Positions 1 through 64,000 of a DNA stretch of 64,000 bases are shown here, piece by piece. Each line of letters begins with the position of its first letter. Within the stretch, counting starts at the first letter, position 1. The DNA lies in contig NC_014963.1 in NCBI RefSeq assembly GCF_000179915.2, positions 4,650,001 through 4,714,000 on the forward strand, written 5' to 3'. A program made the position numbers and the translations under genes. This DNA is from Terriglobus saanensis SP1PR4. Its GTDB lineage: Bacteria > Acidobacteriota > Terriglobia > Terriglobales > Acidobacteriaceae. A model generated the notes under the pieces. That model was not told the origin of the DNA. It made no database searches and was given only the letters and a program-made list of their open reading frames with translations.

Positions 1-615
1 TCCGATCGCAATGGGAAGATCGCCCGCAAATTTGCGCAGCCGCGCCACGAGATCTTCCGCCTCGCTGGTAAACGCAGAGGTCTGCGTACCCGTAATGCCC
101 GTGCGCGAAATCGCATACACGAAGCCCTGCGAGTTCTCCGCAATCGCCTTCAGCCGTTGATCCGGACTGGTAACCGCCGCCAGGAAGATCGGCTGCAGAC
201 CGTTCGCATGCATCGCCGCGAGATACTCGTCCGCTTCTTCGACGATCAGATCGGTGAGCAGAACACCGTCCGCGCCGCTTTCTTTCGCGAGCTTGCAGAA
301 CTCAACCATGCCCACGCGCACCACAGGATTCAGGTAGCTGAACAACACGATCCCTGCTTCCGGACGCGCTTCGCGGATCTTTTTTGATAGCGCGAGCACA
401 TCGGTCAGGCGCGTCCCGCGAGCCACGGCACGTTCACTCGCTCGTTGGATCACAGGGCCATCGGCCAGGGGATCGGAGAACGGAACACCAAGCTCCAGCA
501 CCTCCGCTCCGTTATCCAGAGCAGCCAGGGCAATGTCGTAGGTCGTCTCAAGATCGGGATCGCCCACGGTCAGGTAGACGACGATGCTGGGTTTGTTCTT
601 GAAGGAAATCGCCAT
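1..615 (-). CDS. trpA: Tryptophan synthase alpha chain, 3' part cut by window edge
   Basis: TrpA cleaves indole-3-glycerol phosphate to indole and glyceraldehyde 3-phosphate and channels indole to TrpB in the cytoplasmic alpha2-beta2 complex. The visible N-terminal about 205 residues carry the family motifs: LTVGDPD near the start, LELGVPFSDPLADGPVIQ (with the catalytic glutamate in LELG), the VLFSYLNPV strand, and the GVLLTDL strand carrying the second catalytic aspartate. The ATG at 613-615 lies two bases beyond the trpB stop codon, with a GGGAG sequence about 10 bases upstream inside the end of trpB, so the two are very probably co-translated. The reading frame runs off the left edge, so the C-terminus is not visible. 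Confidence 0.97.
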   Translation of the reverse strand, partial: MAISFKNKPSIVVYLTVGDPDLETTYDIALAALDNGAEVLELGVPFSDPLADGPVIQRASERAVARGTRLTDVLALSKKIREARPEAGIVLFSYLNPVVRVGMVEFCKLAKESGADGVLLTDLIVEEADEYLAAMHANGLQPIFLAAVTSPDQRLKAIAENSQGFVYAISRTGITGTQTSAFTSEAEDLVARLRKFAGDLPIAIG

Positions 616-617
616 GG

Positions 618-1847
618 TTATTTGGCTCCCTTCAGATCGAGCTCACGCGAGATGATGCCCATGTCCTTATCGCCACGCCCTGAGAGATTCACCATAATCG
701 ACGCCGTCTTCGGCATCGTTGGTGCAAGCTTCAACGCCTCCGCCACTGCATGCGCGCTCTCCAGCGCAGGCAAAATGCCCTCCGTCCGTGAAAGCACCTT
801 CGTTGCGTTCAATGCTTCGTCATCCGTAGCGGAGGTGTACTCCGCGCGCTTGGAGTCATGCAGCATGGCATGCTCCGGCCCAACGCTGGCGTAGTCCAGA
901 CCCGCCGAAACCGAGTGCGTCGAAGCCACCTGTCCCGCGTTGTTCTGCAGAACATAGGAGTACGTTCCCTGCAGAACGCCGGGGAGACCGCCCTTGAAAC
1001 GCGCGGCATGTTCGCCCAGCGCGGTTCCACGTCCACCGGCTTCTACACCGATCAGGCGCACATTCTCATCCGGCAAGAACTCGTAGAAAGCACCGATCGC
1101 GTTGGATCCGCCGCCGACGCAGGCCACCACCGCATCGGGAAGCTTGCCCTCCTGCTCCAGGAACTGGCGGCGCGCCTCGATCGAAATCACGCGATGAAAG
1201 TCGCGCACCATCGTGGGATACGGATGCGACCCAAGCGCCGAACCGAGGATATAAAACGTCGTGCGGACATTCGTAACCCAGTCGCGCATCGCTTCATTAA
1301 TAGCGTCTTTCAGCGTGGCCGAACCCGACGCGACACCGCGCACTTCCGCGCCCAGCAGACGCATGCGGTACACATTCAACTCCTGGCGGTGCATGTCCTC
1401 TTCGCCCATGTAGATCACGCACTCCATACCAAAGAGCGCACACACCGTCGCCGTCGCTACACCGTGCTGGCCTGCACCGGTCTCGGCGATGATGCGCTGC
1501 TTGCCCATGCGGCGCGCCAGCATGCCCTGGCCGAGCGCGTTGTTGATTTTGTGCGCACCGGTGTGGAGAAGGTCTTCGCGCTTCAAATAGATCTTCGCCC
1601 CGCCCGCCTGCTCGCTCAGACGCTTCGCGTAGTAAAGCGGCGTGGGACGTCCACAGTAATTCTTCAGCAGATCGGCAAGTTCGGCCTGAAACGCCGGATC
1701 TTCCTTGGCTTCGGCGTAGGCATGCTCCAGCTCCTGGAGCGCCGCCATCAGCGTCTCCGGCACATAGCGGCCGCCATAGGCGCCAAAGCGTCCCGCACCC
1801 AGTGTGCGCATGACTTCTGTCGTAGAGGTAAGAACGGTTTCCGGCAC
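618..1847 (-). CDS. trpB: Tryptophan synthase beta chain
   Basis: TrpB is the PLP enzyme that condenses indole with L-serine to make tryptophan. About 409 residues, the usual length. The sequence shows [15 protein letters not shown] near the N-terminus, the PLP-lysine motif [13 protein letters not shown] (Lys about residue 100) and the phosphate-binding [10 protein letters not shown] loop. I choose the GTG at 1845-1847: AGGAGT lies six bases upstream at 1854-1859. A TTG at 1866-1868 is in frame, but it would sit inside the T-run of a perfect terminator hairpin and has no ribosome binding site. trpA follows after two bases. The gene is separated from trpC-trpF by about 6.6 kb of unrelated genes. 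Confidence 0.96.
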
Positions 1848-1866
1848 GGTGTAACTCCTGTCAATC

Positions 1867-1904
1867 AAAAAACAAGAGCCGCGACCTGGTTTGGGTCGCG
1901 GCTC
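1867..1904 (-). terminator. Intrinsic terminator/attenuator immediately upstream of trpB
   Basis: On the trpB strand an 11-bp perfect GC-rich stem (GAGCCGCGACC pairing with GGTCGCGGCTC, seven-base loop, 1876-1904) is followed by TTGTTTTTTG. It ends about 8 bases before the trpB ribosome binding site and points into trpB, so it can only act as a conditional terminator of trpBA transcription or as the end of an upstream transcript. Placement directly before a biosynthetic gene favours attenuation. The hairpin is certain in sequence; the regulatory role is inferred. Confidence 0.7.
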
Positions 1905-1964
1905 CGGTGGATGTCGTCTGAAACTTTCGCTCTGCGGGTGGTGCGGTGTTGCAGGCTTGCCCGT

Positions 1965-2048
1965 TTAGAGAGAGTTGACTCCGCCGTTGCCGCTCTTGAA
2001 ACGCCAAGAGCGGTAAGTAAATCCCGTAAACGGACGGAAGTAGTTCAT
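1965..2048 (-). CDS. Possible trp leader peptide (27 aa, aromatic-rich)
   Basis: A 28-codon reading frame (including stop) lies between a promoter-like sequence and the trpBA terminator hairpin, on the same strand. Seven of its first 17 residues are aromatic (Tyr3, Phe4, Phe7, Phe10, Tyr12, Trp15, Phe17); it has only one Trp codon, not the tandem Trp codons of classical trp leaders. A perfect 9-bp hairpin (1990-2013, arms CCGCTCTTG and CAAGAGCGG) covers codons 12-20, including the Trp codon, so ribosome position could affect folding. No clear ribosome binding site; the predicted transcription start is only a few bases before the ATG, so it may be leaderless. Translation is not proven. Confidence 0.4.
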   Translation of the reverse strand: MNYFRPFTGFTYRSWRFKSGNGGVNSL

Positions 2049-2058
2049 ATCGACTTAG

Positions 2059-2088
2059 AGATTACACGCTTCGACGATGGGTGTGCAA
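2059..2088 (-). promoter_or_regulatory. Candidate sigma-70 promoter for the trpBA leader
   Basis: On the trpB strand TTGCAC (2083-2088) and TAATCT (2059-2064) are separated by 18 bases, a good match to -35 and -10 hexamers. It lies 10 bases upstream of the possible leader peptide start and downstream of the anti-sigma gene stop. Assigned from pattern and position only. Confidence 0.45.
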
Positions 2089-2134
2089 GGCACACGAAGA
2101 AGAGGATAAGGAGAGCTTCTTCCGGATTGCTGCG

Positions 2135-2911
2135 TTATCGGGGCGTTTGTACCCCTAACAGAGCCGATACGAGGAGGTCGAGGTCGGCGGGGTTGACATC
2201 ACTGACGGCGATGATGCGCAGGTCATGCGTCATCGCTTGACGCATGGCGAAACCAGACTGAGTTCCAGGCAGCACCGTGACCATAGGACGACCAGATCTC
2301 TGGGTAAGAAAGACCGAGACCTCGTGCTTATGGATGGTGAAGAGGAGCAGCGCGGCGGGCTGTCCGTTCAGATACGCCAGATCGCCGCCCTTGAGAGTCG
2401 TATCTGCGGGAAGAACGTCTGGCAGGTTGAAGCTGAACGGCAGCTTGCCCTGGAACCAGGGCTTTACCGTGTGGCGGTCTGTGGAGACGACTTCGGGGGA
2501 TGCGCCGCTGGATAAGGCGGCCAGGTGCTGATCAAGCAATTCAGCGGAGAGAGTATTGGCTTCACGGGTTTGCCTCCAACCAAGGAGTGATACCGCAAGC
2601 ACGAGAGCTGCGGCCGCTGCGGCCCATGTGGCGGAGCGAAACGAGTAAATACGCGCAATCTTCTTCGGTTCCTGCGGACGGAGTTGCGCTGTCAGGCGGG
2701 CGAGAGCATCGGCGGGAACGTCGAATTGTTGCGCGGCACGCGCTGTGGCAGCTTTGAGTCGCGTGGCAGAGAGAACGCGTAACGCACATTCATGGCAATC
2801 GGTCAGATGTTGCTGAACTTCGTAACTCTCACTGGAAGATAGCTCGCCGTCGATGAACGCACTGAGTTGATCCGGGCCGAGATGTTCGTTGGCTTGTGTC
2901 GTTTGAGTCAT
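2135..2911 (-). CDS. Anti-sigma factor with zinc-finger (zf-HC2) and one transmembrane helix
   Basis: A 258-residue protein that probably sequesters the ECF sigma factor encoded just upstream. The N-terminal about 60 residues hold the anti-sigma zinc-finger signature, with the His-x3-Cys-x2-Cys motif in the segment HLTDCHECALRVL. A hydrophobic segment (ATWAAAAAALVLAVSLLGW) at about residues 93-112 anchors it in the membrane, followed by a periplasmic region without recognisable domain. The start ATG overlaps the sigma factor stop codon by four bases (TCAT on the plus strand), the arrangement expected for a translationally coupled sigma/anti-sigma pair. The signal that releases sigma is not visible. 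Confidence 0.88.
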   Translation of the reverse strand: MTQTTQANEHLGPDQLSAFIDGELSSSESYEVQQHLTDCHECALRVLSATRLKAATARAAQQFDVPADALARLTAQLRPQEPKKIARIYSFRSATWAAAAAALVLAVSLLGWRQTREANTLSAELLDQHLAALSSGASPEVVSTDRHTVKPWFQGKLPFSFNLPDVLPADTTLKGGDLAYLNGQPAALLLFTIHKHEVSVFLTQRSGRPMVTVLPGTQSGFAMRQAMTHDLRIIAVSDVNPADLDLLVSALLGVQTPR

Positions 2912-3441
2912 AGCGATTCCCCGAGTTGCACTTTCAATTCTTGATGAAGCGTGCGCCGAGCGCGAGAGATGCGTGACATGACAGTACCGATCGGAACATC
3001 GAGGACGAGCGCAATGTCCTTATATTTGAGCTCCTCCACATCGCACAGGAGTAACACCTCTCGAAGCTGCGGGTGGAGATGATCGAGGGCCCGGTTGACA
3101 GCCGCTTGGTTGTCGAGACGGATAAGGTGGTCTTCCGGAGTCGGACTCTCATCGGTGGCGTCGGGCAGATCGGAATAGTCTTCCAGAAAAACGGTGCGTG
3201 CGGCCGCGATGCCCGTACGCGAGGTGAGGAAGGTGTTGCGGAGGATGCGGAAGATCCACGCTTTGAAGTTAGTGCCGGCCTGAAAAGAGTCGAAAGCACG
3301 AAGCGCTTTGGAGAGAGCTTCCTGCACAAGGTCTTCCGCGTCCGCATGATTGCGGCTGAGCCAGAAGGCGTGGCTGTAGAGCGAGGGTAAGAGAGGCAGC
3401 GTAAGGTGTTCGAACGACGCGCTATGGAAGGGGGAGGACAT
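2908..3441 (-). CDS. ECF-type RNA polymerase sigma factor
   Basis: A 177-residue group 4 sigma factor that would redirect RNA polymerase to a small regulon. Region 2 is recognisable in HADAEDLVQEALSKALRAFDSF and FKAWIFRILRNTFL, and region 4 in LDHLHPQLREVLLLCDVEELKYKDIALVLDVPIGTVMSRISRARR, a helix-turn-helix for the -35 element. The length is typical. It is followed by its anti-sigma factor with a four-base overlap and faces, divergently, the metallophosphoesterase/cytochrome c pair, which are plausible targets. A longer alternative frame covering 2934-3527 is a shadow. Confidence 0.93.
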   Translation of the reverse strand: MSSPFHSASFEHLTLPLLPSLYSHAFWLSRNHADAEDLVQEALSKALRAFDSFQAGTNFKAWIFRILRNTFLTSRTGIAAARTVFLEDYSDLPDATDESPTPEDHLIRLDNQAAVNRALDHLHPQLREVLLLCDVEELKYKDIALVLDVPIGTVMSRISRARRTLHQELKVQLGESL

Positions 3442-3533
3442 GGTGCGAAGTTCCTCGAAGTATCTGGAGGCGGAGCTGCTCTGCCGGTTGGGACGTGGTC
3501 GACGAGATGGCCTTGAAGATGAGACACACTCCC

Positions 3534-3561
3534 TGTAACTAAATTACAGCCGGTTTATTCC
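3534..3561. promoter_or_regulatory. Possible ECF promoter/operator in the divergent intergenic region
   Basis: Between the divergent sigma factor and metallophosphoesterase genes lies a short inverted repeat, TGTAA-N5-TTACA (3534-3548), and on the minus strand GGAATAA (3555-3561), which resembles the GGAA core of ECF -35 elements, about 110 bases upstream of the sigma start. Auto-regulation is common for ECF factors. The match is weak and given as a candidate only. Confidence 0.22.
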
Positions 3562-3646
3562 ATTCTATTTATTTGCGGATTTTCGAGAATAAAAGCGTGC
3601 TTCCTCAGTTCTCCATCGTGCAGGCAATCAAACAATGGAGCGAGAT

Positions 3647-4645
3647 ATGAATAAATTTACAGAAGATGAGATAGCGCGGGACAAACAGGCGGAGCCTGCG
3701 GGCGACGGAATCGACAGGCGTAACTTTCTGGGGTGCATGGCCTGGGCAGGTACGGGGCTCCTTTGGTCCATGGTAGGAGGAGTTCCGGCATCCAGGCTGC
3801 TGTCTCAGACCATGAAGGTCGGTGGGCCGGCCGCAGGAAAGATCGAGGACTTCTCCTTTGTCCAGATCAGTGACAGCCACATTGGGTTCAACAAAGGCGC
3901 GAATCCGGATGTAACGGGAACGCTGCAAAAGGCCATCGATAAGATCAATCTCGTCCCGGCAGGCATGAAGCTGCCAGACTTCATGATCCATACCGGTGAC
4001 ATTACGCAGAACTCCAAGGCTTCGGAATTTGACACGGCGGCACAGGTGATCAAAAGTGCGAAGGTCGGCGAGGTCTTCTACGTCCCCGGAGAGCATGATT
4101 TCTCGCTCGACGATGGTGCACTGTATAAGCAGCGATTCGGCAAGGGCACCGTTGGGAATGGCTGGTATAGCTACAACCACAAGGGCGTGCACTTCGTTGG
4201 ACTGAACAACTGCGTGCAGGTCGATGCGATGGGAAACCTTGGCGCGGAGCAGCTTGCGTGGATGAAGTCCGATCTGGCGGGCTTGAGTTCATCGACGCCG
4301 ATTGTAGTATTCGCGCATATCCCGTTGTGGATGGTCTACGAGAAGTGGGGCTGGGGAACGGCCGATGGTGCGCAGGCGCTGGCCCTTCTGAAACGTTTTG
4401 GCTCGGTCACTGTGTTGAACGGTCACATCCATCAGGTGGTGCAAAAGGTAGAGGGCAATGTCGCGTTCCACACGGCAATGGCGACGGCGTTTCCGCAGCC
4501 CGCACCGGGAACTGCTCCGAACCCTGGACCGATGACTGTTCCCCCCGGCAAGTTGCAGAGTGTGCTCGGCGTAACCAACGTCAAGGTCGTTCGTGGACAC
4601 AGCCACCTCGCCGTGGTCGATCACTCACTGGCGGAGGGAGCTTGA
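3647..4645 (+). CDS. Exported (Tat-type) metallophosphoesterase
   Basis: A calcineurin-like phosphoesterase of about 332 residues. The metal-ligand motifs occur in order: QISDSHIG (D-x-H), MIHTGDITQ (GD), VPGEHDF (the GNH/E block with Glu for Asn), VFAHIPL (His) and LNGHIHQ (GHxH). The N-terminal DRRNFLG followed by a hydrophobic segment is a twin-arginine export signal. I choose the ATG at 3647, which has GGAG at 3637-3640 six bases upstream; the ATG at 3635 overlaps that site. The stop codon overlaps the TTG start of the cytochrome c gene. Substrate unknown; the partnership with a cytochrome and an ECF sigma is a recurrent set in this phylum as far as I know. Confidence 0.9.
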   Translation: MNKFTEDEIARDKQAEPAGDGIDRRNFLGCMAWAGTGLLWSMVGGVPASRLLSQTMKVGGPAAGKIEDFSFVQISDSHIGFNKGANPDVTGTLQKAIDKINLVPAGMKLPDFMIHTGDITQNSKASEFDTAAQVIKSAKVGEVFYVPGEHDFSLDDGALYKQRFGKGTVGNGWYSYNHKGVHFVGLNNCVQVDAMGNLGAEQLAWMKSDLAGLSSSTPIVVFAHIPLWMVYEKWGWGTADGAQALALLKRFGSVTVLNGHIHQVVQKVEGNVAFHTAMATAFPQPAPGTAPNPGPMTVPPGKLQSVLGVTNVKVVRGHSHLAVVDHSLAEGA

Positions 4646-5418
4646 AACGCCTTGGTGCTGTGATCGTGCTTTCTGCTGTTTCTCTCACGGGACTTGCGTT
4701 TGTACATCCCTTCGGTAATCCGCGTGTCGAGCCCGCAAAGGGGCTCGACACGTTGTTTCAAGGCGCCAGGATGTCTTCGGATACAAAAAGGGTTCTGGTT
4801 ACGAAGTGCGCTGACTGCCACTCAAACGAGACGCGGTGGCCGGTCTATGCACGTCTGGCACCTGGTTCCTGGCTGATCGAGCGGGATATCGTTGAGGCGC
4901 GCAGGAAGATGAATCTCTCGCTTTGGGACCAGATGCCCGCCGATGCGCAGAGTGTATTGGCCGGACAGATCATTCATGAAGCGAAGAGTGGGGACATGCC
5001 ACCTCTGCAATACCGTCTTCTGCATTGGAACTCCGAGCTGACAGCAACGGACATTGCAGCGCTCTCGATGATGGAAACCGGGGCGCAACAGGAGGCGAGC
5101 GTGGGCGGCTCCGGCGATGCCGCGCGCGGCAAGTCCGTATTCGATAAGCGATGCACCGGCTGTCATGCGATGGAGGGAGATCGGGAAGGGCCGAGGCTTG
5201 CCGGAGTCTTTGGCAGAAAGGCTGGAAGCGTGGCAGGCTTCGACTACTCTGCCGGGTTGAAGAACTCCGGAATCACATGGGATGAAACCACGTTGGAGAA
5301 ATGGCTCAGCGATCCCGACACGTTAGTGCCTGACAACAAGATGGACTTCCATGTTCCGGCCGCCCAGGAACGCTCCGATTTGATCGCCTATTTCAAACAT
5401 CAAAAGGGTCAGAACTAG
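4642..5418 (+). CDS. Diheme cytochrome c, haem-binding domain plus class I domain
   Basis: About 258 residues with an N-terminal signal segment (RLGAVIVLSAVSLTGLAFV), a first haem site CADCH in a haem-binding domain (Haem_bd type, with the NETRWP context), and a second haem site CTGCH in a class I cytochrome c domain whose sixth ligand is probably the Met of DNKMDF. It is periplasmic and would carry electrons for an exported redox step. The start is TTG at 4642-4644, which overlaps the metallophosphoesterase TGA as TTGA, with GGAGGGAG just upstream; the frame extends further 5' but that part is a shadow of the neighbouring gene. Translational coupling to the phosphoesterase is likely. Confidence 0.87.
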   Translation: MKRLGAVIVLSAVSLTGLAFVHPFGNPRVEPAKGLDTLFQGARMSSDTKRVLVTKCADCHSNETRWPVYARLAPGSWLIERDIVEARRKMNLSLWDQMPADAQSVLAGQIIHEAKSGDMPPLQYRLLHWNSELTATDIAALSMMETGAQQEASVGGSGDAARGKSVFDKRCTGCHAMEGDREGPRLAGVFGRKAGSVAGFDYSAGLKNSGITWDETTLEKWLSDPDTLVPDNKMDFHVPAAQERSDLIAYFKHQKGQN

Positions 5419-5613
5419 ATAGACCCAAAGCAAACGCTCATTCTTAACCGTGGCTTGCCACGATAAGTAAGGATAGGCCGTCTTCTGTTGAGTGGTTGGA
5501 AGCGATCCGGAGTTGCAAATAGGCGATAAAACGATCCTTCGCCCACATGGTTACCTCCGGATCGCCCTCGATCCGCCAAAGACCTCTCGCGACATGAAAG
5601 GTGATCCAGCTTT

Positions 5614-6813
5614 TTAGTTCGACTTCAAGCGCATATTTTCCGGCAGGAAGTCGGTGTAAAAGAGCTTCGCATCCTGCGTAAGGTAGAACGTCGGAATGTT
5701 TGGAAACTTCTCTTCCACGCGCTGGAGGGTGCGGAAGTCAAAGCTCTGGATTTCGACGCGATCTTCCATGTGATGCCGCGCGATGGTACCGGCAAGTGTA
5801 TCTGCGAAGACCTCGGGGCCTACGGTATGGTTTGGCGCAAAGAGTTCTTTCGGAATCTTTTCTCCACGGACGACGCTTGGGAACTGCATGCCTCCAAGTG
5901 GACGCAGGTTCGGCATGATCTTGGTTTCGATATTGAAGCGGACATGCGCTGCGTTTTCTGCGCGCGCCTTTGCTTCGGGAAGATGGCGTCCCTCTCCCGT
6001 GCGGTAGTACTGCACATAGAAATCGACAAAGCGGAAGAGCTGATCGACATTGGTGGCGGCATAGGGGTTGATCATCCCATCCTTCTTCGCAAAGGCCACG
6101 GAGACCGGCGAGAGCGATAGGTCGTTGCTCTGATCGAGCGGGAAGCGGAGCTTGTCGCAGATAAACGTCTTGCCGGCGTCAACGGACGAGATGTCGCTCA
6201 GATACACGCGGTTTTCCATCGTGTACTCTGCTCCATCGGCGCGACGGCAGGATTCGGGATTGTAGAACTGGTCGTGCCAGAGCGTGGAGACATGGTCGGT
6301 GGCCACGCCGGAGTCCGTCTCAAGCGAGCTGCTCAGTTGGTCCAGGCCGCCTTCAAAGGAAGGCAGGGTGTTCTCCGGACGCAGACGGCGTCCGCCGCGA
6401 TGCGCCGAGACATCGAACTTGGCGAGCCGCTCCCGATCGTCCCCTGTGGCGCGCTCGCGTTCTTCGCGCAGCACGCGCTGCAGAAGGTCGGGCCGGTCTG
6501 TGATCAGCCCATCGACTCCGGTACGAATGATGCGGCGCATCGACTCGGAATCATTCGTCGTCCACGGAACGACGCGGATGCCCATGCGATGCATCTCCTG
6601 AACATCCACCATGATCTGGCCCGGCTTTCCGTCCTCCAGGGTCACAACGGAGACATCCATGGGAGAGAGCGTGGGTGCGACTGCGTGAAACTGCTTCGCG
6701 TGCGCTGCCGCTTCGGCCATCACGGCGGCGTAGGGATGCTCCTGTTGAGCGTGCAGAGAGACGGAGCCAAGGAAAGTAATACAGGCGAAAGCAAGCAGAC
6801 GGGTAGGATTCAT
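5614..6813 (-). CDS. Secreted glycerophosphodiester phosphodiesterase with permuted domain order
   Basis: GDPD enzymes hydrolyse glycerophosphodiesters to glycerol 3-phosphate and an alcohol. The 399-residue protein has a signal peptide (residues 1-22), then a segment (about 40-112) that matches the usual C-terminal end of the barrel, with VVPWTTND and GVDGLITDRPDLL, and only then the usual N-terminal start: AHRGGRRLRPENTLPSF (His139, Glu147), LETDSG (Glu165, Asp167), the second catalytic His at LWHD (His180), FNIETK (Glu296) and QSFDFRTLQ. The protein ends shortly after this, where the VPWTVN...TDYPD tail normally follows. All catalytic and calcium-ligand residues are present, so it is probably active. 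Confidence 0.88.
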   Translation of the reverse strand: MNPTRLLAFACITFLGSVSLHAQQEHPYAAVMAEAAAHAKQFHAVAPTLSPMDVSVVTLEDGKPGQIMVDVQEMHRMGIRVVPWTTNDSESMRRIIRTGVDGLITDRPDLLQRVLREERERATGDDRERLAKFDVSAHRGGRRLRPENTLPSFEGGLDQLSSSLETDSGVATDHVSTLWHDQFYNPESCRRADGAEYTMENRVYLSDISSVDAGKTFICDKLRFPLDQSNDLSLSPVSVAFAKKDGMINPYAATNVDQLFRFVDFYVQYYRTGEGRHLPEAKARAENAAHVRFNIETKIMPNLRPLGGMQFPSVVRGEKIPKELFAPNHTVGPEVFADTLAGTIARHHMEDRVEIQSFDFRTLQRVEEKFPNIPTFYLTQDAKLFYTDFLPENMRLKSN

Positions 6814-7024
6814 GCGGCGAGGTTAACATCCCTCCGTTACGTTCTGATGAAACAGGCGTTTCTGCGAACGAACGAATCAGGGCGCATTGCCAATACTGCG
6901 TTCTTGCGCACCGGCTTTGCCTACGGGTCCTGGCCACCCTACTGGAGGCCGTACACCACATCCATCATTGAGCCGCGCATCACATTTGAGGTGAAACGGC
7001 TGCGAGGATCGTTTCGCGCAAATT

Positions 7025-7696
7025 CTAACTATTTGGTGAGCTTGGTGGCGGAGCCGTGAACCTAAACCCCGGCGCCCGCAAATAGCAGTTTGTATTTTTC
7101 CCCCTTTGAAAAAGCATAACGAGCACTCTCCGGCCCATCTTATTCTTCACAATAAATTCAGCATCCTCTTTGGTGATCCTCAATTTGGTTTCGACAGTCC
7201 TTTTGTATGAAGAAGTTCCCATGCTCCACACCTTCACGATCACATCGTAGTCGCCGGGTAGTATGTCAAATGCATGCAGCGTTTCGATTGCCACTCGTTT
7301 GCTGACAGCCTCTTCTCCCGGAATGAACCACGTGGATGGAAAACTCTCGAATCTTGTATCGCGTCTACGATCCTCCTCCACAAAAATAGTTGTAACGTTT
7401 TCCGTCCATATCAGGGGCTCTCGTCTGTCATCTGCAATACGTAGAACTTCAAACTCCATCTGCTTGATCACCGCTGTTTTTGAACCGGGGTTATAAATAG
7501 CAACTTCGGGCGTAATCCGAATTCGACTATCATCGAACATCTGTAATTGCAGTACCTCGCCGAACTTAATCATGAGGGTGCCTTTACGGAAAACAGAATA
7601 GTAGAGATTTCCGATGGAAACGGCGAGGGCGGATGCAGAAAGTACCTGTGTCCATCCAAAGGCGCCTAGAGATGAGATCACACGAAACCATGTCAT
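7025..7696 (-). CDS. Hypothetical protein with N-terminal membrane anchor
   Basis: A 223-residue protein I do not recognise. The N-terminus has one hydrophobic helix (about residues 8-30), followed by a soluble, beta-rich region with a conserved-looking pattern of Pro/Gly turns (VAIYNPGSKTAVIKQMEF, FIPGEE, LPGDYDVIVKVWS), reminiscent of immunoglobulin-like sandwich folds. Start ATG has GGAG eight bases upstream. Codon use is AT-richer than in the flanking genes, together with the small frame just upstream, suggesting an acquired pair. Function unknown. Confidence 0.7.
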   Translation of the reverse strand: MTWFRVISSLGAFGWTQVLSASALAVSIGNLYYSVFRKGTLMIKFGEVLQLQMFDDSRIRITPEVAIYNPGSKTAVIKQMEFEVLRIADDRREPLIWTENVTTIFVEEDRRRDTRFESFPSTWFIPGEEAVSKRVAIETLHAFDILPGDYDVIVKVWSMGTSSYKRTVETKLRITKEDAEFIVKNKMGRRVLVMLFQRGKNTNCYLRAPGFRFTAPPPSSPNS

Positions 7697-7699
7697 GGG

Positions 7700-7816
7700 T
7701 CACGCTCCACTCGGCAGGAATTTTACCGTAACTAAACGCGTATCCTGCAAATCTGGACGCAAATATCTGTCAAAGAACACATTGGCTGCGGCTAAGAAAA
7801 AGACAGAGGTAATCAT
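7700..7816 (-). CDS. Possible small membrane protein (38 aa)
   Basis: A short frame, ATG at 7814-7816, encoding a hydrophobic N-terminal helix (SVFFLAAANVFF) and a short polar tail. It ends three bases before the start of the 223-residue orphan gene on the same strand and shares its AT-rich codon use, so the two could form a transcriptional unit. The ribosome binding site is weak. Below the length at which coding can be claimed from one sequence. Confidence 0.3.
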   Translation of the reverse strand: MITSVFFLAAANVFFDRYLRPDLQDTRLVTVKFLPSGA

Positions 7817-8140
7817 TCGTCTTACTTTTTGCAAATAGTCAAAACCCTGAGTTGCATCAGACAAACCTTGCCCAGATTTCCATTGCGGCGAATCTCGGCG
7901 GGGCGGAAGCCATCGAGCTATGGAACGAGCGGTTCGCATGTTGGTTGGATTGACCGCTCTTGCTCTCGGTCTCATATCTGAGCCTTTGCAGGTTTCCTGA
8001 CATCAAGGGGTTTACCCGCATTCCTCCATTCAGGGACGACTCCTGGAAACCGGGCTGCATCCTATTCCTCGTAAGACGTACCGGAAGTACGCTTTTCATT
8101 CTCCTGAAGCAATGGAGAAGCGATCTCGAGAGGAGCACAC
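7817..8140. other. Intergenic region, no gene seen
   Basis: Between the small AT-rich frame and the glycine-zipper gene I see no supported coding region on either strand. It must contain the promoter of the glycine-zipper gene, and has a short hairpin GTACCGGAAGTAC near 8078-8090, but no confident promoter hexamers. Confidence 0.5.
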
Positions 8141-8461
8141 ATGGCACTCACAAAGACGTTTTCCACTCTGGTTCTTCTGGCGACCTTTTCTCTCCCCGCT
8201 GTGATTACCGCACAGGACACCGCAGCGGAGCGCCGTCACCGCCGCGCTCAACGCGCGCAGGATGCACACGATAAAGCGCATCACAACACCGCTAAGGTCG
8301 TCGGCGGATCTGCTGCCGGAGGAGCCGCTTTAGGAGCCGTTGCAGGCGGCGGAAAAGGCGCTCTTATCGGCGGTGCCGTCGGAGCCGGCGGTGGCGTTGT
8401 CGCCGACAAAATCCGCAAACACAAAGGCGTGGAGAAGCGCGAAAATCAGGATCCCCGCTAG
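8141..8461 (+). CDS. Small secreted glycine-zipper protein
   Basis: A 106-residue protein with a signal peptide (about residues 1-24, ending at ITA-QD), a basic helix rich in Arg/His, and a Gly/Ala-rich zipper (GGSAAGGAALGAVAGGGKG and following) able to form packed membrane helices, ending in a charged tail. GAGGAG precedes the ATG. Related in layout to the protein at 41190-41570. Likely an envelope protein; specific function unknown. Confidence 0.8.
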   Translation: MALTKTFSTLVLLATFSLPAVITAQDTAAERRHRRAQRAQDAHDKAHHNTAKVVGGSAAGGAALGAVAGGGKGALIGGAVGAGGGVVADKIRKHKGVEKRENQDPR

Positions 8462-8478
8462 GAACCGGATCAGATCAG

Positions 8479-9207
8479 CTAAACCGCGGCGCATCGGGAT
8501 TCTCGTCCCGGATGCGCTTCGTCCGCGGTCGCCTTCGCGTTGGCGATGAACAACCGCACTTTCTCTGGATCCTTAATCCCAGGCTCAGCTTCTACTCCGC
8601 TGGCAACGTCTACTCCCCACGGGCAGAGTGTCTCCACGGCCTCGGCAACGTTGATCGGACGCAGCCCTCCGGCAACGACAATCGGGATCTCCGCAGCGGC
8701 GATGGCCTGGGCCGCGCGCTTCCAGTTGAACGAGATCCCGGTGCCTCCGCTACCCGACTTCGTGGAAGAGTCGACCAGAATCGCGTCGGCCATCCCGTCC
8801 CCTGCGATCTGCCTGATCTGCTTTGTAAACCGTTCCAACTGACTCGCACTCTCGCTGTCACTGGCCGCAATATCCCAGTGAACCGTCTGCAGAATACGGA
8901 CGCGACCTTCTTCTCTCGGCAGCGCCCGACGCAACTCCGCTACCAGCCCAGGCACATAAGAGCGATGAAGCTGCACGCCCGTCAGGGCCGCCTCCTTCAC
9001 GACGGAAAGAATCTCTTCAGCATCCTGCGAGTGAAAGACGCCGATCTTGTCCAGCTCCGCAGGGAGGAGCGGCGTAATCGCCGCCACCTCCACCGCCGTC
9101 ACCTGCCGCGTACTGGGAGCGAAGACGAACCCCACCGCATCCGCATGGAGCGAAGCGGCGAGATGAGCGTCCGCGAGATTTGTGTTAGCGCAGATCTTGA
9201 CCCACAT
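8479..9207 (-). CDS. trpF: Phosphoribosylanthranilate isomerase
   Basis: TrpF converts N-(5-phosphoribosyl)anthranilate to CdRP, the step before TrpC in tryptophan synthesis. The 242-residue protein has VKICANT (catalytic Cys at residue 6), GFVF, GVQLH, the LVDSSTKSGSGGTG phosphate loop with the catalytic Asp, and VVAGGL near the C-terminus. It starts 28 bases after the trpC stop codon and is probably co-transcribed with it. Its stop lies 17 bases from the convergent glycine-zipper gene, with a GCGCATC...GATGCGC stem over the junction. Confidence 0.96.
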   Translation of the reverse strand: MWVKICANTNLADAHLAASLHADAVGFVFAPSTRQVTAVEVAAITPLLPAELDKIGVFHSQDAEEILSVVKEAALTGVQLHRSYVPGLVAELRRALPREEGRVRILQTVHWDIAASDSESASQLERFTKQIRQIAGDGMADAILVDSSTKSGSGGTGISFNWKRAAQAIAAAEIPIVVAGGLRPINVAEAVETLCPWGVDVASGVEAEPGIKDPEKVRLFIANAKATADEAHPGRESRCAAV

Positions 9208-9235
9208 GAGGATCTATTTTACTGCCGCAGCGTGA

Positions 9236-10039
9236 CTAATTGACCGCGACCACCGGACTAAGCAATGCGCGTAACGGTACAGCCGGGTCCGGTTGACGCA
9301 TCAGACTCTCGCCCACCAGAAAGGCGTTGTAACCCACGGCCTTCAGGCGTTCGATGTCCGCTGGCGTGTGAATACCGCTCTCTGCCACACGTACCGCATT
9401 GCCAGGAAGCTGCGCACACATACTCTCCGCAACGTCCAGCGACACCTCGAATGTCTTCAGATTGCGGCTGTTCACGCCAAACGCTTCGCAATCCAGATCG
9501 AGGACGCGATGCAGTTCATCCTCGTTATGGACTTCGCAGAGCACATCCAAATGCATCGACCGAGCCGCGTTCCGCAACGTCCGTAGTTCACCATCGGTAA
9601 GCGCCGCAGCGATCAGCAGAATCGCATCCGCGTGGTTGGCCCTGGCCTCCAAAACCTGGAAGGTGTCCACCATGAAGTCCTTACGCAGGCAGGGAATATT
9701 GCACGCCGCCGAAGCCGCGCGCAGGTTATCGAGCGACCCCAGGAAAAACTTCTCGTCCGTCAGAACGGAGAGACAGGCCGCACCTGCAGCTGCCAGCGTC
9801 GTGGCAAGCGGAGCCGCGTCAAAGTCAGGACGGATCATTCCCTTGGAGGGTGAAGCCTTTTTCAACTCGGCAATGACGGCAACCCCGTCGGTGGAGGCCC
9901 GCAGAAGGGCCGAGGCAAAGCCCCGCGGCGTATGTTTCGCCGCAGCACGCTCCAACTCCGCAAGATTTGCACTTTGTTTGCGTTCGGCAACCACGATACG
10001 TGTGTGGCTCAGGATGTTATCGAGGTGTGTGCTAGACAT
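9236..10039 (-). CDS. trpC: Indole-3-glycerol phosphate synthase
   Basis: TrpC closes CdRP to indole-3-glycerol phosphate. The protein of about 267 residues carries the family motifs AELKKASPSKGMIRPDFD (catalytic Lys and substrate phosphate site), CLRKDF, GVNSRNLKTFEV and VAESGI. I take the ATG at 10037-10039; a TTG at 10055-10057 adds six residues but lies over the only GGAG (about 12 bases upstream of the ATG). Upstream on the same strand is tRNA-Leu with its own terminator-like hairpin, downstream trpF. Confidence 0.95.
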   Translation of the reverse strand: MSSTHLDNILSHTRIVVAERKQSANLAELERAAAKHTPRGFASALLRASTDGVAVIAELKKASPSKGMIRPDFDAAPLATTLAAAGAACLSVLTDEKFFLGSLDNLRAASAACNIPCLRKDFMVDTFQVLEARANHADAILLIAAALTDGELRTLRNAARSMHLDVLCEVHNEDELHRVLDLDCEAFGVNSRNLKTFEVSLDVAESMCAQLPGNAVRVAESGIHTPADIERLKAVGYNAFLVGESLMRQPDPAVPLRALLSPVVAVN

Positions 10040-10094
10040 GATGCAGTACTTCTCCAATCTAAGAAGCTCTCGTGAACTTCTGACTTAAAGACGA

Positions 10095-10126
10095 AACGCG
10101 CAGAACAATAGAAAGCGCTGCGCGTT
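10095..10126 (-). terminator. Likely terminator between tRNA-Leu and trpC
   Basis: On the minus strand AACGCGCAG pairs with CTGCGCGTT across a 14-base loop and is followed by TCGTCTTT. It lies 12 bases after the tRNA 3' end and about 55 bases before the trpC start, so it would end or attenuate tRNA transcription before trpC. Confidence 0.45.
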
Positions 10127-10137
10127 CAAAATGTCTT

Positions 10138-10224
10138 TGGTGCCGAAAAGAGGACTCGAACCTCCACACCCTTGCGAGTACGTGGACCTGAACCACGCGC
10201 GTCTGCCAATTCCGCCATTTCGGC
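10138..10224 (-). tRNA. tRNA-Leu(CAG)
   Basis: The minus strand folds as a class II tRNA: acceptor GCCGAAA/TTTCGGC with discriminator A and an encoded CCA at 10138-10140, a D-arm with GGCGGAATTGGCAGACGC, an anticodon stem CGTGG/CCACG around loop TTCAGGT (anticodon CAG), a long variable arm and a GGTTCGAGTCC T-arm. The long variable arm and anticodon agree on leucine. Confidence 0.96.
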
Positions 10225-10273
10225 ACTGGATGCCGGGACATGGCAAAACCAAACTCCCGCCAGCAGAGCTTTC

Positions 10274-10302
10274 AGTCTTTCAAAGCAGGGGCCTGCTGTC
10301 AA
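10274..10302 (-). promoter_or_regulatory. Candidate promoter of tRNA-Leu
   Basis: On the minus strand TTGACA (10297-10302) is followed after 17 bases by AAGACT (10274-10279), about 50 bases upstream of the tRNA 5' end. The -35 is a perfect consensus; the -10 is poor. Confidence 0.3.
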
Positions 10303-10413
10303 TGCAGCCTACCATTTGCCCTTCCACTACCGTATGCTGCGATGCAGTGTCAACTTCTAGTCGGCAAAGACCGTCTATGGAAACGATCCTGTATTGGAGA
10401 CATAATTTCTACC

Positions 10414-10671
10414 ATGGTTGAAAAAAACAAATTGAAGGAAGCTGAGTCAGCAGAGACGATCCCGGAAGATCTCGCCATCGAAATCCGCAAACTCGCGCAC
10501 GATCTCAGCAACTCGCTGGAGATCATCGTGCAAACAAGCTATCTCCTCGGTACGACTGAGCTGAAACCGCCCGCTGACGACTGGATGCGCATGCTCGACA
10601 ACGGCGTGCAAAAATCGCTCGAAATCAATCTGCGCCTGCGTGAATACATCAAAAACCACACCACCCGCTAA
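10414..10671 (+). CDS. Small histidine-kinase dimerisation/phosphotransfer-like protein
   Basis: An 85-residue protein starting at ATG 10414 (the frame continues upstream over the tRNA and promoter but that part is not protein-like). The core RKLAHDLSNSLEIIVQTSYLL resembles the H-box helix of sensor kinases, where the His before Asp-Leu is phosphorylated, followed by a second helix (DDWMRMLDNGVQKSLEINLRLREYI) as in a DHp hairpin. There is no ATPase domain. It could be a stand-alone phosphotransfer or anti-kinase domain. The nearby convergent receiver protein at 11080-11688 is a possible partner. Ribosome binding site GGAG lies 14 bases upstream, rather far. Confidence 0.6.
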   Translation: MVEKNKLKEAESAETIPEDLAIEIRKLAHDLSNSLEIIVQTSYLLGTTELKPPADDWMRMLDNGVQKSLEINLRLREYIKNHTTR

Positions 10672-10675
10672 CAAA

Positions 10676-10992
10676 AGGTTTAGTGCCCCATTCCCTCGCA
10701 GCTTCATCGCGAAACCGGGGTCCCCGGCGAACGGCTTTTTGTTCGCTGGAGTGGGATAGGGTGGGGTCGCGCGGAGCGCACAAACAGATTCCTTAGGAAA
10801 CTCAAAGCTGGGTGCCCCATACATCGCGTTCTTTGCGATGTGTGGGTATGCGCAAAGCGCATCGTTCGCTCGAAGAGCGACCAGCGTATCCCTCCGCTTC
10901 GCTACGGGATGACGAAAATTCAGGTTGGTGAATGATCAGGATCGTGAACTTACCCCACCCTTTCGCAAAGAGCGCGAAAGAATGGGGCACGA
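10676..10992. repeat. Composite intergenic repeat, copy 1
   Basis: A mosaic of modules seen elsewhere in the window: a GTGCCCCATTC...GCGAAA / CCCCACCCTTTCGC...GCGAAAGAATGGGGCAC pair at the two ends, a GGGTGCCCC hairpin (stem 10816-10827 with 10835-10846, 12 bp including one G-T), a GCGCAAAGCGC stem, and a TCCGCTTCGCTACGGGATGAC module. No coding potential. Related copies are at 12650, 24578, 27756, 46066, 52700 and 62565. Confidence 0.75.
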
Positions 10993-11027
10993 AGCCTTCC
11001 AATCAGAGACATTTGCGTTCTTCAAAG

Positions 11028-11064
11028 CACAGAGAGGGCGGCCACCATGGCCGCCCTCTCTGTG
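11028..11064 (-). terminator. Intrinsic terminator downstream of the receiver/histone-tail gene
   Basis: A 16-bp perfect stem (CACAGAGAGGGCGGCC and its complement) with a five-base loop, 16 bases after the stop codon of the gene at 11080-11688; followed on that strand by CTTTG. It can serve both strands. Confidence 0.7.
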
Positions 11065-11079
11065 TTAACTCCAACAAAA

Positions 11080-11688
11080 CTACCGCTTCTTAGCAGCCTT
11101 CTTCACAACCACTTTCTTTTTCTTCGCGGGAGGCTTGGCTTTCTTGGCGGGAGCAACCTTCTTCGCTGGCGCAACCACCTTCTTCGCCGCAACTCTCTTC
11201 TTCACCACAGCCTTCTTAGCCGCCGTCTTCGTCGACTTCTTCACCGTAGCCGAGCGCTTCGCAGCGGACTTACCCGTCGTCCTCACAGGCGCAGCCTTCT
11301 TCACGGTCACGCCGCTCAATTCATTCTGGCGCGCCACGAAAAGATCCTCCAGCTGCTGCAGAAGCACACGCGTATGCATCGGCTTCACCAGCATCTGGTC
11401 CGCTCCCATGTCCTGCCAGGAGATATCGTCCACCGGAAACGCCGTCAGCAGCGCGACCGCAGGTTTGTAGGAAACCTTGCGCGCCTCGGCGATCACATCC
11501 TCACCCGCGCGCTCATCTTCCATGCGCATATCGGTGATCACCATCTCGTACTCGCGATGGCGGATACGCGCCTTCCCCTCGCGGGCAGAGGTGGCAGTAT
11601 CTACATCGAATCCACTGATCTCCAGCACAGCTTTAAGCGTAAGCAGAACAGCAACTTCATCATCGACAAGCAGAATGCGGCGTTTCAT
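11080..11688 (-). CDS. Response regulator receiver domain with histone H1-like Lys/Ala-rich tail
   Basis: A 202-residue two-part protein. Residues 1-120 form a CheY-like receiver with the full active site: Asp9-Asp10 acid pocket, phospho-acceptor Asp53 (MVITDMRM), Thr82 and Lys102 (LVKPMH). Residues 130-202 are a low-complexity tail of AKK/VKK/PAKK repeats with about 26 Lys and 4 Arg in 73 residues and no acidic residue, like the C-terminal domain of histone H1 and bacterial Hc1/AlgP-type proteins that bind DNA without sequence specificity. There is no helix-turn-helix. A phosphorylation-controlled DNA-compacting or nucleoid protein is the natural inference; it is not proven. A strong terminator follows. 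Confidence 0.88.
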   Translation of the reverse strand: MKRRILLVDDEVAVLLTLKAVLEISGFDVDTATSAREGKARIRHREYEMVITDMRMEDERAGEDVIAEARKVSYKPAVALLTAFPVDDISWQDMGADQMLVKPMHTRVLLQQLEDLFVARQNELSGVTVKKAAPVRTTGKSAAKRSATVKKSTKTAAKKAVVKKRVAAKKVVAPAKKVAPAKKAKPPAKKKKVVVKKAAKKR

Positions 11689-11945
11689 ATCTTTTGATGT
11701 TCCTCTTCATTCGAATATGCTTCCATCGCACTGCGCAGTCTGCTGTGTAGCAGGCGCAACACTACGTTTTACAGCATAGAAGGTTTGCGCCCTCCGCGGG
11801 GCTCTTGGGCTACTATCCCTCACAACAACCCTTTACTTTTCGCGCAAATGATATACTTTGCCTTGCAGACGACCCTGTGAAACGCGTGCAGCATCCAACT
11901 TCTCGCGCATGATTTCACCAGAGAGTCGCATCTGCGGAGGCAATT

Positions 11946-12593
11946 ATTCCACCGTTTACTGACAAGCGAGCCATCAAAAGCTTCATCCGTACCAACGAAA
12001 AGATCCGCGCGAGAGAGATCCGCGTCATCGACGAAAACGGCGAACAGATGGGCATTATGGCCCCGTTCGACGCTCTGAAGGTCGCCCGCGAACGTGGGCT
12101 GGATCTCGTCGAGATCTCCCCCAACGCCGTTCCCCCCGTCTGCCGCATCCAGGACTACGGCAAGTACCTCTACGAAAAAGATAAGAGCGACCGGGCTGCC
12201 CGCAAGAAGCAGAAGGTCATCGTCATCAAGGAAGTCAAATTCTCGGTCACCGTGGACGAGCATGACTACCAGACGAAGAAGAACATGGCTGTCCGCTTCC
12301 TCGGCGACGGCGACAAGGTGAAAGCCTCCCTGCGTTTCCGCGGCCGCCAGATGGCGCATCGCGACCTGGGCTACAAGATCATCAACCGCCTCATCATGGA
12401 TATCGGCGACGCTGGCATCGTAGAGTTCATGCCCCGCATGGAAGGCACCACGCTGCACGCCATCATCGCCCCGACCAAGAAGGCGGAAGCCCCCGCACCG
12501 CCCAAGAAGGTCGAAGCTCCAGCGGCTCCAAAAGCCGCCGAAGCCGCCGCACCTGTTCCCGCTCCGGTCGCAGAGACAGTTCCCCAGGCCTAG
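11946..12593 (+). CDS. infC: Translation initiation factor IF-3, AUU start
   Basis: IF-3 binds the 30S subunit and proofreads start codons. The sequence shows the N-domain (SFIRTNEKIRAREIRVID, then MGIMAPFDALKVARERGLDLVEISP), the YGKYLYEK linker and the C-domain (KEVKFSVTVDEHDYQTKKN, RFRGRQMAHRDLG), then an extra Ala/Pro/Lys/Glu-rich tail of about 45 residues. From the in-frame stop at 11910-11912 to residue 35 there is no ATG, GTG, TTG or CTG codon, so the start must be rare; ATT at 11946-11948 lies five bases after GGAGG (11936-11940). E. coli infC also starts with AUU and is autoregulated by it. A strong terminator follows. Confidence 0.95.
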   Translation: MPPFTDKRAIKSFIRTNEKIRAREIRVIDENGEQMGIMAPFDALKVARERGLDLVEISPNAVPPVCRIQDYGKYLYEKDKSDRAARKKQKVIVIKEVKFSVTVDEHDYQTKKNMAVRFLGDGDKVKASLRFRGRQMAHRDLGYKIINRLIMDIGDAGIVEFMPRMEGTTLHAIIAPTKKAEAPAPPKKVEAPAAPKAAEAAAPVPAPVAETVPQA

Positions 12594-12612
12594 CTCTACC
12601 GCAACAAACCAA

Positions 12613-12645
12613 AAAGGGCGTGCCTTCCGGCACGCCCTTTGTTTT
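12613..12645 (+). terminator. Intrinsic terminator of infC
   Basis: A 12-bp perfect stem (AAAGGGCGTGCC, loop TTCC, complement) followed by GTTTT, 20 bases after the infC stop codon. Confidence 0.9.
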
Positions 12646-12649
12646 CCCG

Positions 12650-12870
12650 TGACCCATTCTTTCGCAGTTTTATCGCGAAAGGGTGGGGTTCGCGCGGAGC
12701 GCATAAACCAGATTTCTCAGGAAACCCATAATCGGGTGCCCCACACATCGCGCTCTTTGCGATGTGTGGGTATTCGCGCGGAAGCGCGAACCGCTTTTAC
12801 AACTTCCACTCCATCGGATCCAATAACGGAACCAGCATCCCTCCCGCACATCGCAAAAACGCGATGTACG
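12650..12870. repeat. Composite intergenic repeat, copy 2
   Basis: Carries the same modules as the copy at 10676: CCCATTCTTTCGCAG...CGCGAAAGGGTGGGG, a CGCGCGGAGCGCA module, and a GGGTGCCCC hairpin with a perfect 12-bp stem (12740-12751 with 12759-12770), followed by a GCGCGGAAGCGCG stem. No coding potential. Confidence 0.75.
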
Positions 12871-12916
12871 GAGCACCCGGCACCCGGATCTGCGGCTTTC
12901 CCGAAAGAAAGCGCGT

Positions 12917-13870
12917 TTATCCCGCCTTCTGCCCCCGCCGACAGACAATACTCAACTTCTCCGTAGCCAGAATTCGCCGCGCCTGGGTCCGCGCATGCGT
13001 CGCCCAGGGTCCCACCGGGTCCAGACGGACATAGGCCTGCCAGTATTTCAGGGCTTTCCGACGCTGCCCCTGCCTTTCGTAGGCCAGCGCGAGGTTGTAA
13101 TGGGCGTCCGCGTACTCAGGGACCAGCGCAATGGCACGCTGGTACGCCACAATGGCCTCTGGAAGCCGCTGGAGCTCGTCCAGGACGTTCCCAAGGTCGA
13201 AGAAGGCCAGGGCGTAGAAGGGATCGACCTCGGTGGCGTAGCGATACCTCTGCTCCGCTTCCTCAAACTCTCTCTGGTTGTACAAAATCGTCCCCAGATT
13301 GATCGAAGAAGCCGCATGCTTCGGCTGAATCCGCAGGACCTCGCGATAAAGCCCGGCGGCCTCTGTCACAGTCGTGGGCTCCTCTTCCTTCTGGACGGCC
13401 TTCAGGAAGAGCTCCTGCGCCTGTTGGGCGATGCGAGAGACGTGCTCGGCGTCCGGTTTGCGGGTCGCCACCATCTGCGAGGGAATCTTTCCCGCCAGCT
13501 CAAAATCGAAGACCAGCTGGTGCGTCTGGGGATCCACCAGCGCTCCGCTATGGCGGAAGACGAGCCGCGAACCCCGCGGGACCGGGCTGGCCTCGCGCAG
13601 TGGGTTGAGCGTGCCAACCAGCTTCTGCATGGCGGAGACCGAGTTGCGAATATTCCGCGGCGAGATACGCGCCGCGCAGATCTCCCGCAAGCGGCGGAGA
13701 TGCGATAGATCTTCAAAAGTGTACGATTCGGCCACGTGCATCAGGCCAGAGCGCTGCCACGACGCAATCTGCCGCGCAGGCAGACGCAGAATCCGCGCCA
13801 GATCCTGACGGGTAAACCGCGTCACAGGCGAGGAAGCATTCAGCGCAGCAATGGCAAGCGTTTCAGGCAC
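12917..13870 (-). CDS. MerR-like DNA-binding domain fused to TPR repeats
   Basis: A protein of about 317 residues. The N-terminal part (VTRFTRQDLARILRLPARQIASWQRSGL... FEDLSHLRRLREICAARIS) has the helix-turn-helix and wing pattern of MerR-type regulators. The C-terminal half has three to four tetratricopeptide repeats (for example ASSINLGTILYNQREFEEAEQRY, ALAFFDLGNVLDELQRLPEAI, ADAHYNLALAYERQGQRRKAL). The frame continues 5' through a tRNA gene, so that extension is not coding; GTG at 13868-13870 or a TTG at 13907-13909 are the plausible starts, neither with a clear ribosome binding site. Target and ligand are unknown. Confidence 0.78.
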   Translation of the reverse strand: MPETLAIAALNASSPVTRFTRQDLARILRLPARQIASWQRSGLMHVAESYTFEDLSHLRRLREICAARISPRNIRNSVSAMQKLVGTLNPLREASPVPRGSRLVFRHSGALVDPQTHQLVFDFELAGKIPSQMVATRKPDAEHVSRIAQQAQELFLKAVQKEEEPTTVTEAAGLYREVLRIQPKHAASSINLGTILYNQREFEEAEQRYRYATEVDPFYALAFFDLGNVLDELQRLPEAIVAYQRAIALVPEYADAHYNLALAYERQGQRRKALKYWQAYVRLDPVGPWATHARTQARRILATEKLSIVCRRGQKAG

Positions 13871-13986
13871 GTTACGTGCGAGTATGCGGCCACAGACACG
13901 CACAATCAAGGCTTCGCAAGCGCCAAACGCAGAAATGCGTGGATAACTTGTACCAACATGGGTTCCGGAGGCTACGGAAGGGTGAC

Positions 13987-14062
13987 TGGAGCCGACGAGC
14001 GGACTTGAACCGCTGACCTGCTGATTACGAATCAGCTGCTCTACCAACTGAGCTACGTCGGC
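13987..14062 (-). tRNA. tRNA-Thr(CGT)
   Basis: The minus strand gives a complete cloverleaf: acceptor GCCGACG/CGTCGGC, D-arm with GTAGCTCAGTTGGTAGAGC, anticodon stem GCTGA/TCAGC around TTCGTAA (anticodon CGT), T-arm with GGTTCAAGTCC, and an encoded CCA at 13987-13989. It lies about 115 bases upstream of the MerR-TPR gene on the same strand. Confidence 0.96.
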
Positions 14063-14401
14063 CTGCAAGGTCGATTCTAACGGCAAGTTACTGGTTCCAC
14101 CAAACGCGAGAGCCTATGCCGCCCTGAGAGTCGCCAAAGCCGCCTCAGACGCCCCCGGAAACATGAAAAGGCCGCCCGGAAACCGGGCGGCCTTTTCGTC
14201 AGGGAGAATAGTTCCAACGGAGGCAAAGCCATCAGAACTTTCTGGCGAAATACTATGTTTCATGGAAAGCCCATGTCAAGGATAAACCTATGGCATATTC
14301 AAATACTTTAGAATCAATAGTTTGAAGATTTGCATGAATCGCTAATCGGCCATCTTGCTTTGCCTTTTGTTCGCCTTTTTCCTAAGCTTCGCCGAGCCCG
14401 C
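14063..14401. other. Intergenic region between tRNA-Thr and a secreted protein gene
   Basis: Holds a strong bidirectional terminator (listed separately) and, to its right, an AT-richer stretch (about 14220-14340) in which I see no gene, RNA or repeat. The tRNA promoter should lie just right of 14062 but no clear hexamers are visible. Confidence 0.5.
14166..14196 (-). terminator. Bidirectional intrinsic terminator
   Basis: A 14-bp perfect stem (AAAAGGCCGCCCGG, loop AAA, complement) with A and T runs at either side. It lies about 205 bases after the stop of the gene at 14402-15538 and upstream of tRNA-Thr, separating the two transcripts. Confidence 0.85.
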
Positions 14402-15538
14402 CTATGGCCGCTGCGGCTCAACCGGCGGTTTGGAATGCTGGAGTTTCGTACTCGGTTTTCCACCGAGATCGAGCCGAATAATTTCCATGTCTTCGAGCGA
14501 AGAGAGCGGCTTGCCCTGCATCTTGCGGACCAGCGCTCTACCTCCTCCGAAGAAGATTCCGAGAATCAGCGCGGCGAAGGTCATGATCCCAACGAACGCG
14601 AGGATCTTCACCATCACGCTCGCCGTCTGTTGCACCTTATCGACAAAGCCTTCCGGTTTGTTCCACGTGACCTGCGCGTTCTCCGTGACCTTGCCCACCA
14701 ATGCAGTCGCCTGCGCCTGCGTGAAGCCATGCGTCGCAATCGCCACCATCGTGCTCACGCGCCGCACTGCCGTGTTGGGCTCCGATTTGAAAGCGGCTTC
14801 GATCGCGCGACTACGGTCTGCGGCGATCTGCGGCGTCGGGTAGAAGAAGATGGCCAGCGTTCCGCTTCCCGGCCGGCCAACGTAATGTGCTGTGATGATC
14901 TCCGGCGATTTGCTGAACTCCACCACGTCCGCAGGCAAGGAAAATCCAAGCTTCGCGTACGTTGCCGGTCCCACCGCGTAGCGAATGCTCTCCGCCTCCA
15001 GGCCCTGCTTGGGAAGACGCGTCGGTAGCAGCGGCAGAGCTCCCTTCGTTCCGCCAGGCTTGGGCAGCGTCGTCAACAGGTCGCGCAGTGCGGACAGCTT
15101 AATCCCCTGCAGGCCCGTCGCCGTCACATCGACTGCGGTATCGCCCGCCCAGAACATCAGGTGTCCCGGAGCCAGAGCGCAGTCTTCCCCCAGCGTGGCA
15201 GAAGGATCGCAGCGATGCATCTCCGCGCGGTGTAGCGTGAAGTAGCTATAAGCGCCCGTCGCGTCCTGCATCTCCGTGGCGGCGATGGTGAGCGTGGTCT
15301 TGCCCCCGTCCGTCTGGTTGTACTCGGCGGTCTCGCTGCGCTTCACACCGAACTCTTTGGCCTCATCCGGTGCAATGACGACCGCAGCGGAAGCCGTGCT
15401 TGTGCGATGAAAGACACCGAAGCTCTCCGGAAGCAGAGGTGCCGGAGGAAGAGAGACATTGGCGGGCGAGGGTCCCTGCGCGAACACAGCAAGGGACAGA
15501 AGAGGAAGGAGAACAGCGGCGATACGAAGGGGAGGCAT
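14402..15538 (-). CDS. Exported protein of unknown function with C-terminal membrane helix
   Basis: A 378-residue protein with a signal peptide (cleaved near VFA-QG), a soluble region without a motif I can name with certainty (it resembles an acidobacterial family that includes DUF6599), a hydrophobic helix near residues 312-334 (VKILAFVGIMTFAALILGIFFGGG) and a short cytoplasmic tail rich in Lys and Pro. Cysteines in HRCDPSATLGEDC may form a disulphide. It lies 55 bases after the start of neither neighbour; the amidase gene upstream on the same strand begins a separate unit. Probably an envelope protein. Confidence 0.75.
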   Translation of the reverse strand: MPPLRIAAVLLPLLSLAVFAQGPSPANVSLPPAPLLPESFGVFHRTSTASAAVVIAPDEAKEFGVKRSETAEYNQTDGGKTTLTIAATEMQDATGAYSYFTLHRAEMHRCDPSATLGEDCALAPGHLMFWAGDTAVDVTATGLQGIKLSALRDLLTTLPKPGGTKGALPLLPTRLPKQGLEAESIRYAVGPATYAKLGFSLPADVVEFSKSPEIITAHYVGRPGSGTLAIFFYPTPQIAADRSRAIEAAFKSEPNTAVRRVSTMVAIATHGFTQAQATALVGKVTENAQVTWNKPEGFVDKVQQTASVMVKILAFVGIMTFAALILGIFFGGGRALVRKMQGKPLSSLEDMEIIRLDLGGKPSTKLQHSKPPVEPQRP

Positions 15539-15593
15539 ACAGCCGTCAGACTACCACCGCCCCCGGAAGGTGAGCAGCCCCCGTTAGGTCAGG

Positions 15594-17855
15594 TCACTGC
15601 CCGCCAGATTCCGAACCTGCACCCCGCGCGGCAACGCGCATCCCGCTCAGCCCCCCGGCGTAGCGGGCGACCCCCTTGTACAGACTCTCCGCCACGCGCT
15701 GACGATACTCCGGCTGTCGCAGCTGCGCCGCGTCGCGAGGATTGGTCACAAACGAGATCTCCGCCAGGATCGAAGGCATATTTGCCCCGATCAGCACCAC
15801 AAACGGGGCTTTCTTCACGCCACGGTTCTTCAAACCGGCGTTCCCTTGCTGCAATCCCTTGTAGAGCGAGTCCTCTACGTCCGAGGCAAACTCGCGCGAC
15901 TCGTCAATCTTGTCCTTCAGCGTGATCTTCTTTACCAGGTCAGCCAGCTGGTGGATGCTCTGGTCGGAGACGGCGTTTTCGCGCGCGGCAACATCCAGAG
16001 CGTCCGGCGAAGAGGTGAAGTTCAGGTAATACGTCTCCACGCCCCGCGCCGTCTCGTCGCTCGAAGAGTTCGCATGCACGGAGATAAACAGGTCCGCCTG
16101 CGCCTTGTTAGCAATCGCCGTACGCGTCTCCAGCGGGATAAACGTATCGTCCGAGCGTGTGTAGATAATCTCAGCGCCGAGGTGATCATGCAGCATCTTG
16201 CCCAGGCGCAACGCGACGTCCAGTACGACGTCCTTCTCCATGATGCCGCCCGCGCCCAGCGTTCCGGAGTCATGTCCGCCGTGTCCGGCGTCGATCACAA
16301 TCCGCCCGATCTTCAGCCCCAAGGCACGCACCAGAGATCGCTGCCCATCCGCCGTAGGCATCGCGGCATGGTCTGCGGGAACATCCGAATCGCTGTCCTT
16401 CGTCGCTGCCTTGCGCCGTCCCTTGCGTGTGGCGACGCCCGAAGTGCTCGCGGCGTCCACGTCCGGTTGTAACGGAGAAACCACCTGCGCAATCGGCCTG
16501 CTAGTCGGTTGCGTCGTAGCCGTCTGCCGGTCCGGTTGCTGGCTCAGCGCAGCCACGTCATGCGAAGAGAGCGCATGTGTCACGGTCGTGCTGGGCACAT
16601 TGGCCACCGGAGCAGCCGAGCGTTCGGTCGTGGAAAAACTGGGAAGCTGGGTAGAGCGGGCTGGAGGAGGAACGGTGTGGACTCCATCCGTCGGCAGTTT
16701 CTCCAGATAAGGCTTCGCCGAAGCGGGCGCGCGGAAGACCGGGAGGTCAGGGTTCACTACCGTCGCCGTCGGCGCGGGCGCCGGTGCCGGATCTCCCGTC
16801 GTCGGGATCTTTTGTTTGCCGTGGATATCGATGATGAGCCGATATGGATTGGGTAGAAGAAACGCCGAATACTCCGTGACGTCGTTCACATCCAGAACGA
16901 CGCGCGTCATGTCATTCGAAAACTGCGCGATGCGGATCTTCTTCAGAAAGCCATCGTCCGTAACCGTAAAGCTCTTGCCCGTAAGCTCCTGCGCCAGACG
17001 TGTTCCGTGCAGATCGAAGTAGATGCGGTCAGGATGCGGAACACGTGCCGCTTCGTACTCAATGTCATCGCCGAGGTCAATCACCACGCGTGTGTACGTC
17101 GGCGTGCTCCAGTGCCGAATGCCCGTGACAGAAGCCAGGCGTCCCGGCTTGCGCGGCGCGGTATGCTGCGGCCCCGGAACCGGTACTGCCGTAGGAGCCG
17201 CCGCTGCACTCGCTGCTGAAGAACCCGGAATGACTACCGGCGTCGCCACAGGTGGAGGAAGCGGTGCGGAAGCCGCATCCGCATTCTCAGGGATCGGTGT
17301 CGTGACCACCGGCGTCGACTTCCGCCCCGCACGAATGTCCGCGAGTGCGGTCTGCGCATCGGCCACCTGAGACGCTCGCGGATACTTCTCTATATAGAGT
17401 GAGTACTTTTCTTTCGCCAGCTTCGTGTCCGAAAGATCGTTCTGCGCGATCTGCCCTTCGGCAAACAAAGCGGAGATACGCAGGCTCGACGTCGGATACT
17501 GTGTGCGCAAAAATTCATATTGTCCAATCGCATTCCGCAGCGCCTTCTGATCATGCAACACACGTCCCTCATCGGCCAGCAACGATGCCACTGTGAAGAT
17601 CGCATCCGGAGCCTTCAAAGCACCGGGGCTGTCATGATAGATCGCGCGATAGGCATCCATCACCACGGTGTAGTCATTGCGCGTGCGTGTTTCGGCGGGC
17701 TCCTGCAACAGCGTTGCCCGCGCACTTTCGGCGAGCTCCCACGGCGTCTGCTCCAGCGCTTTTCGCTTCGTCGCTCCATGCGCAAACAGGAATGCAGAGC
17801 CAACGCAGACAGCGACAGCGATACGAGAAGAGCGAGATGTGCGACGTGCTGTCAT
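15594..17855 (-). CDS. N-acetylmuramoyl-L-alanine amidase (AmiC-like) with TPR-like and AMIN domains
   Basis: Cleaves the amide between N-acetylmuramic acid and the peptide stem, as in septal peptidoglycan splitting. The 753-residue protein has a signal anchor (about 11-27), a TPR/tol-pal-like helical region (about 38-175), a Pro/Ala linker, an AMIN domain for septal targeting (about 240-345), a long low-complexity linker and a C-terminal Amidase_3 domain (about 518-735). Zinc ligands are visible: His525 in DAGHGGHDSG, Glu540 in MEKD, His594 in SVHANS, with catalytic Glu699 in ILAEISFVTN. It is longer than E. coli AmiC because of the helical N-terminal region and linkers. Confidence 0.92.
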   Translation of the reverse strand: MTARRTSRSSRIAVAVCVGSAFLFAHGATKRKALEQTPWELAESARATLLQEPAETRTRNDYTVVMDAYRAIYHDSPGALKAPDAIFTVASLLADEGRVLHDQKALRNAIGQYEFLRTQYPTSSLRISALFAEGQIAQNDLSDTKLAKEKYSLYIEKYPRASQVADAQTALADIRAGRKSTPVVTTPIPENADAASAPLPPPVATPVVIPGSSAASAAAAPTAVPVPGPQHTAPRKPGRLASVTGIRHWSTPTYTRVVIDLGDDIEYEAARVPHPDRIYFDLHGTRLAQELTGKSFTVTDDGFLKKIRIAQFSNDMTRVVLDVNDVTEYSAFLLPNPYRLIIDIHGKQKIPTTGDPAPAPAPTATVVNPDLPVFRAPASAKPYLEKLPTDGVHTVPPPARSTQLPSFSTTERSAAPVANVPSTTVTHALSSHDVAALSQQPDRQTATTQPTSRPIAQVVSPLQPDVDAASTSGVATRKGRRKAATKDSDSDVPADHAAMPTADGQRSLVRALGLKIGRIVIDAGHGGHDSGTLGAGGIMEKDVVLDVALRLGKMLHDHLGAEIIYTRSDDTFIPLETRTAIANKAQADLFISVHANSSSDETARGVETYYLNFTSSPDALDVAARENAVSDQSIHQLADLVKKITLKDKIDESREFASDVEDSLYKGLQQGNAGLKNRGVKKAPFVVLIGANMPSILAEISFVTNPRDAAQLRQPEYRQRVAESLYKGVARYAGGLSGMRVAARGAGSESGGQ

Positions 17856-17932
17856 GGCTTCGACGGACCTTGGGGAAGGGGTCCGTTCGGCTTCAGTTTA
17901 CCGACCCGCCGAGGCCAACCGGTCTGCAATCG

Positions 17933-17962
17933 CCGGGGGGTGCTCACGCTGGCACCTCCCGG
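17933..17962 (-). terminator. Possible terminator/hairpin downstream of alaS
   Basis: A hairpin of 11 pairs (one G-T) with an eight-base loop, just after the alaS stop codon and before the amidase gene start. There is no T-run, so its terminator role is uncertain. Confidence 0.35.
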
Positions 17963-17979
17963 CAGATCTGAAACTTTCT

Positions 17980-20649
17980 TTAGGCCAGCAGATCTTCCAC
18001 GACCTTCGCCGCTGCCGCGAGCGCCGCGTCCAGTTGCGACGGATCGCTGCCGCCCGCCTCGGCCAGATCGGGACGTCCGCCACCCTTGCCGCCAACCTTT
18101 GCCGCAAGAGCGCCGACCACCTTGCCCGCCTGCACTTTGCTCGTAAGGTCTTTCGTTACACCGGCGATGAGCGCTACCTTGCCGTCCTCCGTCGCCATTC
18201 CCAAAACGACAACGCCTTCGCCAATCTGCGTCCGAAGATTATCCACAAGCTGACGCATCTGATTGCGATCCAGGCCGCTTACACGCTGCGCCAGCACCTT
18301 GATGCCCTTCACCTCAACCGCAGACTCCGCCGCGTTCGCCGTCGCCGAAGAAGCCGACTTCATCCGCGCCTGGTCCAGCTCCCGCCGCAGCTTCTTCAGC
18401 TCTTCATCCTGCGCGGATAACTTCTGTTGTAACGCTTCAGCAGGAGGAAGACTCGATCCACCAATCACCTGCGTGGCCACGCGCGCCACATCGAAGTCGC
18501 GCCGGAACTCCTTCAGCGATCCCGTTCCCGTCACTGCTTCGACGCGACGTATTCCCGAAGCGGCACTGGACTCACCCACGAGCTTCAGCAAACCGATCTC
18601 GCCCGTCGCCTTGGTGTGGATACCGCCGCAGAGCTCCGTCGAAAAATCGCCGATCTTCACAACGCGCACCTTGTCGCCGTACTTCTCGCCAAACAGAGCC
18701 GTTGCTTTGAACTCATGCACCGCGACATCGATGGGCACATCCTCGAAGGTTTCGACGCGCGTGTTGCCGAGCACCTGCGCGTTCACGATGTCCTCGATCT
18801 CCTGCAGGTCTTCCGGCGCGATGCCCGCGAAGTGCGAGAAGTCGAAGCGCAGACGCGCGGAGTTCACCAGCGAGCCCGCCTGTTTCACATGCGTTCCCAG
18901 GACCTCGCGCAGGGCCGCATGCAGAAGATGCGTTCCCGTGTGGTTCCGGATCGTCGCCGAACGTACCTCGCCATTCACCACGGCATCCAGACGATCGCCC
19001 ACGGAAATGTCCCGCTTCACCACAACCTTGTGCGCGAAGACGCCCTGCACCGGCTTGGTACATCCCTTCACCTCGGCGAGAGCGCCGGTATGGTCCGTCG
19101 GATAGAGCCAACCTACATCGCCGACCTGTCCGCCTGAATCTGCATAAAAGCTAGTCGCATCGAGTACGACCTCGCCCTCGTCACCGGGATGCAGCGCCTG
19201 CACGCCAACGCCATCCTTCACCAGCGCCAGCACCGTAACGCCATCGGCACGCAGACCGCCGTAGCCGAGGAAATCCGTCTTCGCCAGCTCGCGGAACGCG
19301 GGGCTCGCCGACTTCTGCGATCCACCCCTCCACGAAGCGCGTGCACGCTGCTGTTCTTCTTCCTTGGCCGCTTCGAAACCCGGCAGATCGAACTCGATGC
19401 CAGCATCGCGCGCAGCGTCGGTCATGAAATCCAATGGCATACCGAAGGTCTCGTAGAGACGAAATGCGGCAGCGCCGGAGCTTAGCGTCTCGTTGGTCAT
19501 CTGCGAAAGACCAAGCTGCAACGTCCGCGCAAACTGCTGCTCTTCCGCTAGCACCACCTTCGCCACGCGCTCTGCAGAGTCAATCAACTCCGGATAGGCC
19601 ACCTGCATCTCGTCGCGCACGGCATAGACCATCTCGTGCATGAACGGCTGCTCCTGCCCGAGAAGACGTCCATGCCGAATCCCGCGACGAAGGATCTTGC
19701 GCAACACATAGCCGCGCCCTTCGTTCAGAGGAATCACACCGTCGGAGATAAGAAACGTAGCCGCGCGCGCATGGTCCGCAATGATCTTCAGCGACGACGA
19801 AGTCAGGTCGGTTGCTCCGCTAAGCTCTGCAGCCTTCGCGATCAGTGGAGTAAATAAGTCCGTCTCAAAGTTGCTCGTTACGCCCTGCAACACTGCCGCA
19901 ATCCGCTCCAGCCCCATGCCCGTATCGATGGAAGGCTTCGGCAGCGGGGTAAGTTGCGCGCCGCCCGTGGCCGCGTCTATCATGCGGTCGAACTGCATGA
20001 AGACGAGGTTCCAGATCTCGACGTAACGCTGCTCATCCAGCGGAAACGGCTTGTCCGTTCCGGGTTCATCGGCAGCTTCCAGGCCGAGGTCATAATAGAT
20101 CTCGCTGCACGGTCCGCAGGGGCCGGTTTCGCCCATCTGCCAGAAGTTGTCCTTCGCGGACATCTCGAAGATGCGTTCCTTCGGAACGCCCGCTTCGATC
20201 CAGAACTGCTCCGCCTCATCGTCGCGCGGTACCTGCGCATCGCCCTCGAAGATGGTTACGTAGAGCTTCGATTTGTCGATGCCGAACCACTCCGCAGCAG
20301 TCAGCAGCTCCCACGCATACGCAATCGCGTCGCGCTTGAAGTAGTCGCCAAAGCTGAAGTTACCGAGCATCTCGAAGAAGGTGTGATGACGCCGCGTGAA
20401 GCCCACGTTCTCCAGATCGTTGTGCTTGCCGCCAGCCCGAACGCACTTCTGCGAAGTCGCCGCGCGCACATAGCTGCGCTTCTCCGCGCCCAGAAAAACA
20501 TCCTTGAACTGATTCATCCCGGCGTTGGTAAAAAGCAGCGTTGGGTCGTTATGCGGAACGAGCGACGAGGAATGGACGCGGCGGTGTTCTTTGGTCTCAA
20601 AAAATCGTAGAAAATCTTCGCGAATCTGGCTTCCGGAACGATAGGTCAT
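17980..20649 (-). CDS. alaS: Alanyl-tRNA synthetase
   Basis: Charges tRNA-Ala. The 889-residue protein has the class II catalytic core ([15 protein letters not shown] motif, [45 protein letters not shown]), an editing domain with the zinc motifs [13 protein letters not shown] and [15 protein letters not shown], and the C-terminal DHHA1 domain ([34 protein letters not shown]). Length and domain order are normal. The ATG at 20647-20649 begins [18 protein letters not shown], as in homologues. Confidence 0.98.
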
Positions 20650-20773
20650 AGGACTTTAAGTCTAGCAGTGACGCGAGTAATGCTTCTTTTGTGGGATGCG
20701 ATAAGGGCGTTGCTGTGAGAGAGTAGAGGCATCCATCTGAGCGCCTAAAGATCTGTAGAGGAAAGTAGTACCC

Positions 20774-21949
20774 ATGGACCGTCATACGGTCTTCACCATG
20801 CAAGCGGTAATGCTGATCTTTCTCAGCCTGATCCTGGCTGTTTGCTTTCGCTCTCAGCGTCGCGAACGGGAGGACAAAGGTCCGTATTGGCTTGCTGCCG
20901 GGTTCTTCCTCGGTGGCCTAGGTCTTCTGCTCCAGGCGGAGCGCGGCTTGATCACGCCCGTGCTGGCGATTCTTGTAGGGAACGGCCTCTTCCTGCTCCT
21001 GAGCACCTTCATGAACCGCGGCTTAGCGGAGACTACCGGACAGGGCAAAGGGCAGTTCTATTACATGCTCGCGCTCTCCGCCGCTACCGTCGCCAATTTC
21101 TGGTACTACACCTGGATCAAACCGGACGTTCTGCTGCGGGTCATTGAAGCGGCGATTGTCATTCTGGTGATGCACGCGGTCACGGCGATCATGCTCCTGC
21201 GGTCGAAAGATCCGGTGACACGTCCGGCAGTGCGCATGATGGCTACCTTTCTCCTGATGCACGCCTTCGGAAGCGTTCTCCGCGTCACCGTCGCCTGGCG
21301 TCTCCATCAGGCAGATGCATGGTTCACATGGACCGGGACCATGAGCATCATCGGTCTGGCGCTCTGCTTCCTGTGGATGGAAGGCCTGCGCCAAACCGCC
21401 GATCTGAAATATCGCGCGATGACGGACTCCCTGACGGGTCTCTTCAATCGACATGGGCTCGATATGCTTTCGGTACCTGAGCTCGATCTCGCCGCCCGCT
21501 ATAACTGGCCGTGCTCGGCGCTCATGATGGACGTCAACCACTTCAAAGAGATCAATGATCGCCGCGGACACGCCGCCGGAGATCTTGCGCTCTCTTCCAT
21601 CGCTGGCATTCTGAAATCCACGCTGCGCACAAGCGATCTGGCGACGCGCGTCGGCGGCGACGAGTTCTTCGTCCTGCTTCCCAACGCGGACGCGAATACC
21701 ACGGCCATTGTGGTAGCGCGCATCCGCGTGGCACTGAAATCTCTCATCCTGCAGGGACCCACAGGGGCAGCCTTCAGCGTCTCGGCCAGCATCGGCACGG
21801 TCACCATGCCCGGCAGAACGACCAGCCTGGGAGAGCTCCTGCGCGAAAGCGATGAAGCTCTTTATCGCGAAAAATTCGGCCGAACTGGGGTCTCGCAGGC
21901 AAGAATGGGTTCTGGGGCGAGCACCCAGGTTCAGACCTCGCTGGGATAG
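20774..21949 (+). CDS. Membrane diguanylate cyclase (GGDEF protein)
   Basis: A 391-residue protein likely to make cyclic di-GMP. Six or so hydrophobic helices fill residues 8-202 (sensor part, not a family I can name), followed by a short linker and a GGDEF domain from about residue 212 (KYRAMTDSLTGLFNRHGLD). The active site is intact, RVGGDEF at 292-298, and the inhibitory I-site RTSD lies at 285-288, so product feedback is expected. It stands alone, divergent from alaS; signal unknown. Ends three bases before the convergent DUF429 gene. Confidence 0.92.
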   Translation: MDRHTVFTMQAVMLIFLSLILAVCFRSQRREREDKGPYWLAAGFFLGGLGLLLQAERGLITPVLAILVGNGLFLLLSTFMNRGLAETTGQGKGQFYYMLALSAATVANFWYYTWIKPDVLLRVIEAAIVILVMHAVTAIMLLRSKDPVTRPAVRMMATFLLMHAFGSVLRVTVAWRLHQADAWFTWTGTMSIIGLALCFLWMEGLRQTADLKYRAMTDSLTGLFNRHGLDMLSVPELDLAARYNWPCSALMMDVNHFKEINDRRGHAAGDLALSSIAGILKSTLRTSDLATRVGGDEFFVLLPNADANTTAIVVARIRVALKSLILQGPTGAAFSVSASIGTVTMPGRTTSLGELLRESDEALYREKFGRTGVSQARMGSGASTQVQTSLG

Positions 21950-21952
21950 CTG

Positions 21953-22864
21953 TCAGGCGCCCGGCTCCGGTGCCCAGGTCCAACCCTCCAGCATATAAAG
22001 CGGATCGCGCGGACGCGGCAGTGTAGCAAACTCCCCGCGTCGCTCCGCCATCACCATACAGCTCACCAACGCATCGAAAGCGTCTTCCCCCGCAAGCGCC
22101 TTTGCCATTGCCGTGCGTCCGATGGCCGCGTAGGCGGGATCTTCTTTCTTCTTCCGCGAGAGATACGCCTTGCGCGCCTCCGGATTCGATTTGTGCACCG
22201 GGCCGGTGTTCAGGCGCGAGTACATCTCCACCACAACCGGAGCGCACATCTGCGGATCGGGTCTGTCGAAGGGCCAGATGCGAAAACCCGCTTCCTGCAG
22301 ACGAATCAGGGTTGGCATGCCGCGCAGGCTCGCCGTACCGACTGAGCCCGAACCACCGATCTGAAACACCGACTTCGGCGTGATGCCCTTCACACGCATC
22401 TGCCGCTCTTCTTCTGGGATATGCGCGATCAGCTTGCAGTCGATGTCGGTCGCCCGCATCATGCGGTGGAGGTTCTCTCCGCTGAACTCTGCGGGTCGCT
22501 TATGCGGTTTGCCCCAGAAGCGGCGGTCGTGCGTTCCCGGAACAGTCTCCCGCGTGAGCCAGCGCTCGCCGTGTTCCGCCGCGACGATGCGCCAGAACTC
22601 GGGCGCCGACTTCGCTCCATGCTCGTCCCGCACGAACCATGCCGGAAAGCTGAAGCAGAAATCGAAGCCGACCACCAGCGCTGGCTCTTTGGCGGCGAGC
22701 GCGATCAGCCACTCGGCGATCTCCTCGCGCGTTCGGCCACTCTCCACGCGCACTTTGCCCTGGTTCCAGACGGCGGCCACGATGTGGCGGCGCTGTCCCG
22801 CGACGTCCACGCGGCCAGACCAGTCAATCCCAACAACTGTCTTTGCCTCGCTCACCTGGCCCAT
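21953..22864 (-). CDS. DUF429 family protein (RNase H-like fold)
   Basis: About 303 residues. The N-terminal VVGIDWSGR and later VVGFDFCFSFP are the aspartate-bearing strands of the DUF429 family, which is predicted to have an RNase H/actin-like nuclease fold; other conserved-looking points are RRFWGKPHKRP and the C-terminal EDAFDALVSCMVMA. I choose the ATG at 22862-22864; a GTG 21 bases upstream is an alternative. The gene overlaps the end of the small membrane protein gene upstream by 13 bases and follows recX, suggesting one transcript. Function not known. Confidence 0.8.
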   Translation of the reverse strand: MGQVSEAKTVVGIDWSGRVDVAGQRRHIVAAVWNQGKVRVESGRTREEIAEWLIALAAKEPALVVGFDFCFSFPAWFVRDEHGAKSAPEFWRIVAAEHGERWLTRETVPGTHDRRFWGKPHKRPAEFSGENLHRMMRATDIDCKLIAHIPEEERQMRVKGITPKSVFQIGGSGSVGTASLRGMPTLIRLQEAGFRIWPFDRPDPQMCAPVVVEMYSRLNTGPVHKSNPEARKAYLSRKKKEDPAYAAIGRTAMAKALAGEDAFDALVSCMVMAERRGEFATLPRPRDPLYMLEGWTWAPEPGA

Positions 22865-23091
22865 CGAGCCTTGAGTCCGTCCCACTTATGCCGCCCCTTC
22901 TCCAATACCTTGCGTGCCCAGGCATAATCCTTCGCCAGCAGAGCCAGGCCCGCGATCAGCAACGGAAGCCCCGGCGCAATCGGCAACAGGCAGCCGACGA
23001 GACCCAACACGATAAGTGCCCAGCCGCAGACCTTGCGCCACAGCGGACTCTTCGGTGTCAGCGGCTTTAGCTTTTCGGCAACCGAGGGCAT
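22852..23091 (-). CDS. Small two-helix membrane protein, PGPGW-like
   Basis: About 79 residues. Two hydrophobic segments flank the turn LLPIAPGLPLLIAGLALLA, which resembles the conserved PGPGW turn of a family of putative transmembrane proteins. The ATG at 23089-23091 lies 19 bases beyond the recX stop codon; a frame extension upstream overlaps recX and is not protein-like. Function unknown. Confidence 0.7.
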   Translation of the reverse strand: MPSVAEKLKPLTPKSPLWRKVCGWALIVLGLVGCLLPIAPGLPLLIAGLALLAKDYAWARKVLEKGRHKWDGLKARWAR

Positions 23092-23110
23092 TTCGGTTGG
23101 ATGCAGGCTT

Positions 23111-23656
23111 CTACGACTCCGGTTCGTCCAATCCCTCGACGTCCAGCTCTTCAATCGGCGCTTTCAACTCGCGGAGAACCTTGAAGATCGTCGGCGTGGA
23201 GAACCCCGCACGAATCAGCCGCCGGAGAACGCGCGCGGTCTCCTTCTGGTCCTGCGGAATCTTGATGCGCTTGCGCTCGATGTACTGCTTCGCCAGCGCG
23301 GCCTCGTTCACGTCTTCGTAGGCCGTTTCCAGCGTGGTCTGCACCAACTCCTTGTCGATGCCCTTGTTGGCGAGGTCCTGCTGGACGCGGCGGCGGCCAA
23401 AGCTTTGGTTTTCCTGGCGAAGCCGTGTGAAATCAGCGGCAAAGCGCGGATCGGAGAGGTATTTCAGCTCCTCCAGCCGCTGAATGATGCGGTCCATCTG
23501 CGCTTCGCCTTCGCTGCCGGGTTCGGCGCGGAGCTTCATCAGGCGGCGGAGGTCGCGGACGCTGCGCATCTTCGACCCCAGCGTTTTGACTGCGTATTCA
23601 AAAAGCTCCGCCTCGGTTGCAGGTGGCTTACCTTGACGTGAGCGCTGAAAGGCCAT
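23111..23656 (-). CDS. recX: Regulatory protein RecX
   Basis: RecX binds and modulates RecA filaments. The 181-residue protein has the three-helix repeats of the family (AVKTLGSKMRSVRDLRRLM; LEELKYLSDPRFAADFTRLRQENQSFGRRRVQQDLANKGI; ALAKQYIERKRIKIPQDQKETARVLRRLIRAGFSTPTIFKVL). recA itself is not in this window. It heads a small cluster with the PGPGW-like and DUF429 genes. Confidence 0.9.
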   Translation of the reverse strand: MAFQRSRQGKPPATEAELFEYAVKTLGSKMRSVRDLRRLMKLRAEPGSEGEAQMDRIIQRLEELKYLSDPRFAADFTRLRQENQSFGRRRVQQDLANKGIDKELVQTTLETAYEDVNEAALAKQYIERKRIKIPQDQKETARVLRRLIRAGFSTPTIFKVLRELKAPIEELDVEGLDEPES

Positions 23657-23720
23657 GAGGAGAAGGATACTGCTACTCGCGCGCCGTTGCTGCGTCTAAC
23701 CTTAGTACGAGGGACTTCTG

Positions 23721-24563
23721 ATGCGTTGGTTGGCTTTGGTACTGGTGGGATTGGCTTTGGGCGCGCAGGCGCAGGATCAGGAAGGCTTCGGCAAGCTCGA
23801 CTCCTCCCCACCGAACGGCAAGACCGCCGAAGAGATCATCGCCTCCTTCGGCGTGAAGGAAGCCCAGTTCGCCGAAGCGCGCTCGAACTACACCTTCCGC
23901 CAAAGCGTCCGCTTCCAGACCATCAATGACGACACCAACAAGCCCGACGGCGAGTACTTTCAGGTCACCGATGTCGGCCTGAACAAAGACGGAAGCCGCA
24001 ACGAAAACGTGGTCTTCGCCCCGCAGAACACCATCGAACGCCTCATTCTGGAACGCAAGGACTTCGACGATCTCGAACACCGTCTGCCCTTCGTCCTCAC
24101 CACCGCCGACCTGCCGCAGTACGACGTGACCTACGTCGGCAAGCAGAAGGTCGATGAGATCGACACCTACGTCTTCGACGCCGCGCCCAAGGTGATGGAG
24201 AAGAACAAGCGCTACTTCAAGGGCCGCGTCTGGGTAGACCAGCAGGACCTGCAGATCGTCCTGATCAGCGGCAAAAACGTGCCCGACGACCTGCGCAAGG
24301 GGCATGAGAGCCTCTCGCCCCCGTTCACCACGTACTACGAGCAGGTGGACGGCAAATACTGGTTCCCGACCTACACCAAGGCCGAGGGAACGCTGCACTT
24401 CGCCGCCGCCAATGGCTCCATGAGCCAGGATGTCCGCGTCCGCGACGTGGTGAAGTACACCGACTACAAACAGTTCCGTTCGTCCGCGCGCATCATCTAC
24501 AACGGCCAGGACATTACGGACAAAAAGGAGACCGACCCGCAAAAGCCCGACCCCAAGAAATAA
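23721..24563 (+). CDS. Secreted conserved protein, LolA/outer-membrane-sorting-like
   Basis: A 280-residue protein with a signal peptide (about 1-17, ending AQA-QD). The mature part (TYVGKQKVDEIDTYVFDAAPK, RYFKGRVWVDQQDLQIVLI, YWFPTYTKAEGTLHF) has the strand pattern of outer-membrane lipoprotein-sorting proteins, with a charged Lys/Asp/Pro tail. GAGGG precedes the ATG by eight bases. Likely periplasmic; ligand unknown. Confidence 0.75.
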   Translation: MRWLALVLVGLALGAQAQDQEGFGKLDSSPPNGKTAEEIIASFGVKEAQFAEARSNYTFRQSVRFQTINDDTNKPDGEYFQVTDVGLNKDGSRNENVVFAPQNTIERLILERKDFDDLEHRLPFVLTTADLPQYDVTYVGKQKVDEIDTYVFDAAPKVMEKNKRYFKGRVWVDQQDLQIVLISGKNVPDDLRKGHESLSPPFTTYYEQVDGKYWFPTYTKAEGTLHFAAANGSMSQDVRVRDVVKYTDYKQFRSSARIIYNGQDITDKKETDPQKPDPKK

Positions 24564-24577
24564 CTCCTCTCTTCTTT

Positions 24578-24745
24578 TGTCATCCCGCAGGGATCTGCTT
24601 GTCTCAAAAGCAGATCCCTTCACTTCGTTACGGGAAGACAAAAGAGAGGAAGAACACCCAACCGGGTGCCCCATGTCCCGATTTTGGGACATGGGGTATG
24701 CGCGCAGCGCATCCTTCGCTCAAAGAGCGACCCCATTACCCCAGA
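24578..24745. repeat. Composite intergenic repeat, copy 3
   Basis: Contains TGTCATCCCGCAGGGATCTGCTT...AAGCAGATCCCTTCACTTCGTTACGGGA (inverted arms, written here as two short pieces), then a GGGTGCCCC hairpin with a perfect 11-bp stem (24669-24679 with 24686-24696) whose stem sequence differs from the other copies, then GCGCGCAGCGC and GCTCAAAGAGC stems. Confidence 0.75.
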
Positions 24746-24818
24746 AAAATTCCCTCGAAAAAGTGAGATCCCAAACCCCTCCAACTCAATCTAAACAGAC
24801 GATTTAAAAGGAGGAGCC

Positions 24819-25469
24819 ATCCCAAACCGCATTCTCACCGCGACCCTCTTCTTCGTCTCGACCCTCGCCTCCGCGCAGGCACTCCAACCCGAGCGCACGA
24901 TCCAGGGGAACACCATCATCTCCGAGCGCGATCCTGCGATACGCATCACCCTACCGCAGGACGTCCATTATGTCGGCGGCGGTCGCTTTGTCCTCCACGG
25001 AATCGAAGACTGCGAGATGCACGTCTTCGTAAAGGCCGACGCGCGGAAGAACGTGCTGGAGCTCTACCGCGTGCAGTTCTCAAACTTCCTCCCCGGCCAG
25101 GGGCAACACCAATACGATCCGAGAAACTTTCGGAAGGTCGACGGAGAGGACACCTACATCCAGACGGACCTGGGCCCAGCCGACGCTCCCCCCGCAGGAG
25201 ATGCCGATACGGAAAGGCGTCTGCAAAAGCTGCTCACCGACAACGGCTACACCCTGCACCCGGAGATGCGGTACGTCCTTCTGACGCGCCCCCTCGGCGC
25301 GCTCGGACGAAAAGAGATGACGATCGTCTACGCGGAAGACCTCACCCCCACCGGCCTGACCGCGAAGAGCCTGAGACCAGGAGGCAAAGCCGCCTCCCGC
25401 TGGCCCGCGATGCAGAAGGAGTTAGTGGAGCGGGCGGATAAGAAGATCCAGATGGAATCTACAAAATAA
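24819..25469 (+). CDS. Secreted protein of unknown function, apparent AUC start
   Basis: About 216 residues, not recognised. The first codons give a textbook signal peptide (PNRILTATLFFVSTLASAQA) directly after AGGAGG (24809-24814), but the codon at the expected start, 24819-24821, is ATC. There is no ATG, GTG, TTG or CTG in frame between the upstream stop (24792-24794) and the ATG at 25017, which would remove the signal peptide and 66 residues. Either AUC is used, or the start has been lost by mutation or sequencing error. The mature part is hydrophilic with an EKxRTxxG-like pattern absent. Confidence 0.6.
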   Translation: MPNRILTATLFFVSTLASAQALQPERTIQGNTIISERDPAIRITLPQDVHYVGGGRFVLHGIEDCEMHVFVKADARKNVLELYRVQFSNFLPGQGQHQYDPRNFRKVDGEDTYIQTDLGPADAPPAGDADTERRLQKLLTDNGYTLHPEMRYVLLTRPLGALGRKEMTIVYAEDLTPTGLTAKSLRPGGKAASRWPAMQKELVERADKKIQMESTK

Positions 25470-26016
25470 AAGATGGAAGCAGCTCCATGAATCTCTCTAG
25501 TGGGCACCACATTTGCTAGAAATTGTCCAAGAGCCGTTCCAAGTCATATCGAAAACTGAAAGACCGTCTGCCTGCCGCAACCTGACAAAAGTAACTATGC
25601 CTTGATTTGGAACACTTGATGTTTATGAGTGAGGCAAGATCCACCAGTCCGCTCTTAACAAAAACGGCCACGTTGGCGATTTGGCTCTCAGATGTATTCT
25701 TATTCCATGCCAAGATTCTTTATTCAACGTTCGAACATTGACGAGAATTTGTTCTCTTTGCGAAGACTAGCTTCTAATGGGAATTGGTCCCGGAAAATGG
25801 TTTTATGTGTTCCGTATAGTTTGGATGAATTCCTAAGAACGGAAGGCTTCAGCGAAGCCGAGATTAGTGCCGTGTCTTCTATGTCACTTGGCACTGACAT
25901 AACCATTGATATAAATCTATAGTTCAGCCGGTTCCGGCGACTAACCTACTATTGACAATAGTGATCGCGGAGGCATGGTTTCAGTGTTCAACTGCCATGC
26001 TTCTCGCGGAGGGACC
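25470..26016. other. AT-richer stretch with only weak coding signals
   Basis: Lower GC than the surroundings. Apart from the possible small gene at 25707-25922 I see only an opposite-strand frame at 25516-25713 (65 codons) with no ribosome binding site. The right end holds the promoter and GGAGGG site of the gene at 26017. Confidence 0.4.
25707..25922 (+). CDS. Possible small protein (71 aa), unknown
   Basis: A frame with protein-like composition at its C-terminal half (SLDEFLRTEGFSEAEISAVS) in an AT-rich island, upstream of and on the same strand as another orphan gene. There is no good ribosome binding site and an opposite-strand frame overlaps it. Not recognised. Confidence 0.3.
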   Translation: MPRFFIQRSNIDENLFSLRRLASNGNWSRKMVLCVPYSLDEFLRTEGFSEAEISAVSSMSLGTDITIDINL

Positions 26017-26721
26017 TTGAAAAAATACTTTTGGATCCTCTTATTTTGTTTGGCTGGCCAAAGCTTCATAGCTCAGACACTGATCAAGGGCCATCGTGTT
26101 GGAGAGACGATTGAAGAATTCTTACAGACCGCACCCGCGATCCAAACTCAATTGGCGACCTGCCACACGAGCAAGCCGCGTCCTCTCACTCCTGACGAGG
26201 TTTCTAAGATGTCCCAAATTCAGGTGCAGCTTCTCGCTGTTGGACTGCCCGGTTTTCCCAATCGTAAAGGTCTTATAAAACTGGCTCAGCAGGGAACACT
26301 GATGAGTGTTGATGCAAGGACGGCACGAGAGAAAACTGAGTGCCAAATGCTTGTAGATGCTCTCGAAAATGGAAGTAAACTTCCTTTCACCTCCGACTAC
26401 AACCGCACATTTTGGTTTTTCTCTGATCGCAAGTTAGTCGAGATCATGCTCAGTCTGCAAGTGGGTACGTATGACGAAGTCTTGATCGACCTGACGAAGA
26501 AAATTGGATTTATACCGATTGAAAGTAAACCAAGCTTTTCCAATGCCTATGGCGCAACATGGAACAATCGCGTTGCAATATGGCTATCATCTGAACTCGA
26601 GGCGAAACTCTTAGACAACCGAAATCCTGCAGATCCATCTGTTGATCTGACAGTCATGACACGAGCAGCGTATGACGATAGCGTGAAGCAGGAAGCAAAT
26701 AAGCCTAGCCCTCTAGACTGA
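26017..26721 (+). CDS. Secreted protein of unknown function
   Basis: About 234 residues. I choose TTG at 26017-26019 because GGAGGG lies three to four bases upstream and the product then begins with a signal peptide (KKYFWILLFCLAGQSFIA); an ATG 42 bases upstream has no such support. Two cysteines (ATCHTS, TECQML) are present in the mature part. The gene is AT-richer than average and unrecognised; with its neighbours it looks like accessory DNA. Confidence 0.65.
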   Translation: MKKYFWILLFCLAGQSFIAQTLIKGHRVGETIEEFLQTAPAIQTQLATCHTSKPRPLTPDEVSKMSQIQVQLLAVGLPGFPNRKGLIKLAQQGTLMSVDARTAREKTECQMLVDALENGSKLPFTSDYNRTFWFFSDRKLVEIMLSLQVGTYDEVLIDLTKKIGFIPIESKPSFSNAYGATWNNRVAIWLSSELEAKLLDNRNPADPSVDLTVMTRAAYDDSVKQEANKPSPLD

Positions 26722-26760
26722 CTTCACTCTGGCTGGTCACTTTAATCATTGGTGACCATG

Positions 26761-26988
26761 TTAAGAACTGTGTGGAACGGAAGGCGGTGCGCAAATCTGA
26801 AGTTCCGTGGCTAGTTCCTGGACGGTTATGTTCTGAAGCCATGCATGACGGTCGTCCGTATAATCACCAAAACCCGCGCGATAGACGCGAAGGAAACGGG
26901 CAAGTCCGTACACGCCCAGTTCGCGATGAAGAATGCCGAGGGCATGCTTTTCGAACTGTTCGTCGGTCATTTGTTCCGGAGCATCCAT
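26761..26988 (-). CDS. Small protein, third gene of a toxin-like cassette
   Basis: A 75-residue protein. The motif ELGVYGLARFLRVYRAGFGDYTDDRHAWLQNITVQEL (written in part: LGVYGLARFL and GDYTDDRHAWL) recalls a family of small proteins often encoded beside RelE/ParE-like toxins. AAGG precedes the ATG at 26986-26988, which lies 22 bases after the stop of the RelE-like gene. Possibly the antitoxin, but no DNA-binding motif is evident. Confidence 0.55.
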   Translation of the reverse strand: MDAPEQMTDEQFEKHALGILHRELGVYGLARFLRVYRAGFGDYTDDRHAWLQNITVQELATELQICAPPSVPHSS

Positions 26989-27010
26989 CGTCGCACCTTC
27001 TGAAAAGATG

Positions 27011-27301
27011 CTACGCACTAGCGGCGAGTTCTTCCGCTTCTGCCTGTGCGGCGTAAGCGTCGGGATCGATGCTGGTGACGAGAATTCGCTCCTGTTCGGG
27101 AAGGTATTGCAGGATGATGCGAACGTTCCCCGCGTGCGAGACGCGGAACTGATCCGTACTGGAGAAAGACAGCGGCGAGCTGTTTCCGTCCACATCTTCG
27201 CTCAGAGATTGCAGGGTAGCTAAGACGACTTCCTTCTGGCTGGGGGACAGCTTCTCAACGGATTCAACAAGGCTGGGGGCGATGTAGAGAGTGTTAGCCA
27301 T
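27011..27301 (-). CDS. RelE/ParE-like protein
   Basis: A 96-residue protein whose C-terminal half (DQFRVSHAGNVRIILQYL, EQERILVTSIDP) fits the strand pattern of RelE/ParE toxins, in which a basic residue pair in the R-V-x-x-G-x-x-R segment contacts mRNA or gyrase. The N-terminal helices LSPSQKEVVLATLQSL are also typical. It overlaps the gene upstream by eight bases and precedes the 75-residue gene. Toxin activity is inferred; the usual upstream antitoxin is missing. Confidence 0.6.
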   Translation of the reverse strand: MANTLYIAPSLVESVEKLSPSQKEVVLATLQSLSEDVDGNSSPLSFSSTDQFRVSHAGNVRIILQYLPEQERILVTSIDPDAYAAQAEAEELAASA

Positions 27302-27644
27302 TGATCTTCTTCCTTAGCTCATCGAGTTCGAGCACCTGATCCAAGTGACCGGAGTCGATCGCTTCCTGCATCTTGGTGGCGATCTTCTGATCCAACTCGA
27401 TCGATCGCTTGCCTAGCTCGATGCGCTTCGTTCTGCCTAATGATAGCTCTTCTTCCTCTTTGGATTCGACGAAGATGAGCGCCAGTTGACCGCCGAGACA
27501 GATTACCAGAACCGTGGCGGGCACTCCCCACGGTTTTCCAGCGGCGTCAAAAAACCAGTGAACGGCCAGTCCTGACGCACCGCTTGCGATGGTGGCGAGG
27601 ACGAGAGAGGCGATATTTTTTACCTGGAGAGCGACTCGAGCCAT
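27294..27644 (-). CDS. Small membrane protein with coiled-coil tail
   Basis: A 116-residue protein with two hydrophobic helices (about 10-30 and 38-58) and a C-terminal charged helical tail (KRIELGKRSIELDQKIATKMQEAI) able to form a coiled coil. It starts the three-gene minus-strand cassette and overlaps the RelE-like gene by eight bases, implying translational coupling. Not recognised. Confidence 0.6.
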   Translation of the reverse strand: MARVALQVKNIASLVLATIASGASGLAVHWFFDAAGKPWGVPATVLVICLGGQLALIFVESKEEEELSLGRTKRIELGKRSIELDQKIATKMQEAIDSGHLDQVLELDELRKKING

Positions 27645-27715
27645 AGGTAAGTTTTCTTGATCGGATCAATTTAGCGGAGTTCTCGAAGAAAACAATGGGT
27701 TTATTGCAAAGAAAG

Positions 27716-27749
27716 CCGCCGAGCGTCCTGTTTAGGGAACGCTCGGCGG
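27716..27749 (-). terminator. Intrinsic terminator of gyrA
   Basis: On the minus strand CCGCCGAGCGT pairs with ACGCTCGGCGG around a 12-base loop, followed by CTTTCTTTG, about 70 bases after the gyrA stop codon. Confidence 0.7.
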
Positions 27750-27755
27750 TTGGGG

Positions 27756-27794
27756 TGAAGCAGATTCCTCCGCTTCGCTACGGAATGACAAAGT
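27756..27794. repeat. Short fragment of the intergenic repeat family
   Basis: Carries GCAGATTCCTCCGCTTCGCTACGGAATGACAAA, given in pieces: GCAGATTCC, TCCGCTTCGCTACGG and AATGACAAA. The same module is seen in the copies at 10676 and 62565 (there as TCATCCCGTAGCAAAGCGAAGG in the opposite orientation). Confidence 0.55.
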
Positions 27795-27817
27795 GGCGCT
27801 GGAAAAGGTAGTGCTGC

Positions 27818-30700
27818 TTACTGCAGCAGCCCCTGTTCCGGTTCCGGTTTGGCTTCCTCAGGCGGAATGGTAACCGCCGCGGCTACCTTATCGTCCGTAT
27901 CCAGGTTGAGCAGCTTTACTCCCTGGGTGGAGCGGCCCGCGGCGCGGATGGTGTTGGTGTCGATGCGGATGATCTTGCCGAACTGCGAGATGGCCATGAG
28001 TTCGGTAGTTTCGTCCACGAGCTGGATGCTGGAGACCTTGCCGGTTTTGGCGGAGGCCTTCATGTTGATGACGCCGGAGCCGCCTCGGTTGGTGAGGCGG
28101 TACTCTTCCACATCCGTCCGTTTGCCGTAGCCGTTCTCCGTGACGGAGAGGATGAGGCAGGGGCTGAGGCCGAGTTTGCCGTCGAGCTTGCAGAGCTTCT
28201 CTTCCACGACATCGAGGGCCTTGCGGGCGGCCTTGGCTTCTTCTTCGTTCTTGCTGTCGCGTGCCTTCTGGAGTTCGGCTTCCGCTGCGGCGATCTCTGC
28301 GCGGACGGCGGCGAGCTCCTTTTCCAGTTTGGTAGCCACGGCGAGCTCGTCGCGCTGGCCGTCGCGTTTTTCGCGCGAGTCGGTGACGGCTGCGCCGATG
28401 ACGTAGTCGCCCTTCTTCAGCGTGATGCCCTTGTTTCCACCGGCGTTGCGGCCCATGGGACGCAGGCCTCCGGATTTTTCGGGGTCGTACTTCTCGGAGA
28501 AGCGGACGGCCATGCCTTCGCGCGTGGCCAGGAAGACGACATCTTCGCCGCTGGTGATGCGGACGGCGATGAGTTCGTCATCCTTGTCGATGTTGATGGC
28601 GATGATGCCGCGGGCCATGACGTTGGAGAAGTCCGGCAGCGGTGTCTTTTTGACGATGCCCTCGCGCGTGGCGAAGAAGATGTACTTGCTGGCATCTTCC
28701 AGGTTGCGCACGGGCAGGTAGGCGACGACCTTTTCGCCGGGCTGCAGTGCAAGGAGCGAGGCGATGTGCTTGCCCTTGCCTGCGGCCAGGACGTCCGGGA
28801 TCTCGTAGATCTTGAGCCAGAAGACGCGGCCGGAGTTGGTGAAGCAGAGCAGGTAGGCGTGGGTGGAGTCGACGATGAGCTGCGCGACGAAGTCTTCTTC
28901 GCGCGTCTTCATGCCGATGCGCCCGGTGCCGCCGCGGCGCTGCTGCCGGTAGGTGGAGATCGGCGTCCGCTTGAGGTAGCCGGAGTGCGAGACGGTGACG
29001 GCCACCTGCTCGTCGGCAATGAGGTCTTCGAGGGTGAGCTCGGAGGATTCATCGATGATCTGCGTGCGGCGCACGTCGCCGTACTTCTCGCGAACCTCTT
29101 CCAGCTCCTTGATGATGACGCGGCGCAGCTTCTTGTCGGAGGCGAGGATCGATTCGTACTCCGCGATGTTTTCGCGCACCTGGCCGAGTTCCTTGAAGAC
29201 CTCGTCCATGGAAAGCTGCGTGAGGCGATAGAGCTGCAGTTCCAGGATGGTGTCGATCTGGCGGTAGCTGAGGATCAGTGTTCCCACCGTGCCGCCGGGG
29301 CCGAGCGGCAGAAGGTCCGCCGAGATGCCGTACTTCGAAGCGTCCAGGGTCACACCGGCGAGCTCCGTTCCGCGCAGGGAGATGGTCTTGCCGGAGAAGT
29401 ATTTGAAGAGGTTCTCGCGGGCGTCCGCACGGCTGCTGGAGTTACGGATGGTGCGGATGACGGCGTCGAGATGATCGAGCGCGATCTGGTAGCCGAGGAG
29501 GATGTGTTCGCGATCGCGCGCCTTGTTGAGAAGGAAGGCGGTGCGGCGGCGAACGACGTCCACGCGGTGGTCGATGAAGGCGCGGATGGCGTCCGGCAGG
29601 GGAAGCTCGACCGGGCGGCCGTTGTGCACGGCCAGGAAGATCATGCTGAAGCTCTCCTGCATGGAGGTGTGCTTGAAGAGCTGGTTGAGCACGATCTCAG
29701 GCTGCGCGGTGCGCTTGAGTTCGATGACGATACGCATGCCGTCGCGATCGGACTCGTCGCGGACGTCGGAGATGTCGTCGATGATCTTCTCGGTGACCAG
29801 CTCCGCGATGCGCTTGATGAGGGTGTTCTTGTTGACCTGGTAGGGGATCTCGGAGACGATGATGGCCTCGCGCCCGCCGGAGATGTTCTCGCGGCTGCAC
29901 TTGGCGCGCATGAGGAACTTGCCGCGGCCGGTGCGGTAGGCGTTGGCGATGCCGCTCTTGCCGTAGATGAAGCCTGCCGTGGGGAAGTCCGGGCCCTGGA
30001 CGTGTTCCAGAACCTCGGCCAGACCGGCGCTGGGGTTGTTGACCAGCGTGATGCAGGCGTTGATGACCTCCGTCAGGTTATGAGGAGGGATATTCGTCGC
30101 CATACCGACGGCGATGCCCGAGCTGCCGTTGACGATCAGGTTCGGGTAGCGCGCGGGAAGAACGGTGGGCTCTAAAGAGGATTCGTCGTAGTTCGGTGTG
30201 AAATCGACGGTGTCCATGTCAATGTCGGCGATCATCTCGCCGGCGATCTTCATCAGGCGGGCTTCGGTATAACGCATGGCGGCTGGCGGATCGCCGTCGA
30301 CGGAGCCGAAGTTTCCCTGGCCATCGACCAGCGGATAGCGCATGGAAAACGGCTGGGCCAGGCGGACCATGGCGTCGTAGATCGCGGAGTCGCCGTGGGG
30401 ATGGTAGTTACCCATGGTGTGCCCGACCACCTTGGCGCACTTGGTATATTTTTTGTTGGCCTGCAGACCCATCTCCTGCATTGCGTACAAGATACGCCGA
30501 TGCACGGGCTTGAGGCCGTCGCGGACGTCGGGCAGGGCGCGGCCGATGATCACGGACATGGAATAGTCGAGATACGAACGCCGCATCTCGTCTTCAATGT
30601 TGATGGAGATCATGTGGAGGGCGCCGGGGCCGGTGGGAACGTTTTCGCCGTTATTTCCGTCTCCACCGAGGGGGAGTTGTGGGTCTTTTTCGTCAGCCAT
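27818..30700 (-). CDS. gyrA: DNA gyrase subunit A with extra coiled-coil insert
   Basis: GyrA cuts and rejoins DNA in the supercoiling A2B2 complex. The 960-residue protein has the winged-helix domain with the quinolone-region [10 protein letters not shown] (Ser105 and Asp109, the sensitive residues), catalytic Tyr144 in AMRYTEARL, and the C-terminal beta-pinwheel with the GyrA-box [10 protein letters not shown]. Between pinwheel blades, about residues 775-845, is a charged Ala/Glu/Lys/Arg helix-rich insert (for example [20 protein letters not shown]), making it longer than E. coli GyrA (875). The start begins [15 protein letters not shown]. gyrB is not in the window. A terminator follows. 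Confidence 0.97.
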
Positions 30701-30759
30701 GTGTATCTATAAGTATAACTGTTGGCGAGCCTGAAGAGGGCCAGAGGAGGGACTGTCTC

Positions 30760-31140
30760 ATGCGGTTTGGCGGGATGGCGTGTGCCGCGATTTTATTGGG
30801 TTCTTTCGGGATTTCGGGGGCTTTTGCCCAGATGCCGGCCGGTCCCGTTCCGGACCAGTTTCTGACGGTTCCGGCGCAGGGCGTGAAGACGCTCCGTCTG
30901 CCGGGGACGCTGATCAAAAAGGCCCATTGGAAGGGCAGCTTCCAGGCCCAGGGAGGCGGCGGCGCCCGCGTGGCGTTCTCCGTAGCGAACGAAAAGGGCG
31001 TCCTCTGGCAGGTGGAGAACGTGGCGACGGCAGAGTTCGATGTGCCGATCGGCAAGGATGGCCTGATGCTGACGGTGCGGGACGATTACCCCTCGGGGCG
31101 GCGGGTGGTGGTGAAGTCGCGGGTGGAGGCGGGGAAGTAA
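30760..31140 (+). CDS. Small secreted protein, unknown
   Basis: About 126 residues with a signal peptide (MACAAILLGSFGISGAFA-QM). The mature part is a compact beta-rich sequence (GTLIKKAHWKGSFQAQGGGG, NEKGVLWQVENVATAEFDVP). I choose ATG 30760, nine bases after GGAGG; the frame continues upstream over the gyrA start without support. Divergent from gyrA. Not recognised. Confidence 0.7.
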   Translation: MRFGGMACAAILLGSFGISGAFAQMPAGPVPDQFLTVPAQGVKTLRLPGTLIKKAHWKGSFQAQGGGGARVAFSVANEKGVLWQVENVATAEFDVPIGKDGLMLTVRDDYPSGRRVVVKSRVEAGK

Positions 31141-31317
31141 CTGCCACAAGCCGACATCTCGTACCGACAGCGTTGCGGTAGAACTGCGTGACATTCATGT
31201 GACGAAGCGCTGACCCTTCCCTGACACGCTGCCGCCCGTCGAACGCTCTACTGGCCGTACTGCCAGAGCATTCTCAATCCGGCACCTACCATCCGATGAG
31301 TAGGCGGGAGTTTCGTT

Positions 31318-32121
31318 ATGAGTAAGTTGAGCCGTCTGAAGAACGACTGGGATTCGCTAGCGCAGAGGGATGCACTGGCCGCCATTCTTACCGACGGGAG
31401 CAAGTCCGGTGGCAAGTGGGATATTACAGAGTTCATGGCCACCGGAGATGAGGAGATCGAAACTGTTCTCCGGCATCTGGAAACCATCGGATTGCAGCCA
31501 GACCGGGACGGTGCAGTTCTGGACTTCGGCTGTGGTGTGGGACGGCTTACGCAGGCCTTGGCCCGACGCTTCCAGTCGTCTGTCGGCATTGATATCTCGC
31601 AAGAGATGATTACGCAGGCAAATGCGCTGAATCAATACGAGCACTGCCGGTATGTAGCGAACGCAACGCCCCAGCTACCGTTCGCCGATGAAAGCTTTTC
31701 TTTCATTTACAGCAATATTGTCCTGCAACACGTGGCCCGGAGTTTTGCCGCGAACTACCTGCGGGAGTTCACACGGGTGCTCGCTCCCGGAGCAGTGATG
31801 GTCTTCGGCGTGCAGGACTCCTTTGCCGCTCCGGACCTTGCTTCCACACTGACACGCTTCCGCCACATTCTGCACCCGCGCTCGCGCGTAAGAGCCTGGT
31901 TCAAGGGATCGAGCGGCGACATGCAGATGCATTGCCTGCCCGAGCAGGTCGTCCGGCAGGCGCTGGGGACCGCGATGATCGCGGACATTCGCCATACCAA
32001 CACCGCCGCGAAAGACTTCAATGGGAAGCTTGTCTATCTTGAGCAGCCGCCACGGTCGGGCTACGTAGGCAGGCAATACTGCGTCAGGAAACCAGAGTTG
32101 GAAATATCACGAGGTGTGTAG
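31318..32121 (+). CDS. Class I SAM-dependent methyltransferase
   Basis: A 267-residue protein of the Methyltransf_11 type. Motif I AVLDFGCGVGRLTQALA binds SAM; GIDISQEMI is the acidic motif II, and ANATPQLPFADESFSFIYSNIVLQHV includes motif III/IV. Ends in a Tyr/Arg-rich segment. GGGAG precedes the ATG by seven bases. Substrate unknown; the neighbours give no hint. Confidence 0.87.
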   Translation: MSKLSRLKNDWDSLAQRDALAAILTDGSKSGGKWDITEFMATGDEEIETVLRHLETIGLQPDRDGAVLDFGCGVGRLTQALARRFQSSVGIDISQEMITQANALNQYEHCRYVANATPQLPFADESFSFIYSNIVLQHVARSFAANYLREFTRVLAPGAVMVFGVQDSFAAPDLASTLTRFRHILHPRSRVRAWFKGSSGDMQMHCLPEQVVRQALGTAMIADIRHTNTAAKDFNGKLVYLEQPPRSGYVGRQYCVRKPELEISRGV

Positions 32122-32160
32122 CTGCTAAGGCTGCTACGAGAGAGGCTTTAAGTTGCTGAT

Positions 32161-32196
32161 CAGAGGTTAGGGCTGTAGCTACAGCCCTAACCTCTG
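32161..32196. terminator. Perfect 36-bp palindrome, probable bidirectional terminator
   Basis: CAGAGGTTAGGGCTGTAG and its exact complement lie with no spacer between the convergent methyltransferase and SDR genes. An 18-bp hairpin here would terminate both. No long T-run follows on either side. Confidence 0.6.
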
Positions 32197-32224
32197 ACTC
32201 AAATGTGCAAAGCTCAACTTGCTC

Positions 32225-32965
32225 TTACCAGGGAAGCGTCTGGTCCATGTGGAAGTAGCCGCCGGTAGGGCCGTCAGCAGGTAGCGTAGCGAGGCGAACT
32301 GAGGTCTTGGCGCCGTCAACGATTTCCATCGGAGCGGCGTCCGTTCCCATGTCCGTCTTCACCCAGCCGGGATGAGCAGAGTTGACCTTGATGGGCGTAT
32401 CCTTCAGCGCCGCAGCCAGGTGAATGGTGAAGAGATTGAGAGCGGCTTTCGACGCGTTGTAGGCCACGATCTTGGTGCCGGCTATGGGCGAGTTCGGGTC
32501 GGCATGCAGCGTGAGCGAACCCAGAATGCTGGAGAGATTCACGATACGGCCAGCGGGACTCTTCTGCAAGAGCGGTACCAATGCCTGCGTGAGCTCTATC
32601 AGGCCAAAGAAGTTGGTATCGAAGATGCTGCGGAGTGTCTTCTGGTCTACGGTCAACGCGGTATTTTTCACCAGGTCGGTCCCTTCACCGACCCCGGCAT
32701 TGTTGATCAGAATGTCGAGCTTACCGAAGGTGGTATCGAGAAATTCGTAGACTTTAGCGAAATCGGAGCTGCGAGTCACTTCCAGTACGACCGGATAAGC
32801 ATCGATACCGACAGCCTTCAACTTCTGCGCGGTCTCATCCGCCTTCTTCTGATCGCGAGCGGCAACGACCACGGTGATCCCCTGCTCGCCTAGCTGCTTT
32901 GCGGTCTCAAACCCAATTCCCTTATTCGCTCCGGTAATGAGCGCAACCTTCTTTGCCTCTGCCAT
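32225..32965 (-). CDS. Short-chain dehydrogenase/reductase
   Basis: A 246-residue SDR: NAD(P)-binding TGANKGIG, INNAG, catalytic Ser in NLSSILG and the Tyr-x3-Lys pair in AYNASK. The ARDQKK segment after the second strand, with Arg at its start, favours NADP(H). Resembles carbonyl reductase-like SDRs. GGAG lies nine bases upstream of the ATG. Substrate not predictable. Confidence 0.9.
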   Translation of the reverse strand: MAEAKKVALITGANKGIGFETAKQLGEQGITVVVAARDQKKADETAQKLKAVGIDAYPVVLEVTRSSDFAKVYEFLDTTFGKLDILINNAGVGEGTDLVKNTALTVDQKTLRSIFDTNFFGLIELTQALVPLLQKSPAGRIVNLSSILGSLTLHADPNSPIAGTKIVAYNASKAALNLFTIHLAAALKDTPIKVNSAHPGWVKTDMGTDAAPMEIVDGAKTSVRLATLPADGPTGGYFHMDQTLPW

Positions 32966-33174
32966 GATGCCTATCTCCTTGTGCGCGCATTCTGTGCGAA
33001 CACAGAACTTCGATGACCGTCAAAACTTGGCAGATTCAAATTACCTCAACCTCAGGGACTTTCCATGGGGCAAGAGGAGTGATGGCTGCCCACTGGCCCT
33101 TAAGGTTCATGGATTTCGTTGAAACTTAAGGATGGCGCACCTGTCTAACGCGGGCAGAAAGGTGGGATCCTGCG

Positions 33175-34095
33175 ATGCATTTCAATGGAATGTTCAGTCC
33201 GTTCATAATGCGTACTTACTTTAAGAAAAGCCTGCTGACTGTGGTGAGATGTATGGCTGCCGTTGGAATGGTATTTGCCCCAGCGGGCAGATGTGCGCAG
33301 ACGACCAATCCACCGTTGGCTTTCGATGCGGCTTCCATTCGCAAGAATGTAAACAATATCGGTGTGTGCAGTCCGGAGCAGGTGCAGGCTACGCCAAGCG
33401 GATTTCGCCTGACGAATTGTCCCCTGATCGTGGCGCTGGGGACGGCGTATGTTCCCATGACCGGTGAGGCTCTGGGCTTTGTGATTGGCATGGGCGACCG
33501 CATTGTGGGCATGCCGGATTGGATGAAATCGGAGCACTATGACATCGTTGCGCGGATCAGCGACGCGGACGCGGAGGCGTGGAAGGACCCGGCACGCCAG
33601 AAGGTGATGCTGCGCGCGATGTTGCAGACGCTGCTGGCTGAGCGATGCAAGCTGGTGGTACACCGCGAGATGAAGGAGAGGCCCGTCTTCGCCATTGTGG
33701 TAGGTAAGAATGGACCGAAGCTGAAGGCGGCGGAGACGACCGACATGGATGCTCTTCATACGAAATATCCGAATGCGATGACTGTTCCCGGAGGAGGAGG
33801 AATGCTTGCCGGGCGGACGAACGGCGGCAGCGATCTTCACGGGGCCACGATTGGAACGCTGTCGCTTGTGCTCTCCTATCCCGCCGGGCGGCCGGTGGTC
33901 GATAAGACAGGATTGACCGGACGATACGACATTGAAGTGCCGAGGATGCAGAACTTAACCGCGGACAATGCAGGAGCCGATGGAGCCCCTACCATTTTCG
34001 AAGTGGTGGAGAGATTTGGGCTGAAGCTGGAGATACAGAAAGACCCCGTGGAGATGCTGGCGGTGGATCATGTGGAACGGCCCAGTGAAAATTAA
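33175..34095 (+). CDS. TIGR03435-type secreted acidobacterial protein
   Basis: A 306-residue exported protein with the features of the TIGR03435 family, which is expanded in Acidobacteriota: FDAASIRKN near the mature start, ITP/WMKSEHYDIVARI, MLQTLLAERCKLVVHREMKERPVFAIVVGKNGPKLK, and the C-terminal VVDKTGLTGRYDI...VERFGLKLEIQKDPVEMLAVDHVERPSEN region. There is a signal segment after MRTYFKKSLL. Function unknown; such genes often lie next to penicillinase-repressor or ADOP genes, as here (ADOP gene at 34131). Confidence 0.85.
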   Translation: MHFNGMFSPFIMRTYFKKSLLTVVRCMAAVGMVFAPAGRCAQTTNPPLAFDAASIRKNVNNIGVCSPEQVQATPSGFRLTNCPLIVALGTAYVPMTGEALGFVIGMGDRIVGMPDWMKSEHYDIVARISDADAEAWKDPARQKVMLRAMLQTLLAERCKLVVHREMKERPVFAIVVGKNGPKLKAAETTDMDALHTKYPNAMTVPGGGGMLAGRTNGGSDLHGATIGTLSLVLSYPAGRPVVDKTGLTGRYDIEVPRMQNLTADNAGADGAPTIFEVVERFGLKLEIQKDPVEMLAVDHVERPSEN

Positions 34096-34130
34096 CTTTC
34101 CCGAGACTCCGTCTACTTCACTTAGGATGG

Positions 34131-36773
34131 TCACTCCGCTCGAAGCGCGAGCATGGGTTCGACGCTGGCGGCACGACGGGCGGGTAGAAGACATCCGACC
34201 GTGCCCACTGCGAGCAGCACGCCGACCGCACCTGCAGTCAGCAGCGGATCGTACGGGCTTACCTCGAAGAGCAGGCTGGTGAGCAACCGGGACGAGCCGA
34301 ACGCCAGCGCAACTCCTGCGGCCGCGCCTATGATGACCGGCAGCAATCCGTCGCGGAGCACTAGCCGATACACGTTCGCGCGCTTCGCTCCCAGGGCCAG
34401 GCGCAAACCGATTTCGCGATAACGCTGCGTGACCGAGTACATCAGCACACCGTACACGCCCAGACCGGCGAGAAAGAGTGCGCATACTGCGAAGAGGAGC
34501 AAAAGGTCCATCTCGAAGCGCTGATTGGCCACCGAGTCTGCAACCATGCCGCCCAGAGCGCGCACAGTAGGAACCGGCACACCGGGGTCGACGCTCCAGA
34601 TGGTTTGCCGAAGCGTATCTTCCATCGCGGTGGGTTCCAGACGTGTTCGCACCACCAGCCCAGCCGTGGGCTCGCAACGGTACCAGTAGGGAACATAGAT
34701 CAACATGGGGTCAGGCTTCGCCAAGGAGATCGTCCGCGCATCCGCTACAATGCCCACAACGGTGAATGGCATCTCCGTCGGGTCCCCTCGGTTGAACTGC
34801 TGCCCGATAGGATCTTTTCCAGGCCATAAGGTTCTGGCCGTCTTTTCCGATACCAGAGCCAGATTCCTGCCCCAGTCCTTCTGGTTGAAGATCTCTCCCC
34901 TCGTAACTGGCAGATGGATGGATGCGAAGTATTCGGGGCTGACCGAGCGAAAACTCTCAAGCGGCAGTTGCGTTATGGGGCGATGGTCCCCAGTCACCCG
35001 CGCGAAGTCTCCCCAACTGTCGCCCGTCAACGGAAGGACGCTTGCGATCGCGGCATGTTCAACGCCTGGCAACTGCGCCATGCGACCGAGAACTTCCCGG
35101 TAAAATGCCGCGCGGTGGCTGCTGTCGCGATAAGACTCCGTGGGTAAGTCAACTGTGGCGGTTATGGTTCGCTCGGTGGTAAAACCACGGTCTACCTTCA
35201 TCAGCTTGACGAGGCTCGCGGTCAATAACCCTGTCATCAAGACTAGAGCAACGCTCACCGCCGCTTCGACTCCTACGAGAACAAGCCGCGCTCTGCGACT
35301 TCGAGGCGATTCGCTGCTCAATCGCGAATCGCTTTGAAGGGCTTCCTGAGGCGATGTACGAGAGACCATGAACGCAGGCGCTGCCCCTGCCGCAAGCGTT
35401 GAGAGCATCGCTAAGAACAACGCACATCCCGCGCCAGTCCAGTCCAAATGCAGAGGTCCGCGAAAATCAAGTGCCGCAGGCAGATACCGCTGCATGACCG
35501 GAATGATGGCCGCTGCCAGAAGAACGCCCAAACCACCTCCCAGCACGGCCAGCAAAGTGATCTCACGAATCGCCATGCGCATCATTTCGGCGCGGCCCGC
35601 ACCGAGCGCGGCTGCAATGGCAATCTGCTTCTTGTTCCCGATGGCGCGTGAGAGCAAGAGGTTCGCAACGTTGACACAACCCACCAGAAGCAAGCCCGCC
35701 ACGGCCACAAGAAGAATGATGAGAGGCTTCTGATTGTTCCCTACAAGCTTTTCCTGGAAGGGCGTGATGGTAGCAGAGAGCGTAGCTCTTTCATCGGAGC
35801 GTAGATTCGCAGAGATCCTTTGCTGCAGTGCATTCAGCTCGGCATTCGCTACGGGGATGGATACTCCAGTCTTCAATCGCGCCAGACCGAAGTAATTGAA
35901 GTCTCCTATCTCCTCGGCCAGCCGCTCCTTGGAGAACGCCAGAGGCAACAAGATACCGATGGGAAGATTGCGGTGGGCGCTTCCATTGCTCTCCACGATC
36001 TGTGGCATATGGAAGGACGGTGGCATGACGCCGATGACTTTGTAGGAAAATCCGTCCAGCAGGATCGGCTTACCCAGGATGGCGGGATCGCCGCCGAACT
36101 GCTCACGCCATGTATCGTAGGTGAGCACCGCGACGTATTCGCGCCCTATCTGCGCTTCCTCCACGGTGAAAACTCGTCCCTGGGACGGTTGCACTTGAAG
36201 CACCGAAAAGATTCCTGGCGTCGCTTGCAGCACTTCGGCCTGCATAGGTCGTCCACTCCTTCCGAGCGGCATGGTGAACTGCCTCATGAGCGCGATGGAA
36301 TCAAAACCACTGTTGTGCTGCTGCCAGAAGGTGAAGTGATTCGCGCTCACCGGCAAGTTCGGGTGGGGGAAACTCCACTCCGCAACCCTCTCTTCAATCG
36401 TGACAATCCGGTCCGCCTGCGCGAATGGTAGCGGACGCAGCATCACATCGTAGACCAGCGTAAAGATTGCCGTGGTTGCGCCGATGCCGAGCGCGAGCGT
36501 CAACATTGTGACGAGGCTGAACGCCGGAGATCTCCGTAGTTGCCGCATAGCATAGCGAGCATCCTGTAAGAGACGCTCGAAAGTCGCCGAGCCCCACGCT
36601 TCGTGGGTTTGCTCACGGATGAGCGTCACGTTCCCAAAGGCGCGGCGCGCGGCATAGCGGGCTTCTTCCGCGGATAGACCGCTTTCGCGCTGCTCTTCTT
36701 CTTCCAGTTCGAGATCACATTGCAGTTCCCGCTGAAGGTCCGCATCGCGCTTCCGAATCCGCCACAATTTCAT
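34131..36773 (-). CDS. ADOP-family ABC-type permease (module 1)
   Basis: An about 880-residue acidobacterial duplicated orphan permease: a short cytoplasmic prefix (MKLWRIRKRDADLQREL...), a transmembrane helix (SLVTMLTLALGIGATTAIF), a MacB periplasmic domain (about 85-310), FtsX transmembrane domain (AIGNKKQIAIAAALGAGRAEMMRMAI), then a second MacB_PCD/FtsX unit ending in RYREIGLRLALGAKRANVYRLVLRDGLLPVIIGAA...LLPARRAASVEPMLALRAE. No ATP-binding partner is encoded nearby, hence orphan. The ATG at 36771-36773 lies one base after the padR stop codon, so translation is coupled. Substrate unknown. Confidence 0.9.
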   Translation of the reverse strand: MKLWRIRKRDADLQRELQCDLELEEEEQRESGLSAEEARYAARRAFGNVTLIREQTHEAWGSATFERLLQDARYAMRQLRRSPAFSLVTMLTLALGIGATTAIFTLVYDVMLRPLPFAQADRIVTIEERVAEWSFPHPNLPVSANHFTFWQQHNSGFDSIALMRQFTMPLGRSGRPMQAEVLQATPGIFSVLQVQPSQGRVFTVEEAQIGREYVAVLTYDTWREQFGGDPAILGKPILLDGFSYKVIGVMPPSFHMPQIVESNGSAHRNLPIGILLPLAFSKERLAEEIGDFNYFGLARLKTGVSIPVANAELNALQQRISANLRSDERATLSATITPFQEKLVGNNQKPLIILLVAVAGLLLVGCVNVANLLLSRAIGNKKQIAIAAALGAGRAEMMRMAIREITLLAVLGGGLGVLLAAAIIPVMQRYLPAALDFRGPLHLDWTGAGCALFLAMLSTLAAGAAPAFMVSRTSPQEALQSDSRLSSESPRSRRARLVLVGVEAAVSVALVLMTGLLTASLVKLMKVDRGFTTERTITATVDLPTESYRDSSHRAAFYREVLGRMAQLPGVEHAAIASVLPLTGDSWGDFARVTGDHRPITQLPLESFRSVSPEYFASIHLPVTRGEIFNQKDWGRNLALVSEKTARTLWPGKDPIGQQFNRGDPTEMPFTVVGIVADARTISLAKPDPMLIYVPYWYRCEPTAGLVVRTRLEPTAMEDTLRQTIWSVDPGVPVPTVRALGGMVADSVANQRFEMDLLLLFAVCALFLAGLGVYGVLMYSVTQRYREIGLRLALGAKRANVYRLVLRDGLLPVIIGAAAGVALAFGSSRLLTSLLFEVSPYDPLLTAGAVGVLLAVGTVGCLLPARRAASVEPMLALRAE

Positions 36774-36774
36774 C

Positions 36775-37131
36775 TCAGGCCTCCTCGGCTGCAGGCCACA
36801 TGACGCGCGCAACCGCTTCCGACATCTGCTTCCACTGCGACTCTTCGACCGCCAGTTGCTTTTTGCCTTTGTCCGTCAATCGGTAGTATTTGAACTCGCG
36901 ATTTCGGTCCGGTGCGGTCTCCCATTTGGCGCTGACCCAACCTCTCTCCTCCAGACGATGCAGTGCGGGATAGAGCGAGCCGTGCTGCATCTGCAGGAAG
37001 TCCTGGGTGGTGTGCTGAATATGCTTGCCGATCTGGTGACCATGCGCGGCTCCATGCAATAGAGTCCGCAGAATCAGCATGTCCAGGGTGCCCTGGAGCA
37101 GATTTGCTCGTTGCTGTATTTGTTTCGCCAT
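36775..37131 (-). CDS. PadR-family transcriptional regulator (module 1)
   Basis: A 118-residue PadR winged-helix protein: LLQGTLDMLILRTLLHGAAHGHQIG, then HGSLYPALHRLEERGWVSAKW, the DNA-recognition helix and wing, and a short C-terminal helix. It precedes the ADOP permease with a one-base gap and probably represses the pair through the inverted repeat at 37140-37170, just upstream of its start. Confidence 0.92.
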   Translation of the reverse strand: MAKQIQQRANLLQGTLDMLILRTLLHGAAHGHQIGKHIQHTTQDFLQMQHGSLYPALHRLEERGWVSAKWETAPDRNREFKYYRLTDKGKKQLAVEESQWKQMSEAVARVMWPAAEEA

Positions 37132-37139
37132 GGAGGACG

Positions 37140-37170
37140 GTCTACCCTCGCTATGGCCATGAGGGTAGAC
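37140..37170. promoter_or_regulatory. Probable PadR operator of module 1
   Basis: Perfect inverted repeat GTCTACCCTC-N11-GAGGGTAGAC, nine bases upstream of the padR start codon. Size and place fit a PadR dimer site controlling its own operon. Confidence 0.6.
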
Positions 37171-37248
37171 ATTCGACTATCAGCTGTCAAGAACTTTAAA
37201 ATGATTTTGGATCGCAAATTTTAATGCTTGTTAATTGTCCGGCGCTAA

Positions 37249-37731
37249 AATACCCCGTGTTCGACGATCTCCTGGAACAATCGCGAAGGCAGGCCGAACG
37301 GGCTCGGCATTCTTTTATCAGGTGATTCCATCGCTGTTCTTCCATTTCTGGACCTTACAGACAAGATGAGCGAAGAACCTTTCGCGGATGGAATGACCGA
37401 AGAGCTGATCGATAAGTTGAGCGGCGTTCCTGGCCTCAAAGTGCCAGGCGCAACATCGTCTTTCTACTTCAAAGGAAAGCGGATTGCCATCGCCGATATC
37501 GCTAAGACGTTGGGCGTCAGCTATGTTCCCGATGGAAGCGTGCGTAAGTCAGGACTTATGCTGCGGGTCGTTGCGCGTCTTATCCGTGCGGACAATGGCT
37601 ACGTTGTCTGGTCTGAAACCTATGATCGGCCCTTCCAGGACAAGATCTGGGTTCAAGACGACATCGCCAGCGAGGTTACAAAAGCCCTGCGTCGAGGAGT
37701 GGTGGGATCGCGGTCGGAACAGGGCAAATGA
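37249..37731 (+). pseudogene. Remnant of a TolB-like/adenylate-cyclase-type regulator
   Basis: The frame reads SIAVLPFLDLTDKMSEEPFADGMTEEL and on through SFYFKGKRIAIADIAKTLGVSYVPDGSVRKSG and ARLIRADNGYVVWSETYDR (pieces quoted), the TolB-like segment that usually lies in the middle or C-terminal part of CadC-like or cyclase proteins. The frame is open from 37249 but has no start codon before the ATG at 37366, which would cut the first strand, and no DNA-binding domain or membrane helix precedes it. It ends early with RRGVVGSRSEQGK. I read it as a decayed or recombined fragment. Confidence 0.6.
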
Positions 37732-37735
37732 AGTA

Positions 37736-38143
37736 TTAGTGCTGCCAGCTCTTGTAAACAAATTCGAGACTGTATCCATCCGGGTCGAAGACGTTGGCGG
37801 CGTAGTAGCGGGGATCGTAGTAGAGCCGGGCGCTCGGTGCGCCGTTGTCCGTGGCACCTGCGGCAATGGCGGCAGCATAGGCTGCATCCACTTCGGATGG
37901 GCCGTTGGCTACAAAACCGACGTGCGCTGCGCGACTATCCACCACACCGGCCGCACCAGCGGGCCGAAGCCAGAAGAAGATGCGCCCGTTTGCGCCGAAG
38001 CCTTTCAGATCGGGGTGTCCAGGCGGCCCGTTCTTTCCGTCATAATCCACGCGTTTGGTGATGCCGAGCGGAGAGAGCACGGCGGTGTAGAACGCAATCG
38101 AGCGCTCAAGGTCACTCACCGTAAGAAAAACGTGATCCAGCAT
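37736..38143 (-). CDS. Glyoxalase/VOC-fold protein
   Basis: About 135 residues with the vicinal oxygen chelate pattern: MLDHVFLTVSDLERSIAFYTAVL at the start with the metal-ligand His, AAHVGFVA in the middle and the C-terminal FDPDGYSLEFVY with the conserved Glu. The ATG at 38141-38143 has GGAG eight bases upstream; an upstream extension of 13 residues lacks one. Likely a metal-dependent lyase or dioxygenase; substrate unknown. Confidence 0.87.
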   Translation of the reverse strand: MLDHVFLTVSDLERSIAFYTAVLSPLGITKRVDYDGKNGPPGHPDLKGFGANGRIFFWLRPAGAAGVVDSRAAHVGFVANGPSEVDAAYAAAIAAGATDNGAPSARLYYDPRYYAANVFDPDGYSLEFVYKSWQH

Positions 38144-38206
38144 GCTTGCTTCTCCGTTCCAGTCGTTAGATGTAACGTCCAACGACTTCGACCCGGAAGC
38201 GACGAT

Positions 38207-40912
38207 CTATTCCGGACCGACGACAAGCTTCATTGCATTTGTGTGCATTAGGCTGCCGCTTATGCCTGTGACCTGAATCGTGTACGTCCCCGGTGGGGTG
38301 TAACCGGGCAACTTGCCGCTGCAGCCGTTCAACGTAGCGAGGGCTGCAAATGCGACGAAGACCACGGCCAGAAGGCGAGGAAGTTTTCGCTTTCTGGAGG
38401 AGACACATGCTGCGGCAAATAGAAACGCAAGAAGCGGTGCGCTGGGATCTTTTTGCGTCTCGCTCTTATAACCCTTCACGTCCGAGGTCTCCAGATCCAC
38501 CACGACTGAGCCGGTACCGTTTGCTGCCAGAGTGACGTCGCTCCCGTGATCGAAGTAGCAGACAGCATGCACGGGCAAATTGCCGCAGGAGAGCTGCACC
38601 GTTCCACTGAAGCTGTTTACCGAAGTCACGATGAAGTTCATCGAAGTATGATGCTCGGCAACGACATTCAAAGTAAGCGGCGAGGTCAGCGTGAAGTCAG
38701 GCTTGACGATTACGCTGACGACCTGCGTGAGAGAGACCGTACTCGAAGCAAAGACAGCGGTTGGCAAATACGTGGCGGTAATAATGTGGCTGCCCAGGGA
38801 GAGACTGGACGTCGTAAAAGCGGCATGGCTCGAAGCTCCGCTGGGAGCGAGCGTCTCCGTGGCGAGGGTAGTCGCGCCTTCGGAGAAGACCACAGAACCA
38901 ACAGGTGGCGTGACGGGTCCATCCTTGATCGCCGCAACGTCGGCGGTAAAGGTGATGGCGGCTCCGGCCGCCGCGGGATTTGCCGAACTCTTCAGAGAAA
39001 TGGTCGAGGGAAAGCCGAGCAGGACTTCTTCGACAAGAGAGACTCTGGATGGTCCATGAAGGCTGTCCCCGGCGAATGCGGCGCTTACCGTATGCGAGCC
39101 GATGGAAAGGGAGGTTGCGGTGTAAGTACTGATTCCGTTGGCGTCCGGCGTAAGTGTGGCTACCTGCTTTGCATCGATCGCCAATGTAACCGGTGAAGGT
39201 ATGCTTCCATCGACGGAAGCGGAGGTTATCGTGAAAGTGACGGGGCTGCCAAGGACAATGGTCGCCGACGGAGATGCAGTGATCCGAAGCGATGTCTGGT
39301 AAGTGAAAACGGAGTATTCGACGTACACAGAGATACCGGGCGCGAATCCCGCCTGTCCGTCATAGCGGACATAAACCCTGTGAATACCGGGTGTGGTTGT
39401 GGGAATCGTCCAACTGGCCTGACCACCGTTGAGCGTGGCCTCACCAAGCACCGTCGGTCCATCCTGAAAGAAAGTCACGGTACCTGTGGGAGTACCAAGC
39501 GCTGAGGTCAGTTTGGCCGTGAGAGTAACGGGTGTACCAGCGCCGACCACGCTTGACGAAGGCGTGACGACAATCGACGTAGACGGAACTTCTGCTAAAC
39601 CGGCCGCTTCATAGGCACCCATATCCACTATGGGGTGCCCCTTCCCGGTGCTGTCCTGTGGGCGGGGCGTGCCATCGATGTCGACCGCAGGAATCCCGTC
39701 GGCGCTATCGGTGCCTGCATCAATAGCTGGAGAAGTATGGAGAAGATGAAAGTCGGCAAGGGCAGCCGCGCGGAACTGCGGGTCTACGTTCAGATTGCCG
39801 TACCGAGTGAGATCGAGCGCGCAGGGATCTGCTGCGGCCGTCACAGGCCCCTGACCGTTATAGATAAGGTTGTGATCCCAAATCTCCGGAAGGACGGAAG
39901 TCATAGAGACATTACAACCAATCGCAGGAATAGGAGAAGTCCCAACGATGATATTGTTCACAATCGTCTCAGTACCCAAACTCCTGATGGATATCTCAGT
40001 AAACGGTTCTACTAAACCAAATGAGCCACTTTGGATAGAGTTTCCGTAGACGGTGTTATTGACGAAGACAACTTCTTTCGATCCAGAATCGACAAAGCCG
40101 GTCCCATGGTTTCCGGAAATAACATTACCCGAGACAGTGTAGGAACCGGATACCACAGCCGAGATCCCGTTCGCCTGATTGTTTTGGATCACGTTACGCT
40201 CGATCGTAACGGCCGCCGAAAGAACGCCCGTTATTCCAGAGGCAGCATTGTCTGAAATTGTGTTGTTGCGAATGGACGTAGGTCCATCGAAAGGGTACGG
40301 CGCTCCATGGGCGTCCCGGAGCGGACTTGCGCCGAATAGATAAATGCCGTGTCCAAAGCTTCTACAATCGATACCAGAAGTGCGGGTTGCTGCGTTTCGC
40401 AAAATGCTGTTGCTGTCGACGGTCACTTGCCCAGACCAAACGTAAACGCCGCAGGTCTCATTATCTGTGATCTTATTGGCTGAAATCACGGAAGGCGCAA
40501 AGGCCATTACAGCCCCGCCGGTGTTCAGGCCGACAACGATGTTCTGTCCCATGAACGTGACGCTCTGCGCGTAGAGACCATTCCGAATGGTGAAGCCGCG
40601 CAGCGTCGCAAGATGGTTGGGATCGACAGACCCGATGTACACCAAGGGTATGGTTCCTCCGCCATCGAGGATGGTTGTGTCTACCCCGTCTGTACTTGCG
40701 AGAGTGATCCCTTTGCCGTTGAAGTTTACCGTCTCGTGATAGGTGCCGGGCGCTACAAGGACCGTGTCACCATTGTTTGCGGCATCCATTGCAGCCTGAA
40801 TCGTAGGCTTGTCCGCTGGCACGTGGATCGTATTTTGAGCGGAAAGGAGAATGCAGGAACAGAGCCCTACTAAAATTCCAAAGAATAGATAAAGCCTGAG
40901 GTGTTTCGGCAT
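38207..40912 (-). CDS. Large surface protein: right-handed beta-helix plus Ig-like domains
   Basis: A 901-residue exported protein. After a signal peptide come pectate-lyase-like beta-helix rungs (TIQAAMDAANNGDTVLVAPGTYHE, then many N-x-I-x-N/D-N repeats such as NNTISDNAASGI and RNVIQNNQANGI), three Ig-like domains of the Big_3 type (STSIVVTPSSSVVGAGTPVTLT and two more), and an all-beta segment with the FTLTSP...VVAEHHTS pattern. Near the C-terminus are two hydrophobic stretches separated by RKRKLPR and the cysteine in LNGCSGKLPGYTPPGTYTI, a pattern frequent in acidobacterial surface proteins. No catalytic site is evident; adhesion or polysaccharide binding is likely. Confidence 0.85.
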   Translation of the reverse strand: MPKHLRLYLFFGILVGLCSCILLSAQNTIHVPADKPTIQAAMDAANNGDTVLVAPGTYHETVNFNGKGITLASTDGVDTTILDGGGTIPLVYIGSVDPNHLATLRGFTIRNGLYAQSVTFMGQNIVVGLNTGGAVMAFAPSVISANKITDNETCGVYVWSGQVTVDSNSILRNAATRTSGIDCRSFGHGIYLFGASPLRDAHGAPYPFDGPTSIRNNTISDNAASGITGVLSAAVTIERNVIQNNQANGISAVVSGSYTVSGNVISGNHGTGFVDSGSKEVVFVNNTVYGNSIQSGSFGLVEPFTEISIRSLGTETIVNNIIVGTSPIPAIGCNVSMTSVLPEIWDHNLIYNGQGPVTAAADPCALDLTRYGNLNVDPQFRAAALADFHLLHTSPAIDAGTDSADGIPAVDIDGTPRPQDSTGKGHPIVDMGAYEAAGLAEVPSTSIVVTPSSSVVGAGTPVTLTAKLTSALGTPTGTVTFFQDGPTVLGEATLNGGQASWTIPTTTPGIHRVYVRYDGQAGFAPGISVYVEYSVFTYQTSLRITASPSATIVLGSPVTFTITSASVDGSIPSPVTLAIDAKQVATLTPDANGISTYTATSLSIGSHTVSAAFAGDSLHGPSRVSLVEEVLLGFPSTISLKSSANPAAAGAAITFTADVAAIKDGPVTPPVGSVVFSEGATTLATETLAPSGASSHAAFTTSSLSLGSHIITATYLPTAVFASSTVSLTQVVSVIVKPDFTLTSPLTLNVVAEHHTSMNFIVTSVNSFSGTVQLSCGNLPVHAVCYFDHGSDVTLAANGTGSVVVDLETSDVKGYKSETQKDPSAPLLAFLFAAACVSSRKRKLPRLLAVVFVAFAALATLNGCSGKLPGYTPPGTYTIQVTGISGSLMHTNAMKLVVGPE

Positions 40913-41189
40913 GGAGGTAGAAAAATCCTAGCATCGCTTCAGGGTGAGGCGATTCGGGATTACAACAGGAATAAGTACCCAGGACCGATATGGAACTCGA
41001 GAAAGGTATGACACCGTCCACCAAGCAAAATTGTTCACCACAGGTAACTGAAACCAGAGATCTTATCCCCCGACCACATAAATCGAGCACGGTACACCCG
41101 CCGTCAGGCATCACGCATCCTATTTCGCTGGCTGGAGTTTGTATGAAGTGGACACAGTCCAGTTCCGGTTAATCCGGCAGGAGAACGAT

Positions 41190-41570
41190 ATGAAACTCAC
41201 ACGACGTATCACCAGTTGGGTTTTAGGAAGTGCGATGCTGCTCGGCATAGCAGGCCCCATGGCGCTGCCGGTCTCCGCGCAGAATGGATACTACGACGGG
41301 GCGCGCAATCGCCATCCCTATAACGATCAGTATGACCGCCGCTACTACGATCAGCGTCAGAACCAGGGCGGCATTGGTCCCGGCAAAGGCGCATTGATCG
41401 GAGTTGCAGGTGGCGCTGCACTTGGCGCACTGTTTGGTGGAGGCCTTAAAGGCGCGCTGATCGGTGGCGGTGTTGGAGCCGGTGTCGGAGCGATTGCAGG
41501 CAAGGCGCACCAGGACAATCAGCGTCGTGACTATCGCGAGCGTTACGACCGCGATGGTCGGCCCTACTAG
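41190..41570 (+). CDS. Small secreted glycine-zipper protein
   Basis: 126 residues: signal peptide (MKLTRRITSWVLG...PVSA-QN), a Tyr/Arg/Asp-rich segment, and glycine-zipper helices (GKGALIGVAGGAALGALFGG, then GALIGGGVGAGVGAIAG), ending in a charged YRERYDRDGRPY tail. The ATG at 41190 has AGGAG nine bases upstream; the frame extends 5' without support. Similar in layout to the protein at 8141-8461. Probably in the outer membrane; function unknown. Confidence 0.8.
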   Translation: MKLTRRITSWVLGSAMLLGIAGPMALPVSAQNGYYDGARNRHPYNDQYDRRYYDQRQNQGGIGPGKGALIGVAGGAALGALFGGGLKGALIGGGVGAGVGAIAGKAHQDNQRRDYRERYDRDGRPY

Positions 41571-41620
41571 CCGTTAGTTCCCCCACATTTTCTACGGTAT
41601 CTGTAACAGGAGATAGAACG

Positions 41621-42001
41621 ATGAAGATCCTACAAGCAGTAGCAGGTTTAGCGTTGGCAGGTGCTTTGGTTACGGTTCCGGTGCATGCACAGGCTCCGGC
41701 CTCAGTCCCCGTGGCAACGCAGGACGCAGGTCGCGATGTCAGCAATAGCGATCTTGTGATGATGACTGTGCATGAAGCCTGGCTTGCCAGTGGTCGCAAC
41801 GAAGACCGCTTCTTCGATATGGTGAAACGTCTTGCCGAGATGAGCGCACAGAAGCGCGGTCTTGCTCTGTCGGAGACGGAAGCCGCAGGATCGAAGGCGG
41901 GCGACTGGATCAAGAAGCAGGCGCGCAAAGATCCCGACCAGCTTCTCTACGCTGTCGTCGACAGCGCGGTGAAACACACAGGGATGATGAAGAAGATGTA
42001 G
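41621..42001 (+). CDS. Small secreted protein, unknown
   Basis: 126 residues with a signal peptide (VTVPVHAQA) and a helical mature part (VMMTVHEAWLASGRNEDRFFDMVKRLAEMSAQKRGL). AGGAG lies ahead of the ATG. Ends with MMKKM. A GC-rich hairpin with TTTG follows near 42023-42044. Probably in one unit with the glycine-zipper gene 50 bases upstream. Not recognised. Confidence 0.72.
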   Translation: MKILQAVAGLALAGALVTVPVHAQAPASVPVATQDAGRDVSNSDLVMMTVHEAWLASGRNEDRFFDMVKRLAEMSAQKRGLALSETEAAGSKAGDWIKKQARKDPDQLLYAVVDSAVKHTGMMKKM

Positions 42002-42146
42002 CACTTCTCCGCTGGTTCTCATGGCCGTCCTCCGGGGCGGCCTTTGAACGATGGAAGTAAGCAGCTACGCGGGCCGTTCTAAAGCTGATAACTTGGGGTC
42101 GCACATGCGCCATCGTGCGATCTCGTTCTAAAGAAGAGTTGAGTCT

Positions 42147-43649
42147 ATGGCGAAGTATGTTTTGGCGCTGGACCAGGGAACTACCAGCTCGCGCGCAATC
42201 CTGTTCGATCACGACGGCACGATCGTAGGCACTGCTCAGCACGAGTTCAAGCAGATCTTTCCTACGGGTAAAAACGGCTGGGTGGAGCATGACGCCTTTG
42301 AAATTCTCACCTCGCAGATGTCCGCCGCCGTGGAAGTCATGGGCAAAACTGGCACGCGTCCACGCGATGTCGCCGCGCTTGGCATCACCAATCAGCGCGA
42401 GACCGTCGTCGTGTGGGACCGCGAAACGGGCAAGCCTATCTACAACGCCATCGTTTGGCAGGACCGCCGCACCGCGGATGTCTGCGCGCGTCTCGTGAGC
42501 GAAGGCGCGGAAGAGACGGTCCGCGCAAAGACCGGTCTGCGTCTCGATCCATACTTTTCCGGCACCAAGGTCGCATGGATTCTCGACAACGTGGATGGCG
42601 CACGCGCCAAGGCAGACGCGGGCAAGCTCGCCTTCGGCACCGTGGATAGCTGGCTCGTCTGGAACCTCACGAGCGGTGCACGCCATGTGACGGATCGTAC
42701 GAATGCGTCACGCACGTTGCTCTACAACATTGTGGAAGACAAGTGGGACGACGACCTGCTGACACTGCTCAATGTGCCGCGCAGCATAATGCCGGATGTG
42801 GTCTGGTCGAGCGAGAAGCTCGGTATGGTCACGACGACACTCGGTCTCGGCGAGATAGAAATCGCAGGCATCGCGGGCGATCAGCAGAGCGCGCTCTTTG
42901 GCCAGCTCTGCGTCGAACCCGGCAGCGCTAAGAACACCTACGGCACGGGCTGCTTCCTTCTCCAGCACATCGGCTACGACTTCAAGATCAGCGACCAGCG
43001 CCTGCTCACCACGCTCGCCTGCTCCGTCGATCGCAAACTGGAGTACGCGCTCGAAGGCTCGGTCTTCATCGGCGGCGCGGTGGTGCAGTGGCTACGTGAC
43101 CAGATGAAGTTCTTCGCGAAATCGAGTGATGTGGAAGCGATGGCTGCAACGGTGAAGAACTCCGGTGGAGTCGTCTTCATTCCCGCGTTCACAGGTCTCG
43201 GCGCGCCGCACTGGGACCCTTATGCCAGTGGAACCATCATCGGTCTGCAACGCGGCACAGAGCGAGGACATATTGCACGCGCCGCGGTGGAAAGCATCGC
43301 CCTGCAGGTTGCCGATGTGCAGCGTGCCATGAATAACGACACGCCGGTGCCACTGAAGACTCTGCGTGTGGATGGAGGCGCGGCTTCGAACGACATGCTG
43401 ATGCAGTTTCAGGCAGACATCCTTGGCGTGCGCGTGGAGCGCCCTGCCGTGGTAGAAACCACCGCGATGGGCGCAGCGTATCTTGCAGGAATTGCCACAG
43501 GTTTCTGGAGCGGTGTGGAAGAGATTCGCAAACACCAGGGGATCGGAAAGGCCTTTGAACCGAAGGCTGATCGCGCGGAGATGGATTTGCTGATTGCGCG
43601 ATGGCAGGAGGCTGTCAGCAGGTCGCTTGGTTGGAATGCACCACGATGA
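42147..43649 (+). CDS. glpK: Glycerol kinase
   Basis: Phosphorylates glycerol to glycerol 3-phosphate, an FGGY kinase. The 500 residues carry LDQGTTSSRAILFDHDG, the TNQRETVVVWDRETGKPIYNAIVWQDRR block, the GDQQSALFGQLC and KNTYGTGCFLLQ region, and DGGAASNDMLMQFQADIL. Length and order are normal. First gene of glpK-glpD-glpF; the next gene begins 22 bases after its stop. AGAAGAG precedes the ATG. Confidence 0.97.
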   Translation: MAKYVLALDQGTTSSRAILFDHDGTIVGTAQHEFKQIFPTGKNGWVEHDAFEILTSQMSAAVEVMGKTGTRPRDVAALGITNQRETVVVWDRETGKPIYNAIVWQDRRTADVCARLVSEGAEETVRAKTGLRLDPYFSGTKVAWILDNVDGARAKADAGKLAFGTVDSWLVWNLTSGARHVTDRTNASRTLLYNIVEDKWDDDLLTLLNVPRSIMPDVVWSSEKLGMVTTTLGLGEIEIAGIAGDQQSALFGQLCVEPGSAKNTYGTGCFLLQHIGYDFKISDQRLLTTLACSVDRKLEYALEGSVFIGGAVVQWLRDQMKFFAKSSDVEAMAATVKNSGGVVFIPAFTGLGAPHWDPYASGTIIGLQRGTERGHIARAAVESIALQVADVQRAMNNDTPVPLKTLRVDGGAASNDMLMQFQADILGVRVERPAVVETTAMGAAYLAGIATGFWSGVEEIRKHQGIGKAFEPKADRAEMDLLIARWQEAVSRSLGWNAPR

Positions 43650-43671
43650 TGGACTGGATTCAGGAGTGAAC

Positions 43672-45258
43672 ATGAAGCGCGAAGAGATGCTACAGCGAAT
43701 CAAGGCCCGTGGCGAAAAGCCCTGGGACATTGTCGTCATTGGCGGCGGAGCCACCGGCGTAGGCGTGGCCGTCGACGCAGCCGTGCGTGGCTATGACGTC
43801 CTTTTGCTCGAGCGCGAAGACTTCGGCAAAGGCACCTCCTCACGCTCCACCAAGCTCGTACACGGAGGCGTGCGTTATCTCGAACAGGGGAATGTTTCGC
43901 TCGTGATGGAAGCGCTCAAAGAGCGCGGCCTGCTGCGCCAGAACGCTCCGCATCTCGTACACGATCTGCCCTTCGTCGTGCCGAATTACTCGTGGTGGGA
44001 GGCGCCCTTCTACGGCATCGGCATGAAGATCTACGATCTGCTCGCCGCCAAATACAGCTTTGGTAAATCGAAGATCCTCAGCCGCGAAGAGACGATGGAG
44101 CGTCTGCCCAACATCGAAACCGCAGGCCTGCGCGGCGGCGTCGTATATCACGATGGCCAATTCGACGACACGCGCCTTCTCACGCATCTTGCGATGACCG
44201 CTGCAGACCACGGAGCGACGCTGCTCAACTACGCTGCCGTCACTTCGCTCACTCTAGGAGAAGACGGTTTCATCCAGGGCGTGATCGTTGAAGAGCGCGA
44301 GAGCGGCGAAACGATCTCCATCGCGGCAAAGTCTGTCGTCAATGCCACCGGCATCTTCACCGACGAAGTCCGCCGCATGGCCGAACCAGATGTGAAGGCG
44401 ATGGTCGCGCCCAGCCAGGGCATACATCTCGTCTTTGAACGCAGCTTCCTACGCGGCGAGACTGCGATCATGGTGCCGCACACCAGCGATGGACGCGTGA
44501 TGTTCGCTATCCCGTGGCATGGACACACCGTCGTAGGCACCACGGACACGCCCATCGACGGCCCCAGTTACGAGCCCAAGCCCTTCGAGCAGGAGATCGA
44601 GTTCGTTCTCGAAACCGCTGGCCTTTACCTCAGCCGCAAACCTACGCGCGCGGACATCCTCAGCATCTACGTCGGCATCCGCCCTCTTGTGAAAGCTACG
44701 GAGACGAGCGAAAAGGGCGGACAGACCAAGACCTCCGCACTCTCGCGCGATCATACGATCCACATCGACGGAAGCGGCCTGCTCACCATCGTCGGTGGCA
44801 AGTGGACGACCTATCGCCACATGGCGGAAGACTGCGTCAACCACGCGACCACGCTCGGTACACTCCCCGACGTTCCCTGCGGCACGCGCGATCTTCACAT
44901 TCACGGATACCTTCCCGATGCCGAAGCCACACTCGGCGAGATGGCCGTCTACGGCTCCGACGCTGCTGCCATCGAAGCGCTCGCAGTGGCCTCTCCTGAG
45001 CTTGCAGAGAAGCTGCACACCTCACTCCCCTATCGCAAGGCCGAAGTCGTATGGGCCGTGCGCGAAGAGATGGCACGAACGCTCGACGATGTACTCGCGC
45101 GCCGCACCCGCGCACTTCTACTGAATGCACGCGCTGCCATTGAAGTCGCAGAAGATGTAGCCAAACTGATGGCCCGCGAACTGGGACGGGACGGCGCGTG
45201 GATCGCCGCGCAGGTCACGGAGTTTCGTGCGATGGCTGCACAGTATCTGCCTACGTAA
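43672..45258 (+). CDS. glpD: Aerobic glycerol-3-phosphate dehydrogenase
   Basis: Membrane-associated flavoprotein that oxidises glycerol 3-phosphate to DHAP and passes electrons to quinones. The 528 residues show the FAD-binding DIVVIGGGATGVGVAVDA, the RSTKLVHGGVRYLEQ segment, IPWHGHTVVGTTDTP and GGKWTTYRHMAEDCV, followed by the C-terminal helical domain. I choose ATG 43672 with AGGAG seven bases upstream; an earlier in-frame ATG lies inside glpK. Middle gene of the glycerol operon. Confidence 0.97.
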   Translation: MKREEMLQRIKARGEKPWDIVVIGGGATGVGVAVDAAVRGYDVLLLEREDFGKGTSSRSTKLVHGGVRYLEQGNVSLVMEALKERGLLRQNAPHLVHDLPFVVPNYSWWEAPFYGIGMKIYDLLAAKYSFGKSKILSREETMERLPNIETAGLRGGVVYHDGQFDDTRLLTHLAMTAADHGATLLNYAAVTSLTLGEDGFIQGVIVEERESGETISIAAKSVVNATGIFTDEVRRMAEPDVKAMVAPSQGIHLVFERSFLRGETAIMVPHTSDGRVMFAIPWHGHTVVGTTDTPIDGPSYEPKPFEQEIEFVLETAGLYLSRKPTRADILSIYVGIRPLVKATETSEKGGQTKTSALSRDHTIHIDGSGLLTIVGGKWTTYRHMAEDCVNHATTLGTLPDVPCGTRDLHIHGYLPDAEATLGEMAVYGSDAAAIEALAVASPELAEKLHTSLPYRKAEVVWAVREEMARTLDDVLARRTRALLLNARAAIEVAEDVAKLMARELGRDGAWIAAQVTEFRAMAAQYLPT

Positions 45259-45312
45259 TGAAGACGGGTGCCACGCAGTGATATCGTAGGGCGTTGCAAT
45301 CTTGAGGTGAGA

Positions 45313-46053
45313 ATGCGCAGTCCGTTTCTCGGCGAGTTGATGGGAACGTTTGTGATGATCGTGCTCGGCGGCGGTGTGGTCGCGGGCGTTCTGCTCAAGA
45401 AGACCAAGGCCGAAGACGGCAATGCAACCGGCAAGTGGATGGTCATCACCACGGCGTGGGCATTCGCCGTACTCTGCGGCATCTTCACTGCGCAACTCTT
45501 TGGTAGCGCGGACGCACATCTCAACCCGGCCTTTACCCTGGCCTTCGCGATCAAGGGTGGAGAGTTCAACAAGCTGATCCCCTATGTTATGGCGCAGATC
45601 CTCGGCGCATTTCTTGGCGGCGTCTGCGTCTGGCTCTTCTACTTTCCCCACTGGGGGGTGACGGAAGATCAGGGAGCGAAGCTTGCGATCTTCGCCACAG
45701 GCCCGGCGATCCGGATGCCGCTGGCGAACCTCTTCTGCGAGTTCCTCGCGACGTTTGTACTGGTCATCGTTGCAGGCGGCATGAGTTCGAAGCTTGTACT
45801 CACAACCGGTGCGGCGGCAGGCCTGAGTCCTCTGCTCGTGAGCTGCCTCGTCTGGGGAGTTGGTCTTTCGCTCGGATCGACGACGGGATACGCCATCAAT
45901 CCGGCACGCGACCTCGGCCCACGTCTCGCACATGCCCTTATGCCGATCGCGGGCAAAGGCAGCAGTGACTGGGCCTATGCGTGGGTGCCTATCCTTGGGC
46001 CATGTGCCGGGGCTGCATTGGCTGGGTATGTTTTACGTTTGTTGAATGCTTGA
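45313..46053 (+). CDS. glpF: Glycerol facilitator / aquaglyceroporin
   Basis: A 246-residue MIP-family channel for glycerol uptake. Six hydrophobic helices and the two NPA boxes (HLNPAFTLAF and YAINPARDLGPR) are present; the Asp after the second NPA-Arg is typical of glycerol channels over water channels. GAGG precedes ATG 45313. Last gene of the glpKDF operon, 54 bases after glpD. Confidence 0.95.
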   Translation: MRSPFLGELMGTFVMIVLGGGVVAGVLLKKTKAEDGNATGKWMVITTAWAFAVLCGIFTAQLFGSADAHLNPAFTLAFAIKGGEFNKLIPYVMAQILGAFLGGVCVWLFYFPHWGVTEDQGAKLAIFATGPAIRMPLANLFCEFLATFVLVIVAGGMSSKLVLTTGAAAGLSPLLVSCLVWGVGLSLGSTTGYAINPARDLGPRLAHALMPIAGKGSSDWAYAWVPILGPCAGAALAGYVLRLLNA

Positions 46054-46065
46054 GAGATAAGGCAG

Positions 46066-46195
46066 GACTTTTGTCATCCCGTAGGGCAGCGAAGGGATCT
46101 GCTTTTGGCTTCCACGCAGATCTGGTTTATGCGCTCCGCGCGACCCCATCCTTTAGCGAAAAGCTGCGAAAGAATGGGGCACAAAGCGAAAGCAA
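46066..46195. repeat. Composite intergenic repeat, copy 4
   Basis: Holds TTTGTCATCCCGTAGGGCAGCGAAGGGATCTGCTTTTGG (quoted in part: TTTGTCATCCCGTAGGGCA), then GCGCTCCGCGCGACCCCA and GCGAAAAGCTGCGAAAGAATGGGGCAC pieces, all shared with the copies at 10676, 12650 and 62565. No coding potential. Confidence 0.7.
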
Positions 46196-46197
46196 AC

Positions 46198-46752
46198 TTA
46201 CTTCTTAGCAAGCTCCGCTTCAATCGCCTTCACAATCACAGCATCATCCGGCAGCGTGTCTGGGGAGAACCGTGCGACGATCTGCCCATCCCTCGCCACA
46301 AGAAATTTCTCGAAGTTCCAAAGAAGCTCAGGCTCCTTATTCGGCGAGATACCGTACTTCACCAATCCCTCGATAAAAGACTGCTTCCCTTCACCGACGG
46401 AGGTAGGTTTAGCAGCGATGAGCGCCCGATAGAGCGGATGCTTTTCCGGTCCGGTTACGGTGATCTTCGAAAAGAGTGGGAATTCGACGCCAAAGGTCGA
46501 TTTACAGAAGGTGGCAATCTCGTCGTTGGATCCCGGCTCTTGACCGGCAAAGTCGTTCGCCGGAAGTCCGAGGATTTCGAGGCCGTTTTCGCGAAAGCGC
46601 GCGTACAGCTTTTCGAGCGCGTCGTACTGTTTCGTCAGGCCGCACTTGGAAGCGACATTGACGACGAGCAACACCTTGCCACGATAGGGAGCAAGGGAGG
46701 TGGTCTCGCCGTCAATGCGCTGGAGAGGAATGGAATAGAGATCGTTCGCCAT
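46198..46752 (-). CDS. Glutathione peroxidase family protein
   Basis: Thiol peroxidase of about 184 residues that reduces peroxides, in bacteria usually with thioredoxin. The catalytic Cys37 is in VNVASKCGLT, the Gln in LPANDFAGQEPG, and the Trp-Asn in ELLWNFEKFLV, so the tetrad is complete. I choose the ATG at 46750-46752 (MANDLYSIPL); other ATGs lie 6 and 42 bases upstream. Cytoplasmic. Confidence 0.93.
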   Translation of the reverse strand: MANDLYSIPLQRIDGETTSLAPYRGKVLLVVNVASKCGLTKQYDALEKLYARFRENGLEILGLPANDFAGQEPGSNDEIATFCKSTFGVEFPLFSKITVTGPEKHPLYRALIAAKPTSVGEGKQSFIEGLVKYGISPNKEPELLWNFEKFLVARDGQIVARFSPDTLPDDAVIVKAIEAELAKK

Positions 46753-46799
46753 AGACATAGAGTACATTCGGGCAGGGCAGTCCGAATCCCTCAAACGGA

Positions 46800-47282
46800 C
46801 TAAGAGACTTCGACCGGCAGCTTCTGGCGGCGCTTTTTGTAGGCCGCGAGATCGCTCTGCCAGGCGGCGAGAGGACTTTCACTGTCCGTCTGCTTTTGCA
46901 GAAGGGCAACCTGCTCGCCAAACGTGGTGGGCACAGAGGTCTTCTGGAACGCAGCTTCGTCGCTGGCCGTCTCAGCAGAGACGGAAGCCGCTTCCGCTGC
47001 TGCGGCGGCTTTGGCGACAGTGGACGTGGCATCTACGGTTTCGTCCGTACGGAACGAGCGAGGAAGCTCCGAGGGATTGAACTCGATGCCGAGTGCGGCC
47101 AACGAGCGCGCCTGCGTGGCGAGCTGTTCGCGCTTGGTAGTCGCCTTACGGACAGCAGCCTCGCGCAGGGTCTCCGTCGGGAAGATCTCGTGCTTGACGA
47201 GGTGGATCAGCTTGCGGTCAAAGAGATCGATTTCGCGATGGATGTCGCGCAGGGTGTATTTATCTTGCGGAAGTGTACGCAT
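46800..47282 (-). CDS. Hypothetical protein, helical
   Basis: 160 residues, no signal peptide or motif I recognise. The N-terminal half is helical and charged (YTLRDIHREIDLFDRKLIHLVKHEIFP), the middle is Ala/Ser/Glu/Thr-rich, and the end is basic (KKRRQKLP). Codon use matches the flanking genes. About 48 bases upstream of the glutathione peroxidase start on the same strand, so perhaps one transcript. Confidence 0.6.
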   Translation of the reverse strand: MRTLPQDKYTLRDIHREIDLFDRKLIHLVKHEIFPTETLREAAVRKATTKREQLATQARSLAALGIEFNPSELPRSFRTDETVDATSTVAKAAAAAEAASVSAETASDEAAFQKTSVPTTFGEQVALLQKQTDSESPLAAWQSDLAAYKKRRQKLPVEVS

Positions 47283-47526
47283 ACGGGTGACTTGCTCCGT
47301 GGATCGCGATTGGCGTTGGTTGAGAAACGGCTGCAGGAAAGAAGTACGCTGCGGGGTGCAGCATTTAACCTGCTACTAGTGAGATGCCAACTGACGGGAA
47401 GATGCGAGCCGGAAGAACGATTATATTTCGTAGCGCAGAGCTTTTGTGGGGCGTGACGGTTAAATGCACAAGGGAGACAGCGGTAGTGCCGTCCCCCTCC
47501 TGCGAAACTGTGTGTGACGTAGCGAT

Positions 47527-47730
47527 TTAGGCTACGGCGCGGACGTTTTCTGCCTGCCAGCCCTTGGGGCCCTTTACTACGTTAAACTCAACGCGCTGAC
47601 CCTCTTGCAGGCTGCGGAAGCCCTGTGCCTGGATAGCGGTGTGATGAACGAAAACATCTTCGCCATTATCGCGCGAGAGGAATCCGAAACCCTTGGCGTC
47701 GTTAAACCACTTCACTGTTCCCTGTTCCAT
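47527..47730 (-). CDS. Cold-shock-domain RNA chaperone
   Basis: A 67-residue CspA-type protein with RNP1 (KGFGFLSR) and RNP2 (DVFVHHTAI) RNA-binding motifs after [16 protein letters not shown] lies eight bases before the ATG at 47728-47730. About 150 bases separate it from the next gene upstream, which would hold the long 5' UTR usual in this family; no structure was worked out. Confidence 0.96.
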
Positions 47731-47890
47731 TTGCGTTTCCCTTGTCGTATTACTATGAATTACCGCTGGATCATGGACTAGGGTTTGCTGGTGTAGCAGT
47801 AGTGCGGACGAGCAAAGGACCAAGATCGGATCTGCGATTACGGTAAATATTAGCACGAATGTGTAAAAAAGGTGCAAACCTTATTTGGCT

Positions 47891-48538
47891 TCATACGTCC
47901 AATTCGGTTTTGCTCCCGGTTTCTTCGGTATTGCCCGGAAGCAGGCGTTCCAGAAGTAACCGGAGCGTCGAGACCTCCTCCTCAAGACGCTGCACACGCA
48001 TTGCCAGAGATTCGCCAGCCTCCCTCGGGACAGGATTCACGGCATCGATTTCCACAGGGCCACACAGCAGGTGTGCATAACGCGATTCCTTTGAACCGCT
48101 CTGCCGGGGCAGTACTGTGACCAGCGATTCTTCCCTCTCGGCCAGACGGTTCAGCGCCGAAAGTACCGCGGGGATGTCGTCGAAGCTGAAAAGGCGGTCC
48201 GACCGCTGTCGCAACTCGCCCGGCGTCTGCGGTCCACGCAGCAGAAGCAGACAGAGCACTGCCGTCTCATCCCGACGCAGATTAAAGACAGTCCGCGCAC
48301 GGTTTTCATATCGGGGTACACGCGTGTCATGCGTTGTGGAAACCAGATCGGCGTCCTCCAGATCGCGGAGAGCGGAGCGGATGTCCCCCTCCACCAGCGA
48401 CATCACCGGATCGCGTGAAGACTTCTGGTTACTTGCCGCCAGAAGAGCGTTCAGCGAAAGCGGATAGTACTCAGGCGTCGTAATCTCTTTTTCGATCAGC
48501 GCCCCAAGAACGCGTGCCTGTATGGGAGTCAGTTCCAT
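47891..48538 (-). CDS. DUF480 (YceH-like) protein
   Basis: 215 residues with two winged-helix domains typical of the YceH/UPF0502 family: LTPIQARVLGALIEKEITTPEYYPLSLNALLAASNQKS at the start and RGPQTPGELRQRSDRL in the second domain, then a C-terminal coiled-coil end (AMRVQRLEEEVSTLRLLLERLL). Possibly a DNA-binding regulator; role not known. Confidence 0.9.
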   Translation of the reverse strand: MELTPIQARVLGALIEKEITTPEYYPLSLNALLAASNQKSSRDPVMSLVEGDIRSALRDLEDADLVSTTHDTRVPRYENRARTVFNLRRDETAVLCLLLLRGPQTPGELRQRSDRLFSFDDIPAVLSALNRLAEREESLVTVLPRQSGSKESRYAHLLCGPVEIDAVNPVPREAGESLAMRVQRLEEEVSTLRLLLERLLPGNTEETGSKTELDV

Positions 48539-48547
48539 GGCTCCATG

Positions 48548-49444
48548 TTACGGCTTCGGCGGATCCGGCTTCGCTTCGGGCGTAGCCTCCTTCGTCATAG
48601 GTGCCACAATGTGCGCGCTCACCTGCGTGCGATGAAAATCTGTGTACGTAGCCACAAAGCTCCACGTCGTATGTCCATTCCCTACGATCGTTGCCGACCC
48701 TTCGCGTCGAGCGATGCCGCTCGAACTCATCTCCGCGCTCGTATCCTGCCTGGCCTTGGACCGGATTTTGACGGGCATCCAGAAGAGCTTGTCTCCCAGC
48801 AGCACCTGTCCGTACTCCGCGCTCCATGTCCACGGCCCCAGGACGCCCGGAAAGAGTTGGTGTTCCCGAATGTGCCTTTCCACACGGATGACCTCCATAC
48901 TGACGGGGTCAATCGTCGCCTTGCCGCTCACCTGCTCAAACTGCGGACAGTCCGGTCCACGCTCCTCCTTCGGCAGGTCGGCAAAGTCCACCTCGATCCG
49001 CTCCAGTTCGCCATGCGACCGGTGCGTCTTCAGCTTGTAGTTGAAGCAGGCCTCTGAAGGCGTGGAGACCGCCTCCAGTCCAGAGCCGAAGACACCCGAT
49101 AGAATACTCGGCCCCTGGATCTTCTGCTCTTCCCCGGAGAGAGCTCGGCCATTGATCGCCTTCACCGAGCGCGATTCCTCGAAGTTCGCCACACGTTTCA
49201 CAACGGTCCGCCGCAGCCGGAAGACGGAATCCGTCACCGTCCGCATGAACCCTCGCGTATCGCCCATATCCATCTCGGAAACCACATGTTCGTTGCAAAA
49301 GAAGTTCGGCACCGACTGGTAATAGGCGATGCGGTTTTGATCCAGCCGCGCAAGTACCTCGTCCAGCGTTGGGTCGGGGGCGGTCTGTGCGCCCGCCACT
49401 ACATGGACAAAGGCTAGGAGCACAAGGAAGAGATGACGCGGCAT
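48548..49444 (-). CDS. Secreted protein of unknown function
   Basis: About 298 residues. The ATG at 49442-49444 gives a signal peptide (MPRHLFLVLLAFVHVVAGAQT); upstream codons are not signal-like. The mature part has a coiled pattern of strands (VVSEMDMGDTRGFMRTVTDSVFRLRRTVVKR, GHTTWSFVATYTDFHRTQVS in part). It ends with a Pro/Lys-rich tail. Similar proteins appear common in Acidobacteriota but no function is known to me. Confidence 0.7.
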   Translation of the reverse strand: MPRHLFLVLLAFVHVVAGAQTAPDPTLDEVLARLDQNRIAYYQSVPNFFCNEHVVSEMDMGDTRGFMRTVTDSVFRLRRTVVKRVANFEESRSVKAINGRALSGEEQKIQGPSILSGVFGSGLEAVSTPSEACFNYKLKTHRSHGELERIEVDFADLPKEERGPDCPQFEQVSGKATIDPVSMEVIRVERHIREHQLFPGVLGPWTWSAEYGQVLLGDKLFWMPVKIRSKARQDTSAEMSSSGIARREGSATIVGNGHTTWSFVATYTDFHRTQVSAHIVAPMTKEATPEAKPDPPKP

Positions 49445-49710
49445 GCCGAGAATGATAGCGCGGAGAAACTTATCTCGTGTCGAAGCTCCCCAGAGCCTAG
49501 ACTTTGCACACTTTCGTAAGTCTTCCCAGAAAAGGAATAACAACAATTTCCGCTCAAAAAGATAAGCCTGGGAGGGAGGCTTCTATCCCCTCAATCATAA
49601 GATAAAATTTGCACCTCCGTAATGGCCAATCCCAGCCCTTGCGGAGATCTTTCGGGGCTGAAGATAGCCTCCACCGGAATAACCGCGATTACCACAAAGT
49701 GAGAACAAGG

Positions 49711-50616
49711 ATGAAAAAGAGACCGCCAAACGTCTTAATTCTGGTGCTGGCTCTATTTGCGCAGGGTGCCGTACTTGCCACAGCGCAAACAGCGAGTGCG
49801 CCCAACTATCTTCAGGAGCGCTCTCAACGGGCGAAGGCGCTTACCCAACCCTACGGCTGGTTCTCTCTGATTGCGCTGGAGTGGATCAAACCGGGACTCA
49901 ACACCATCGGTTCGGCGAAGGACAATTCCATCGTTCTACCCAAGGCCCCGGCACATTTGATGACGCTGAATCAGACAGGCGGCAAGGTAGAGTTGATCGC
50001 GGCAGATAAGTCTCTGACCGTGGCGGGAACGCGGCCGGAACTGCATGGCGCTCATCCGGTCATCAGCGCGGACGAGGGCGACAAATCCGCGATGGCTGTC
50101 GGCGCTCTGCACATGTGGGCAATCAACCGAGGCGACAAGCGATATCTGCGCGTCAAGGATTCCGAGGCTCCGACCCTGAAGCAGTTTCATGGATTGCGCT
50201 GGTATGCGCCGCAACCTCAGTATCGCGTGACGGCGCGATGGATTCCTTACAGCGGCCCCCACACCTTACAGGTGATCAACAAGCTTGGGCAGAAGACGCC
50301 AACCAAGGTCCCGGGATACGTGGAATTCGAAATCGACGGGAAGAAGCAGAAGCTTGTGCCAATGGAAGCAAGCCCGGAAGAGCTTTTCTTTGTATTTCGC
50401 GATATGACTTTTCTAAAGACCACAGACGGGGGGCGCTTTCTCACGACCGCTGGACCTTCCGCTGGCCTGAACAAACCCGGCACCGTAGTTCTCGATTTCA
50501 ATAGTGCGGTAAATCCGCCGTGCGCCTATTCTCCCTTTGCGACTTGCCCTCTGGCCTCACCTGAAAACAGGCTTCCGGTCTCAATCCCGGCGGGCGAGAA
50601 ACGCTACGAAGACTAG
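49711..50616 (+). CDS. DUF1684 family secreted protein
   Basis: About 301 residues: signal peptide (NVLILVLALFAQGAVLATAQT), then the family features GLNTIGSAKDNSIVLPKAPAH, LRWYAPQPQYRVTARWIPY and the strongly conserved C-terminus NPPCAYSPFATCPLASPENRLPVSIPAGEK. I choose ATG 49711, with AGAACAAGG upstream; a longer frame lacks a signal. Convergent with the next gene, six bases apart. Function unknown. Confidence 0.88.
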   Translation: MKKRPPNVLILVLALFAQGAVLATAQTASAPNYLQERSQRAKALTQPYGWFSLIALEWIKPGLNTIGSAKDNSIVLPKAPAHLMTLNQTGGKVELIAADKSLTVAGTRPELHGAHPVISADEGDKSAMAVGALHMWAINRGDKRYLRVKDSEAPTLKQFHGLRWYAPQPQYRVTARWIPYSGPHTLQVINKLGQKTPTKVPGYVEFEIDGKKQKLVPMEASPEELFFVFRDMTFLKTTDGGRFLTTAGPSAGLNKPGTVVLDFNSAVNPPCAYSPFATCPLASPENRLPVSIPAGEKRYED

Positions 50617-50622
50617 CGACCT

Positions 50623-51894
50623 TTATCCTCTGCAGGTATAAGGCCCAAACACAGCCCGGACGCCGCCATTCTCCACAGCACTGTCCACCACCAGGATGCG
50701 ATAGCTTCCGCCGCCGGTAGCTACCCGCACCACCACGTGTCCGCGCCGACTCTTCAGCAAAGGCGTAAAGCGGCGGTTCATCAGTTCGTTCGCCGGGAGC
50801 ACGTCCAGCGCGAAGACGTCGTGCGTTGCGCCACGTCCCCAGGCTCCGAGCATCCGCTGCAACTGCATCGCGCCCGCATGGCCCACATCCCATGCCTGCA
50901 CGATGTACGCCTGCGCGTCGAGGTTGCGCACAAACTCCGGTCCACAGGCATCGAAGTAGCCATGATGATCCGCTGCCGCTACTTCGGTTCGACCAGCGGC
51001 CTTCGTCACAGGCGACTCCACATCCTGCCACGGCACACGACCGTCGTGCGTGTCCGACGAAAGATCGCCGCCTGCGAAATAACTGAATTTGCCATAGGAA
51101 AGCCGCAGCGCGACGGACGAAAGATTCTCGTTGGGACGGTCTTCCGGAGCGAGATTCTGCGCCGCCGGAAAATCCGTGTGCGTTCCGTCACCCTTGCCGT
51201 TCCAGATCACTCCATTCGCGGAGAGCATGCGCACCGCGAACTCCGGATATTTTTCTGAGCTGCGCAGCTTCACCTGCTCCGTCGAACCGACCTTTACTTT
51301 CTCTACCGCGCGCGCCGTCTCCACGCGATGCTTCAGATACGCGATGTAGTTCGTCGTGAACGCTCCCGGCGGTGGGGCAAAGGGAGCGTACTCGGGATAC
51401 CCACGGTCCAGCAGAGTCGTAATCGGCATCAGCGCATCCACATCGCTCACGCCAGTGAGATGAAATCCACCGCTCGCGGCCAGCGGCGTTTCGGTGCTGA
51501 CATCGCCGACATGGTCTGGGTGCACATGTGTCACCACCATATAATCCAGCTTCGCGCTTGCAGAATGTTGCAGCGCATACCGTGCCTGCCATTCGCCTGC
51601 GCGACGCGAGGCATCGGGTCTCGCCTCGCTACTCGTCGCCACGGCAGCATTCGGAGATCCCACAGCCGACGCGCCCGCATCGATCATCATCGTCGTGCCG
51701 TCCGGCCCGACGATCAGCGTGCAGTTGCCGCGGCCCGTATCGATGTGGTGGAGATCAAGTTCGCCCTCGCGGCGTGACGGCAGCGGAGATCCAATCTCCC
51801 TGCCCGTATCCGCGCGCATCACACCACCCACCAACGCTGCCGCCGCAAAAGATTTCAACATCACACGCCGATCGATACCCGCAGAGATTCTCAT
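50623..51894 (-). CDS. Exported metallo-beta-lactamase-fold hydrolase
   Basis: 423 residues. An N-terminal twin-arginine-like signal (DRRVMLKSFAAAALVGG) precedes an MBL-fold domain with the HVHPDHVGD metal site after LDYMVVTH, the second site at YFAGGDLSSDTH, and a late conserved ADHHGYFDACG. The fold resembles ComEC-type hydrolases rather than beta-lactamases. Substrate unknown. The PIN/VapC gene lies 65 bases upstream on the same strand. Confidence 0.8.
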   Translation of the reverse strand: MRISAGIDRRVMLKSFAAAALVGGVMRADTGREIGSPLPSRREGELDLHHIDTGRGNCTLIVGPDGTTMMIDAGASAVGSPNAAVATSSEARPDASRRAGEWQARYALQHSASAKLDYMVVTHVHPDHVGDVSTETPLAASGGFHLTGVSDVDALMPITTLLDRGYPEYAPFAPPPGAFTTNYIAYLKHRVETARAVEKVKVGSTEQVKLRSSEKYPEFAVRMLSANGVIWNGKGDGTHTDFPAAQNLAPEDRPNENLSSVALRLSYGKFSYFAGGDLSSDTHDGRVPWQDVESPVTKAAGRTEVAAADHHGYFDACGPEFVRNLDAQAYIVQAWDVGHAGAMQLQRMLGAWGRGATHDVFALDVLPANELMNRRFTPLLKSRRGHVVVRVATGGGSYRILVVDSAVENGGVRAVFGPYTCRG

Positions 51895-51959
51895 GAGATT
51901 GCGTTCAGTCTCTCATCCCTTGCGCAGTCGCAAGAGGGATGGGGGTCGCTCGCAGCAAG

Positions 51960-52403
51960 TCATTTCCTTTCCAACAGCAGGACATGCGCGCTGTATTCAT
52001 TTCCAGCAAGGTGCAGGATTCCCTTGTCCATCGTGACCAGAACCAAATCCTCCCGCACGGCAAGGCCGAGCAGATATGCATCTGTGACCTGCTTTGTGCC
52101 ATACAACCGCGTGGAAAAGGGGCTGCATAAACTTCGCCAGTCGGCAGTGATGGGCAGGTAGTGATAGCCCGGCACCTGCGCCATCCTTGCAAGAACCGCC
52201 GTGGCCTCGGTCATGGTGATCTGCCCAGGACGCGGTGCGGTCGCATTCCGAAGAAAGCCCGCCTCCGTAAACGGGCAAATGGCCCATAGAAGACTTGGAG
52301 TGTTGAACCACGCCGTCACGAGTTGATGGTGTGTGTGATCTTCCGACAGCAGCGCAACGAACACGTTCACGTCCAGCAGGTATTCGGCTTTAGACAACCT
52401 CAT
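51960..52403 (-). CDS. VapC-type PIN-domain toxin
   Basis: A 147-residue PIN-domain protein with the acidic active site: Asp in YLLDVNVFVALL, Glu in PFTEAGFLRN and Asp in QVTDAYLLGLAV plus VTMDKGI. VapC toxins are RNases, often against tRNA. It overlaps the antitoxin gene by 14 bases, an arrangement consistent with a type II toxin-antitoxin pair. Confidence 0.88.
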   Translation of the reverse strand: MRLSKAEYLLDVNVFVALLSEDHTHHQLVTAWFNTPSLLWAICPFTEAGFLRNATAPRPGQITMTEATAVLARMAQVPGYHYLPITADWRSLCSPFSTRLYGTKQVTDAYLLGLAVREDLVLVTMDKGILHLAGNEYSAHVLLLERK

Positions 52404-52635
52404 CCTCCGAGGCTTCCTTCACCATCTCCGGAGTGAGCTTGTCGCCCGTTCCGGCGACCACGAGATATCCATGCTGGCTCGTCTTCAGTCTGGGCAAGTC
52501 GCTCCCCGCCTCCGGTGCTTGCTCCGCCCGGCGAACAAGTTCGCTGAGAGCGGCAGACAAGGTGATTCCCTTTGCACCTGCATACGCAGAGGTAAAGCTG
52601 TACACGTCTGCATCCAGATTTACAGTCAATCTCAC
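52390..52635 (-). CDS. VapB-like ribbon-helix-helix antitoxin
   Basis: About 81 residues. The RLTVNLDADVYSFTSAYAGAKGITLSAALSELVRR region fits a ribbon-helix-helix DNA-binding domain, with a charged C-terminus for toxin contact. The frame is open to a TTG at 52680, but that stretch coincides with a perfect operator palindrome, so I take GTG at 52633-52635 as the start; other GTG codons are possible. Antitoxins of this type repress their own operon with the toxin. Confidence 0.75.
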   Translation of the reverse strand: MRLTVNLDADVYSFTSAYAGAKGITLSAALSELVRRAEQAPEAGSDLPRLKTSQHGYLVVAGTGDKLTPEMVKEASEDEVV

Positions 52636-52645
52636 ACCCACATTC

Positions 52646-52669
52646 TGCACCAATTTAAAAATTGGTGCA
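52646..52669. promoter_or_regulatory. VapBC operator palindrome
   Basis: Perfect 11-bp inverted repeat TGCACCAATTT-N2-AAATTGGTGCA, just upstream of the chosen antitoxin start. Typical of the binding site of a ribbon-helix-helix antitoxin or VapBC complex. Confidence 0.65.
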
Positions 52670-52699
52670 AGACGCAACAAATGGTGAGTAGCTGAGGAT

Positions 52700-52758
52700 A
52701 AGGATTTGGCTCCCGGAGATCACGAAAGCAAATCCCTCCCGCTGCTGGGATGACAAAA
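52700..52758. repeat. Short member of the intergenic repeat family
   Basis: Carries GGATTTGGCTCCCGGAGATC...AAAGCAAATCCCTCCCGCTGCTGGGATGACAAAAGG (quoted in pieces), similar to the TCATCCCG...GATCTGCTTT module of the larger copies but more diverged. Confidence 0.45.
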
Positions 52759-52766
52759 GGTGGTTG

Positions 52767-53834
52767 CTACGAAATCCCGGCAGCCTGATAGATCGCTTCC
52801 ATTGAAAGATGGTCCTTCAACCCCACCTCGCCGTTCGCCCTCGGCTCCGTATTGGTACGGATGTTCTCCGCCAACGCTTCAGCCTCCAACCGTAACTGCG
52901 TCGCCTGTTTCGGGCTGCTCAGGTCGATCTTGGCATCCCCGGTTCCCACCAGATGAACGCCGCCATTCCCATAAGGACTCTCAAACGAGAACCTGCCTTT
53001 CTCACCATGGATCTGCAGCGTCCCCGGCAGGTTCGCGCCATAGCTCGTCGTGCAAGCCGCAAGCGCGCCGGAGGGAAACTTCATCGTCCACGCCACCGTC
53101 TCTTCCACTTCGGCGAACCGCCCGGAGGTCGTGTCCTGCGTCGTCGCCACGGCGGTGTAGGCCGCGGGGTCTTCGCCCAGCAAAAAGCGAATCGCATTCA
53201 ACGGATAGACGCCGACATCCAGCAGAGGTCCACCGCCCGCCATCTTCTTATTCAGACGCCAGACATTGGGCCTGCTGTTGAAGCCGAAGGATCCCTGCGC
53301 CTCGACCACTTTCCCAAGCACGCCGGACGAGATCATCTCCCGCGCCTTCAGGTGCAGCGGCTCGTACTGCATGCGATACGCAATCATCAGCTTCACATTC
53401 GCCGCGCGGCAGGCATCGATCATCGTGCGCGCCTCGGCCGAGGTGCTTGCCATCGGCTTCTCGCACAACACATGCTTCCCCGCCTTCGCCGCAGCGATGG
53501 TGTTCGCCGGATGGATGGCATTCGGCGTGGCGACATACACCGCCGTGATCGCAGGGTTCGCGCTCATCTGGTCCATCTGGTCGTAGGTATAAATCTTCGC
53601 GTCGGGACGGTTGTAGCGCTTCGCCCACTCCTTCGCCTTGTCGGGATGGCCCGTCACAAACGCCACCACCTCCACCGTCTGCGAAGACGCAACCTCTTCC
53701 ATAAAATCCTTGGCGATCACGCCGAGGCCAATGACAGCGAAGCCCATCTTCTTCGAAGCCCCGGAAGTCTGCGCTGGCAACTGCGTCGCGGCGAGCGAAA
53801 GGGCGGAGAGTCGTGTGAAATCTCTGCGATTCAT
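52767..53834 (-). CDS. Exported Gfo/Idh/MocA-type oxidoreductase
   Basis: About 355 residues with a Tat signal (MNRRDFTRLSALSLAATQLPAQ), the NAD(P)-binding GFAVIGLGVIAKDF, YVATPNAIHP and the EKP motif (HVLCEKPMAS) with the catalytic Lys. It belongs to the exported oxidoreductases that act on sugars or sugar-derived groups. ATG at 53832-53834; GGAGG lies 12 bases upstream. Divergent from the CE15 esterase with a 48-base gap, suggesting shared control. Confidence 0.9.
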   Translation of the reverse strand: MNRRDFTRLSALSLAATQLPAQTSGASKKMGFAVIGLGVIAKDFMEEVASSQTVEVVAFVTGHPDKAKEWAKRYNRPDAKIYTYDQMDQMSANPAITAVYVATPNAIHPANTIAAAKAGKHVLCEKPMASTSAEARTMIDACRAANVKLMIAYRMQYEPLHLKAREMISSGVLGKVVEAQGSFGFNSRPNVWRLNKKMAGGGPLLDVGVYPLNAIRFLLGEDPAAYTAVATTQDTTSGRFAEVEETVAWTMKFPSGALAACTTSYGANLPGTLQIHGEKGRFSFESPYGNGGVHLVGTGDAKIDLSSPKQATQLRLEAEALAENIRTNTEPRANGEVGLKDHLSMEAIYQAAGIS

Positions 53835-53882
53835 AAATCTTCGATGCCTCCTGCCGAATGAGTGTGCCACAATCTGTGGTCT

Positions 53883-55202
53883 ATGATGTCAGCAAAACTT
53901 CTCGCCGCCAACCTCCTTTTGCTAGCGCTCATCGCATCGGCACAGGCTCCCACTACTCCGGTTCCCAGCCCCATGCTCGATCCGCTCCGCTTCAACGACG
54001 GCACCGCTGTCACTAGCGCAAAGCAGTGGCCCGCTCGCCGCGCGGAGATCTTTCAGATCTTCCAGCGCGAAGAGTACGGCCAGCGTCCGCCCGGTACCGA
54101 AAAGAAACTCCGCTGGCACGTGGATGAAGTCGCCCCCGTAACCTCCGGCTCGCTCGCCGGGATTGCCCTGCGCAAACGCATCACGCTCTTCTTCCCCGCG
54201 CCCTCGGCCACCGTCGCGCGCCAGTTCCCACACACCGCGCGCGAGATGCACCTGCTCCTTTACACTCCGCTGGCCAAAAAATCCGAGCGCGTCCCCATCG
54301 TCCTCGGCGCTTCCTTCGCTGGAACCTGGGCCACGGCGGATGACCCCGGCGTTCCCCTCGGCACGGCCTGGCCGATGGGTTTGCCCGATCGCGATCTCGC
54401 CTTCACCGACGCCCACACCGCTACCGAAGCCGACCGCACCCACCAGACCATCCAGGGACACAGCCAGTGGCAGGCGAAGAAGATCCTCGAACACGGCTTC
54501 GGTCTCGCCACTTTTTACTACGCCGATCTCGAACCCGACGCGAAGGGAGGCTGGCCCTTCGGCGTTCGTCCGCTCTTCTTCCGCCCCGGCCAGACTGCGC
54601 CTGCCGAAGGAGAATGGGGTGCCTTCAGTGTCTGGGCCTGGGGATCTTCGCGCGCTCTCGACTATCTGCAGACCGACCCCAACGTCGATCCGCTCCGCGT
54701 CGCCATCACCGGCCACTCGCGCCTGGCAAAGACGGCCGATTGGACCGCCGCAACGGACACGCGCTTCTGGCTTCTTCTGAGCAATGAAGGAGGCAAAGGC
54801 GGCGACTCCATCCTCCATCGCTTGCAGGGCGAACCCATTGCCCATCTCTGGGACAAGTTTTCCTACTGGTTCACACCGGCCTTTGGACACTGGTCAGGCC
54901 GCGACGCCGAAACACCCTTCGACGGCAATCTTCTGATCTCTCTCACCGCGCCGCGCCCCGTCTACGTCGGCTCTGCCATCGGCGATGCGTGGAGCGACCC
55001 CCTCGGCGAATTCCTCAGCGCCAAAGACGTTGGCCGCGTCTTTGCTCTCTTCGGCAAGCAAGGCCTCGGCGTCACAGAACAACCATCGCTCGACACCCCT
55101 GTGATGCATGACGTCGGCTACCACCTGCGCGCCGGCAAGCACGACGTCACAGCATTTGACTGGGATGCGTACCTTCAGTTCATGGAGATGCACCTGCACT
55201 AA
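53883..55202 (+). CDS. CE15-like glucuronoyl esterase
   Basis: A secreted alpha/beta hydrolase of about 439 residues resembling CE15 esterases, which cleave ester bonds between glucuronoxylan 4-O-methyl-glucuronate and lignin. The nucleophile motif GHSRLAK gives Ser near residue 279, with Arg following; the acid and His are expected in the NEGGKGGDS and GHWSGRD/MHDVGYHLR regions. A signal peptide (LLAANLLLLALIASAQA) is visible. The start could be either of two adjacent ATG codons, 53883 or 53886. Divergent from the Gfo/Idh gene. Confidence 0.88.
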   Translation: MMSAKLLAANLLLLALIASAQAPTTPVPSPMLDPLRFNDGTAVTSAKQWPARRAEIFQIFQREEYGQRPPGTEKKLRWHVDEVAPVTSGSLAGIALRKRITLFFPAPSATVARQFPHTAREMHLLLYTPLAKKSERVPIVLGASFAGTWATADDPGVPLGTAWPMGLPDRDLAFTDAHTATEADRTHQTIQGHSQWQAKKILEHGFGLATFYYADLEPDAKGGWPFGVRPLFFRPGQTAPAEGEWGAFSVWAWGSSRALDYLQTDPNVDPLRVAITGHSRLAKTADWTAATDTRFWLLLSNEGGKGGDSILHRLQGEPIAHLWDKFSYWFTPAFGHWSGRDAETPFDGNLLISLTAPRPVYVGSAIGDAWSDPLGEFLSAKDVGRVFALFGKQGLGVTEQPSLDTPVMHDVGYHLRAGKHDVTAFDWDAYLQFMEMHLH

Positions 55203-55222
55203 ACCCAACATGAACGAAATGT

Positions 55223-56831
55223 CTATCGAGGCTTACCGCCAAAAGAAATCTTTCGACGGTAGATCTCCACAAGACGGTCCGAAGATGGAATGCGGTCATA
55301 TTTTTCATCGACGACATGTTGAAGCTTCGCTGGAAATCGAATATTGCCGTTGTAAATGCGCGGAGCTAAATAGAGCGTGTCAAATCTTTCCTGATCGAAT
55401 ATTTCAGCAAGTCTGGGTTCGTCTTCAACGGCATGAGATGATCCTCTGTGCCACCAGGGGGGCAGATTTTTCGGAGACTCCAGGCCAAGTCTGGCGTACT
55501 CAAACTCAAATCGAGAGCCAAAGAACACCTTCTCTCTTGGATGGGAAATCCTGTCGTGGTCGATCAAGGAGAGTGTCGACCAGAAGTCAGACCTGGCAAA
55601 AAAACCCAAAAAAGGAGTCGTGCCGTGAGGTCAACGTTCCAGAAACATCGCCTGCCCATATTCCAACGCTTTGCATTCTGGCCCTCCGCAGAGACACAAC
55701 GCCCACCAAGACCAAGGTAAACAAAACAGTATTTCTTATCGCTATTCTGAGCCATCCATGAGGACGCACATAGAATTGTTCTCTTTCGCGAAGGTAGACA
55801 AAAACGCCGAAGAACGCGGGAGCAAGATCATTGAGTCGAATGTCCCAGTTCGTGCAGATTCCAATCAAAGTAATCAGGCTTCCGAGACCCGCGACTAAAC
55901 CAGCTGCCGTGAGAGACCTTGTGGTTTGGTACCGCGCCTGCAACAAAATAAAGATCAAGACCGCAATCAGAATGGCGTAGGTAGCAGTCGCTTCGAGAAT
56001 GACACTCCAGTCTTTCCCCTCGGTCAGGAAATCCGATAACGCGTCGAGTGGAGATGGCCTTTCACTTACATGTCCATAGGAAGTGATCGCCGAAAGAAAG
56101 CTAATGTGGCACAGCCTCAATACTCCGACAGCGACAAAGGCTCCGCCCAAAATCGTCTCGATCCAGAAAGCGAAAAATCTCCGTTTATCTCTGCAAGCGA
56201 AGCTGAAGATGCCGCTCATAATCAAGGCGGGGAATGCCGCGTTCGGCTTACTAAGCCAGAGCATACCGGCTGCAAAAATTCCAGCGCAAAAGAGCGGAAG
56301 GGTGGGTCTTCGCCGAGTCTCGAGACACTGAAGCTCCAGATACAGGATCAACAGAAACAGTACGACACACTGCGATGCAATCGCGGAATGCCAGAGGTGA
56401 TTGGTCGCGAGAAGAGGCACCATCATCGAGACAAGGAATATCTTCGCCAGAAAGCTCGCCCGCTCCGTTGTTACAGAATCATGACTCGAGGAAACAAGAT
56501 AAAGACCCAACCCCGACAGAAGCAGCCAGATCAATGAATTCAGCACGGTGAAAGACCACCAATGCACACCGAAGAGATCAATCGCTGCGTGTGCCAACAA
56601 ATAGAAACTCGGGGGCAACATGCACGGAAAATCTTTGTAGGGCTGTTGACCAAGATGTTGTCTCCACCCGAGGTCGATCAACATACTACTGTCGTAACCA
56701 CCAAATTCAACCTGTCCAAGGGCAACATTCAAGGCAGTTAATAAAGCCAAGAGCGGAATAGAGGGGGCCCGACCAATCAGGAAATTACGATTCAGCACAC
56801 AAGAAATTATCGTCGTCTTTCTTGACAGCAC
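55223..56831 (-). pseudogene. Polytopic membrane glycosyltransferase, frameshifted at homopolymer runs
   Basis: The first frame (56831 to 55587) encodes about 414 residues with 9-11 hydrophobic helices and an N-terminal loop DLGWRQHLGQQPYKDFPCMLPPSFY like the acidic-loop site of GT-C mannosyl/arabinosyl transferases, ending in SFFGFFCQV. A second frame (55609 to 55223) continues with ARSDFWSTLSLIDHDRISHP and ends FGGKPR. They join if the T7 run at 55598-55604 (or T6 at 55608-55613) is one base shorter, giving about 535 residues. Either a recent mutation, an assembly homopolymer error, or programmed slippage. Confidence 0.7.
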
Positions 56832-57052
56832 CTAATAGAAGAACGACGGTTTTCCCAATATGGAACCAATGACTTGGATCGGCGTTTGCGTCTTCTCATC
56901 GTGATCGCCACACATCCTAATGCTCGTGTTCGACTACAACTTCGATCCCAGCGCAACTGCTTGCGTCATTTCCTTCAGATCAGGAATATTCCCCCCACAT
57001 TTTTGTCCCTATTCATAGCATCACCCATAATGGGCGAGCTTGAAGAGGTTGA

Positions 57053-58345
57053 ATGAGAGTTGCATTTCTAGGGGTTCGCGTACCGGGACATCTTAATCCC
57101 ACCACCACACTTGCCCGCAAGCTCCAAGCTCGTGGACACGATGTGGTGTTCCTGTCCGTTCCCGATACCGAACCTTTTGTGCGCGCAGCGCAGCTTCCGT
57201 ATGTCCCCTTCAGCGAGAAGGATTTCCCCGTGGGTTCTCTCGCCAAGTCTTTGGATCAGTTGAACAAGCTGAAGGGACAGGAAGCCCTGGAAATGGTCAT
57301 GCGTCTGGTTTCCGCCAACATGGAATCTGCTTTCAGAAATCTGCCGCAGGCACTGCAAGACGTAAAAGCGGATGCGCTCGTCCTCGATGAATCCGAGCGC
57401 GGTCTGGGATGTGTTCCCATGCACCTGGGCATGCCGTACGTGCATATCTCGAACGCTCTTCCGATTGATCTTGCGGGGATTACTCCAGTCTGTACCTTCG
57501 ACTGGCCGCATGAGACGACACCCGAGGCACGGACACGGAATCAGGCAGGCGTGCGCAGCCTGCTACGCATATACGAACCCATTCTGTCCGTCGCGCGCGC
57601 CTATGCCGAGCGCGTCGGTCTAAAGATCGACTGGTCCGATCCGTACGCTACGATTTCTCCACTGGGCTGGCTTACGCAAATGCCCAGGGAGTTCGACTTC
57701 GAGAGCTCGCACTGGCCCCCATCCTTCCACTACACAGGCCCATTCCACGACGGGCTGGGCCGGATCGAATCCGATTTTCCCTGGGACCGATTAACGGGTG
57801 AGCCTCTGATCTACGCCTCGATGGGAACGCTGCAGAACGGTCTCGAATCCGTATTCCAAACGATTGCAGAGGCGGTGGGTACCAGACCCGGAATGCAACT
57901 TGTGCTCTCCATCGGTCCCGCGCTCGATCCTGAAAAGATCAGCCCGCTACCCCACAACTGCATTGTCGTAAAGAACGCGCCCCAGATGGAACTGCTCAAG
58001 CGTGCCGCCTTATGCATTACGCATGCCGGTCTGAATACTGCCCTCGAATCTCTGACGCAGGGCGTACCCATGGTCGCGGTTCCGGTTTCGATCGATCAAC
58101 CGGGCGTTGCTGCCAGAATCGCCTATACGAAGACGGGCAAATTTGTACCGATAAAAGAGTTGACCGTGCCTCGCCTCGCGGCACTGATCGACGAGGTTCT
58201 GAGTAATCCGGAGTATCGCCAGAACGCCATGAAGATGAAGGAAGCCATCGTTCGGACCAACGGTCTGGAAAAGGCAGCCGACCTCATCGAGCAGGCGTTC
58301 CACCTCTCACCCAAGAGCGAAGCTCACCCACTTGCCGCCAATTAA
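57053..58345 (+). CDS. GT1-type glycosyltransferase
   Basis: 430 residues with the UDP-glycosyltransferase fold: MRVAFLGVRVPGHLNPTTTLARKLQARGHDVVFLS as the N-terminal Rossmann acceptor domain, and the donor-site signature NAPQMELLKRAALCITHAGLNTALESLTQGVPMVAVPVSIDQ (quoted in pieces: CITHAGLNTALESL, GVPMVAVPVSIDQ). Nearest in pattern to zeaxanthin glucosyltransferase/macrolide transferase groups. Divergent from the damaged membrane glycosyltransferase. The ATG lies three bases inside a TGA context; GAGG is near. Acceptor not predictable. Confidence 0.88.
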   Translation: MRVAFLGVRVPGHLNPTTTLARKLQARGHDVVFLSVPDTEPFVRAAQLPYVPFSEKDFPVGSLAKSLDQLNKLKGQEALEMVMRLVSANMESAFRNLPQALQDVKADALVLDESERGLGCVPMHLGMPYVHISNALPIDLAGITPVCTFDWPHETTPEARTRNQAGVRSLLRIYEPILSVARAYAERVGLKIDWSDPYATISPLGWLTQMPREFDFESSHWPPSFHYTGPFHDGLGRIESDFPWDRLTGEPLIYASMGTLQNGLESVFQTIAEAVGTRPGMQLVLSIGPALDPEKISPLPHNCIVVKNAPQMELLKRAALCITHAGLNTALESLTQGVPMVAVPVSIDQPGVAARIAYTKTGKFVPIKELTVPRLAALIDEVLSNPEYRQNAMKMKEAIVRTNGLEKAADLIEQAFHLSPKSEAHPLAAN

Positions 58346-58354
58346 CGGGATCGC

Positions 58355-61144
58355 TTATTCATACCGAAGCGCTACGATTGGATCGATCCGGGTCGCTCGC
58401 CGCGAAGGCATGTAAGCCGCCAACAGGGCAATCAGGAAGAACAGCACCGACACACCGACAAAGGCGAATCCGCTGTCCACGGTGCTCAATCCGTAGAGAA
58501 CATCACGTAGCAGATACGCCGCTCCCAGTGAGAGGACCATCCCCGCAAGAATCCCAACCATCACGGGCCGGGTGCTCTCACGAAGAATCAGGCGAATGAT
58601 GTTCGGCCGGTTCGCTCCCAGCGCCATACGAATGCCTACCTCGCGCGTGCGCAGGACAACGATATAACTAACCGTTCCGTAAATACCCATGAGTGCGAGA
58701 AGCAGACCGACTGCACCGATGGAAGAGGCAACCGTAGCCGAAAAAGTGGACACGAGAAAGCGCGGAGTCTGCCGCAACATCTGGTCCAGCGTGGATGAGC
58801 TGAAAGTTACATCCGGATCGAGTGATGCCACCACTGGACGCAGCGCATTCCTGAATGCCGCGTTATCCATTTGCGTACGCACCAACAAAGGGGCGTCCCG
58901 CGTCTGGCCCTCGAGCATCGGCACGTAAATCTGTTCGACGTCACTTCCGTCGATCAGTTGACCCAGCACATCATGCACCAAGCCGATCACCTGGAACGTC
59001 GGCCCATCGGGCAGTTGCTCTCCTTTGCTGTGGTACAGGTCACCTACGCCCATGCGCAGGCTTCGCCCGATGGGATTTTCTCCCGGCCACAGGCGCTTCG
59101 CGGCAGACTCGCTAAGAATCACCGACGCCTCAGACTCTCCACCCTGAACTGAAAAGCTGCTTCCGGCGACGTGCTCTATGCCCAGCGTCTGAAAATAGTT
59201 CGGCTGAACATAGGTGTAGTACAGGTACGCCTTCGCATTTTGCTTTGTGGGCACTTCTCCATTCGTCGTGACCGCAGCCGTACGAACTCCGCCACCGTCC
59301 GGTGCGCGACCGAACGTCGTCGCGACCACGCCGGGCATGGCATTCACGCGAGCGCGAAGCTCTGCCGTAAAGACGCGCTTTCGCTCTGCGTCATACTTCT
59401 TCCCCTCCGGAAAATTCCACTCGACATCCACTGCATGTTTTGTCTCGTAGCCGGTTTCTGCAAAGAGCGCCTTTACCGAACTCCGAATCAACATACTGCC
59501 CGTAATCATCAGCACAAGCGAAACAGAAACCTGCGCTGCAATCAGTGCGCTGCGAAGCTTTCGGTTGCGACCCGGCGACGTCTCCGCATTGGCTTTGAGC
59601 GAAGACGCCAGTGCGGACCGCGAACTTTCAAGCGCTGGCGTCAGGCCGAACAACACACCCGCCACCAGCGAGATGGCGCACACATACGCGAAGATCTGCA
59701 TATCCGGTGCAACGCGGTAGACCAGCGTGCCGTACTCCGGAGGAATAATTCTTCCCATGGCGCGCAGCAGGATTTCGAGCAGGCCCCAGGTCACAAACAA
59801 CGCCAGCACACCCGCAATCAGGCCCAAGAGAACACTTTCCGTGAGCAGTTGTTGCACCAGGCGCGCGCGACTTGCGCCGAGACTCATCCGCATGCGCAGT
59901 TCGTTCTGTCTCGCTGCTGCGCGTGCGAGCTGCAGACTTGCAACGTTCGCGCAGGCAATCACCAACACCATCCCGACGGCGATCATGATCAGCGTGACGG
60001 CAAACTTCAAACCTCCGTCGAGCTTGCGTGGAAACGGAGAGGCTGGCCACACCAAAGCGTTGCCGGGCTTGCTCATCGAAGAGGTGGAAGCGTGGAGCGG
60101 CCGCAGACGCTCTGCAACAGCTGTCATCTCTTCCTGCGCCTGCGCCATCGAGACGCCCGGAACAAGACGACCGAACAACCTGCAACAGGCTTCATTCACA
60201 TCGCGCAGGCCCCTGTCGTCAGGATGCAGGAGCGGTTTATAGACCAGCGGAAGCCAGAAATCCGGCACGGCCAACCCCGTGCCCGCAAAGTTATGCGGGG
60301 TCACACCAATCACTGTAAGCGCTACACCATTCAACTGCAGCGTCTGTCCGATCACTGAGACGTCTCCGCCAAAACGGGTCTGCCAGTAGTTCTCGCTCAG
60401 CATTACCACTGGATTCGCCACAAGCTGCGAATCCGTCGTCCCATCAAAGGTGCGACCCTTCAGTGGCGCAACGCCCAGGACGGAGAAGTAATTTCCGGAG
60501 ACGAAAAGGGTGCCCGCATACTCCACGTTCGTGACGCCGCTAGGAAAGAGTCCCAGCTTCCCCATGAGGGAATCGGATTCGCCCTCCTTTTGGCTGAGTG
60601 TCGCACCCACACCCGACAGCTTCAGCATGTCAACGCTTTGCCCCTGCGCGATCAAACCATCAAACGAATGAAGATTCGATCTATAGGCGAGATAGTCGGG
60701 GTAACTGAAAATAGCGTCGACCTGCCCGTCGCCGTGCATCATGCTGAGGTTCGTCATCGAAGCAGGGTCGCGGCTATCAATGGAACGAGAGAAAATCGTT
60801 TTATATGCGGTGTATGCTGCCGTATTCACGCCTATGCCAAGTGCCAGGGCGATAATCGCTACGCACGTAAATCCGGCATTGCGATAGAGCATCCGGAAGC
60901 CATAGCGCAGATCCTGCAGAATCGTCTGCGGCAAGACCATCAAGTCGATCTCGCTCATGCGTTCGCGCCACACACCTGGATTTCCGAAGCTCTTACGAGC
61001 CGTGCGCTTCGCTTCCTCGCGCGGCATCCCTTGCTTCAGGTTCAACTCCTCACGCATCGCAAGATGAAACGCCAACTCTTCTTCGAGTTCGTCCGAGAGC
61101 TTTTCTTTCCTAAACAACGCGAGTAGTCGTGCACTGAATCCCAT
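58355..61144 (-). CDS. ADOP-family ABC-type permease (module 2)
   Basis: A 929-residue duplicated orphan permease like the one at 34131: prefix domain (KEKLSDELEEELAFHLAMREELN, ARKSFGNPGVWRERMSEIDLM), TM helix CVAIIALALGIGVNTAAYT, first MacB_PCD and FtsX (AAARQNELRMRMSLGASRARLVQQLLTESVLLGL), then a second unit ending VLRTREVGIRMALGANRPNIIRLILRES and PSRRATRIDPIVALRYE. AGGAG lies six bases before the ATG, nine bases after the padR stop. No ATPase gene nearby. Confidence 0.9.
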   Translation of the reverse strand: MGFSARLLALFRKEKLSDELEEELAFHLAMREELNLKQGMPREEAKRTARKSFGNPGVWRERMSEIDLMVLPQTILQDLRYGFRMLYRNAGFTCVAIIALALGIGVNTAAYTAYKTIFSRSIDSRDPASMTNLSMMHGDGQVDAIFSYPDYLAYRSNLHSFDGLIAQGQSVDMLKLSGVGATLSQKEGESDSLMGKLGLFPSGVTNVEYAGTLFVSGNYFSVLGVAPLKGRTFDGTTDSQLVANPVVMLSENYWQTRFGGDVSVIGQTLQLNGVALTVIGVTPHNFAGTGLAVPDFWLPLVYKPLLHPDDRGLRDVNEACCRLFGRLVPGVSMAQAQEEMTAVAERLRPLHASTSSMSKPGNALVWPASPFPRKLDGGLKFAVTLIMIAVGMVLVIACANVASLQLARAAARQNELRMRMSLGASRARLVQQLLTESVLLGLIAGVLALFVTWGLLEILLRAMGRIIPPEYGTLVYRVAPDMQIFAYVCAISLVAGVLFGLTPALESSRSALASSLKANAETSPGRNRKLRSALIAAQVSVSLVLMITGSMLIRSSVKALFAETGYETKHAVDVEWNFPEGKKYDAERKRVFTAELRARVNAMPGVVATTFGRAPDGGGVRTAAVTTNGEVPTKQNAKAYLYYTYVQPNYFQTLGIEHVAGSSFSVQGGESEASVILSESAAKRLWPGENPIGRSLRMGVGDLYHSKGEQLPDGPTFQVIGLVHDVLGQLIDGSDVEQIYVPMLEGQTRDAPLLVRTQMDNAAFRNALRPVVASLDPDVTFSSSTLDQMLRQTPRFLVSTFSATVASSIGAVGLLLALMGIYGTVSYIVVLRTREVGIRMALGANRPNIIRLILRESTRPVMVGILAGMVLSLGAAYLLRDVLYGLSTVDSGFAFVGVSVLFFLIALLAAYMPSRRATRIDPIVALRYE

Positions 61145-61153
61145 GGTCGTCTC

Positions 61154-61501
61154 CTAAGCCTTCGCCATTCCAAAATCGAGCACCAGCGCAACCCCGGCCA
61201 TGACCTTCTGCCAGTTCTCGCGCTCCGCAGAGAGTTGCTTGCGACCCATGGCGGTCAGTTTGTAATAGCGTGCTCGTCGGTTGTTTTCGCTCTGGCCCCA
61301 CTCCGAAGCGATCCAGCCTTCCTGCTCCATGCGGTGCAGCGCGGGATATAAAGAGCCCTCTTCAACACGCAAGGTATCCTGCGAGACGTTTTGGATATGG
61401 AGGGTGATACCCCAGCCGTGCATCGCGCCCTGCTCCAGACTTTTGAGCACAAGGAGAGCAAGCGTTCCCTGCAAGTTGTTCTCACTCTTCGCGCGAGCCA
61501 T
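61154..61501 (-). CDS. PadR-family transcriptional regulator (module 2)
   Basis: 115 residues: NNLQGTLALLVLKSLEQGAMHGWGITLHIQ, then EGSLYPALHRMEQEGWIASEWG and a C-terminal helix. I choose ATG 61499-61501, with GAGG six bases upstream; a GTG 12 bases before is in frame. A short palindrome, TAGATATCTA, lies 17 bases upstream. Controls the following ADOP gene, probably as repressor. Confidence 0.92.
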   Translation of the reverse strand: MARAKSENNLQGTLALLVLKSLEQGAMHGWGITLHIQNVSQDTLRVEEGSLYPALHRMEQEGWIASEWGQSENNRRARYYKLTAMGRKQLSAERENWQKVMAGVALVLDFGMAKA

Positions 61502-61518
61502 ATGCTTCCTCACTCCCC

Positions 61519-61528
61519 TAGATATCTA
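61519..61528. promoter_or_regulatory. Probable PadR operator of module 2
   Basis: TAGATATCTA, a perfect 10-bp palindrome, 17 bases upstream of the padR start. Distinct in sequence from the operator of module 1. Confidence 0.45.
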
Positions 61529-61807
61529 TAGAAGAATATGGATGCTGGCGCTGAAACCGTCAAGATATTTCTTGCAGAGAGGATGCAAGAGCCTGAGGAA
61601 GACAGAGTTTCCCATTATGGCGTGGTCTGGCGCAAAAGAAGAACCAAACTGTGACACAAAAGAACCACTTATGGTTGCCCGGCTTAGGTTATTCTTTTCA
61701 TGGCAGGCGAATGCGGTTCGGCAAATGCGATTCACCCGAACCGATTGCACCGATGTTGAGGCAATCAGCTTTTGCCCCCAAATCTAAGGTTTGGAGAACT
61801 TCCCCTT
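61529..61807. other. Intergenic region upstream of the DUF882 gene
   Basis: No gene seen. It must hold the promoter of the following gene; no confident hexamers or repeats are visible. Confidence 0.45.
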
Positions 61808-62506
61808 TTGCTCTCAACGATCCGTTCTTCTGTCTTCGCTCCTAAAGTTTTCCGTCGTGTCGCGCTCGGCGTCGCTGCTCTCACCTTCACTTTTGTTGCT
61901 GTAAGGACGCCGGTTCGAGCGGAAGCGGGTGATTCGCTCCCGACCGTCGGTATCGCACATGTCGCTCCCACGGAAGTCAAAGAAAGCTATGTGCTCCGCC
62001 TGCGCCATCTCCACACCGGCGAAGCGCTGAATGTCGTCTACCGCCAGGGCACGGAATACTCTGCCGAGGGCATTGCCAAGCTCAACACTTTTCTCCGCGA
62101 CCATCGCACGATGGATACCGCCAACTACGATCCCGCCGAGTTCGAGCTGCTGCACAAGCTCATGGCTAAGCTAGGCCGCCCGAACGGCGAGATCGACATC
62201 GTCTGCGGCTACCGTACGCCGGAGACGAACCACATGCTCCGTACGCGCGCCGCGCTTACCGGCGTCGCTGAGCACTCGCAGCACATGCTCTCCAAGGCCA
62301 TCGACATCCGCGTCCCCGGCATCTCTACGCGCGCCCTGCGTGATGCGGCCCTTTCGCTCGGCTTAGGCGGCGTCGGTTACTACCCCATCAGTCAGTTCGT
62401 CCATGTGGACGTCGGCCCCGTTCGCCAGTGGAGCTTTGGCGGCGGCGGCACTCTGCTGGCCCGTGCTCACCACAAGCGTCACAAAGGACGCGGACGTAAC
62501 GCGTAG
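61808..62506 (+). CDS. DUF882/peptidase M15-like exported protein
   Basis: About 232 residues with a signal-anchor (VFRRVALGVAALTFTFVAVRTPVRA) and a DUF882 (YcbK-like) domain related to M15 D,D-carboxypeptidases. Motifs seen: DIVCGYRTPETNH, SQHMLSKAIDIRVPG (zinc His and Asp) and QFVHVDVGPVRQW (His and Asp). Likely a peptidoglycan-processing protein. I prefer the TTG at 61808 because GGAG lies 11 bases upstream and it begins a signal peptide; a TTG at 61772 is the alternative. A strong terminator follows. L,D-transpeptidase gene is close by. Confidence 0.85.
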   Translation: MLSTIRSSVFAPKVFRRVALGVAALTFTFVAVRTPVRAEAGDSLPTVGIAHVAPTEVKESYVLRLRHLHTGEALNVVYRQGTEYSAEGIAKLNTFLRDHRTMDTANYDPAEFELLHKLMAKLGRPNGEIDIVCGYRTPETNHMLRTRAALTGVAEHSQHMLSKAIDIRVPGISTRALRDAALSLGLGGVGYYPISQFVHVDVGPVRQWSFGGGGTLLARAHHKRHKGRGRNA

Positions 62507-62526
62507 TTCCTCTCTTCCCGGTCATG

Positions 62527-62560
62527 AAAAGCGGCAGCCCAAGGGCTGCCGCTTTTTGTT
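62527..62560 (+). terminator. Intrinsic terminator of the DUF882 gene
   Basis: AAAAGCGGCAGCCC, loop AA, and its full 14-bp complement, followed by TGTTTGG, 20 bases after the stop codon. Confidence 0.88.
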
Positions 62561-62564
62561 TGGA

Positions 62565-62805
62565 TATCTGGGTGCCCCGTACATCGCGCTTTTGCGATGT
62601 GCGGGAGGGATGCTTGTTCCGCTTTGGCTTTGAGATAGAGATATGAAGGCGGTTCGCGCTTCGCGCGAATACCAAGTCTTTGCTTAACCTTTGTCATCCC
62701 GTAGCAAAGCGAAGGATCTGCTTTCGTTTCCTGATAAATCCGATTTTTGCGCTCTGCGCGACCCCCACCCTTTCGCAAAAAGCCGCGAAAGAATAGGGCA
62801 CCAGT
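62565..62805. repeat. Composite intergenic repeat, copy 5
   Basis: Includes a GGGTGCCCC hairpin (stem 62576-62587 with 62594-62605, 12 bp with one G-T), a GGTTCGCGCTTCGCGCGAA stem, TTTGTCATCCCGTAGCAAAGCG and GATCTGCTTTCG, and the GCGCTCTGCGCGACCCCCACCC...GCGAAAGAATAGGGCACC end module. No coding potential. Same modules as the copies at 10676, 12650, 24578 and 46066. Confidence 0.75.
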
Positions 62806-62809
62806 AAAG

Positions 62810-64000
62810 CTAGATGTCGGCTTCGACCTTCTCCGCGATGGGAGCCTTGGGGTACGGAGGTCCATGGTGCAGGGCGTCTTCCAGCTCCTTGTCGTATCCG
62901 TAGATGTCGGTGAAGAAGTGCATGTCTCCATCTTCCCCGGGATAGGCCGTGGCGTAGAAGATCACAATAGGGATTGGATGCGAGAGCAGGACGGTCTTAT
63001 TGTCCTGCCCGTTTTCCATTGCTTCGTGAATGCTGTCGTCGTTCCACTTCGAGTTATCGCGGAGCACCCACGCCGCCAGCTTTTCCGGCTCCTGCAAACG
63101 CACGCAACCATGCGAGAAGTCGCGTTTGGAGCGGGAGAATAGCTCCGTCGCAGGCGTGGAGTGGAGATAAACATTGAAGGTATTGGGGAAGAGAAACTTT
63201 ACCAGGCCGAGGGAGTTCTTAGGACCGGGCTTTTCGCGGACGATCACACCCGCGCGTGCCACCTGCTCCGCACTCGCGGAGACTGGATTGCCTTTGTTGT
63301 CGACTGTCTCAAAGTTGTGCGATGCCAGGTAGCCACTGCTGGCGCGCATGTGGGGCGCGATCTCCGCCTTCATGATCGAGGGCGGCACATTCCAGAAAGG
63401 ACGGAAGACGAGGTACTTCATGTGGTCCGTGATGACCGGCGTGCGGTGCTCCTTGACGCTTTGTCCCACGACGACGCGCATGGAGAACTCCTCATGGTGT
63501 CCGTCGGAAAACGCGCGCAGCGTGTACTCCGGCAGGTTCACCATGATGGCCGCATTCTGGTACTCATCCGACAGCCAACGCCAGCGTTCGAGTGTATCTG
63601 TCAGCTGATTGATGCGCACGCCGAGCGGCGTGTTAAGCGCGTTGACGGTATCCTTGCCGATCTTTCCGTCTTCTTCGATGCCGTGCCGATGCTGGAATTT
63701 CTTGAGCGCATCGGTGAGCTGCGGATCGTAGGTCGAAGCGCTGACGGTATCGGGCACGTTGTCCAGATCGCCGAAGAGCGCGAGCCGACCGGAGAGTGCC
63801 TGCGAACCAGCCCAGGGCTTACCGGGTTCGATGGATTTGCCCGTCACCATGGGAACGGGCGAGGTATGGTCCTGCGGCAGCAGGCCGACGTAGTGCACGA
63901 TGGCAGCCTTGGTGGCGCGATACTCGGGCGACTGCGGCTCTGCGTCGTTGAGCGCATCGTCCACATCGGTGGAGTCGATCAGGCGCTCCTGTACGAACTG
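62810..64000 (-). CDS. L,D-transpeptidase (YkuD), 5' part cut by window edge
   Basis: The visible 397 residues carry a peptidoglycan-binding-like segment (YDPQLTDALKKFQHRHGIEEDGKIGKDTVNALN) and a YkuD catalytic domain with the SHGCVRL motif (catalytic Cys, DFSHGCVRLQEPEKLA) and upstream HSTPATELFSRSKRDF. These enzymes form 3-3 cross-links or attach proteins to peptidoglycan; the layout resembles LdtD (YcbB) type. The frame is open to the window edge with no stop, so the N-terminus, probably with signal peptide, lies outside. Confidence 0.93.
   Translation of the reverse strand, partial: QFVQERLIDSTDVDDALNDAEPQSPEYRATKAAIVHYVGLLPQDHTSPVPMVTGKSIEPGKPWAGSQALSGRLALFGDLDNVPDTVSASTYDPQLTDALKKFQHRHGIEEDGKIGKDTVNALNTPLGVRINQLTDTLERWRWLSDEYQNAAIMVNLPEYTLRAFSDGHHEEFSMRVVVGQSVKEHRTPVITDHMKYLVFRPFWNVPPSIMKAEIAPHMRASSGYLASHNFETVDNKGNPVSASAEQVARAGVIVREKPGPKNSLGLVKFLFPNTFNVYLHSTPATELFSRSKRDFSHGCVRLQEPEKLAAWVLRDNSKWNDDSIHEAMENGQDNKTVLLSHPIPIVIFYATAYPGEDGDMHFFTDIYGYDKELEDALHHGPPYPKAPIAEKVEADI

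Follow-up and report, generated by a model that had tools for sequence, protein, structure and literature searches.

A CheY-like receiver with a histone H1-like tail in Terriglobus and related Acidobacteriaceae

Here we describe a gene of Terriglobus saanensis SP1PR4 in which a CheY-like receiver continues into a lysine-rich tail of the histone H1 type, and we show that this fusion is real, conserved and selected. The gene lies in a stretch of 64,000 nucleotides that was analysed as a whole (the window), in a genome that consists of one contig of 5.1 Mb. Judged from its sequence, it appears to be a new variant of known parts, a phosphorelay-type receiver and an H1-like tail. The best explanation that we can offer, to which we give a rough probability of 45%, is that a stand-alone receiver of the Acidobacteriaceae with a DHp-type partner once gained a tail that would bind the nucleoid in a phosphorylation-dependent manner.

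In a search of the open literature, none of the titles and abstract openings listed describes a fusion between a receiver and a tail of the H1 type. Subscription journals were mostly outside the scope of this search, and it is therefore weak evidence of novelty. Neither "response regulator" nor "histone" occurs in the main text of an omics paper on Granulicella (PMC7074687).

The receiver and its tail

The gene occupies 11080..11688 on the minus strand and encodes 202 amino acids. A previous sequence-only reading of this DNA had reported an open reading frame here; its coordinates stand and its strand, which had not been given, is minus. The plus-strand frame over the same bases is an unrelated shadow and was discarded. 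Orthologues of the receiver are found in 19 of 19 genomes of the genus (E 1e-25 or better).

Residues 1-125 (11314..11688, minus strand) form the receiver, whose last helix is extended and spans residues 106-125 in an AlphaFold2 model. The protein belongs with the CheY-like receivers (PF00072): Pfam Response_reg matches residues 5-113 with 57.9 bits, against a cut-off of 30.2. The active site had been described as complete, and D9, D10, D53, T82 and K102 are indeed all at the positions claimed. Across 44 aligned homologues D9, D10, D53 and K102 are invariant, while T82 is found in at least 90%. This conservation marks Asp53 (codon 11530..11532, minus strand) as the predicted phospho-acceptor, and the receiver can probably be switched by phosphorylation.

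The tail, residues 130-202 (11083..11301, minus strand), had been described as a basic stretch of 73 residues free of acidic residues. This description is accurate. It holds 26 Lys, 4 Arg and no Asp or Glu, the remainder being 18 Ala, 11 Val, 5 Pro, 5 Thr, 3 Ser and 1 Gly. Such a number of lysines is exceptional for the window, where the runner-up 73-residue stretch, among 269 stop-to-stop frames of at least 100 amino acids, has just 13. The tail is strongly basic, whereas residues 1-120 are mildly acidic (22 D/E vs 17 K/R).

The structure prediction that the sequence-only reading had proposed was made with AlphaFold2 from 44 sequences, and gives a folded receiver with a structureless tail. 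The pLDDT is at least 90 for 113 of the 202 residues, all of them in the receiver, and the tail is predicted to have no secondary structure, with a pLDDT of about 50. Among the Foldseek matches listed for the model CheY-like receivers come first, the best being 4h60, a CheY, with an E-value of 6.4e-9.

Two more familiar identities were considered and rejected. The protein is not a DNA-binding response regulator of the OmpR, NarL or NtrC type: it has no helix-turn-helix, a Pfam search of all 202 residues found no domain besides Response_reg, and the tail lacks secondary structure in the model. Nor is it a linker histone H1 proper, as no globular winged-helix H1 domain was found in Pfam at E-values up to 1. 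By its composition and predicted disorder it resembles the bacterial proteins with H1-like tails, e.g. AlgP, HupS and Hc1. A scan for promoters and terminators gave matches at chance level only.

AlgP and PhaF of Pseudomonas also have a disordered C-terminal domain of K/P/A repeats that has been compared with the H1 tail; a C-terminal fragment of AlgP and KPAA peptides are reported to bind DNA, and AlgP has been proposed as a tether of polyphosphate granules to the nucleoid (PMC9239181). However, the N-terminus of these proteins is a putative helical domain with no receiver and no phospho-acceptor, and their repeats are KPAA, whereas those of the receiver tail are AKK and VKK. The actinobacterial HupS and HupB likewise carry a disordered tail with KK doublets on a small domain; acetylation of HupS, which has a lysine-repeat domain, is reported to lower its DNA affinity about 2-fold and to reduce nucleoid compaction, and lysine-repeat domains are said to occur predominantly in DNA-binding proteins (PMC11229371). 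In contrast to ours, these tails are attached to HU and respond to acetylation. A lysine tail is not a trait of HU in the T. saanensis genome, where all three HU matches lack one.

Neither chlamydial Hc1 and Hc2 nor Bordetella BpH1 is known to have a signalling domain. All of them share with our protein lysine-rich repeats that vary in size, as reported for Hc2 (PMC2848022). The stand-alone receivers CheY and Spo0F have the same fold and active-site residues. Receivers of that type typically end after the last helix, beyond which our protein adds a polycation. Bacterial histone-like lysine tails are also carried by topoisomerases, and the control known for such tails is by abundance or acetylation.

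Age and spread of the tail

The receiver is more widespread than its long tail. Searched with the receiver alone, 196 of 300 genomes of the family, from 56 of 79 genera, gave a match at an E-value of 1e-18 or better; many of these genomes are incomplete, and some of the weaker matches are possibly paralogues. In other families of the class the matches are weaker (E 5e-28 and up) and were rejected as orthologues. The fourteen of them that were examined (L202-L215) are approximately 40-45% identical and have Arg-containing ends of 11-22 amino acids.

A tree was built by maximum likelihood from the first 122 residues of 127 distinct receiver proteins, with identical ones merged and some loci possibly from the same genomes. 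Of a set of 20 loci, the 14 class-level receivers and three more distant receivers of the family (L216-L218) were excluded, and three (L219-L221) were included. We called a tail long if it has at least 40 amino acids from residue 119 and a net charge of at least +10, a threshold chosen after the tails had been seen. A single clade of 78 rows holds 75 of the 75 long tails (support 99/97, from few columns and with a bootstrap that had not fully settled). The exceptions in this clade are L132, L138 and L151, which have weak tails. The clade, a group of soil acidobacteria, comprises Terriglobus (including Terriglobus roseus and Terriglobus albidus), Granulicella, Edaphobacter and Bryocella. Outside it, e.g. 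in Paracidobacterium, Acidipila and Acidobacterium sp. S8, none of 49 rows has a long tail and the ends are shorter, weakly basic or near-neutral. The long tails have a median of 77 amino acids (range 42-130) and a net charge of +21, compared with 34 amino acids (4-77) and +5 (0 to +9) for the 52 other rows, i.e. the 49 outside and the three clade members.

The expectation that the fusion is conserved across genera holds for 75 of 78 members of the clade and fails for all 49 orthologues beyond it. The sequence-only reading had also stated that it would be refuted if close homologues had no tail or one that is not basic. It passes this check, since all of the 19 Terriglobus orthologues carry a basic tail, with a net charge of +8 to +38 when counted from residue 125. 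Some weakening is evident even here, as L016, L017 and L019 have 5-7 acidic residues each. Searches of genomes with the tail alone gave no credible match apart from the window's own tail, but this method recovers just 2 of the 19 known tails of the genus, and its negatives are therefore uninformative.

The simplest account is that a single extension turned a weakly basic end into a tail of the H1 type, which later weakened in a few lines. The long, disordered lysine tail would then have been gained in the ancestor of Terriglobus, Granulicella, Edaphobacter and Bryocella. Because the 49 outside orthologues lack a long basic tail, the basic job of the receiver is older than, and independent of, the H1-like tail. 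The long tail, being clade-specific, is thus dispensable for this ancestral job.

A DHp-like neighbour and the order of genes

A likely partner of the receiver is encoded next to it, by a gene that is convergent with the receiver gene (10414..10671, plus strand). The product is a stand-alone protein of 85 amino acids that we call DHp-like. The hallmark of DHp domains is a conserved His followed by E/D-x-x-T/N. Here the candidate phospho-acceptor is His29 (10498..10500, plus strand), which lies in an HDLSN box and is invariant in 32 aligned proteins, where the box reads HDLSN, HELSN, HELGN or, once, HNLSN. It is also present in 17 of 17 copies that were fetched apart from the receiver gene. In a structure model the protein has two long helices (residues 18-46 and 54-82) and no ATPase domain; with its two helices and a His with the following motif, it has the features of a DHp hairpin.

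In a Foldseek search the matches ranked 1-7 are chains with the DHp domains of histidine kinases or ethylene receptors, although the best E-value is only 0.17, and from rank 8 on there are unrelated helical hairpins with similar E-values. The top match, 7n0e_A, is a 60-residue chain from a RetS-GacS DHp co-complex (TMt 0.85 over 55 columns). Among 12 members of the DHp-like family there was no Pfam match to HisKA or a kinase family, and a profile search of the PDB with the family found no sequence kin; a weak match to Herpes_IE68 was dismissed as noise. The DHp identity is therefore drawn from structure, by which the protein resembles a histidine phosphotransfer domain. Spo0B and ChpT likewise have a DHp-type hairpin outside a kinase. 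These retain a degenerate ATPase-like domain, which the 85-residue protein lacks.

The DHp-like gene was found in 208 of the 300 family genomes, almost always as a single copy, some matches spanning a stop codon. It is nearly confined to the family, which holds 32 of the 33 matching genomes in a phylum sample of 297. Both genes occur in 175 of the 300 genomes, the receiver only in 21, the DHp-like gene only in 33 and neither in 71, so that 54 genomes are discordant. With one genome per genus (n=79) the corresponding numbers are 49, 5, 8 and 17 (Fisher p 1.8e-7); these are raw counts that ignore phylogeny and genome incompleteness, and the thresholds differ between the two genes.

Does the DHp-like protein serve this receiver at all? 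It may serve another regulator, and its position beside the receiver gene may be due to chance. The genome offers other possible targets, with 31 receiver-like places at E <=10, the receiver-tail gene itself included. Furthermore, the DHp-like gene adjoins the receiver gene in 39 of 60 named loci of the long-tail clade, which leaves 21 where it does not, and in none of 20 other loci, some flanks ending at contig ends. Yet chance placement fits poorly with the co-occurrence of the two genes across genera and with the near-restriction of the DHp-like gene to the family of the receiver. We regard this alternative as somewhat unlikely.

The divergent neighbour of the receiver gene is infC, for translation initiation factor IF-3 (11943..12593, plus strand; Pfam IF3_N and IF3_C), which we use as a landmark of gene order only. 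When read from the ATG at 12048, its IF3_N match begins only at profile position 20. No ATG is found at the likely true start, and the upstream open frame extends past a pair of ATT codons (11943 and 11946); this open frame suggests that infC starts before 12048. AUU is a typical start codon for infC. Its product (12048-12590, plus strand) has an extension rich in Ala, Pro, Lys and Glu, approximately 39 residues past the IF3_C match. In Paracidobacterium (L150) a 496-residue open reading frame lies between the receiver gene and infC.

Two 72-base copies of a repeat (10782-10853 and 12706-12777, 85% identical) flank the block of receiver gene and infC. They hold an internal inverted stretch, CATCGC...GCGATG, and the peptide shadow of a similar repeat is seen elsewhere in the genome (L234, 1049-1429). 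The repeat looks like an interspersed element of the REP type. A second dispersed repeat, of 34 bases, is found at 10883-10916, 24609-24642 and 27759-27792, with 79-85% identity to the first copy. At 12920-14086 (minus strand) a MerR-like stretch (Pfam MerR_1, 21.5 bits vs a cut-off of 21.6) is fused to TPR repeats; this fusion is seen close to infC in the Terriglobus loci L102, L104 and L112. Finally, public assemblies titled Rhodanobacteraceae or Verrucomicrobia (L118, L123 and L152) hold clear Acidobacteriaceae copies of the locus, and these record titles are probably wrong.

What the tail may do

The tail may bind polyanions, most likely the DNA of the nucleoid, without sequence specificity. 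H1 tails bind DNA in this way, and it is from them and from the reported binding by the AlgP tail that we infer nonspecific binding. With the receiver, this suggests a protein whose hold on the chromosome may be under signal control. The DHp-like protein would give phosphate to Asp53, or take it from there. Phosphorylation would alter dimerisation, or else how the tail docks on the acidic receiver, so that a phospho-dimer with two tails would bridge or hold DNA unlike the monomer. A bolder form of this proposal is that a dedicated two-component module of DHp and receiver in the Acidobacteriaceae ends, in one clade, in an H1-like polycation instead of a promoter-binding domain, and that phosphate flow through it directly sets the compaction or bridging of the chromosome, or of another polyanion. 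We regard such a bacterial signal-switched linker histone as rather unlikely.

Binding of RNA or polyphosphate is a serious rival to DNA binding. One possibility is that the tail is a tether to the nucleoid or to polyphosphate, which would hold a receiver of the CheY-like or phosphate-shuttle kind in position but leave nucleoid structure unchanged. That the receiver is kept without a long tail in the short-ended orthologues is consistent with this, yet the same sequence data fit tethering and compaction equally. We consider a pure tether unlikely.

Another possibility, which we rate lower still, is that the target of the tail is RNA or the ribosome instead of DNA, which would make the protein a response regulator linked to translation or RNA. 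Lysine tails can bind any polyanion, and receivers with RNA-binding outputs exist, e.g. EutV bound to RNA (6ww6), which is among the Foldseek matches listed. The receiver gene also keeps a divergent position close to infC in 59 of 80 named loci; contig ends account for some of the 21 misses. This link, however, is no stronger among loci of the long-tail clade (44 of 60) than among the others (15 of 20). It is therefore older than the tail and may reflect nothing beyond gene order. Moreover, the output of EutV is an ANTAR domain, through which it works, whereas here no domain besides the receiver was found.

The tail's charge, in turn, bears on whether it has a function. We took 25 disjoint pairs of related genes from the 75 with long tails, with receiver DNA identities of 0.80-0.995. 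Of 540 aligned tail columns in which at least one of the two sequences has Lys, 274 have the same codon and 116 a synonymous one; the rest are 40 Lys-Arg, 7 Lys-Glu and 103 other changes. When only single-base differences are counted, 116 are synonymous and 2 are Lys-Glu. Since AAG->AAA and AAG->GAG are both single transitions, Lys-Glu is 17 (all changes) to 58 times (single-base changes) rarer than synonymous change. The aligner is biased toward Lys-Lys columns; nonetheless, the ten closest pairs agree (38 vs 1). The dN/dS is 0.081 for the receiver and 0.214 for the tail, where dS is 1.19 and near saturation. These comparisons among relatives indicate that the lysine charge of the tail is under purifying selection while its sequence drifts. 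The tail could also have arisen as a side effect of expanding low-complexity repeats and have little function, but we consider this very improbable: its repeat-like units, turnover in length (42-130 amino acids in the long class) and higher dN/dS would suit this, but synonymous changes at Lys codons far outnumber changes from Lys to Glu and the long basic tail is retained in 75 of 78 clade members.

In summary, a receiver that gained a putative nucleoid-binding tail is of interest in three respects. Its orthologues range from short, weakly basic ends to long H1-like tails, and thereby offer a natural experiment in the origin of such tails. The partner gene yields a specific prediction, that of phosphotransfer from His29 to Asp53. 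Finally, if a tail on a phosphorylatable receiver acts on DNA, these bacteria would have a fast and reversible signal input to the organisation of their nucleoid.
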